Position numbers and translations under genes: made by a program. From Nanobdellati archaeon (GTDB lineage Archaea > Nanobdellota > Nanobdellia > UBA10117), in the NCBI GenBank assembly GCA_016204275.1, contig JACQKZ010000009.1, positions 1 to 37,654 of the forward strand: DNA of 37,654 nt. Direction: 5' to 3'. The notes below the pieces were generated by a model. That model was given only the letters and a program-made list of their open reading frames with translations. It made no database searches and was not told where the DNA came from. Each line of letters starts with the position of its first letter. The first letter of the stretch is position 1. This document shows positions 1-37,654 of the stretch, piece after piece.

Positions 1-569
1 GCTGAATTCAAAACCGAATCATTAAACTTTTCAGATACGCATTTATAACTGGGCAAGTAGTGAGTTAAAACAACAGTCTGGCCATTAAATGGTCTTGCCA
101 GCTCGGCTTTTAAAAAAGCAACAGACAGCCTGTGAAGCTCATTTGTTTTTTCGACAGAATTATTTTTAATGTAGCTGTAATCATTAATGCATAACTCAAT
201 AGATTCTTCGTATTGCGGCGGGATATTGCTCCAGAGCGTGCTTACTAAAAACCGAACATTGTCAATAACAATTGCCCTGTTGTTTAGCAAAGTGTGGTTC
301 TTTGCCAGCCTTTGCTCATAACTAGGGTATGCGAAATTTACTTCGCCATGATAAAACTCATGGTTGCCTGGCACTGAAATAATAAAAGAAAATTCCTTTT
401 CAAGTTTCCGAAAAAATTTCCCCACCCATTCTATATGCTTGGTTCTTGCTGTTGTTATATCGCCGGCCAGCAAAAGAATTTCGCCAGAAGGAATTATTGG
501 CATTGCTTCCAGCCACTGCCGATTTTCTGGGAATTCCAAATGCAAGTCAGAAGCAATCTGAAGCTTCAT
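1..569 (-). CDS. Calcineurin-like metallophosphoesterase, C-terminus cut by window edge
   Basis: Minus-strand reading from ATG at 569 gives MKLQIASDLHLEF...LLAGDIT...VPGNHEFYHG, the metallophosphatase motifs; frame stays open to the window edge. Confidence 0.75.
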   Translation of the reverse strand, partial: MKLQIASDLHLEFPENRQWLEAMPIIPSGEILLLAGDITTARTKHIEWVGKFFRKLEKEFSFIISVPGNHEFYHGEVNFAYPSYEQRLAKNHTLLNNRAIVIDNVRFLVSTLWSNIPPQYEESIELCINDYSYIKNNSVEKTNELHRLSVAFLKAELARPFNGQTVVLTHYLPSYKCVSEKFNDSVLNS

Positions 570-624
570 AGAAAATTGATAAACTTAAAACTTAAAAATT
601 TATTGCTGCCCAAAAAAACTTGGC

Positions 625-876
625 TTAAAGAATACCATAGACCCTTGACCGATCGCCGCCCTCGCCTTTTCTGGCGCGGTATAACGCAGACATTTCATTT
701 ATCTGCGCGTCCATGGCTTTTTTCTCTGCCTCTCTGGCAACGTCTTCTAAACTCTGGCTGGCCTTTGGGTCTGGAATGCTGCCAAGTTCAAACTGCGCGC
801 CTAGGCCGAAAACCTTGCCCGGCTCAAATACGGGTTTCTTTTTTTGTTCTTTCTTAACTTCCTGTTCTTGTGCCAT
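625..876 (-). CDS. Small hypothetical protein (83 aa, charged)
   Basis: ORF with an AT-rich promoter-like region upstream (about 880-905). Confidence 0.5.
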   Translation of the reverse strand: MAQEQEVKKEQKKKPVFEPGKVFGLGAQFELGSIPDPKASQSLEDVAREAEKKAMDAQINEMSALYRARKGEGGDRSRVYGIL

Positions 877-955
877 ATAACTATCAATATTAACTTATAT
901 ATAAATTTTTTGGTTGGATAGAAAGCCATATATACTTGTATGGTCACAAATATAC

Positions 956-2767
956 ATGCCCCCAGCATTGCCAACCCCTAAACAGCATGCTGAAAATTGC
1001 GCCTGTGCGATTCATTTTTATGCGCGGTCAGTAGAGCCGGCGCTTGCATTATTTGATAAAAACAGGACTGATGATAGCTGGACTTCGTTAAAAAATTTAT
1101 ATAAGATGTGGCGGGTAAAAGCCGAGGCCGAGCTGCAGATCAATTCCATTACTATTTCGCGGCTTGAAGGCCTGCTTGACTCTGGCACGGTAAGGCGCCT
1201 TGAGGATGTTATAGGGCTGCTTGAAGAACAAACTGATGACCTGACTGAGCAGTATGAAAATCTAGCAAGAGAGAATGCAAAATTTATAGAAAAAATTGCT
1301 GCGCTTGAAGAACTGAACGCCGGGCTTAAATCCGCAAATACAAATTTGCGGGAAAAAACAGATGAGGCAAGCTCTAAGATAAACGGCTTCGCACAAGAAA
1401 CCCGCAGGCAACTGGAACAGCAACATTCGGCTGGCCTGCTGGCAGAGCAGGAAAAGATTACACAGCTCGAAACTCGCCTTAGAGAGTACGAAAAAATTCT
1501 TGTGAATTATAATAGCCTAGCTGAAAAATTTGCTGCGCTTGAGGCAGAGAACAATGGATTATTCCTGCGAATTCAGCTGATTGAAAGGGAACACGGGCAG
1601 GAAATTACACAAATAAAAGAAGAGCTTGATGCTCAGTATGTTGTGCGCGAACAGGAACTCATTGGCCGGCTGAACGCAGAGCACAGCGGCCGTGAAGAAA
1701 TTTTGAAGGCTGAACTTGAAAAACTAATCCGCGAAAAAGAAGCAAGCCGCGCCGTTCTCGAAGAAGCAAAAACATGGCAGGAGCGCATAAAACGAGTTCG
1801 GTCAGAAGAGGAAGAGCTGGCCAGGCAGCGCGTGGAACTTAAAGACCAATCTTCAATGCTGGCTGATTTTAGAGACATTGTAACCCTCCTTGGCGGGACA
1901 GAGCAGGCCCTTGATGGCCTTGCGATTGAAGGCACAAGCCATGAACGGCGGCAGGATAATTTATTTGCCCAGCTTGATGAAAAAAAGCGCAAGCTGTTAG
2001 AAAAATTGGTAAATGTCGAAACACGCGCTGGCAAAATCTCCAGCGGGTTTGCAAGGCTTGATGAAATTTTGCAGGATGGATTCCCTGTCGGCGTTAGCGT
2101 AGCAATTGTCGGGCCCGCACACTCGCCGAAAGACAGGATGATTTACGGTCTCGCTATAAATTCCGAACAAAAAGGCGCGCCAACGCTTTTGATAACAACA
2201 GCAGCACGGCCAAATGATATTCGAGCAGAAATTGAAAAAATGTATGGCAAGCCAACTAACAACATAGACATATTTGACGCTTACAATGAAGATAAGGACA
2301 TGCATTTCGGCAAGATTTTTGTTGAAATTGAGGGCTGGCTGGCAAGGATTTCCAGCGAGTCAAAGCTGCTGCGCCCGCGCATAATCCTGCACACGTATGA
2401 TAGGTATTCTTCAACAACAGAGTATCAGATTACAGGAACTACGGGCAGCCGAAAGGTCTCACTGCAAATGCTCAGGGATTTGATAACTGACAGCAACGCG
2501 CTTTTAGTCTGCACAATGGACCAGAACAGGTATGCTGAACGAAGAGAGGAGTGGGCCAGAATAGAAGATACATTCGCGTGCATGATAACGCTAAAAAATA
2601 AACCTGTCACTGGGACTAACATGCTTGGCCAGATGACTGTGCAGGCAAGGGGTTTCACACTCAAGCCAAACGCATTGGCAAAAGAACTGACTAACACTGC
2701 AGATCTTGATTACAAAATCGAGCCTGTCGGCCTCACTATCATGCCCGCACTCAAGAGAGAGCGGTGA
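956..2767 (+). CDS. Long coiled-coil protein with C-terminal KaiC/RadA-like domain and degenerate Walker A
   Basis: ORF 914..2767; ATG at 956 preferred because a TATA-like tatataaattttt lies just upstream. Heptad-rich N-terminal region, then LDEILQDGFPVGVSVAIVGPAHSPKDRM... resembling KaiC-family ATPases. Confidence 0.7.
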   Translation: MPPALPTPKQHAENCACAIHFYARSVEPALALFDKNRTDDSWTSLKNLYKMWRVKAEAELQINSITISRLEGLLDSGTVRRLEDVIGLLEEQTDDLTEQYENLARENAKFIEKIAALEELNAGLKSANTNLREKTDEASSKINGFAQETRRQLEQQHSAGLLAEQEKITQLETRLREYEKILVNYNSLAEKFAALEAENNGLFLRIQLIEREHGQEITQIKEELDAQYVVREQELIGRLNAEHSGREEILKAELEKLIREKEASRAVLEEAKTWQERIKRVRSEEEELARQRVELKDQSSMLADFRDIVTLLGGTEQALDGLAIEGTSHERRQDNLFAQLDEKKRKLLEKLVNVETRAGKISSGFARLDEILQDGFPVGVSVAIVGPAHSPKDRMIYGLAINSEQKGAPTLLITTAARPNDIRAEIEKMYGKPTNNIDIFDAYNEDKDMHFGKIFVEIEGWLARISSESKLLRPRIILHTYDRYSSTTEYQITGTTGSRKVSLQMLRDLITDSNALLVCTMDQNRYAERREEWARIEDTFACMITLKNKPVTGTNMLGQMTVQARGFTLKPNALAKELTNTADLDYKIEPVGLTIMPALKRER

Positions 2768-2860
2768 TTTGATTTATAGTACGGCAACCCACAAAAACCA
2801 AATATTTATCTCTCAGAAGTTGTGCCGAATATTTTAATACTACCATAGCACAGAATTGAA

Positions 2861-3736
2861 ATGAAATTTGGATTATCACATATATTTGTTTTTGCCATTG
2901 TAGTTCTTGGCATCAGTTTTTTTGCGTCTACCACAAACACATTTGCGCCAACGGGCGAGGCAGTTGACTCTTCGCAATATTTTGTCAGGCTTGTACGCTG
3001 TATCAACGGCGGCAATGATGCCTTTGAGTCGACACAGGACACAAACACATGCGAGGTCGCTGGCCAGCGGTTTGTTGGGCCGCTAGGATTTATTTTCAAG
3101 GTTAATGTTCAAGGCAGCCATCCAATATACCGCTGCATGGTGCGCGGCAGGGAAGCAATGACTACTGTCGATTCAAACTGTGAAAATTCTGGCAGGGGCG
3201 CAATAAAACAAAATAAATATGTCGGCAGGGTTGGCTATTTGTACGACCAGCAACAGCCAGGCACGATTCCATTATACCGGTGCTATCGAGGTGCAGACCA
3301 CTTCCTGTCAGTTTCTTCTAGTTGCGAGGGTGCTGCGAATGAGGGAGTTATGGGTTATGCGTACAGCGAACTGCCAAAGGCCTGCCAGCCAAAATGCACA
3401 TCTAGTTGTGGTGGTGAGAGTGATGGCTGCGAAGGGCGATGCCCAGCCAAGCCGGCAAACACTGCATGCACCTTACATAATATCGCCGGAACATGCGATG
3501 GCACAGGAGGCTGCGTGGTAACGCAATTTTGCACAGACACGGATCAAGGAGATGATTACGCACATGCCGGCCTTGTCACAGATGCAGTCAGCAGTGGGCA
3601 GGACACTTGCATAGATGAGCAAAACCTTGTAGAATATTTATGCAACAACAACAACAAATTAGAAACAAGCTTTTACACATGTGATGCGCCATGCAAAGAC
3701 GGGGCCTGTGCTTCTGCAGTAAAACAAGTTTTCTAA
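2861..3736 (+). CDS. Secreted Cys-rich protein with DUF5648-like repeats
   Basis: N-terminal hydrophobic signal; three repeats of the type (P)LYRCYRGADHF...CEG...GYAY; Cys-rich C-terminus. Confidence 0.7.
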   Translation: MKFGLSHIFVFAIVVLGISFFASTTNTFAPTGEAVDSSQYFVRLVRCINGGNDAFESTQDTNTCEVAGQRFVGPLGFIFKVNVQGSHPIYRCMVRGREAMTTVDSNCENSGRGAIKQNKYVGRVGYLYDQQQPGTIPLYRCYRGADHFLSVSSSCEGAANEGVMGYAYSELPKACQPKCTSSCGGESDGCEGRCPAKPANTACTLHNIAGTCDGTGGCVVTQFCTDTDQGDDYAHAGLVTDAVSSGQDTCIDEQNLVEYLCNNNNKLETSFYTCDAPCKDGACASAVKQVF

Positions 3737-3855
3737 TAATAATTTACAAATAGTTAAGTTTAAATTCGCTCACTTTGTTCAGTTATTATGAAATATATTA
3801 TTCTGGAAAAATACTAAAAGAGTAAATCCTGCGCTAACAAATCAATCTGCAAATT

Positions 3856-4569
3856 CTACTGCGCTAACTGGCGCTCAAGCTCACTCCTTACTATCTCTGG
3901 CTCGTTTTGATGATTGTAAATAAACCTATCAAAATCGTTCATAGTGCCGAGCAAACTATCCCTGTCGCGATCGCGCTCGTTTTCAAAAACTTCACATAAG
4001 TAATTTATTATATCCGCATCGCACACATATGTTATTACTTTTGCAAAACATCCTGTTGCGGCGTCTATTTCCTCAGGCTCGCATGAATTTAGCAATGTTG
4101 CAACGCGCGTAACGGTATCTTTATCCCGTATGCCTCTCGCAACGTAACTCAGAGACATCACAATATTATTGTAAACTTGTTCTGTTTCGTAATCAAGTTC
4201 TTTGGTGTGGTATTTTTTCAGTGTGCCATGCACAGCGGGCACATCTAAGGCCTGCGCTGCGTTAGCCGCATCCGTAAATGTCCGCGCATTGTACATCAGG
4301 CAGTCCAGCACCATCGCCACAGCCTTTCTCTTTGTCAGCGAATAATAATTGAAATGCTGCAGCGCAACAATCGTTCTTTTGGCGTCGCGCTCTGTTTCAA
4401 ATATGCCTCTCATCGCCTTTCTGACTATTTTAGCCTCAACTATATGGTCTGCCAGAGCTGCGGTATCAAGAACATCGGCTTCATCTACGGTTAATTCTGA
4501 ATCGCCTAGCTCTTCGCCTACGTCGCGCAGCCGTTGGCGCAAAATATCTTCAAGTTCCATGCCAAACAC
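3856..4569 (-). CDS. Hypothetical helical protein
   Basis: 237 aa ORF, helical composition. Confidence 0.6.
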   Translation of the reverse strand: MFGMELEDILRQRLRDVGEELGDSELTVDEADVLDTAALADHIVEAKIVRKAMRGIFETERDAKRTIVALQHFNYYSLTKRKAVAMVLDCLMYNARTFTDAANAAQALDVPAVHGTLKKYHTKELDYETEQVYNNIVMSLSYVARGIRDKDTVTRVATLLNSCEPEEIDAATGCFAKVITYVCDADIINYLCEVFENERDRDRDSLLGTMNDFDRFIYNHQNEPEIVRSELERQLAQ

Positions 4570-4637
4570 ATCTGCGATACTTTTTTAAATGTTTTCATAG
4601 CAAATAGGTTTATATTTAGAGTTTTGTTAATAAGTCT

Positions 4638-6386
4638 ATGAAATATATTGTTCTGGCAGAAACATACTCCGAACTAGAGCGCATTCCATCCAAACTAAAG
4701 AAAACAGAAATCATCGCAAAATTGTTCAAGGAAACGCCTGCCAATTTGTTGGAAGCGGTCACGCTGTTGATTCAGGGCCGCGTTTTCCCCTCCTGGTCCG
4801 AGAAAGAGATTGGAGTGGCTGAGCAGTTGATGATAAAAGCGATTGCGAAGTCAGCTGGCGTCTCCGCGGAGGATGTTGTCAAAGACTACAAGAAGTCCGG
4901 TGACCTCGGGCTCGCGGTTGAAACCCTTGTCGGCAAAAAGAGGCAACGGACTCTTGGCTCTGAGCAGCTCACAGTCGGCAAGGTGTTCGCAAACCTGCAG
5001 GCGATCTCGGAACATAGCGGCGGTGGCTCGCAGGACAGAAAGCTGGACTTAATTGCGGAATTATTATCGCAGGCAACAGCAACGGAAGCAAAATATATTG
5101 TCCGCACAGTTTTGGAACAATTGCGTGTTGGTGTTGCGGAAGGATTAGTGCGTGATGCGGTCGCATCCGCATACAATGTTCCTGTTGATGATGTTGAGAA
5201 CGCGTGGAATCTCCTGCCGGATTTCGGTGAGGTCGCGAAAGCTGCAAAAGAGGGCGGAGAAAAAGGTTTAAAAAAATTCAAACTGCGATTGGGCACGCCA
5301 TTCATCGTACAGCTTGCCGAAAAATCCCCGAGCTTAAAGGACGCAATCGAATCCTACAAAAAAGTTTTGCTCGAATATAAATACGACGGGATGCGTACGT
5401 TAATTCACAAGAAAGGTGAAAAAGTCTGGCTGTTCACGCGGAATTTAGAAAATATTACCGCCGCGTTTCCGGATTTGGTTCAATTAGCTAGGAAAAACAT
5501 CAAAGCGGACGACTGCGTACTTGATGGCGAAACAATCGGGCTGGACAGAAAAACTGGCAAGCCAGTTCCATTCCAGCAGCTATCAACAAGAATAAAAAGA
5601 AAGTACGACATCGAAAAATCTGTGGAAGAAATCCCGATTGACGTGAACTTGTTTGATATTGTTTACCTTGACGGAAAAAACCTGATGGAATTAACTTTGG
5701 AAGAGAGAAAAAAATGTTTGGCAAAATCAATTCACTCAGTTTCGGGAAAGTTCCACGTTGCCGAGGGCTTGGTTACGACAGACTTGAAAGAAGCAGACGC
5801 GTTTTACAAAGAAGCACTGAAGGCCGGCGAGGAGGGAGTGATTGTAAAAGATTTGAATGCACTTTATGTTCCTGGCCGCAGGGTTGCGGGTGGCTGGCTG
5901 AAAGTCAAGCCAGTCATGGAAAACCTTGATGTTGTCATAGTTGGTGGAACGTGGGGCACTGGCAAGCGTGCCGGAACAATCGGCTCGCTTCACCTTGCCA
6001 TCCGCGATGCCGAGAGTGGAAAATTCTTGGAATGTGGCATGATGGGCACTGGCTTGAAAGAAAAAACGCAATCTGAGCGGAGCTCAGCTGCGCCTCGCGC
6101 CAAAGGCGCTACGGAATCCGAACAGGATGGTTCTGTGACTCTGAAAGAGATGACAAAACTTCTGAAACCGCTTGTTGAACATGAGGCCGGCAGTCTAGTA
6201 AAATTCAAACCGAAAATTGTGATTGAGGTCGCGTATGAGGAAATACAAAAATCGCCAACTTATATTTCTGGTTTTGCGTTGAGATTTCCTAGGTTTATCA
6301 GGCTGCGGCCGGACAAGAGCGCGGACGAGGCGGATACGATTGAACGCGTTAAGACTTTATATGGACAGCAGAAAGGGAAGAAATAA
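4638..6386 (+). CDS. lig: ATP-dependent DNA ligase
   Basis: Adenylation motif EYKYDGMR, DGETIG, EGVIVKDLNALYVPGRR, WLKVKP; archaeal LigI-type architecture. Confidence 0.94.
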   Translation: MKYIVLAETYSELERIPSKLKKTEIIAKLFKETPANLLEAVTLLIQGRVFPSWSEKEIGVAEQLMIKAIAKSAGVSAEDVVKDYKKSGDLGLAVETLVGKKRQRTLGSEQLTVGKVFANLQAISEHSGGGSQDRKLDLIAELLSQATATEAKYIVRTVLEQLRVGVAEGLVRDAVASAYNVPVDDVENAWNLLPDFGEVAKAAKEGGEKGLKKFKLRLGTPFIVQLAEKSPSLKDAIESYKKVLLEYKYDGMRTLIHKKGEKVWLFTRNLENITAAFPDLVQLARKNIKADDCVLDGETIGLDRKTGKPVPFQQLSTRIKRKYDIEKSVEEIPIDVNLFDIVYLDGKNLMELTLEERKKCLAKSIHSVSGKFHVAEGLVTTDLKEADAFYKEALKAGEEGVIVKDLNALYVPGRRVAGGWLKVKPVMENLDVVIVGGTWGTGKRAGTIGSLHLAIRDAESGKFLECGMMGTGLKEKTQSERSSAAPRAKGATESEQDGSVTLKEMTKLLKPLVEHEAGSLVKFKPKIVIEVAYEEIQKSPTYISGFALRFPRFIRLRPDKSADEADTIERVKTLYGQQKGKK

Positions 6387-6434
6387 GCTAAATTCTTTCG
6401 ATGGTTTTAAAAAACCATTTACAATAACTTACAG

Positions 6435-7511
6435 ATGTTAATACTATCGGATGCGGATTATGAAAAATTCAGGAACATTCTTAGATTTTACCCTCAATTA
6501 AAAAAGCCTGGGCCAGCCTCACAAGACCTCCACATCGAACAAATCAGAACGCCTGCAAAGGGCATTCCCGGCACTCGCAAAGAAGTAGAAGGTTTAATGG
6601 ACGCGCCAGCCGCAGATTTTTTCAAGCGGCAGGATAGGCTTGAACTTCGGTCGCGCAGGTCAGATAGATTCTGGATGATAAAGCCGGGCCAGATTTATTT
6701 TGCAAAAACTGTTGAAACTGTTGTCCTGCCAGAACAATTCCAGCTGAACGTTCAGGGGAGGAGCAGCCTTGGCCGGCTTGGCCTGCGGACGCAGCACATT
6801 GATGATAAATTAGAGATCGACCATGAAAGCACATATGAGGGAAGAATTTATCTTATGCTTGCGTCTTATGATAAACCTGTTTTAATACGTCCTAACGACC
6901 GGATTTGCCAGGCGGTTGTTTATTCTAACGAAATACTGCACTTCACAAATGAACAGCTGGCAAAAATAATTGAAAGTGGCGCGGTCAGCGCAGCAGTAAA
7001 AGATACTTCCGAAACTCCTATAAATATTTTTTCACACCATGCTTTGGGGTTGCGCCTTGGCAAAAAAATTATACGATTTCGCGGCGATGTCCTGGATCCA
7101 AAGGTTGACAATTCCGGCAACTATTTTAATTTTGATACAACTGAAGGCTTTGTACTGGACGGAGATAGATTCTATCTTGGCGCTTCCCTTGAAACGGTTG
7201 GCTTTTCGGACAGGTTTGCCGGCATGATCCGTGAGGTCTATTGGCATGAAGGCAGGCCAACACCAAATGATTTTCCTGGAATAAGAATGCACTCCGGCGC
7301 GAACTTTATTGACCCGGGATTCAATGGAACAATAACATACCACTTGTACAGCCCAATTATACGCAGGCTTGTAAAGCTGGGCGAGCCAATTGCGGAAGTA
7401 GATATTTTTCCGCTGATGACGCCCTGCAAAAATCCATATAAATCAAAATACCAAGGCCAGCAAGGGCCAACGCCAAGCAAGGGCCATGCGGACTACACAA
7501 AAGTTTTATAA
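6435..7511 (+). CDS. Two-domain dCTP deaminase-like protein (dUTPase fold)
   Basis: N-half VQGRSSLGRLGL; C-half HSGANFIDPGFNGTIT; length like long DCD family (PF06559-type). Confidence 0.78.
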   Translation: MLILSDADYEKFRNILRFYPQLKKPGPASQDLHIEQIRTPAKGIPGTRKEVEGLMDAPAADFFKRQDRLELRSRRSDRFWMIKPGQIYFAKTVETVVLPEQFQLNVQGRSSLGRLGLRTQHIDDKLEIDHESTYEGRIYLMLASYDKPVLIRPNDRICQAVVYSNEILHFTNEQLAKIIESGAVSAAVKDTSETPINIFSHHALGLRLGKKIIRFRGDVLDPKVDNSGNYFNFDTTEGFVLDGDRFYLGASLETVGFSDRFAGMIREVYWHEGRPTPNDFPGIRMHSGANFIDPGFNGTITYHLYSPIIRRLVKLGEPIAEVDIFPLMTPCKNPYKSKYQGQQGPTPSKGHADYTKVL

Positions 7512-7533
7512 ATTAAAACCTATCAGCAATATT

Positions 7534-8031
7534 ATGGCCACGTCAAAACTTGTAATTGCTGTTATTGCAGTTATTACTATTGCTTCGCTCACATTCTTTT
7601 CGGATAGCCTGCCAAGCGGTATTACCGGCGACTTTGTGGTTAAATGCCGGCAGACCGCAGAATGCCCTGTTTCTTACTATTGCAGTCCTGCTTACGGTGT
7701 TTGCAAAACAACAAGGCCGGTGGACTTGCGGCCAACAACATTCAAAGTTGAAAACTCGGCTGACTGCTGGCTAGCAACGCTCTCTGTGCACAACGACAAC
7801 AAGGGAAAAAGCGAAGCCTTTAATGTTTTGATAAAAACTGATGGCTGGGAAAAAACACTGCAAATGAACAGGCTGGACAGGCTAAGAACTGGCTATGCCA
7901 GCACGTGCATTGATTACAAGCTTCTGCCAAAAGGCAAGAGAAATTTCCAAGTTACGGTTGATCCAGAAAATAAAATCCCCGAATCAGATAAAAAGGACAA
8001 CTTTAAGACTTGGACAATTGAGTTAAAATAG
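7534..8031 (+). CDS. Secreted protein, CARDB-like
   Basis: Signal/TM segment MATSKLVIAVIAVITIASLTFF, then beta-rich domain ending in VTVDPENKIPESDKKDN; start moved to ATG at 7534. Confidence 0.6.
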   Translation: MATSKLVIAVIAVITIASLTFFSDSLPSGITGDFVVKCRQTAECPVSYYCSPAYGVCKTTRPVDLRPTTFKVENSADCWLATLSVHNDNKGKSEAFNVLIKTDGWEKTLQMNRLDRLRTGYASTCIDYKLLPKGKRNFQVTVDPENKIPESDKKDNFKTWTIELK

Positions 8032-8065
8032 AAAGATTTTTAAGCCTGCGTCGCCCCTGTTTTTC

Positions 8066-8935
8066 ATGGATAAGGAATTAATACGTAACGCGCTTGTGTC
8101 AATAAGTGATGCTGACCCTTCCGGACAGGCAGTAGACTTGTTTCCTAATCTTATAAATATACTGCACCAACAGGGGCTTATTTCTACCATGTCGCCGCAC
8201 GAGTATGAGCAGAAGAGCAGGCAAATTTTTCTTATGCAAGAATATAAAGAACGTGCAAATGCCAGTGCAGACCGAGCAAATGAATTATCTGAAAGAATAA
8301 GCAACCTTGAAGCAAAACTAAATTCACGGTTCCATAGGTGGTTATCGAGCAGTGTAAAACTTTCCGGCGAAAGCGAAGAACTTTCTGGCCTGCGGTCTGA
8401 ACATGCAGATGCGAAGCTTGATTATACGCAGGCAAAAAGCAACTATGACGAACTTAAACAAATAAGAAGCGATCTTCGCGGCTATGTTTCTGCAGGCTAT
8501 ATTTATGTGAGTCTTACGGGAGCAGGCAGCATGACACTGCAAAGGCTTGATAAAGAACTTAGGCGGGCAAGCCCTGCGCAATTACCGCCAAAGACGCGCG
8601 ATACGGGGGTTGAGATAGTTGATACGCGAGCGCCACCGGAAGAACGAAGGCGTATGAGATCAGAAGAAAATCCCCTTGGCTATGTTGTTGACGGGCTAGC
8701 CGGCGCGGTTGCTGGAGACGTTTTAGACGATGGCAAAATAAACGCAAGTGGCGGTGCATTGTTAGGCGGCGGACTTGGCTTGGCTGCAAGGGCAAGCGGA
8801 AACAAAATGGCTCAGCGTACAGTTGAAGGTGCCGGCTTAGGCGGACTTATTGCAGGACCGCCCGGCGCATTAGTTGGCGGACTTATGGGTGCTGTACTTG
8901 GCGCAGACGATGACGAAGATGAGGGTTTATTCTAA
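8066..8935 (+). CDS. Coiled-coil protein with C-terminal glycine-zipper-like segment
   Basis: Coiled-coil N-half; GGALLGGGLGLAARASG...GAGLGGLIAGPPGALVGGLMGAVLG. Confidence 0.65.
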   Translation: MDKELIRNALVSISDADPSGQAVDLFPNLINILHQQGLISTMSPHEYEQKSRQIFLMQEYKERANASADRANELSERISNLEAKLNSRFHRWLSSSVKLSGESEELSGLRSEHADAKLDYTQAKSNYDELKQIRSDLRGYVSAGYIYVSLTGAGSMTLQRLDKELRRASPAQLPPKTRDTGVEIVDTRAPPEERRRMRSEENPLGYVVDGLAGAVAGDVLDDGKINASGGALLGGGLGLAARASGNKMAQRTVEGAGLGGLIAGPPGALVGGLMGAVLGADDDEDEGLF

Positions 8936-8971
8936 CAAAAGTTTTATAACTGCACATATTTGTAATTTTAT

Positions 8972-9310
8972 ATGGCTGCCAAAAATAAAATAGCAAAACA
9001 AGTTCCGAAGCTTGCAAATGAGCTTTCTTCGGTAACAAAAGAGATAAACATTCTTGATGTTATCAAGCAGGCCGGCGTGCAGATTAAATACGAAGAGATG
9101 GGCTCCTGGCTGGCCACACATAACACTCCGTTGTTTTTCGCGCATGAGCGCGGCTTCTCTGTCGTGGATAAAAGTTTTATAGAAAAACGGCCATGGCTGA
9201 AGGATGCGCTGAAAAAGATGGTTGATGACATTGAATCTGAAAAGAAAAAGATTTCCGAGCCAGCTGTCGGAAAAATAATTGATAGAGAGAAGGTTGGGTA
9301 TATAGGATAA
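8972..9310 (+). CDS. Hypothetical protein
   Basis: 112 aa ORF in a collinear gene run. Confidence 0.6.
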   Translation: MAAKNKIAKQVPKLANELSSVTKEINILDVIKQAGVQIKYEEMGSWLATHNTPLFFAHERGFSVVDKSFIEKRPWLKDALKKMVDDIESEKKKISEPAVGKIIDREKVGYIG

Positions 9311-9311
9311 A

Positions 9312-9569
9312 ATGGCAGAACAAGAAAACTTAGGTAGAGACGCGCTTTCACCAAAAAATATTTTACCGATAGGTTTTGCCGGCCTTGGGGCTGTTACTCT
9401 CGATGTACTACTTGAACCAAGCTCGGGCAGCCCAATTGCAAACCAACAGGCGTATCAGCTGCTCCAAAATATATTTTATTATACACCGGCAGCTGTTGTT
9501 GTTTTAGTTGCAGCAGTAGCTGGCACTCTTATTTATTTGTCGCGCCAACCTGCTGTAGCGCATAAATAA
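9312..9569 (+). CDS. Small membrane protein
   Basis: Two hydrophobic segments; start 2 nt after the previous stop. Confidence 0.55.
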   Translation: MAEQENLGRDALSPKNILPIGFAGLGAVTLDVLLEPSSGSPIANQQAYQLLQNIFYYTPAAVVVLVAAVAGTLIYLSRQPAVAHK

Positions 9570-9630
9570 GCAGATTCGCTGAATTTTAAACACGCGAAAG
9601 ATATATAATATTAATCTGCTTATTAATTAC

Positions 9631-10344
9631 ATGTCTGCGCTAAGCGAATTTAGAATTGAAGATGTTCTCAATGAGATAAGGGTAAAGGGCTCGAGCTTGG
9701 GTTTATCTGGCAAGGTAATTTCTGAGTCAGAAAGCGTTTGCATGCGTGCCGTGGAAAAAAAATCACGGCCGTATGATTTGCAGGCTTTTGTTGCGGCTTG
9801 TATCACTGCGGCCTGCAAGGTAAATCGGGTTGCTATGACTCCGTATTTAATTGTCAGGCAGCCCAACGCATATCTGCGGCTGGTCAACGGCATGGTTACT
9901 TCGCTAAAAAATTCGCTTAACTTGGATACTGAAGAACTGCCGCCACAGGATTACCTTCCAAAATTTTTTGCGGAAGTCGAATTTTCTTCTGGCCATCATC
10001 TTAGTAAAGAATTTCGGGTACGGGCTTTTGAAATTCTTGAGCAGGCCTGCGAGAAAAAGCCCGAACTTCTCACTACGAAATGGCCGGATACCTACGCTGC
10101 TGGCGCAATTTATGCTGTTATAATTGAATACAAGCTGCCCATTAGCCAGGAACATATCTGGAGCGCGCTAGGCGTTGATACGCGTGTCCTTTCCAAAAAG
10201 TATAGAGAGCTGGCAGACTTGCTGGCAATAAAACTAAACCCGCTTGACAAGCCTAAGGGCAGGCCTGCAGTAACTATCACTGAAAGCAGGAGTGAAATTG
10301 CGCGCAAGAATCAAATGATGGAACTAAAAGAACAAGGGCAGTAA
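9631..10344 (+). CDS. TFB-like (TFIIB cyclin-fold) protein without N-terminal zinc ribbon
   Basis: Two cyclin-like repeats (AFVAACITAACKVNRVAMTPYLI; TYAAGAIYAVIIEYKLPISQEHIWSALGVDTRVLSKKYREL); no CxxC ribbon. Confidence 0.65.
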   Translation: MSALSEFRIEDVLNEIRVKGSSLGLSGKVISESESVCMRAVEKKSRPYDLQAFVAACITAACKVNRVAMTPYLIVRQPNAYLRLVNGMVTSLKNSLNLDTEELPPQDYLPKFFAEVEFSSGHHLSKEFRVRAFEILEQACEKKPELLTTKWPDTYAAGAIYAVIIEYKLPISQEHIWSALGVDTRVLSKKYRELADLLAIKLNPLDKPKGRPAVTITESRSEIARKNQMMELKEQGQ

Positions 10345-10352
10345 GGCTAGCG

Positions 10353-10850
10353 TTATCTGGACGATATGACAATAGTCCTGCGCTCTTTCTCTACATTTTC
10401 TTCTTCCGGATCGCTCTGGTATGTTCTCCTTGGCGGCAGGTAATTGCCTGATGCACTGGACGGTTTTTCCCTAATAATTGGCGCGGGCATGCCAAGCCTT
10501 GTCAGTGTTGCGGTGTACGGATGATTGCCATCTCTCTTCAGCCTATCACTAACTTCCAAAAGCGCTGGCTTGACCTGTCTTTTTCCGCCAATCACTGGAT
10601 GCATCTCAGTGTAACTGTTTGACAGCCTAACCCTGAAATTATCAACGAGTATTGCCTCTTTAACGTCAACCAGCCTTAACTCGAGATACGCGCCGGCAGG
10701 AACCTGAAACCGATGGGCTAGCTCTTCTTCCAGCCAGACTTGTGGCATGCCCAACGAAGAAGTGCCGCGCCAGTTAAATTTTTTCTCTGGAATGTTGTTC
10801 AGCTTCAGCATTAACAACGGCTGAACTTCAACGCTGTATTCTGGTTCCAT
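10353..10850 (-). CDS. Hypothetical protein
   Basis: 165 aa ORF. Confidence 0.55.
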   Translation of the reverse strand: MEPEYSVEVQPLLMLKLNNIPEKKFNWRGTSSLGMPQVWLEEELAHRFQVPAGAYLELRLVDVKEAILVDNFRVRLSNSYTEMHPVIGGKRQVKPALLEVSDRLKRDGNHPYTATLTRLGMPAPIIREKPSSASGNYLPPRRTYQSDPEEENVEKERRTIVISSR

Positions 10851-10895
10851 ATAAAAAACCTTGAGATAAGATTTTTAAGGCTTGCGGCAGTTTAT

Positions 10896-11573
10896 CTACA
10901 AACCATACCTTTGTTTTACATCTGCTGCTTCTGTCCTAAGTTCGTCTCGGGTTGCGTGAAGGGGCACAATTATGCCATTGCCCTGCACAAAACTTGCCTG
11001 CAATGGCGAAGTTTCTACGCGATGGAAATCTTTTGTTACTACAAGAACATACGCGCAGTCTGTTATGTGAAAAAATTCCCTGATTGGTTTTAGCAAGTAA
11101 CTAATTCGCTCGGAACGCATTGCAAGTTTAACACTGCTCTTGTTCGGCGGCCGGCCATACTTGAACTCGTATGACTTCTCGCTGGCCTTTATTTCAAACA
11201 GGACTGGCAGGCCGTCAACTAATAAAAGTTCGTCTATGTCAGAGTAATCTGCGCTGCGCCTGTATCCCTTGCGGCTGATTACTTCGTCCTGAAATTTTGA
11301 CACAACTAGATTTTTCCCGACGCGGCGCTCAAAAATAAATTCTCTTGCGAATGCCCCTGGCGCTATCGTATCGAACTGCACCCTGCTGGCAAATTTGGCG
11401 CATATCTCTTCCAGATTTGCGCGTACCAATGCCTCAGCCCACTCGGAAACAAAATCTGTTGTGTTACCGCCGCGCGGCAATCTTTGATAGCATGCAAGCG
11501 TTCTTGCTTCATCTGGCGTTCTGCCGGCCAGCTCTTTTGTTATTTCCAACAACAGTGGATTTTGCGCCAACAT
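10896..11573 (-). CDS. Candidate PD-(D/E)XK-fold nuclease-like protein
   Basis: SDIDELLLVDGLPVLFEIKAS fits D-x(n)-E-x-K. Confidence 0.5.
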   Translation of the reverse strand: MLAQNPLLLEITKELAGRTPDEARTLACYQRLPRGGNTTDFVSEWAEALVRANLEEICAKFASRVQFDTIAPGAFAREFIFERRVGKNLVVSKFQDEVISRKGYRRSADYSDIDELLLVDGLPVLFEIKASEKSYEFKYGRPPNKSSVKLAMRSERISYLLKPIREFFHITDCAYVLVVTKDFHRVETSPLQASFVQGNGIIVPLHATRDELRTEAADVKQRYGL

Positions 11574-11574
11574 T

Positions 11575-12207
11575 TTACCGATAAGAAAAGTCGCTTGTTC
11601 CGCTTTCCCTGCTTGGCCTGCCTACCGGCTGGCCTGCTTCTGTGATTGCCTTTGCCGAAACGCCTTCGTGCAGCTTAATTGCGCGCCAGTCAAACGCGCC
11701 AAGTGTTACTAAATACCTTAGCCACAAAACGCTCTGGGCATAGTCTTCATATGATAAAACCTTTCCGCCCTCAACTGCTTTGTTGTGTCCATAGGACAAG
11801 TTTCCGATGTGGCCTGTGCCGTTGTTCAGCTGGTCGTAAAAAATTGAAAAGCCCATGCTATTTTCATCCTTAGCAAGCAATTTGTAAATTCCAAATATCT
11901 TTTTTTCTGCTTTAGTATTAAAAAGCGCGTAGTGCAGCAGCCTTAACTTTTTCTGAGCCTCCCAGATTGGCTCGACATATGCTTTTACTTCAGCACTCAT
12001 AATAGTATTACCTGGCACCCCTATATGGGCGCGATTAATATCCTTTGCGACGGCCTGCCAGTGTGCTAGCGTGCCTAGATTGTAATAAAGAAAATCTGCT
12101 ACGCCCACAAGTAACCCGAGCAGCTGCTCTGGCTTTGCATTCATGACTAAATCTTCAAGGCCTTTCGGATCTTCCGGAAGCTTACTAAAGACGCTTATTA
12201 GTTTCAT
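11575..12207 (-). CDS. Hypothetical protein
   Basis: 210 aa ORF. Confidence 0.55.
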   Translation of the reverse strand: MKLISVFSKLPEDPKGLEDLVMNAKPEQLLGLLVGVADFLYYNLGTLAHWQAVAKDINRAHIGVPGNTIMSAEVKAYVEPIWEAQKKLRLLHYALFNTKAEKKIFGIYKLLAKDENSMGFSIFYDQLNNGTGHIGNLSYGHNKAVEGGKVLSYEDYAQSVLWLRYLVTLGAFDWRAIKLHEGVSAKAITEAGQPVGRPSRESGTSDFSYR

Positions 12208-12289
12208 TTTACTGTCTCGCCCGGCTTAGGCTTTATAAATCTTTCCATAGGGAAAAGCTTTTAAACACGTAATATGGTAATATTTTAAC

Positions 12290-12700
12290 ATGACAGCTAA
12301 TAACCGCCACAAACTTACTCTAGAAGAAGTAACTAGCCTAGTACAAACTGCCGGCCTGCAGGATCTAACGGAAGCGGCATGGCCTGCATTTGAAGCAGGC
12401 GTTAAGGCACTTAGCAATCAAGTATTAGATTACTACTCTAAAACTGACGGTAATCTTGGGTACGTCAAGCCTTTGGCTATCAAAAAACTGTCGCGCATGA
12501 GTCCAGGTGAACCTTCTGGGCCATTTTTTATGCTTGAAGTTGGTTTGCCTTTGAGCTTAGAAGTTAGCTATTTTATGCATGCCATACCTAAAGAAGGCAG
12601 GCCAGTCAGATTTGCATTCCTTAAGGACGGCGAGCAACAGGTTGGCCTTTGCCTGCAATTAACTAATGGCAATTCTGAGGTTTTTGTGCTAAGAAAGTAA
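12290..12700 (+). CDS. Hypothetical protein
   Basis: 136 aa ORF with promoter-like gcttttaaacacg upstream. Confidence 0.55.
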   Translation: MTANNRHKLTLEEVTSLVQTAGLQDLTEAAWPAFEAGVKALSNQVLDYYSKTDGNLGYVKPLAIKKLSRMSPGEPSGPFFMLEVGLPLSLEVSYFMHAIPKEGRPVRFAFLKDGEQQVGLCLQLTNGNSEVFVLRK

Positions 12701-13039
12701 ACACAAGCAGAATAAGTTCCGCTGTGTCACGCCGAACTTCGGTCGGCGTTGGTTTTAAAAATCCCCGAACGCACGGAGTTCGGGTTATGAAACACCCCCC
12801 ACTATTTCCTGTGGAAGTCGGTTTTGTTTTTATTTGCGTTAGGGTTTGAAATGGCGTTTCAAAAATGGAAGAGTGTTTAAGGAACAACGTTCTCATGGTG
12901 AAAATCTATTTCAGAATAGAAACACTTATATATTTGTAGTGTGTCAGTTCTTTTCGAGGGGTGTGATGTCGGTTATTTATCGTTAATAGTTTATTGCTAG
13001 CTGTTGGCGATAAACTGCGACTACTGCATTCGATTTTAT

Positions 13040-13561
13040 ATGGATGGCGAGCGTTCTGTTCTGCTGGCAAACCTGTTTGACTCAAAGACCGTTGAGGTTC
13101 TAAAGCGATTGCTCCACAAGAAAGATGTGTTCTACCTAAGAGATGTGGCCCGCGAATCCTCTGTTTCACTTGCAACTACCTTTCGAATTGTGCAGAAACT
13201 GATGGCCCTTGGGCTCGTTAAAAAGGTCCAGCAGGATAAGTTTGTGTTCTACCACCTTGTGCGGGACACGCCAATTTTCAACGATGTCCACGCGCTTATC
13301 GTAGGCTCCGCACCCGATCCGGTAAGGTTATTCAAAGAGAAACTCCTTGAGCGGTTTAATAATTTTACTGTATACAAAGATAAAGACAAGAAATTATTTG
13401 TAGTTGGGGATGAAATCAAGAATGGCGAGCTTGACGAGCTGGCCAAGTCCATCCAAGACCAAACCGGCACAAAGATTAATTTTATGGTTCTGCAATCCCA
13501 AATGTTTGATAACATGAATAATATGGGCTTGATTAGCAAGGATAAGTTAAACACAGTTTAG
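13040..13561 (+). CDS. Winged-helix transcriptional regulator
   Basis: VEVLKRLLHKKDVFYLRDVARESSVSLATTFRIVQKLMALGLVKKVQQDKFVFY; ATG at 13040 preferred over the TTG at 13004. Confidence 0.7.
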   Translation: MDGERSVLLANLFDSKTVEVLKRLLHKKDVFYLRDVARESSVSLATTFRIVQKLMALGLVKKVQQDKFVFYHLVRDTPIFNDVHALIVGSAPDPVRLFKEKLLERFNNFTVYKDKDKKLFVVGDEIKNGELDELAKSIQDQTGTKINFMVLQSQMFDNMNNMGLISKDKLNTV

Positions 13562-13590
13562 CAACTGTTCTACTGGCAATTTAATTAAAC

Positions 13591-15777
13591 CTATGCGCTT
13601 GTTGGCGGCATCGAGCTTGTGAACGTCCATGCCTTCGTACCCACGTCAAACACTGGCCACGAACTTGGCAGCGGCGTTGCATCTACTGTCGTTTTGTCAG
13701 CTAACACATATTGACTGCCAGTCCAGACGTTCACCTTGCCTGCCGGAGTTGTCTCGTCAATGTACATTATGCTTTTCGGCGGCATCGTGCCTGGCCCGGT
13801 TCCGCTCCAGCCAGTTCCTGTCCAGACAACACCATATTGCGGCGGCTGCGAAGTTATCCACGCTGAGCCATCCCACCACGCCGTATAATATTTTACGGAA
13901 TCAGATGGTGGCAGGATTGTCGTGTCTGCTACCCATACCCATGCGCCATTTTTGAAAACTGACGTTTGTGACACTGATGGTGGCGGTGAAGGTGCAGCTG
14001 CAACACTTACAAACTTTATCATACTCGGATCTACTACAGTGTCGCGCCTGCTCTCAACTATCCAATTCGGGAAGCCGGCCAGCCATGCAATTTCCGGCTG
14101 TGCTGCCTGCCCATCCTCGTGCGGAATGCTTATTTTTACCAGAACGCCTGACGAGCCTGCTTTTACTCCATCCGCGCTAAACAAAAATATTGCCTGCCAG
14201 TCGGAGCTTAGTGCTGCTGTTTTAATTTTCACTGGCAAATCACCGGCAGATACTACTGCGGACGATGGCAGTGGCCCATCCGACTTAACCTTCAGCAAAA
14301 TCATGCTGGCAACGATATCTGAGGGCGCGTTATCAACGTGCAACTCATACATACCGTCTGACACCTTCACGAAACGCAGGTTGGCACCAACGTTGGCAGC
14401 ATAGTTTTCAAGAGAAATTATAAACTCATTGTTCGCTTCTTTATAATTTTCTATTTTATCTAAAGTAGACTCTTCCTTCCAGTTCGCCGGATTTACTTCT
14501 AATATGTGATCAGTTAAGTGCGCAACTTCCGCATCGCTCATTAACAAATTATTTTTTGCAAACTCAACTTCACCCTTTGGCAGCGCGCTTACCCCATTAG
14601 CGCGAATCTGATTTTGGAATTCCTGCAATTTCGCTTTTGTTAGTATGCCATTATGGCCGGTCTTTGCCATTAGAAGTTCTTGTTCGGTAAGTGCGCCGTT
14701 AATATCTTTAAGCGCGTCTGCAGTTTTCAGCGCATAAAATCTTGTCATTTTTGCCTGCGTTTGTGTCCACTCAACGTCCTTTGCCTGCTGGGCGCCCATA
14801 AAGCGCTCATTTGAGTGCACAAATGCATTCGCTGCGGCCATGTAATTGTCAATAGCTGCGGCATACATGTTGGCAAGATAATTACTTTCATCTGTTTCTG
14901 GCAGAGCCACATACTGCGGGACTTCCAGCTTTGCAATCTCTTTATAATTTGAATCTGGCGGATCGTGTGCAATTCTCTGGTTAGCGTCATCTAATTTGGC
15001 CTGCGTACTGGTCACTTCTAAATATGCTTTTGCAAAGAACAACCACGCCCAGCCTGTGTCAGCCAAGGCAGCCTCTTTTTGTTTTATAAATTCTTTTGCG
15101 TGGGCTCCCTTTAATTCATAATCTGGGCAGTAATGATTTGATTCTGGCCCGCTGGTCCGTTCGCACTTATCGCCCTGCTCTTTGTTTGCGCCGTCACGAT
15201 CATAGTCGTCATCATTTATTATTGGCCCACATAAACGCGTTCCAGGAACACAACCAAAATGGTTTCCAATTGGCTTTGTTACGACCTGTACGACTTGCTC
15301 GCCCTTGCACGAGTTAGTCGCATCATATGGGCAGGCATCTGACGCGTCCGGCGCACAATCCTCATCAGCATCTGCTGCTATTGAAAATGATGCCTCCAAA
15401 TTAACACCGTCGTTTGGGCTAAACCGATTTACTGGTATTATTATTTTGTAACTTCCGGGCGCTACTGGAGCACCATTTGAATTCTTTTGATTCCAACTCC
15501 ATGAAATTTTACTGCCCGCATCTACGTCAGTTATAGTAAAATCGCGAGCTGGCGAGTATACATTGTTATTTGCGGCATCCACCACATCCCACGGCCTGCC
15601 ATCTGCCAGCGTGATTGTAACTGAGTCCAGATTGCTTAACTCAAAATTTACCTGTGAGCTGATATTATTACAGCCAGTTATTGACATGCTTGTGACTACC
15701 GCTTCAACGGCAGGTGGTATCGCTGCTAAAAATAACATTGCAGTTAAACAGGCAACAAAAATTTTACTAATTTTCAT
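13591..15777 (-). CDS. Secreted multidomain surface protein
   Basis: Signal peptide; FlgD-like WNQKNSNGAPVAPGSYKIIIPV; Asp-rich DADEDCAPDASDACPYD (thrombospondin type 3-like); Trp-rich C-terminal repeats. Confidence 0.75.
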   Translation of the reverse strand: MKISKIFVACLTAMLFLAAIPPAVEAVVTSMSITGCNNISSQVNFELSNLDSVTITLADGRPWDVVDAANNNVYSPARDFTITDVDAGSKISWSWNQKNSNGAPVAPGSYKIIIPVNRFSPNDGVNLEASFSIAADADEDCAPDASDACPYDATNSCKGEQVVQVVTKPIGNHFGCVPGTRLCGPIINDDDYDRDGANKEQGDKCERTSGPESNHYCPDYELKGAHAKEFIKQKEAALADTGWAWLFFAKAYLEVTSTQAKLDDANQRIAHDPPDSNYKEIAKLEVPQYVALPETDESNYLANMYAAAIDNYMAAANAFVHSNERFMGAQQAKDVEWTQTQAKMTRFYALKTADALKDINGALTEQELLMAKTGHNGILTKAKLQEFQNQIRANGVSALPKGEVEFAKNNLLMSDAEVAHLTDHILEVNPANWKEESTLDKIENYKEANNEFIISLENYAANVGANLRFVKVSDGMYELHVDNAPSDIVASMILLKVKSDGPLPSSAVVSAGDLPVKIKTAALSSDWQAIFLFSADGVKAGSSGVLVKISIPHEDGQAAQPEIAWLAGFPNWIVESRRDTVVDPSMIKFVSVAAAPSPPPSVSQTSVFKNGAWVWVADTTILPPSDSVKYYTAWWDGSAWITSQPPQYGVVWTGTGWSGTGPGTMPPKSIMYIDETTPAGKVNVWTGSQYVLADKTTVDATPLPSSWPVFDVGTKAWTFTSSMPPTSA

Positions 15778-15815
15778 ATTAATCGCATTTTTTTAGCAGC
15801 GAAAACCTTAAATAG

Positions 15816-16088
15816 TTGTCGATGCATATCGATTTTATGTACGCTACAAACCGCTTGACACAACTTGCTGATTATGTGCGGCAAAATCCAATCAAGGGCT
15901 GGGCTGTTGGGGGTGGGCTGGTGGGGTTTTTGATAGGCATAGGCACAGCCCCTACGAACCCAACGCCGTTGCCGCCAAGGTATCTTATACAGTACCTCAT
16001 AACTACACCATTAATATTGGCTGGAGCCGCTGCGCTTGCTATTTGGCTCACACAAGGTATTGAAGCGCGTTTCGTAAAACATGATTAA
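15816..16088 (+). CDS. Small membrane protein
   Basis: Two hydrophobic segments. Confidence 0.55.
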   Translation: MSMHIDFMYATNRLTQLADYVRQNPIKGWAVGGGLVGFLIGIGTAPTNPTPLPPRYLIQYLITTPLILAGAAALAIWLTQGIEARFVKHD

Positions 16089-16109
16089 ACGCGTGCACAA
16101 CACATTAAA

Positions 16110-16526
16110 ATGAAACCAACATATCTGCTGGGAATTTTAGCACTGGCACTGATAGTTACACTTCCATTGAGCGAAGCGATGATTCAATTGCCTGGCAAGC
16201 TCGGCGGTGCGGTAACTAAAACAATTCCGTTCAAATACATAAACTGGAATGGCGATGAATACACAATCTCACTTGCAGGAATTAATATTGCTGGAAAGAA
16301 TACTACTGCGACACTGCAATTTGACAGGTATGATAACAACGGCAATCTTTTGAAAGCTACTAAACTAAACCTTTTGATTGGGCAAGGCTACAGAATGTGT
16401 GCGCAGGTAAACAACAACGGGCAGAACATCTGCCCCGTTTTCCGGCTCCAGAAAATCCTGCCATCCCATTGCCTGCCTCGCACAAATAAATGTTCGGAAG
16501 ATGCTGTGATGATTTCTGTGGCCTGA
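16110..16526 (+). CDS. Secreted hypothetical protein
   Basis: Signal sequence MKPTYLLGILALALIVTLPLSEA. Confidence 0.6.
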   Translation: MKPTYLLGILALALIVTLPLSEAMIQLPGKLGGAVTKTIPFKYINWNGDEYTISLAGINIAGKNTTATLQFDRYDNNGNLLKATKLNLLIGQGYRMCAQVNNNGQNICPVFRLQKILPSHCLPRTNKCSEDAVMISVA

Positions 16527-17321
16527 TTAAAACCGCACTAATTTTTTTTCCGGCAGGCTGAAAGCTGCCCGATTGCCAGTGTAAACCGAGGCACTGCCAA
16601 CTGTTACGATGGATCTGCCGCTGCCTAAATCATAAACTGTATTAAATACTTCTGATTGATGGCCGCGAACTATTAATTCCAAATTATTTTGCTCCATAAA
16701 TTTTATAGCATCTTTATTGCTTATCTCATATATGCCGGGGCCGCGCATGCCAGATACTGTTTGCCCGCCAAATGCAAAGTCATTCCATACTATGTGATAG
16801 CCAACGCCAAGGCCTGCCAGATATTTTGTCCAGCCCTTGAAATCAAATTCTTTTTGGTTTGGTGTAATCGCGCCATGGATTGCGAGCAGCTTATGCCTTG
16901 CGTTATAGTATGCTATCGGGGCAGCAGAAAAAGCCCGCGTGTAATCTTCTTCGATAGCCAATGCTGCCTGCCAGCCTGCAAGCAGTTCTAATCTATGCCT
17001 AAAATCCCTTGGGCTAATGTCAGAATCAACATCATGGTTGCCTGCCAGCAGAACTACCTTCGGATTGGCCGCCAAGGCTGGCAAGGCACATACAACTTCC
17101 AAGTCCTGCTTGCCCCTATCCACATAATCGCCAACACAAACAATTTTATCGTAATTCTGCAATTGGCTGTTCAGATATTTTATTGTCTCAAAGTCGCCGT
17201 GAATGTCGCCGAAGATTAAAACTCTCTCCGCCGAATCTTCTACAACTGCAGGCTGCGGACTAAACGTTTGCATCAGCTGCCAACAGGCATTTGCCAGATC
17301 TGCGGGTTGCATGTATAACAA
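16527..17321 (-). CDS. PPP-family serine/threonine phosphatase-like metallophosphoesterase
   Basis: FGDIHGDFE, VGDYVDRGKQ, LAGNHD, RGHQSE motifs. Confidence 0.9.
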   Translation of the reverse strand: MLYMQPADLANACWQLMQTFSPQPAVVEDSAERVLIFGDIHGDFETIKYLNSQLQNYDKIVCVGDYVDRGKQDLEVVCALPALAANPKVVLLAGNHDVDSDISPRDFRHRLELLAGWQAALAIEEDYTRAFSAAPIAYYNARHKLLAIHGAITPNQKEFDFKGWTKYLAGLGVGYHIVWNDFAFGGQTVSGMRGPGIYEISNKDAIKFMEQNNLELIVRGHQSEVFNTVYDLGSGRSIVTVGSASVYTGNRAAFSLPEKKLVRF

Positions 17322-17363
17322 TATATAAAAAACCTTAAATAGCTTTTGCGGCGCTCTTAACAG

Positions 17364-17930
17364 ATGGTATCTGTACAGGATTTAGTCATAAAGGACTTAG
17401 GAGCAATGCTTCAGCAGGATCGTATGCTTCTTGACACAGTTGCAGGCCTGGCCAAGGGAACGCTCGGCGATTTCACATTGTTAGAAAAGGCAAAAAAAGC
17501 GCTGATTGCCATCGAGTTTGTGGATAAATATTTCAGTGAGCAGGATGGCCTTGACAAAGACCTTGAGGAGCTTGGCAGGGAGCTGCCGCAGGCCACATAC
17601 AGAATAAACTTGCTGCAATGTATTTTAAGATTTCAATTTAATTCTGAATTTTTCGGCGAGCTGGCAAATGTAATTTGCGAAAGAAAAAAACCCGAACAAA
17701 TTGCAAGCCAATACATGACGGGCTACAATGCAATTTTCTTTGACGTGCTTAAAATTCATGGCTGCAAACCAAATGTTATATTGCCGCGGCTTGCCTTCCT
17801 GCGGGCCAGCGAAAATTTGAGCGATGTTTTGAAAAGCCTGCCGGACAACACAGACAATCTGAAGGTTATTTCTGCGGCACTTGGCATGCACGCCATTATT
17901 TATAGAGATGCAATAATGGCTGATTCTTAA
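17364..17930 (+). CDS. Hypothetical protein
   Basis: 188 aa ORF with TATA-like ccttaaatag upstream. Confidence 0.6.
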   Translation: MVSVQDLVIKDLGAMLQQDRMLLDTVAGLAKGTLGDFTLLEKAKKALIAIEFVDKYFSEQDGLDKDLEELGRELPQATYRINLLQCILRFQFNSEFFGELANVICERKKPEQIASQYMTGYNAIFFDVLKIHGCKPNVILPRLAFLRASENLSDVLKSLPDNTDNLKVISAALGMHAIIYRDAIMADS

Positions 17931-17993
17931 TGTATTGCTTTTGTGTTACGGTGTATTCAAAGTTGGCACAAAATAATAAATGGCTGGAGTTGA

Positions 17994-18323
17994 TTACTCT
18001 TTATTCTTTAAATTATCAAATCTCCAAGAAAGAAGTACTAAAAAAATAGATATTATTGTTAGAAGTTTATATATTTCATACATCATAAGAATATTACCAT
18101 AGTCACCTAAACACCCCTGCCAACTATCCCACGCCCTCTCGTATTTATGGCTGTAAATGGTATTAATATTTGTATCAAATTTAAGTTCGGGTATTTCTTT
18201 TTCTATTTCTTCACAACTATTCCATTTTTCTTCTCTGAGTGCATGCCAATCCCAAACCTGATAGATAAGATATAATGTAAGCAAAATAAGAATTATTGTC
18301 AAAACTTTTTGTTTGAATTTCAT
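17994..18323 (-). CDS. Membrane protein in an AT-rich segment
   Basis: 109 aa, two TM segments flanking an external Cys-containing loop. Confidence 0.5.
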   Translation of the reverse strand: MKFKQKVLTIILILLTLYLIYQVWDWHALREEKWNSCEEIEKEIPELKFDTNINTIYSHKYERAWDSWQGCLGDYGNILMMYEIYKLLTIISIFLVLLSWRFDNLKNKE

Positions 18324-18502
18324 AATTTATTTAAAATTTTTCCATTTAAAAACTTATCTTCTATCACTTCGATAATATACTTAAAACTAAAGCCAAAAAT
18401 AACAAGATTATTTTTTTAAACTGCTGAAGGGTCTCAGCACGTACTAACTTAACAATACAGCGTTACAGAAAAACATAAATAGTGGTTGTATTGTATTTTT
18501 GC

Positions 18503-18886
18503 ATGCCTCAGGCTCAAAACGTCAAGTTCCATTTCAGGGCGATGACTAAGACTAGCCTGGATTTGCTTGTCCAAGGTGAAGGCGATCCAGATGCATTTGA
18601 GCGCAATCTTGCCAGGGTTATAGACGCACAGGGGTTTGTAAGGCATGACTGCCAGGTAGCTGTGTGGTACCAAGCGAATGGCAAATACCACGAGTTTTTG
18701 GCGATATCTATCAAAGGGCCAACAGCAGACCGATCTTATTACTACCCGTCACGGGAGATTGTCCTTGACTTAATACGCGCCAGACAGGAGTCTGCAAAAC
18801 TAAATTATGTTGTACAGCTTTCACATGGCTGGCTTGGCGATGGCGCGCTAAAAATGCCTGCTGGCCTGCAAGTAGCCAATTTTTAA
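18503..18886 (+). CDS. Hypothetical protein
   Basis: ORF 18482..18886, ATG at 18503. Confidence 0.55.
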   Translation: MPQAQNVKFHFRAMTKTSLDLLVQGEGDPDAFERNLARVIDAQGFVRHDCQVAVWYQANGKYHEFLAISIKGPTADRSYYYPSREIVLDLIRARQESAKLNYVVQLSHGWLGDGALKMPAGLQVANF

Positions 18887-19182
18887 TTTTTGGCAAGTAT
18901 ATCGAACTAAATATATTCTGCAAACTAAATATCCTAATCTCTATTTTGTAAGATATATTACTACACAGTAACGAATTTTAGTAAGTTATTTAAGCGCTTC
19001 GGTTTTATGCAGGCTGAAACAAAGATCCGTCTCGGGCGGGTTACACTTTTAGTTTTGACACTGCAAAAAGTCAATTCTAAAATTGGAACTTCGCAGTAAT
19101 GGAGAACCGTAACATATATTAAGTAGTGATGTTCAAACATGGTGGCCATTGAATGCCAGAAATTATTGTTTGGAGGTAGAAA

Positions 19183-19977
19183 ATGATAGTGAATGAAGAA
19201 TTTTTGAGCAAGCTAAGGCGAGCATTTAGCCTAAACCTGTACGAAGTCAAGCTATGGACTGCACTGCTTTCAAGGGGCGTATCCACCGCAGGCGAATTAT
19301 CCGACATAGCAGATGTACCGCGATCAAGAACTTATGACGTTCTAGAATCTTTGGAGCGAAAAGGATTTGTTATTGTAAAACCTGAAAAGCCAATCAAATA
19401 CATGGCTATCGCACCTGCCGAAGTCCTCGACCGAGTAAAGAAAAGGCTGGCCGAAATTACTGAGGAGCGGACAAAACGACTGGAAGGCCTGCACAGCTCA
19501 GACATACTAAAAGAACTGCAACAGCTTTACAAGCAGGGAATCGAGCCAATGCAGATTACAGATTTCTCTGGCGCGCTAAAGGGCCGGCACAATCTGTATG
19601 ACCATCTATCCATGCTTGTCAAGGAAGCTGAAAAATCAATCGCAATTATGACAACAGAAGACGGCATTATCAGAAAGGTGCGCGCACTAAAACCGCTTCT
19701 GGAAAAGGCGAAGGCCCGCGGCGTAAAAGTAAAAATTGCCACGCCTGTCAACGAAAAAACAAAAGAAGTTCTCGACAAACTTCAGGGCGTTGCGGAAATA
19801 AAAGACGTCAAAGACATAAATGCAAGGTTTTGCATTGTGGACGGCAAGCAGATGCTTTTCATGCTGATGGACGACAAGGATGTTCACCCGACTTACGACT
19901 TGGGCATGTGGGTAACAACGCCTTACTTTGCATCAGCCATGCAGGACTTGTTTGAGCTGGCCTGGAAAAAGGCATAG
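19183..19977 (+). CDS. TrmB-family transcriptional regulator
   Basis: N-terminal wHTH LNLYEVKLWTALLSRGVSTAGELSDIADVPRSRTYDVLESLERKGFV; C-terminal PLD-like sensor domain; GGAGG Shine-Dalgarno. Confidence 0.88.
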   Translation: MIVNEEFLSKLRRAFSLNLYEVKLWTALLSRGVSTAGELSDIADVPRSRTYDVLESLERKGFVIVKPEKPIKYMAIAPAEVLDRVKKRLAEITEERTKRLEGLHSSDILKELQQLYKQGIEPMQITDFSGALKGRHNLYDHLSMLVKEAEKSIAIMTTEDGIIRKVRALKPLLEKAKARGVKVKIATPVNEKTKEVLDKLQGVAEIKDVKDINARFCIVDGKQMLFMLMDDKDVHPTYDLGMWVTTPYFASAMQDLFELAWKKA

Positions 19978-19993
19978 TTTTACGGGCGGGGTT

Positions 19994-20767
19994 TTATTTT
20001 TTTGATTTTATATGTGTTTTTAGAATTTTTATTGCTGTGCCGACGTTTATGCTTTTGAGGTCATCAGATAATTTTGCGCCAAACTTAACACTTGTACAAG
20101 TAAAACCCTTGTTATGCACATAGTCAATTCTAAATGTTTTTTTCTCTAAATCTGTTTTAACTGCTAAAAATTCGCCGGCAATTTTCGTACGCATGACAAA
20201 AAGATAATTTCCATCTTTTTTTCCGACTACGTACTCATTCCCCTTGGCCAGCCACGATGCATCTCCGTAATCTTTAACAGCACTGTTTATTTTGTGGGCT
20301 GCATCAATAATCAGAAACTCGCCAGCATGCGGCGGCTCATTTTCTACACAAAGTGCCATTTCAGGAAGTGATAACGAGGCATCAACTAACAACTGTTCCA
20401 GCCGGCTCGGGATTACCAAAAACGCCTCGCCCAGCAAGCATTTTCTATACGCAATTTCCTGCTTGCTTCTTCCTACAACATCTAATTCTGTAAAAAGAAT
20501 GTTGCGGACTTCCTGCGGAACAATGCCAGATTCATACTGTTCTTTTGTTATTTCTATTTGTATCGCGCCGGAACTGGATTCGAGCGGAAAACCCCTCAAA
20601 TGGCCAGCCTTCTCTGCCTTCAGGCCTGCATCCCTGGCAAGGTAGGCAATACGCATTGTTTCTGCATGATTGCTTGCCGCGTCGCGCTGCATATCATCCA
20701 GTGACTTTAATGCCGCGATAGCATTAAATACATCAAAAAAATCATCTGCTTTTTTTGGGAGCGCCAT
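19994..20767 (-). CDS. Hypothetical protein
   Basis: 257 aa ORF with a promoter-like region bracketed by an inverted repeat. Confidence 0.6.
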   Translation of the reverse strand: MALPKKADDFFDVFNAIAALKSLDDMQRDAASNHAETMRIAYLARDAGLKAEKAGHLRGFPLESSSGAIQIEITKEQYESGIVPQEVRNILFTELDVVGRSKQEIAYRKCLLGEAFLVIPSRLEQLLVDASLSLPEMALCVENEPPHAGEFLIIDAAHKINSAVKDYGDASWLAKGNEYVVGKKDGNYLFVMRTKIAGEFLAVKTDLEKKTFRIDYVHNKGFTCTSVKFGAKLSDDLKSINVGTAIKILKTHIKSKK

Positions 20768-20899
20768 GGGTGATGCGCAAGCGTAAATCTTAAAAGGCTT
20801 GCGCGGATTAATAGTATATAAATTTATATATGCATATAACTAGACTATATAAATCTATATATGTATGCATTTTATATCTTTTTCTGCGCTTAAATTGGC

Positions 20900-21454
20900 A
20901 TGGCATTCCTTTCGGGCGAGGAGATTCTTGAGCTGATTAAAACAGGCCAGCTGAAAATTGAGCCGTTTGACCGCGGAGCGATGCGGCAGCTTCACTTCGA
21001 GCTAAAACTTGGAAACAAATTCACAACCTTGGTTTCTGCTGGCTCTGCCTTCATAGACCCGGCTGACCCGAAATTTAAGCTTGGTGAAGATACAATCCTG
21101 ACTTCGATGCAAAAGTTCACTGCGATAGAAGTCCACGATGGCGGCTCATACGCTGTCGCGCCAGGCGAGTTCGTGATTGGTGTTACTAAAGAAAAAATCG
21201 TAATGCCTAACAACTATACCGGAATCTTAAACGCGCGCGCTTCCCTTGGCAGGCTTGGCCTACAGGTATTTTGTTCGGGCGGGTTTGTAGACCCGAATTT
21301 TTCAGGTTTTATAACGCTGGAAATTTTTAACGCAAATAAAATACCAATTGTGCTAAAGCCGGGCATGCCAATCGTGAAGCTCTCAATGGAAAAGCTAAAC
21401 AAAACTGCCCTGCCACAGGGGCCGGCACTGTCTAGCTTTGTGGATATAAAATGA
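20900..21454 (+). CDS. dcd: dCTP deaminase / dUTPase family protein
   Basis: ILNARASLGRLGLQVFCSGGFVDPNFSGFITLEIFN. Confidence 0.82.
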   Translation: MAFLSGEEILELIKTGQLKIEPFDRGAMRQLHFELKLGNKFTTLVSAGSAFIDPADPKFKLGEDTILTSMQKFTAIEVHDGGSYAVAPGEFVIGVTKEKIVMPNNYTGILNARASLGRLGLQVFCSGGFVDPNFSGFITLEIFNANKIPIVLKPGMPIVKLSMEKLNKTALPQGPALSSFVDIK

Positions 21455-21807
21455 GCGGCAGAAAAGTTAAAACTGAGCTTGCCGGGTATGATACGCAGAT
21501 TTTTCCAGAACGCCTTGATGAACTAAACCGCATATACAGTTTGTTTGGCGCCAATAGCGGTTCATACTCACTTGATAGATTTTTGGCGCGCATCGAATCT
21601 AATATATTAACTGCTGATGGTTACAAGTGGCACAAAGGCCTGCATTTTACTATTAAAAAAGGCAGGATTGCAGTCCTCTTCCCATGGGCGCTGGACTTCA
21701 AACGCAGGGATGGCCTGCAGCTCGACAGGTCCATAGCAGTTTTTACAAAGGGCAGAGTTGGCAAGAAAGACGCCGAAACGCTTATCGAAAAACTCTGCAA
21801 ATTTTAA
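21451..21807 (+). CDS. Hypothetical protein overlapping dcd
   Basis: ATGA start/stop overlap with the preceding gene. Confidence 0.55.
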   Translation: MSGRKVKTELAGYDTQIFPERLDELNRIYSLFGANSGSYSLDRFLARIESNILTADGYKWHKGLHFTIKKGRIAVLFPWALDFKRRDGLQLDRSIAVFTKGRVGKKDAETLIEKLCKF

Positions 21808-21810
21808 TAT

Positions 21811-22701
21811 TTAAATCTCAGCAACCAATTTAATATCAGAATCAGCCTGCGGCTTTATAGAATCCCCAATGCCACGGCCAGCCCAGTAGGCCAGCGTTTC
21901 TGTTGTGCTGCTTAATGAGCCAAACAGGCTTTGCTGCTGCCCATATTCAACAAGCCTTGAATCCCTAAGGCCTGCCAGCTTTTCCGCGGTTTTCTGCGCT
22001 TCACTCCTGCCGCCAAGAACATCCACGAGTTTATAGTTCTGCGCGTCTGTGCCAAGGAAGACCTGGCCTGTCGCAAGATTGTTCACATAGTCAAAACTTA
22101 AATTCCTGTTTTCTGCAACGGCCTGAACAAACTGGACTTTCAGCGCGTTAATCAGGCCAAGTAAATACGATCTATCACTATCGCTTAGGTTTTTGTATTG
22201 CGAGCCTGTGTCTTTGTATTTGCCGGATGTCAGACTATTATAAGTCACGCCATATTTGTCAAACAATTTGGAAAATTCTAAATACGAGCCAGTAACACCT
22301 ATGGAACCGGTTATTGAACCCGGATCAGCAACTATTTTATCTGATGCAGATGCTATCCAGTAAGCGCCTGACGCGCCTTCCTCGCGTATCCACGCGACAA
22401 CGGGCTTGTCTAATTCTTTTACTGCAGACGCAATTTCCTTTGACGCGACTACCGTGCCGCCGGGCGAATTTATTTCTAAAATTACCGCTTTTATTTCTTT
22501 GTCCTTGCCTGCCTTTTTCAATATTTTAGTTACGCCTGCAGAAGTGCCGGAGTCTATTCCGCCGTTTATTGACACAACTGCAATTGCCGGCGCGAGAACA
22601 TTGTCCTGCGAAAACTTAATTGCGATGTACGCAATGCCGCCAAATATTATAAACATCAAAATTACGGCTGGCAATAATACTGGCTTATTTTTAGTGGCCA
22701 T
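21811..22701 (-). CDS. sppA: Signal peptide peptidase SppA (S49)
   Basis: N-terminal TM; INSPGGTVVAS, GASGAYWIASASDKIVADPGSITGSIGV. Confidence 0.93.
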   Translation of the reverse strand: MATKNKPVLLPAVILMFIIFGGIAYIAIKFSQDNVLAPAIAVVSINGGIDSGTSAGVTKILKKAGKDKEIKAVILEINSPGGTVVASKEIASAVKELDKPVVAWIREEGASGAYWIASASDKIVADPGSITGSIGVTGSYLEFSKLFDKYGVTYNSLTSGKYKDTGSQYKNLSDSDRSYLLGLINALKVQFVQAVAENRNLSFDYVNNLATGQVFLGTDAQNYKLVDVLGGRSEAQKTAEKLAGLRDSRLVEYGQQQSLFGSLSSTTETLAYWAGRGIGDSIKPQADSDIKLVAEI

Positions 22702-22751
22702 ATATTTTGTTGGGTTTAAAGATTTATAAATGTTTTTTACTCAACGAAGCT

Positions 22752-22808
22752 ATGAAAACCCTGATTGACTGCCTGCTTGGCCTGCCGAAGTTAGATAAAA
22801 TTTACTGA
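22752..22808 (+). pseudogene. Truncated elp3-like 5' end (MKTLIDCLLGLPKLDKIY*)
   Basis: 11 of 18 residues match the elp3 N-terminus MQALIQELLALPKLDKNS; TTTATAAAT box retained upstream. Confidence 0.45.
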
Positions 22809-22882
22809 ATGAATTAAATTTAAATTGGCCATACTTATCGCTTACTAATAATACTTATAAAGTAACACCTCTATCAATTATT

Positions 22883-23905
22883 ATGGGCTGGCGCGACAGA
22901 TTGCCTGGAGGTCAGAAAGTTCTCGGTGGAGTTGGCATAGAACAAAAGAAAGAAGTTCTCGAAAGCAGAATAGCTGCTAAGTTTGGTGAGCAGTCTGCTG
23001 TAAGATTAAATCCACAATATGCAGAACAGCTTCTCATAGATACTAAAAACGGTGCTGCTCAAATAAAAAATTTCGAGCAGGAAGCAAGGCGTGTTGTGAT
23101 AAATAAAAAACAGATTGCATTTGAAATTGATAATTTAATCAAGCAATTTAGAAATCTGTTGGCAACAGAACATATTTTTCCAACTGCTGGTGAAATCGCA
23201 GCGGAGCCGCAGGTGGCTAATAAATTGCTTGTGGAAATGGAAAGGGCAGTGATTCAGATCGTTAATAAATCGCGCGAATATTCTGTGCTTGTTAAAATAT
23301 TTACTAACATTGTTATGCACGAATGCCAAAAGCTGCCACACGAAATAATAATAGATGAGCGCACTTTGCGAAGCCCAATAGTCGGCAGGGAAAGAAATCT
23401 TAGCGCAGAATTAAATACGCTACTGACAGAGCTCGAACGGCTAAATCTAGAATGCAGCGATTATCACAAAACTATCGATGAGAGCCAACTATCTGCCCAG
23501 CTACAAAACGGCGCGTTAAACATCCGTGCCCTGCATATGCTTATGTTTTATTACGCAAAAATATTCAAAGTAGAGGAAGATATTTCGAAATTAGCAGTAA
23601 AAATAGTAAAATCTGGAAATCCGGAGCTAATGAAAGCTGAGCAAGAAGTAAAAGCGCTGCGCGGAGTACGTTCAGGGATACAAAACTGGTCGGAACAATT
23701 TAATATTGCTCGCATACATAGTTATATGACATTTCACAACTTAGTATCTGTAAGCATGCTCGTAGGTATGTTCTGCTCTTTTGGCCTGCTCGGCGCAGCA
23801 TACGGACCGATAAAGCAAGTATTGGATGCTGGGGAAAAATATTTTTTTGGCAGAGAATTTACGCTATTAGAATATGCCAGCGATATATTTTTGGCTGGGG
23901 AATAA
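22883..23905 (+). CDS. Hypothetical coiled-coil protein with hydrophobic C-terminal segment
   Basis: 340 aa ORF. Confidence 0.65.
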   Translation: MGWRDRLPGGQKVLGGVGIEQKKEVLESRIAAKFGEQSAVRLNPQYAEQLLIDTKNGAAQIKNFEQEARRVVINKKQIAFEIDNLIKQFRNLLATEHIFPTAGEIAAEPQVANKLLVEMERAVIQIVNKSREYSVLVKIFTNIVMHECQKLPHEIIIDERTLRSPIVGRERNLSAELNTLLTELERLNLECSDYHKTIDESQLSAQLQNGALNIRALHMLMFYYAKIFKVEEDISKLAVKIVKSGNPELMKAEQEVKALRGVRSGIQNWSEQFNIARIHSYMTFHNLVSVSMLVGMFCSFGLLGAAYGPIKQVLDAGEKYFFGREFTLLEYASDIFLAGE

Positions 23906-23908
23906 ACT

Positions 23909-24379
23909 ATGCAAATATCAGACTTAAAACTAAAAGAAGACATGCGCGAGATAGAAGACTTAGTGTTTCAAATAAAATATTTTGCAGAGGGCGCACAACC
24001 CGCATACTCCGCGCCCATGATTAGAAATCTTGCAAAAGCAATAGCGCATTTGCTGAAAATAGAAACAAAAGACATAGAACATCTTTTTGAACAGGAAAAT
24101 AAACGCTGGGATCACAAAGCATTTGTTGCCAAGAAAAAATTAGACAGTCTACACAAAAACTTAGAGGCGGAAGATACAGACAGTATAAAAAATAAAATTG
24201 AAGAAATTCTAAACGCCTGCAGTAAAATTCTGGAAAAATCAATTACTTTGGCAGAGTTCAGAGAAAAAATTGGCAAGGCCTGCGCAAGAATTCTAAAACT
24301 AATTGATTCAGAACATCATGAAATGAAATTAGTTAAAGAGTTTTTCAAAATGCCAAAAGACACCAGGCTTTACAAATAG
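23909..24379 (+). CDS. Hypothetical coiled-coil protein
   Basis: 156 aa ORF directly downstream of the previous one. Confidence 0.6.
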   Translation: MQISDLKLKEDMREIEDLVFQIKYFAEGAQPAYSAPMIRNLAKAIAHLLKIETKDIEHLFEQENKRWDHKAFVAKKKLDSLHKNLEAEDTDSIKNKIEEILNACSKILEKSITLAEFREKIGKACARILKLIDSEHHEMKLVKEFFKMPKDTRLYK

Positions 24380-24458
24380 TTTTTTACGGGCAGACTGTAT
24401 TTCGGCCTGCCTAAAGCTCACGGGCAATGTTTATAAATCGTTTTCCCACAAAAATAGC

Positions 24459-26072
24459 ATGCAAGCCTTGATACAAGAGTTGTTGGCGCTGCCGAAGCTG
24501 GATAAAAATTCGATAGAGCGGGTTAAAGTGAAGTGGGCGGAAAAAAACGGCGGGCAGATACCACTCGGCTCAGATATTTTGAAAGAACTGGCTGGCCTGC
24601 ATGATATACGGGCAGAAAAGCTGAGGCAGGCACTTGTTACAAAGCCAACACGAACGATGTCCGGCGTTTCCACGATTGCGGTGATGACCAAGCCGGCCGG
24701 CTGTGTGGGGCGCTGCACCTACTGCCCAACTTCAGCGATTGCGCCGAAAAGTTACACCGGTTATGAACCCAGCACGATGCGCGCGATAAGAAACAATTAC
24801 GATCCTTACAAAATAGTGCAAAACAGGCTGGCTCAGCTGCACAGCGTCGGCCACAACACTGACAAGAACGAAGTCATAGTGCAGGGCGGGACCTTCACGT
24901 GGATGCCATGGGATTACCAGTATAATTTTGTAAAAGATATTTTCGATGCATTCAACCAGTTTCAGCAGCCTTTTCTTTCGCAAAAGAAAAGGCTCCTGGG
25001 CATCCAAAAGAAAGGCGAGGGTTTCGCTTCGCTCAAGCCCTCAAAAACACTTGAAGAAGCACAGAAAATAAACGAAACCGCAAAGAACCGCGTTGTCAGC
25101 CTGATAATCGAGACGCGGCCGGACTGGTGCCATCAGAAAGAAATTCAGGAGCTGCTCTCGCTTGGCGCAACGCGTGTTGAGCTGGGCCTGCAGTCCATTT
25201 ACGATTTTGTCCTGGAAAAAATAAAGCGCGGCCATGATTTAGCAGAGGCAAAACGCGCGATCCGCGAGCTGAAAGATGCCGGCTTCAAAGTCGACTTGCA
25301 CATGATGCTTGGCCTGCCCGGCTCGTCTAAAGAGCTTGACAAAGAGATGTTCAGGATTATTTTTGAAGACGAGGACTTACGCCCTGATGGGCTGAAAATC
25401 TATCCGTGCGGCGTCATAAAAGGCTCAGAATTATATGAACAATGGAAGCGCGGCGAGTACGAGCCGATCAACGATGATTACATCGCAGAAGTTCTCGCAG
25501 AGATAAAAACAAAACATATTCCGCCTTACGTCCGCATCAAGCGAATTATGCGAGACATTCCATCAAACTATGTTGAGGCAGGCTACAAATCCACAAATCT
25601 GCGGCAGATGGTACAAGGGCATCTCAAATCCCGCGGAGTTAAATGCAGGTGTATCCGATGCAGAGAGGTCGGCCATCGCTACAACGAGTTCGAAGTCCTG
25701 CCAAGCGAAATTAAATTGCAAAGGTTAGAATACGCGGCAAGCGGCGGGAGAGAAATATTTTTGTCATTCGAAGACGTGGAACGGGACATTTTACTTGGAT
25801 TTTTAAGATTGCGGCTGTGCAAAAACGGAATCGCATTTGTCCGCGAACTGCATGTTTACGGAGAAGCAATTGCTATTGGTGAATCTGCAGATAGCAATCC
25901 ATTGGCGGCGCAACACAAAGGCCTGGGAAAAAAATTACTGGCTGAAGCAGAAAGCGTTGCAAAGAAAAATAATTGCGAAATATTAAAAGTTCTTTCAGGT
26001 GTTGGCGTAAAAGAATATTATAAAAAATTCAAATATGCTGATGATGGGTTTTACGTTTCGAAGGCGTTATGA
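24459..26072 (+). CDS. elp3: Elp3-family tRNA uridine-34 modification enzyme (radical SAM plus GNAT)
   Basis: CVGRCTYCPT radical-SAM Cys motif; KINETAKNRVVSLIIETRPDW; C-terminal GNAT domain HKGLGKKLLAEAE. Confidence 0.95.
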   Translation: MQALIQELLALPKLDKNSIERVKVKWAEKNGGQIPLGSDILKELAGLHDIRAEKLRQALVTKPTRTMSGVSTIAVMTKPAGCVGRCTYCPTSAIAPKSYTGYEPSTMRAIRNNYDPYKIVQNRLAQLHSVGHNTDKNEVIVQGGTFTWMPWDYQYNFVKDIFDAFNQFQQPFLSQKKRLLGIQKKGEGFASLKPSKTLEEAQKINETAKNRVVSLIIETRPDWCHQKEIQELLSLGATRVELGLQSIYDFVLEKIKRGHDLAEAKRAIRELKDAGFKVDLHMMLGLPGSSKELDKEMFRIIFEDEDLRPDGLKIYPCGVIKGSELYEQWKRGEYEPINDDYIAEVLAEIKTKHIPPYVRIKRIMRDIPSNYVEAGYKSTNLRQMVQGHLKSRGVKCRCIRCREVGHRYNEFEVLPSEIKLQRLEYAASGGREIFLSFEDVERDILLGFLRLRLCKNGIAFVRELHVYGEAIAIGESADSNPLAAQHKGLGKKLLAEAESVAKKNNCEILKVLSGVGVKEYYKKFKYADDGFYVSKAL

Positions 26073-26812
26073 TGCTGTCAATAATAATACCAACTTACAA
26101 TGAAACCAGATATGTTGGCAAGCTGCTGCAATCGCTGTGCAATCAGACTTACAAAGACTTTGAAGTTATTATCGCGGATGCAAATTCAAAAGATAACACT
26201 GAAAAAGTTGTTAATAGTTTCGCTGAAAAACTTCGCCTCAGGTTTATTCGGCAGGCTGGCAAAGGTGTCGCCAACGCGCGGAACTGCGGGGCAAAAATTG
26301 CTAGCGGCGATTTGCTTTTGTTTTTAGACGCCGACGTCGTTTTAAAAAATTATTTTTTGGAATTTGCGCTGCGCGAGTTCGAAAAACGCGCCCTTAACGC
26401 TGCAAGTGTTTACATGCGGCCAATTGAAGGTGAGTTCGGCCTTTTCGGCAGAAAACGGGCGTGGGATCGCCTAGTGTGGCAAATATTTTTTAACACGGTA
26501 ATAGGCGTATCACAATACATTTATCCGGGCGCGATTGGAATATGTATTTTCTGTAAAAAAAATATCCATAATAAAATTGGCGGGTTTGACGAAACGATAA
26601 AGATAGGCGAGGATTTCGAATATATCGGCAGGGCCTCAAAAATCGGCAAGTTCCGTGTTATGTACCGATCAATATTTGTTTCTGTCAGGCGCGCAGAGAT
26701 GGAAGGCAGGCTCAGAAATCTGCTAAAATATGTTCTTGTTACGATTCATAAAATATTTTTTGGCGAAATTCGTACAGATTTTTTCAAATATAAATTCGGC
26801 CAGCATAAATAG
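26069..26812 (+). CDS. Family 2 glycosyltransferase
   Basis: SIIIPTYNET, DADVVLKN; ATGATG overlap with elp3. Confidence 0.88.
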   Translation: MMLSIIIPTYNETRYVGKLLQSLCNQTYKDFEVIIADANSKDNTEKVVNSFAEKLRLRFIRQAGKGVANARNCGAKIASGDLLLFLDADVVLKNYFLEFALREFEKRALNAASVYMRPIEGEFGLFGRKRAWDRLVWQIFFNTVIGVSQYIYPGAIGICIFCKKNIHNKIGGFDETIKIGEDFEYIGRASKIGKFRVMYRSIFVSVRRAEMEGRLRNLLKYVLVTIHKIFFGEIRTDFFKYKFGQHK

Positions 26813-26813
26813 T

Positions 26814-27503
26814 TTATGTTGCTGCTGCGATGTTAAGTGCGATTGCAATCAGCAATGGAATTGAAAAATTATCATCTAAAATTGGCAGGCTCTCTATTAC
26901 CGCGCCAACAACACCAACAAATGTAGCAAGCTTCCAAGCGGAGAAAATTGCGAGCTGCGGAAAGACCGCCAGAAACACCAGTGTTACTGCGAACGTTACT
27001 ACTGCAAATCCAGCCATGCCTTCCAGTGATTTTTCCCTGTTCCAGAAAATTTTATGCTTGCCAAAATACTTGCCGGCCAGCGCGGCTGCTGAATCGCCCA
27101 TTGTCAGCGCGATTATTCCGAAAAACAGATAGCTCTTGCCGAAAAATATCAGCGTGAACAAAAGTGATGAGAAAAAATATAATGATGGCAAAAAAATTGC
27201 CTGCTCGCCATCCCGCAAAAATTCTTTTTTAATGGCCTGAAAAAAATTTTCCTCAAATTTTTCATTTTCTTTTACAGATGCTTCATCATATTTTTCTCCG
27301 AAAGTTTCCATAATACTTCTGATAGAATCATTGATGCGCCTTCGCCTTAGCTGCCTGAAATCTATATACCAATGCAATACAAAAACGCCCGCAGTAAGAA
27401 ATGCCAAAATCTGCATCAATTGCTGTACGGTTAAGTAGAATATTGGCAGGACGATTAGTATGCCTGCGGCGTGCAAAAACTTGCGGGACAGCTCATTTAC
27501 CAT
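26814..27503 (-). CDS. Polyprenol/phosphatidate cytidylyltransferase or dolichol-kinase-like membrane protein
   Basis: ELSRKFLHAAGILIVLPIFYL...TMGDSAAALAGKYFGKHKIFWNREKSLEGMAGF. Confidence 0.75.
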   Translation of the reverse strand: MVNELSRKFLHAAGILIVLPIFYLTVQQLMQILAFLTAGVFVLHWYIDFRQLRRRRINDSIRSIMETFGEKYDEASVKENEKFEENFFQAIKKEFLRDGEQAIFLPSLYFFSSLLFTLIFFGKSYLFFGIIALTMGDSAAALAGKYFGKHKIFWNREKSLEGMAGFAVVTFAVTLVFLAVFPQLAIFSAWKLATFVGVVGAVIESLPILDDNFSIPLLIAIALNIAAAT

Positions 27504-27563
27504 AACATACGGGGCAGAGATAATGTTATAAGATTTTCTATTCTTAAAATTGTGGGTGTGGGA

Positions 27564-28325
27564 TTGATATCGATAGTAATGCCAGCCTACAACGAAGAAG
27601 GCAGAATAGGTGGCATGCTCTCCGAATACTGTGAGTATTTTTCCAATAAAATAAAAGACTTTGAATTTGTTATAATTGTACAAGGCACAGACAAAACAAT
27701 TAACATAGTTAAAGATTTTGCAAAAAAATATCCGCAAATAAATTATACCTATTCCGAAAAGCGTTCCGGCAAAGGCGGCGCAATTATTGAAGGTTTTAAA
27801 CGCGCTAAAGGCAGCATTATTGGTTTTGTAGACGCAGATGGCAGCACGAGGCCAGACGCATTTTTTGATTTAATTAAACAAACAGATTTATATGATGGGG
27901 CTATTGCTTCAAAAAGAATGCCTGGCGCAATCATAACAAAAAACGAGCCAGCACTCCAGCAGTTTGGCGGTTATGGTTTTAACTGGCTGTTGCGATTTCT
28001 GTTTTTAATGCCATTTAAGGATACACAGTGTGGCGCGAAGATTTTTAGAAAAGATGTAATAAGTTCTATCCTGCCAGAGCTCGGTGTTACCGAATTCGCG
28101 TTTGATGCCGACTTGTTATTGAGAATTTGGAAAAAAGGGTTTAAGATAAAAGAAGTGCCGACTACCTGGGAATACAAGGCCGGCTCGACATTTGACTTCC
28201 GCAAATGGTTCTGGCGCCTGATTCCAAATATGCTTATGTCTTTGATGCGCTTGAGGCTGCTGTACTCGCCATTCAATGGATTTGTAAAATTCTGGGATAA
28301 GTATATTAAAAAAGTAAAAATATAG
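27564..28325 (+). CDS. Family 2 glycosyltransferase (dolichyl-phosphate sugar synthase-like)
   Basis: ISIVMPAYNEEGRIGGML, GKGGAIIEGFKRAKGSIIGFVDADGST; TTG start near 27564 inferred. Confidence 0.85.
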   Translation: MISIVMPAYNEEGRIGGMLSEYCEYFSNKIKDFEFVIIVQGTDKTINIVKDFAKKYPQINYTYSEKRSGKGGAIIEGFKRAKGSIIGFVDADGSTRPDAFFDLIKQTDLYDGAIASKRMPGAIITKNEPALQQFGGYGFNWLLRFLFLMPFKDTQCGAKIFRKDVISSILPELGVTEFAFDADLLLRIWKKGFKIKEVPTTWEYKAGSTFDFRKWFWRLIPNMLMSLMRLRLLYSPFNGFVKFWDKYIKKVKI

Positions 28326-28333
28326 CCCCGCTC

Positions 28334-28377
28334 CGGAACCGCGGAGGGCTCTGCCCTCCCCAGTTGGACGCTCATCC
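28334..28377. repeat. tRNA-linked hairpin element, copy A
   Basis: 37/44 identical to copy B (31881..31924); GGAGGG-CTCTG-CCCTCC stem. Confidence 0.75.
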
Positions 28378-28425
28378 TGACCCACCCGGATCGGATTGCT
28401 GCGCAATCCAATAAAATTAAAAATA

Positions 28426-28529
28426 TAGCCCCGCTCGGATTCGAAATCCTCTGATTTGTAATTGCTCACAAACCAACCGAGGTCCCAAGGTCCAAAGCCT
28501 TGTATCCTTGACCGCTGGACGACGGGGCT
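28426..28529 (-). tRNA. tRNA-Gln(TTG), interrupted in the T-arm
   Basis: Mature AGCCCCG TC GTCC AGCGGTCAA GGAT A CAAGG CTTTGGA CCTTG GGAC CTCGG TTCGAAT CCGAG CGGGGCT A (73 nt) after removing 31 nt. Confidence 0.93.
28446..28476 (-). other. tRNA-Gln intron at position 53/54 (31 nt)
   Basis: Complete BHB: inner helix TGGTTTGT/ACAAATCA, central helix CCTC/GAGG, bulges GG|T and AT|T. Confidence 0.88.
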
Positions 28530-28533
28530 ATAA

Positions 28534-28608
28534 CTCAAAATCGCTGCTTGCACATTATCTGCGGACTTTAGTCTGCGGTTTTGGTGCTCGCTTAATCGCG
28601 ATTTTGAG
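28534..28608. other. Structured intergenic element (11-bp perfect inverted repeat with internal hairpin)
   Basis: ctcaaaatcgc 28534-28544 / gcgattttgag 28598-28608; internal gcggac/gtctgc hairpin. Confidence 0.6.
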
Positions 28609-28614
28609 GAATGG

Positions 28615-28656
28615 AAAAATGCTGGTTTAAAACCCTAGGCTTCGGCCAGCATTTTT
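28615..28656. terminator. Hairpin with A/T tracts, possible terminator
   Basis: aaaaatgctgg / ccagcattttt 11-bp stem. Confidence 0.5.
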
Positions 28657-28722
28657 TCATGATAAAAACAACAGTTGCGGGTTTAAAAATTATTACATAA
28701 TGTATGGTGTAAATTCTGCCTG

Positions 28723-29319
28723 TTAGTTCGGCGTTAATTCCAGCTCGCTTTCCAGCCTTCTGATTTCTATTTCGAGCTTTTTTATTGTAACAGTGGTCCG
28801 CGCAGTCTCAAGCGTTGATCCGCATTCAGAACATAAGTAATCTGCCTCGAGGGCTTCTTCGTGCAGATATTTTTTCTGGCATGACCTGCACTCAAACTCG
28901 TACTTGCGCTCTTCATCGAGCTGTTTCCTAAGCTTTTCCAGCTCCTTTAGTTTTGTCTCGCGGACCAAGCCGGAAATCCTTTCCTTATTTAAAGACCAGA
29001 AATATAAATACCACCACTTTTTCTTGGGATCGCGCTTTTTTTCGTAAGTTGCTATTCCCTTCTCTGCTAGGGCATACAAAGGCTTGCGGACATCATTCAC
29101 ACGCATTTTCAGCCTGCGCGCTATTGCGTCTTCCGAAACCGACTTTTGTTTTTCAAGGCTTTTTATTATTTTTTCTGAAAGCTCGTCTAAGCCCCAGCCA
29201 ACCTTACGCAGAACTTCGATTGCATTAATATTAAATAGCTTTCTAGCAAGCTGATTACCTTTTGCCTTCGTTTTTGGCCGCTGCTTTGCCTTGACTTTCT
29301 TTTTTCCCACGTTTATCAC
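28723..29319 (-). CDS. tfe: Transcription factor E alpha (TFE)
   Basis: Winged helix plus zinc ribbon FECRSCQKKYLHEEALEADYLCSECGSTLE. Confidence 0.88.
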   Translation of the reverse strand: MINVGKKKVKAKQRPKTKAKGNQLARKLFNINAIEVLRKVGWGLDELSEKIIKSLEKQKSVSEDAIARRLKMRVNDVRKPLYALAEKGIATYEKKRDPKKKWWYLYFWSLNKERISGLVRETKLKELEKLRKQLDEERKYEFECRSCQKKYLHEEALEADYLCSECGSTLETARTTVTIKKLEIEIRRLESELELTPN

Positions 29320-30416
29320 CCAACAAATATTTTTATTATGTACGGAGCAACTATGTTTGCCAGCAGTAAAAACAAACTAACCATGCTGACTGCGCCGAAT
29401 ATTTTAAGCGCCTTCTTCTCGCCAATGAATCTTCTCAAGACTGCTGATAGCATCCTGCCACCATCTATCGGACCAAGCGGAAGCAGGTTTATAATACCTA
29501 TGCCGAGATTAAACTGTATAATCCAATTAAACAAATTAAGCAAGTGCCACTCCCACACTGGCATGTTCGGCCTAAACTGTACTCCGAGATACGCCCGACT
29601 TTTATCCTGCGGGTTGCTTACTGTTTTTACTTTATGTTCGCCGGCATTTGTTTTGATTGTTACTATTTCGCCAACTTTCACTTTTTGCATAATCGCGGCG
29701 AAATCACTTATTGTTTTAACTGGCAAGCCATTTGTCCCTACTATTATCTCGCCTGCCTTCATGCCTGCCTGCTCTGATGGAAAGCCGGATGTTACGCCCG
29801 TAATCAAAACGCCATCGCTGGCAGGCGCGGCATAAGCAAGGCCGGAAATCAGGCCGACGGTAATCATAGCAAATAGTATATTTGCAGTAACGCCTGCGGA
29901 AAAAATTCCCAGTTGCGTGCGGGTTTTGGCTTTTGCTAACTTTTCTTCCGGCGGCTCAACAAATGCAAGGGGCAGGACTGCAAACATTCCTACGCCCGCA
30001 GACTGTAATTTTAATTTCCATGCTTCTGACACTATGCCATGGGCACCTTCATGCACTGTAATTACTGTAAACAGCGCAATTATGCTATACCAAAATGGAA
30101 AATTAACGCCAGGTATGACTAAAGATATAGCTGGTGCTGTTGCCGGCGCAATAAGAATTTTCCAGAGGGCAAATCCAAGGTAACCAAAAATCAGGGCCAT
30201 GCCCGCAAATCCTATTGGTATAGAAGCATAGCCAAACCATCTCCAAAATTTTGGGCTGATATTTGCAATCGAGCGCATTATGCCTGTAAATTTTTGTGTT
30301 TTATATAAAAAAATCACACCCATCTGCCTTACAATATTTTTTCGCTTAATGTAAAAATAAAGGAAAATAACAGCATAAAACGCAACAATTGATATTAGGT
30401 TTAGATCGATGGCCAT
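29316..30416 (-). CDS. Site-2-protease-like membrane metalloprotease with PDZ domain
   Basis: HEGAH motif, PDZ-like GITSGFPSEQAGMKAGEIIVG-type segment, LLPLGPIDGGRML. Confidence 0.9.
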   Translation of the reverse strand: MAIDLNLISIVAFYAVIFLYFYIKRKNIVRQMGVIFLYKTQKFTGIMRSIANISPKFWRWFGYASIPIGFAGMALIFGYLGFALWKILIAPATAPAISLVIPGVNFPFWYSIIALFTVITVHEGAHGIVSEAWKLKLQSAGVGMFAVLPLAFVEPPEEKLAKAKTRTQLGIFSAGVTANILFAMITVGLISGLAYAAPASDGVLITGVTSGFPSEQAGMKAGEIIVGTNGLPVKTISDFAAIMQKVKVGEIVTIKTNAGEHKVKTVSNPQDKSRAYLGVQFRPNMPVWEWHLLNLFNWIIQFNLGIGIINLLPLGPIDGGRMLSAVLRRFIGEKKALKIFGAVSMVSLFLLLANIVAPYIIKIFVG

Positions 30417-30453
30417 CTTATTCGATATTTACACTTATATATAAATTTATATG

Positions 30454-30651
30454 TTAATCTTTTTTGAATCTTGCAGTTACATCTATTAAATCAATGTGGC
30501 CAAGGAACAGCGCACGGCAGCAGTATCGCTTCAGCCCAAACTTGTCCAGCACGTCTTTTGTATCCTCGCCCGCAGCTACGCGCTCTTTGAACGCTTCCCA
30601 TAAATGAGCTACTGGCTTTCCACAACTGAAACAACGAATTGGAATTAACAT
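30454..30651 (-). CDS. rpoN: RNA polymerase subunit N
   Basis: MLIPIRCFSCGKP...RYCCR. Confidence 0.95.
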   Translation of the reverse strand: MLIPIRCFSCGKPVAHLWEAFKERVAAGEDTKDVLDKFGLKRYCCRALFLGHIDLIDVTARFKKD

Positions 30652-30656
30652 ATTTC

Positions 30657-31088
30657 TTACCTATACGACTTCTGCCTCTTTGCCCTTGCCCTTGAGTGCC
30701 TGCCAAATTTGCGCGGCTCTTTGTAACGTGTATCGGCAACAAGCAGGTGCCTATCATAATCCAAAAATGTCTTTTTTAAGTCTTCCCCTGCGTACTGTGC
30801 AAGCGCCTTCCCGATGGCCAGCCTTGCAGCTTCCACCTGGCCGGACCAGCCGCCACCAAAGACGTTTACATCTATGTCTACTTGGCTGGCCAGCTCGCCA
30901 GCGATTATGAGTGGCTCCTGAAGCCTAAGCCTTGCAAGCCCTGGCTCTACCATGCCGATTAGTTTGTGATTAATTCTTACTATTCCTTTTCCTGGCCTGA
31001 CTGTGGCACGGGCTACGGCGCGTTTCCTTTTACCAGAAGCGTGTACAATTCCGCTTTGTTTTTTTGCCGGTGTTTTTTTAGATGCCAT
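30657..31088 (-). CDS. rps9: Ribosomal protein uS9
   Basis: ASGKRKRAVARATV...ARAKRQKSYR. Confidence 0.95.
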   Translation of the reverse strand: MASKKTPAKKQSGIVHASGKRKRAVARATVRPGKGIVRINHKLIGMVEPGLARLRLQEPLIIAGELASQVDIDVNVFGGGWSGQVEAARLAIGKALAQYAGEDLKKTFLDYDRHLLVADTRYKEPRKFGRHSRARAKRQKSYR

Positions 31089-31089
31089 T

Positions 31090-31527
31090 TTATTCTTCTT
31101 TAGCTAAAGTTCTGAGCAACTGCGACAGCCTTCCAACTGTTATGAATTCTGTTTTAAGCCTGTCAGATTCGGCTCCCAGAACAGTTTCGAATTTCTGGTT
31201 TTTTAAATTATCCGGAACCGAGATGTAGCACATTATGTGCTTGAATGCCATTATGCCGCGCGATTTTTCGGTCTTGCGCTTGTGCGGCAGCATGCCATAG
31301 ATTGACCTGCGTACAATCCTATCTGGCAGAATAGAAATAAATGGCCCCTTAAATGGGTCTGTCCTGTGTTTGCGCTCGCGCCATTTTGCGAGAATCATGT
31401 TTTGCTTGCCAGACATTACTGCTTTCTCGCAGTTGACTATTTTTATGTCCTCGCCGGCCAGCGCCATCTTTGCAACTCGCGTTGCCATTCTTCCAACAAT
31501 CAATCCAGTTGCATCAATAACAATCAT
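31090..31527 (-). CDS. rpl13: Ribosomal protein uL13
   Basis: IDATGLIVGRMATRVAK...RGMLPHK-type motif. Confidence 0.94.
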   Translation of the reverse strand: MIVIDATGLIVGRMATRVAKMALAGEDIKIVNCEKAVMSGKQNMILAKWRERKHRTDPFKGPFISILPDRIVRRSIYGMLPHKRKTEKSRGIMAFKHIMCYISVPDNLKNQKFETVLGAESDRLKTEFITVGRLSQLLRTLAKEE

Positions 31528-31528
31528 G

Positions 31529-31879
31529 CTACCCAATTATCCTCACATTCTCCCCTTTTGGAGATTTTTTCATTAGCTCTTCGATTGTCATAGTACTGCC
31601 GCCCGCGGCCTTTATTTTCTCCGCGGCCTGCGATGAAAATTGCCACGCTGCAACTGAGACTTTCTTTGTAAGCCTGCCGGCCGCAAGCACCTTGCCGGGA
31701 ACCAGCATGATTGTTTTGCTGTCCGCATATCTGTCTATCCGCGAAAGGTTTACGGCGCGCCTGTTTCTTGTTGAACGGGACAGCTCTTCGGCAGTCCTGA
31801 CCCACAAAGGCGTGCGCGATTGCTGCAGCTGCGAGATCAACTTCTTCAACACTGTATTTGTTGGTCCTGTTCGTTTCAT
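31529..31879 (-). CDS. rpl18e: Ribosomal protein eL18
   Basis: PLWVRTAEELSRSTRNRRAVNLSRID; conserved gene order. Confidence 0.92.
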   Translation of the reverse strand: MKRTGPTNTVLKKLISQLQQSRTPLWVRTAEELSRSTRNRRAVNLSRIDRYADSKTIMLVPGKVLAAGRLTKKVSVAAWQFSSQAAEKIKAAGGSTMTIEELMKKSPKGENVRIIG

Positions 31880-31880
31880 T

Positions 31881-31924
31881 CGGAACCGCAGGGGGCTCTG
31901 CCCCCTTCAGTTTGACGCTCTTCC
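31881..31924. repeat. tRNA-linked hairpin element, copy B
   Basis: 37/44 identical to copy A; AGGGGG-CTCTG-CCCCCT stem. Confidence 0.75.
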
Positions 31925-31991
31925 GGATTCCCCCGTGCGACATCGCGATGCGATGTCGCTTTCGACGTCAAATTCTCGTTTATGAGCATAA

Positions 31992-32119
31992 TGCGGAGGG
32001 AAGGATTTACATCGAACGGCGTTCGCTGAACAGCTGAACTTCGTTCATCTTTGAACCTTCGAACCCACTAAGGGACTACCCCCTCAAGGTAGCGTGTTTG
32101 ACCGCTTCACTACCTCCGC
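31992..32119 (-). tRNA. tRNA-Leu(GAG), interrupted in the T-loop
   Basis: Acceptor GCGGAGG/CCTCCGC, anticodon arm CTACC TTGAGGG GGTAG, T-arm GAAGG TTCAAAT CCTTC after removing 44 nt (84 nt mature). Confidence 0.93.
32006..32049 (-). other. tRNA-Leu intron near position 59/60 (44 nt)
   Basis: T-stem outer helix, central TTCA/TGTA (3 of 4 pairs), bulges AA|G and AA|T, inner TGAACG/CGTTCG; exact junction ambiguous by up to 3 A. Confidence 0.78.
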
Positions 32120-32149
32120 ATTTTCGCTTTTTAATGAGCGTAGCGAGCG

Positions 32150-32905
32150 TCAGAGTTTTGCATTCTTTGCTTTTTGCTCAATTACCTCTACCGCTTCTGA
32201 CATTATTTCCTGCGGAGACTTTGAGCCCCAGCTTTCGAGCGTGAATATAAATTGCGAATCGCTATTCTTAACGACAAAGCCATTCTTCTGGCAAATCTCG
32301 CCATAGGCTTCTGTCCATTTTGCGATATTTTTAATTTCCAGGCCTTTGCCGGATTTTTCGACGATTGGAACATTTTCCAGCACAGTTTTTGCGTCTGCAT
32401 CTTTTGTCGCTTCGATTTCAGGCATACCTAAGTAATACACATGGCCTGCATTCCATTTTGCATGTTCCAGGCCCTTGCCAAGTATCGCTACCGCTTCAAG
32501 TTCTACTTCCTGATTTTCCAAGAGTTTTACAATTACTGTTTCTGGGTGTACAACTTTTACATCTGGGTCTTTTATTTTCATATCTTTTGCATAAACTGTT
32601 ACGGGGCCTTTTGCCCTCAGCGTCATTTTAACCGAACATTTTGCGCATAGCTTGCCACTGCATGTGCACTCGCTCGGCAAGTTGTAGCCCTTTGGTGTTT
32701 TTAGGACAACCAGCCCTAACCGATGCGCCAGCATCTCATCGTAAAGCGCAGACGAATTCTGGGTGAAATAAACATCATCTATTGCCAGCGTTGGAACTTC
32801 GAACATTGACGCGCGCCTGATCTCATTTACAAACTCCGGCGTGGTCTTGTCTAGCACAAGCTTAATTTCGTTTTCACTTTGTTCCAGCATTTTAATTGTT
32901 ACCAT
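32150..32905 (-). CDS. rpoD: RNA polymerase subunit D
   Basis: MVTIKMLEQSENEIKLVLDKTTPEFVNEIRRASMFEVPTLAIDDV; CTCSGKLCAKC; GGAGGG before ATG at 32905. Confidence 0.94.
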   Translation of the reverse strand: MVTIKMLEQSENEIKLVLDKTTPEFVNEIRRASMFEVPTLAIDDVYFTQNSSALYDEMLAHRLGLVVLKTPKGYNLPSECTCSGKLCAKCSVKMTLRAKGPVTVYAKDMKIKDPDVKVVHPETVIVKLLENQEVELEAVAILGKGLEHAKWNAGHVYYLGMPEIEATKDADAKTVLENVPIVEKSGKGLEIKNIAKWTEAYGEICQKNGFVVKNSDSQFIFTLESWGSKSPQEIMSEAVEVIEQKAKNAKL

Positions 32906-32906
32906 C

Positions 32907-33302
32907 TTAAACCCTCCTTCCTCTCTTTCCGCCCTTTTTACGGCAGCCGCCGTATGGAATAGGAGTAACGTCTTCAATTCCCATTATTCTCATGCCTGCC
33001 CGTGTGAGCGATCGGATGGCTGGCTGCGCGCCCTGGCCCGGGAATCTTGCGCCATTCTGGCCGCCCTGTGCGCGGACTTTTACATATATTTTTGCTACGC
33101 CTTTTTCTAAAGCCTCAGACGCTGCTTTTTTTGCAGCCATCATTGCCGCGGTTGGCGAGCCTTCCAGCCTGTCTGACTTTACCATCTGGCCACCCGAGGA
33201 AAAGCCAACTGTTTCCGAGCCCGTGGCGTCGGTGATGTGTATGATTGTGTTATTATATGACGCATAGATGTGCGCAATGCCTATTCGTTCTGCTTTTGCC
33301 AT
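32907..33302 (-). CDS. rps11: Ribosomal protein uS11
   Basis: [22 protein letters not shown]...[18 protein letters not shown]. Confidence 0.96.
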
Positions 33303-33402
33303 TTATTTCTTCTGCTCCTCCCAGCCGCCAAATCGGCTGGCGCTTTGGTCGCATTCGCTTTGCGAATGCAACAGCTGCCATACGAATATTAAGGTTTTCA
33401 TT

Positions 33403-33927
33403 TTATTTCTTCTGCGCCTCCTCTGCCTTTTGCTCTCTTATGGCCTGCTCTGCCTGTGCCTTTGGATTGAAGCCTGACACGAATGTGATTTCATCCACTG
33501 GCCTGACAAAATAAGAAGGCGAATCGACTTTCTCACTGTTGACAATGACTTTTCTGTGAACTATGAACTGGCGGGCTTGCTTCGGCGTGACTGCAAATCC
33601 CTTTTTGTAAAGTATTGTCTGCAATCTTTTTTCAAGCACATCGCGGACCGTCAGGGATAATATGTCATCTACGTCAGACTCTTCGCCCAGTAATCCAAGG
33701 CGCTGAAGTTTCTCGAGCAGAATTTTTTCCGCAGTCTCTTTTTTTGCGCCGATGAGGCCGACTGTCTGCTTGGCCTGCTCCCTCCAAGTTCTTAGCTTTG
33801 ACTGCGCCTTGTATATTTCGCGCTTGTTAACAAGTCCATACTCGCTGATTAGTTTATTTTCGTCCTTGATTCTATCAGCTTTCCATGGATGCCTTGGCCC
33901 TTCATATTTTTTTATCTGACGTCTCAT
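33403..33927 (-). CDS. rps4: Ribosomal protein uS4
   Basis: ARQFIVHRKVIVN S4 domain; conserved order. Confidence 0.95.
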   Translation of the reverse strand: MRRQIKKYEGPRHPWKADRIKDENKLISEYGLVNKREIYKAQSKLRTWREQAKQTVGLIGAKKETAEKILLEKLQRLGLLGEESDVDDILSLTVRDVLEKRLQTILYKKGFAVTPKQARQFIVHRKVIVNSEKVDSPSYFVRPVDEITFVSGFNPKAQAEQAIREQKAEEAQKK

Positions 33928-33940
33928 TTTAGATTTTCAC

Positions 33941-34465
33941 TTATTTCTTTTTATCCTTGGCTTCTGCGGCGGCTGTTGCTTTCTTGGCTGCTCCTTCTGC
34001 CTGGCCCTTCTTCTTTCTTGCAACTCCGAGTGTTGCGCCGCGCCTGCCAGTCGTCCTTGTCTTCTGGCCGCGGACTTTCTTCGAGCCCTTGGTGTGCCTC
34101 ATGCCCTTGTAAGATCTTATCTTTTTAATAAATTTAATATCCATTTGATTTTGCAGTGTCAAATCAGAAGCTATAAAATGTTTATCTTCGCCGGTTTCTA
34201 AGTCTTTGCGGTGATTGAACAGCCATTTTGGAATTTCGTATTTTTCAGGGTGCTCCATTGCTTCCTCTATTTTTTCTATTTCCTCTGGCGAGAAGTTGCC
34301 TGTCTTTTCTGTTTTGTTGAGATTCATGGCGCCGCAGATCGCGTTGGCCATCATGAAATCCACGCCCTTGACATGTGTCATTGCCATAAAAATCGACGTA
34401 TTTCCATCTACGTCCTTGTCTGCGATTCGCACCAAATCCCTGAATTCCTTAACTTGCTCTGCCAT
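33941..34465 (-). CDS. rps13: Ribosomal protein uS13
   Basis: FRDLVRIADKDVDGNTSIFMAMTHVKGVD...RSYKGMRHTKGSKKVRGQKTRTTGRRG. Confidence 0.95.
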   Translation of the reverse strand: MAEQVKEFRDLVRIADKDVDGNTSIFMAMTHVKGVDFMMANAICGAMNLNKTEKTGNFSPEEIEKIEEAMEHPEKYEIPKWLFNHRKDLETGEDKHFIASDLTLQNQMDIKFIKKIRSYKGMRHTKGSKKVRGQKTRTTGRRGATLGVARKKKGQAEGAAKKATAAAEAKDKKK

Positions 34466-34480
34466 ATTTTGTGTTTTAAC

Positions 34481-34536
34481 CTGTTACAGAAATCACTACG
34501 TTGTTTTGTGCTGTAACAGCAACCCGCTGACGCAGG
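34481..34536 (-). promoter_or_regulatory. Structured 5' leader of the ribosomal operon
   Basis: Perfect 9-bp ctgttacag/ctgtaacag plus CCTGC-GTCA-GCGGG (minus strand) just upstream of rps13; BRE/TATA-like cgaaacgcttaaaaa upstream. Confidence 0.5.
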
Positions 34537-34711
34537 AATACTAATCGGCTGTTTGTTGGGTTTTTAAGCGTTTCGCAAGCGCGAAACGGTTATCACACAA
34601 ACAAAGTTTGTGATATAAAGGTTGCTATCTGCAAACACTTTGATTTGTTTAGTTATTTCGCTATTATAAAAAGCCAATAAAATTTAATAATCCAAATTGT
34701 ATACTATTGGC

Positions 34712-35590
34712 ATGGCCACTAAGAATAAACCCTCCCTCGGCGTAATATGCACGCCGCGCGGTAATGCTACTGAAAAAAATCTTTTTCCAATCCTGAAAGA
34801 AAAATTTAACCTCGTGCTTTTTCCAATTCAGAACGAGATAAACTTTGCTAAGCTTAAAGATGATGCCAAAAATATCCGCGTTGTTTTAAACACTGCAGGT
34901 GACATGCCAAACACTTACGATTCAATCGAAATCGCCAAAACGCTCGAAGGCCTTGGCAAGCTAGTAATAGATTCTACAAAATCGTTCTACTACCGCGAAG
35001 ATAAATGGAAATTTTACCAGATTTGCCTCAAGCATGGCCTGCCGACGCCCACAACATATTACATACCGCGCACTATTAATTTTTCTAGGGCGGATCTGCG
35101 AAAAATTCTGGACGGCGGGCCAGTCGTGTTTAAGGGAATTTTTTCTGATACTGGAAGGGCGGTAAAGCGGGCGATGGATTATGGGGAAGCGCTGAAAGTC
35201 CTGCGCAGCCTAAGAAAACTTGATAAGATAATGCCAATAATAGCCCAAAGATATATTCCGCACGGCAAGGTCAGCTATCGAGTTACGATGGCTGGCAATA
35301 ACATAATACAGGCAATAATTAAATCTGGAAAAAACTGGAAGGAAGGAAAGCTTTTTTATAAAAATGAAAAATATCGCCTATTCAAACCCGACAAAAAACT
35401 AACTGCGATTTGCAAAAAGGCTGCGAAGGCTTTTGGAATAACATGGTGCGGCCTTGACTTCGTACGCGACGCAGGCGGCAAGTGGCATATAATTGAAATC
35501 AATAGCTGCCCCAGCATGGATTTTGTGCTAAGCGATATGAAACGTGCTAACACTGCGCTCGCAAACTATTTTCTTAAACTTGTAAAATAA
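34712..35590 (+). CDS. ATP-grasp (RimK-like) ligase
   Basis: PVVFKGIFSDTGRAV, AQRYIPHGKVSYRV, WCGLDFVRDAGGKWHIIEINSCPSMDF. Confidence 0.85.
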   Translation: MATKNKPSLGVICTPRGNATEKNLFPILKEKFNLVLFPIQNEINFAKLKDDAKNIRVVLNTAGDMPNTYDSIEIAKTLEGLGKLVIDSTKSFYYREDKWKFYQICLKHGLPTPTTYYIPRTINFSRADLRKILDGGPVVFKGIFSDTGRAVKRAMDYGEALKVLRSLRKLDKIMPIIAQRYIPHGKVSYRVTMAGNNIIQAIIKSGKNWKEGKLFYKNEKYRLFKPDKKLTAICKKAAKAFGITWCGLDFVRDAGGKWHIIEINSCPSMDFVLSDMKRANTALANYFLKLVK

Positions 35591-35605
35591 GCGCCGTGGC
35601 CCGGA

Positions 35606-35658
35606 TTTCCAAAGCCTCGAAGAGGCGTGGCACAGCCGAATCGCAATTCGGTTGTGTC
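35606..35658 (-). other. tRNA-Ser T-loop intron near 59/60 (53 nt)
   Basis: Central helix TTCA/TGGA, bulges AA|G and AA|T; contains hairpins CACAACCGAAT/ATTCGGCTGTG and GCCTC-TTC-GAGGC. Confidence 0.8.
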
Positions 35659-35690
35659 TTTGAACCGGGAAACCCTTGCGGGAACAAGCT

Positions 35691-35730
35691 GTCACGATAG
35701 AAGCATTAGCAAGAACTGCTTTTGCCCTAT
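35691..35730 (-). other. tRNA-Ser anticodon-loop intron at 37/38 (40 nt)
   Basis: Needed to form the anticodon stem CAGGC/GCTTG; BHB only partly recognisable. Confidence 0.7.
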
Positions 35731-35812
35731 TTCCAGGCCTGCGGAGTACCAGGTTGTCCCACCACGGCACATAATAAATTCGATAATTCTATTTAAAAGC
35801 CTTGCAGACATG

Positions 35813-36361
35813 TTACAATATTTCTGCGCTGAGGATTTTAACTTCCCGCAATGGCCTGTCGCCGCTGTCTGTCTGGACGGCTGCGATTTTGTCAACAACG
35901 TCCATTCCTTCTACAACCATGCCGAATGCGGGGTGCTTGCCATCAAGGAAATTATTGTTAACCAGATTTATGAAGAATTGGCTTCCACCAGTGTTCGGGC
36001 CTGAATTCGCCATCGATATTGTTCCTCGTTCGTTTTTATTTCCGCCTTTGTGCGTGAATTCATCTTTGATATCATAGCCTGGCCCGCCCATGCCAGTGCC
36101 TGTCGGGTCGCCGCCCTGTATCATAAACCCGTTTATTACTCGGTGAAAAATAACTCCGTTGTAGAATCCCTGCTTTACGAGTTTTTCAAAATTGCCGGCT
36201 GTTACTGGCATATCTGAGTATAATTGTATCTTTATGTCGCCTAGGTTTGTGCGCAACAAAACAGTTTTACTTTCGCCAGATATTTTTTTCCCAACCATTA
36301 TTCCACCTGCAATTACTAGTATTAAAATTACCACTGCCACTATTATTTTAAAGCTTGCCAT
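35813..36361 (-). CDS. Membrane-anchored cyclophilin-type peptidyl-prolyl isomerase
   Basis: N-terminal TM; FHRVINGFMIQGGDPTGTGMGGPGY, GSQFFINL. Confidence 0.93.
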   Translation of the reverse strand: MASFKIIVAVVILILVIAGGIMVGKKISGESKTVLLRTNLGDIKIQLYSDMPVTAGNFEKLVKQGFYNGVIFHRVINGFMIQGGDPTGTGMGGPGYDIKDEFTHKGGNKNERGTISMANSGPNTGGSQFFINLVNNNFLDGKHPAFGMVVEGMDVVDKIAAVQTDSGDRPLREVKILSAEIL

Positions 36362-36467
36362 TCTTTTTTCAGCCTCGATCATTTTCGGATGCATTCACAT
36401 CTGACTGTTCCATGTTTTAGTTAAAAAATAAAGAGGTTATAAAATTATCTATATCATGTCTGATGTA

Positions 36468-36911
36468 TTACATGCCAAAATGGACTTCTTTTGGTGCAGG
36501 CACGACCTTAGCTTCTAATTCACAGTCAACGCCCTTCAGTAAAAAAAGCGCAACCCTTGCGGCATTTCTTGCGCCAATAACAAGGTACCTATCTAATATT
36601 CCATTAAGATTGTCATCCGTGCCGAGTTTTTCTGGCCTACTATGGCTTACGTCTTTCCAATTTACATCCATTAAAAGCACTCTAGTTAAATTATAAACAC
36701 TCATGAGATACTCTTTCGCTTGCTGTGGCGTAAACTGCCTTGCTGCAAACGCATCGGCAAGTGCTTGCAAATCTTTTATGTGGTGCCTTGGGGAAAGCAC
36801 GCCATCATCTGATGAGCCATAAGAATGTCCCTTTGCGCTTGCCGCATCTGCAAATTGCAGCCACGTCTCTGGTACGGTATTAAAATACTTTAATGAATTT
36901 GACGCAACCAT
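36468..36911 (-). CDS. Hypothetical protein
   Basis: 147 aa ORF. Confidence 0.55.
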   Translation of the reverse strand: MVASNSLKYFNTVPETWLQFADAASAKGHSYGSSDDGVLSPRHHIKDLQALADAFAARQFTPQQAKEYLMSVYNLTRVLLMDVNWKDVSHSRPEKLGTDDNLNGILDRYLVIGARNAARVALFLLKGVDCELEAKVVPAPKEVHFGM

Positions 36912-36945
36912 AAAATTATAGCAAACAAAATAGTTATAAACCTTT

Positions 36946-37566
36946 CTATTTCATCCCTTTTACAACCCAAAACCCGCCAGACCTAGCTAAAACCTCGACC
37001 TTTGAGAAAATTATTTTCATTTTATTGAATAAATACTCGCCACCCTTTGATTTGCGGGCGACGATTTGTAAGCTGCCTTTCGGCTTCAAATGCGTTATTG
37101 AGTGCTCAATCATGTGCAGCACGATTTTGCGGCCGGCCACCATCGGCGGGTTCAGCAGAATCGCATCAAACACTTCTCCCTCAACCGGCCCGTAGGCATT
37201 TCCCTGCCGCGCCTCCGCGTTTTTTATTTTGTTGAGCTTGATATTTTTCTGCGCCAAGCCAACCGCGCGCTTGTTTATGTCTGCCAGAATTACTTTTGCT
37301 TTCGGTGAAAGTTTTGCCGCGGCCAAGCCAAGAATTCCATAGCCGCAGCCTAAATCCAAAATCTGGCCGGACTTCGGCAGCTGCATCACGCTGGCCAGCA
37401 GTTCTGAGGCGGTGTCAACTTCCTTCGCAGAGAAAACGCCCGGCGCGGATTTTAATTTTATCGCAACTCCACGTAGTTTAAAGTCCTCAAGCTCGTACTC
37501 GAAGTATTTTGATTTTGGGCTTTCAGTATAATAATGCTCGGTTTCTATGCTTAGTTCGGAATCCAT
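36946..37566 (-). CDS. RsmC-like class I SAM methyltransferase
   Basis: ILDLGCGYGILGLAAAK, DAILLNPPMVAGR. Confidence 0.88.
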   Translation of the reverse strand: MDSELSIETEHYYTESPKSKYFEYELEDFKLRGVAIKLKSAPGVFSAKEVDTASELLASVMQLPKSGQILDLGCGYGILGLAAAKLSPKAKVILADINKRAVGLAQKNIKLNKIKNAEARQGNAYGPVEGEVFDAILLNPPMVAGRKIVLHMIEHSITHLKPKGSLQIVARKSKGGEYLFNKMKIIFSKVEVLARSGGFWVVKGMK

Positions 37567-37587
37567 GTTATTTATTAATATTTAATA

Positions 37588-37654
37588 TTATTTAATATTA
37601 TTTAATTTATTTCTGAGTACTTCCGCGCCAAAGCCGGCCAGCATGCTAACATAC
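37588..37654 (-). CDS. C-terminal end of an unidentified ORF cut by the window edge
   Basis: Minus reading ...YVSMLAGFGAEVLRNKLNNIK*; short. Confidence 0.25.
   Translation of the reverse strand, partial: YVSMLAGFGAEVLRNKLNNIK

Follow-up and report, generated by a model that had tools for sequence, protein, structure and literature searches.

Among the known archaeal tRNA intron positions listed in PMC4090602 is 53/54, and the relaxed BHB motifs HBh' and hBH have also been summarized (PMC4090602, PMC4033280). As far as the citing text reports it, proliferation and transposition of tRNA introns were described for the Thermoproteales (Fujishima 2010, as cited in PMC4090602). The alpha-4 and alpha-2 forms of the splicing endonuclease EndA cleave canonical BHB motifs only, according to a review (PMC4033280). 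Broad-specificity enzymes are found in intron-rich archaea, namely, the epsilon-2 EndA of ARMAN-2, in which the ARMAN-specific loop (ASL) is important, and the crenarchaeal (alpha-beta)2 EndA with its CSL (PMC12397907).

Here, a 31-nt insert at position 53/54 of a tRNA-Gln(UUG) gene is described. The gene lies in the window (the whole stretch of DNA analyzed, 37,654 nucleotides of contig JACQKZ010000009.1) of genome G000, which comes from a small groundwater-type archaeon and shares its genus with G001 and G002. The insert is very probably a genuine EndA-type archaeal tRNA intron at a noncanonical position with a relaxed BHB motif, a reading that draws on the sequence, the helix register, a chance test, a conserved and partly compensated homologue in one congener, and the presence of the enzyme genes. 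It shares with the known archaeal 53/54 introns (PMC4090602) the position, a 4-bp central helix, 3-nt bulges, and a predicted cut in the T-arm. It differs from them in its host, a small Woesearchaeota-like DPANN genome rather than one of the well-studied Crenarchaeota, and in an outer helix of 2 bp. As in HBh' and hBH motifs, one flanking helix is strong and the other is nearly absent, but here most of the exon side of the central helix is supplied by the 5' strand of the T-stem.

The tRNA-Gln(UUG) gene and its intron

The tRNA-Gln(UUG) gene (Table 1) was the sole strong tRNA-Gln match in a search of the G000 genome, which is 68% complete. ARAGORN, which models introns in the anticodon loop only, reported zero tRNAs across the window with or without its intron option, tRNA-Gln included. 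Without the insert, the gene has a 7-bp acceptor stem, the anticodon loop CTTTGGA (UUG), a 5-bp T-stem (CTCGG/CCGAG), and a T-loop that is the perfect consensus TTCGAAT. Removal thus restores the canonical acceptor, anticodon arm, and T-arm, as expected for a BHB intron. Spliced alignment to the tRNA-Gln of an intact relative gave 68 identical positions of 75, with a single 31-nt gap.

Table 1. Coordinates in the window of the tRNA-Gln(UUG) gene and the parts of its intron
Feature	Coordinates	Strand	Remark	Basis
tRNA-Gln(UUG) gene	28427..28529	-	72 nt exon (without discriminator and CCA) + 31-nt intron	Rfam RF00005, 42.7 bits (gathering score, 29)
5' exon, positions 1-53	28477..28529	-	53 nt, last bases CTCGG (49-53)	Sequence and spliced alignment
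3' exon, positions 54-72	28427..28445	-	First bases TTCGAAT (54-60), end at 28427	Sequence
Intron at 53/54	28446..28476	-	31 nt	Sequence, shuffles, same-length homologue G002:C8:3292-3394
Central helix, exon strand CCTC (48-51)	28479..28482	-	49-51 common to T-stem	
Central helix, intron strand GAGG	28448..28451	-	GGGG in G002	
5' bulge GG/T	28476..28478	-	Predicted cut after 53	Helix register
3' bulge AT/T	28445..28447	-	Predicted cut before 54	Helix register
Inner helix, 5' strand TGGTTTGT	28468..28475	-		Predicted to pair at 37 C (probability 0.94-1.0)
Inner helix, 3' strand ACAAATCA	28452..28459	-		Predicted pairing
Intron terminal loop GAGCAATT	28460..28467	-		Sequence

The intron, TTGGTTTGTGAGCAATTACAAATCAGAGGAT when read on the minus strand (28476..28446), is laid out as T, TGGTTTGT, (GAGCAATT), ACAAATCA, GAGG, AT. 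The sequence-only reading had placed it exactly, and the sequence and pairings given there were recovered unchanged: GAGG pairs with exon CCTC (48-51), the bulges are GG/T and AT/T, and the inner helix has 8 bp with one G-T pair. The 4-bp exon-intron central helix lies between the two 3-nt bulges, which is the arrangement of a BHB motif. When the insert was shuffled 200,000 times with dinucleotides preserved, the 4-bp central helix arose in 0.85% of the shuffles and the inner helix of 8 bp in 0.07%; the two together in the required register arose at a frequency of 1e-5.

The motif had also been called a complete minimal BHB. The inner helix, the two 3-nt bulges, and the 4-bp central helix agree with this description, but the outer helix does not. 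The sole pairs possible beyond the 3' bulge are A46-U55 and G45-C56, and adding these 2 bp costs 0.8 kcal/mol at 37 C, in place of the outer helix of several base pairs by the 3' bulge that a strict hBHBh' motif has. Because the outer helix is short and unfavorable, the predicted motif is classed as relaxed and HBh'-like, nearer to HBh' than to the complete hBHBh'.

A second intron-bearing tRNA gene in the window, tRNA-Leu(GAG) (31992-32119, minus strand), has a 44-nt T-loop intron (32052..32009) and was detected neither by ARAGORN nor by Rfam at the gathering score. Copies of a repeat lie downstream of tRNA-Gln and tRNA-Leu (window positions 28320-28411 and 31881-31935), and the same repeat occurs at C5:18887 and within the T-loop intron of a tRNA-Lys gene (C26:42026). 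The copy after tRNA-Gln adjoins a duplicate of the 3' end of the gene (AAAAATATAGCCCCGCTC on the plus strand), looking like a remnant of intron exchange.

Conservation and turnover in relatives

Three genomes of the genus were compared. In G002, a 31-nt insert occupies the same 53/54 site and is identical at 22 of 31 positions (71%). Comparison of these two sequences, on which the covariation of the Gln intron rests, showed differences at 5 of the 12 helix pairs. One pair was doubly compensated (U-A in G000, C-G in G002). Three pairs changed on one side and were kept: one went from G.U to G-C and two from U-A to U.G, of which one lies in the central helix. The remaining pair, in the inner helix, is broken in G002 (A.A), and the probability of the G002 central helix in an unconstrained fold was about 0.05. 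The compensatory change that the sequence-only reading looked for in relatives was therefore mostly present in G002, the single informative relative, and the intron is conserved with its fold largely kept in this one genome.

These data bear on whether the gene could be a pseudogene in decay that received an insertion by chance, CAA codons being read by another tRNA-Gln. Such a gene could sit in the missing part of the incomplete G000 genome, and the nearby DNA contains repeats as well as a second copy of part of the tRNA 3' end. However, both exons are intact and retain their base pairing, the search of G000 gave no further strong tRNA-Gln match, and the fold has a chance probability of about 1e-5. 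G002 moreover keeps an insert of the same length and largely the same fold despite divergence of both exons and insert. A pseudogene is thus very unlikely and was rejected.

In tRNA-Gln(UUG) of G001 and of G005 (same family), the 53/54 intron is absent and a D-loop intron is present (86 nt in G001 and 98 nt in G005), and in G003 and G004 tRNA-Gln(UUG) has no intron. This distribution of 53/54 introns, D-loop introns, and none indicates that, as read from the sequences, the intron content of tRNA-Gln(UUG) has turned over within one family. Similar 86-nt introns are located at the same D-loop site in tRNA-Gln of G001 (L011) and tRNA-Pro of G002 (L128). Their occurrence in two tRNAs of two species suggests transposition between tRNA genes.

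Competition between the BHB fold and the T-arm

Bases 49-51 are common to the T-stem and the central helix, and the two helices are mutually exclusive. In the ensemble at 37 C, the probability was 0.94-1.0 for the inner helix, about 0.63 for the central helix, and about 0.03 for the T-stem. At this temperature, the BHB fold was favored by 0.9 kcal/mol when the tRNA body was held and by 1.5-3.0 kcal/mol when other pairs were free to form; for the G002 homologue, the advantage was 0 to 1.9 kcal/mol. The D-stem index was off by one in both compared folds equally, which leaves the energy comparison unchanged. The proposal that the T-arm cannot fold until splicing occurs is borne out as to the shared bases and the exclusive folds, but it is too strong as to the energies. 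Because the advantage of the BHB fold is only 0-3 kcal/mol, the T-arm is predicted to compete with it before splicing rather than to be unable to fold.

A rival reading keeps the insert in the mature RNA, where it would enlarge the T-loop and give an unusual tRNA; in its favor, the T-stem with the intron hairpin falls short of the BHB fold in stability by only 0-3 kcal/mol. This reading is less likely still and was rejected, since the T-loop after removal is a perfect consensus, the BHB register is exact, and other G000 tRNAs hold inserts of up to about 105 nt, which could hardly be retained in a functional tRNA. Removal without EndA, such as by self-splicing, for which the analysis turned up no supporting observation, was rejected as the least likely of all, because 31 nt is far below the size of a group I or II intron, the BHB register fits EndA, and Rfam gave no group I/II match and no recognizable catalytic core in the window or around the tRNA-Gln gene.

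Introns in the tRNA genes of the genus

By spliced alignment to intact tRNAs, 25 tRNA genes were recovered each in G000 and G002, of which 22 and 24, respectively, bear introns. The intron calls numbered 43 in G000 and 41 in G002, at one to three per gene, and about two-thirds of them lie outside the anticodon arm (28 of 43 and 27 of 41). Among the calls, a few that are short or score low may be artifacts of alignment, and the census is partial and partly biased towards introns, some genes having been reached through the intron-element model. By our estimate, the ratio would still be near one intron per gene even if G000 had some 20 unseen intronless tRNAs. In G004, of the same family, tRNAs were far more readily recognized.

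Pairing at the junctions was examined across G000 and G002, in which 81 of the called introns were at least 12 nt long. A central helix of 4 bp stood in BHB register at 31% of these junctions, compared with 3.5% of random junctions, and a central helix of at least 3 bp with a flanking helix of at least 3 bp was present in 44% of the introns, compared with 2.8% at random junctions. BHB-register pairing is thus enriched about 10-fold at the called junctions. Together with the register, the shuffles, the G002 homologue, and the EndA and RtcB genes, this strongly supports the earlier assignment of the Gln insert as a BHB intron with a cut at 53/54. The Gln intron is one of many in a lineage with pervasively disrupted tRNA genes.

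A dispersed intron element

An element of about 95 nt was found by a simple pattern in 12 of the 43 G000 introns. Its parts are a hairpin (CCTTTCTTT/AAAGAAAGG), a closing stem, the conserved segment AAAGAAA, and a second hairpin that varies. At each of the three pairs of the closing stem, 8 to 13 of 23 sequences had both bases changed and remained paired. A model of the element (R1) gave 22-34 matches per genome in G000, G001, G002, and G005 at E<=0.01, and matches elsewhere were fewer or weaker. The element is located in tRNA introns of the anticodon, D, and T loops, and Rfam scans gave no family match for it. The 31-nt Gln intron lacks the CCTTTCTTT/AAAGAAAGG hairpin and the conserved segment that follows and is not a member of R1. 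No relation between it and the other introns was found, the best similarity being 23 against a 95% shuffled level of 22.

A copy of the element is also present at window positions 24962-25045 (plus strand), in frame within elp3 (open reading frame 24459-26072). This copy (24963-25037, plus strand) would, if translated, add about 25 residues that are absent from solved Elp3 structures. At this site, Elp3 of G002 and G005 has a different short Cys-containing stretch, and Elp3 of G003 and G004 has almost none.

Splicing enzymes

The G000 genome contains one EndA gene (G000:C29:51436; L063:520-1221), whose product is closest to the alpha subunits of N. equitans and M. jannaschii and is presumed to act as a homotetrameric alpha-4 enzyme. 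Its alignment to M. jannaschii EndA showed conservation of the Y, H, and K positions, which are catalytic in the M. jannaschii enzyme. One match to PF01974 (catalytic domain) and one to PF02778 (N domain) were found in each of G000, G002, G003, and G004 (genomes 68-87% complete), and no second EndA subunit was found in the three incomplete genomes of the genus that were searched. An RtcB gene is present in G000, G001, G002, and G005, with one in G000 (G000:C22:17804).

HMMER aligned one loop of the G000 EndA with ASL residues Y160-K161 of ARMAN-2 EndA. A loop extension of four added residues (FGQQQ or FGAQQ) is present in EndA of G000, G001, G002, and G005 and is missing in EndA of G004, G010, G011, G009, G017, G022, and G013; a further EndA-like sequence, incomplete and on a different contig of G005, is likewise without it. 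Among the EndAs aligned, the extension was found solely in the four intron-rich genomes. The coincidence represents one evolutionary event, so that the link between the loop and the introns is a correlation and not proof.

The extension of the G000 enzyme resembles the ARMAN-2 EndA in its location at the aligned loop. Unlike the ARMAN-2 and crenarchaeal enzymes, the G000 EndA is a single alpha-type subunit with four added residues (FGQQQ) and a lysine three residues downstream, and the role of the loop is putative.

Discussion

For a genuine EndA-type intron, we infer transcription, cleavage at the predicted bonds, and ligation in the following way. In the pre-tRNA, exon CCUC (48-51) would pair with GAGG near the 3' end of the intron, and the remainder of the intron would form the 8-bp hairpin, leaving the two 3-nt bulges GG/U and AU/U. 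The single alpha-type EndA would cut within each bulge, and RtcB would join the halves to give CUCGG-UUCGAAU-CCGAG. The T-arm would fold after ligation.

Taken alone, the Gln intron is one more case at an already known position. Its surroundings resemble the Thermoproteales in having several introns per gene and related introns in different tRNAs. They differ in that the host is a DPANN genus, with 43 (G000) and 41 (G002) intron calls among the 25 genes recovered per genome (the recovery being partly intron-biased), and in that the shared intron is a structured element of about 95 nt, which has a covarying stem and is found also in a protein gene. A search of the open-access literature found nothing relevant on tRNA introns in Woesearchaeota, which is weak evidence.

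We lean, with some hesitation, towards the view that this Woesearchaeota-like DPANN clade underwent an independent intron proliferation on the scale of that in the Thermoproteales. It would have been driven partly by the dispersed element and served by a single alpha-type EndA whose specificity a short insertion in the loop at the ASL/CSL position had broadened, without a beta or fused subunit, and the Gln 53/54 intron would be one of its products.

The system is worth following for its combination of pervasive intron gain in a DPANN genus, a single alpha-type EndA with a loop specific to the clade, and a structured intron that looks mobile. For the Thermoproteales, intron transposition has been put forward with no mechanism known for it, and the element is a candidate vehicle. 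Since intron-bearing tRNAs are missed by a standard gene finder such as ARAGORN, such genomes can look falsely tRNA-poor. The surroundings of the Gln intron make it testable whether the specificity of EndA limits where tRNA introns spread.
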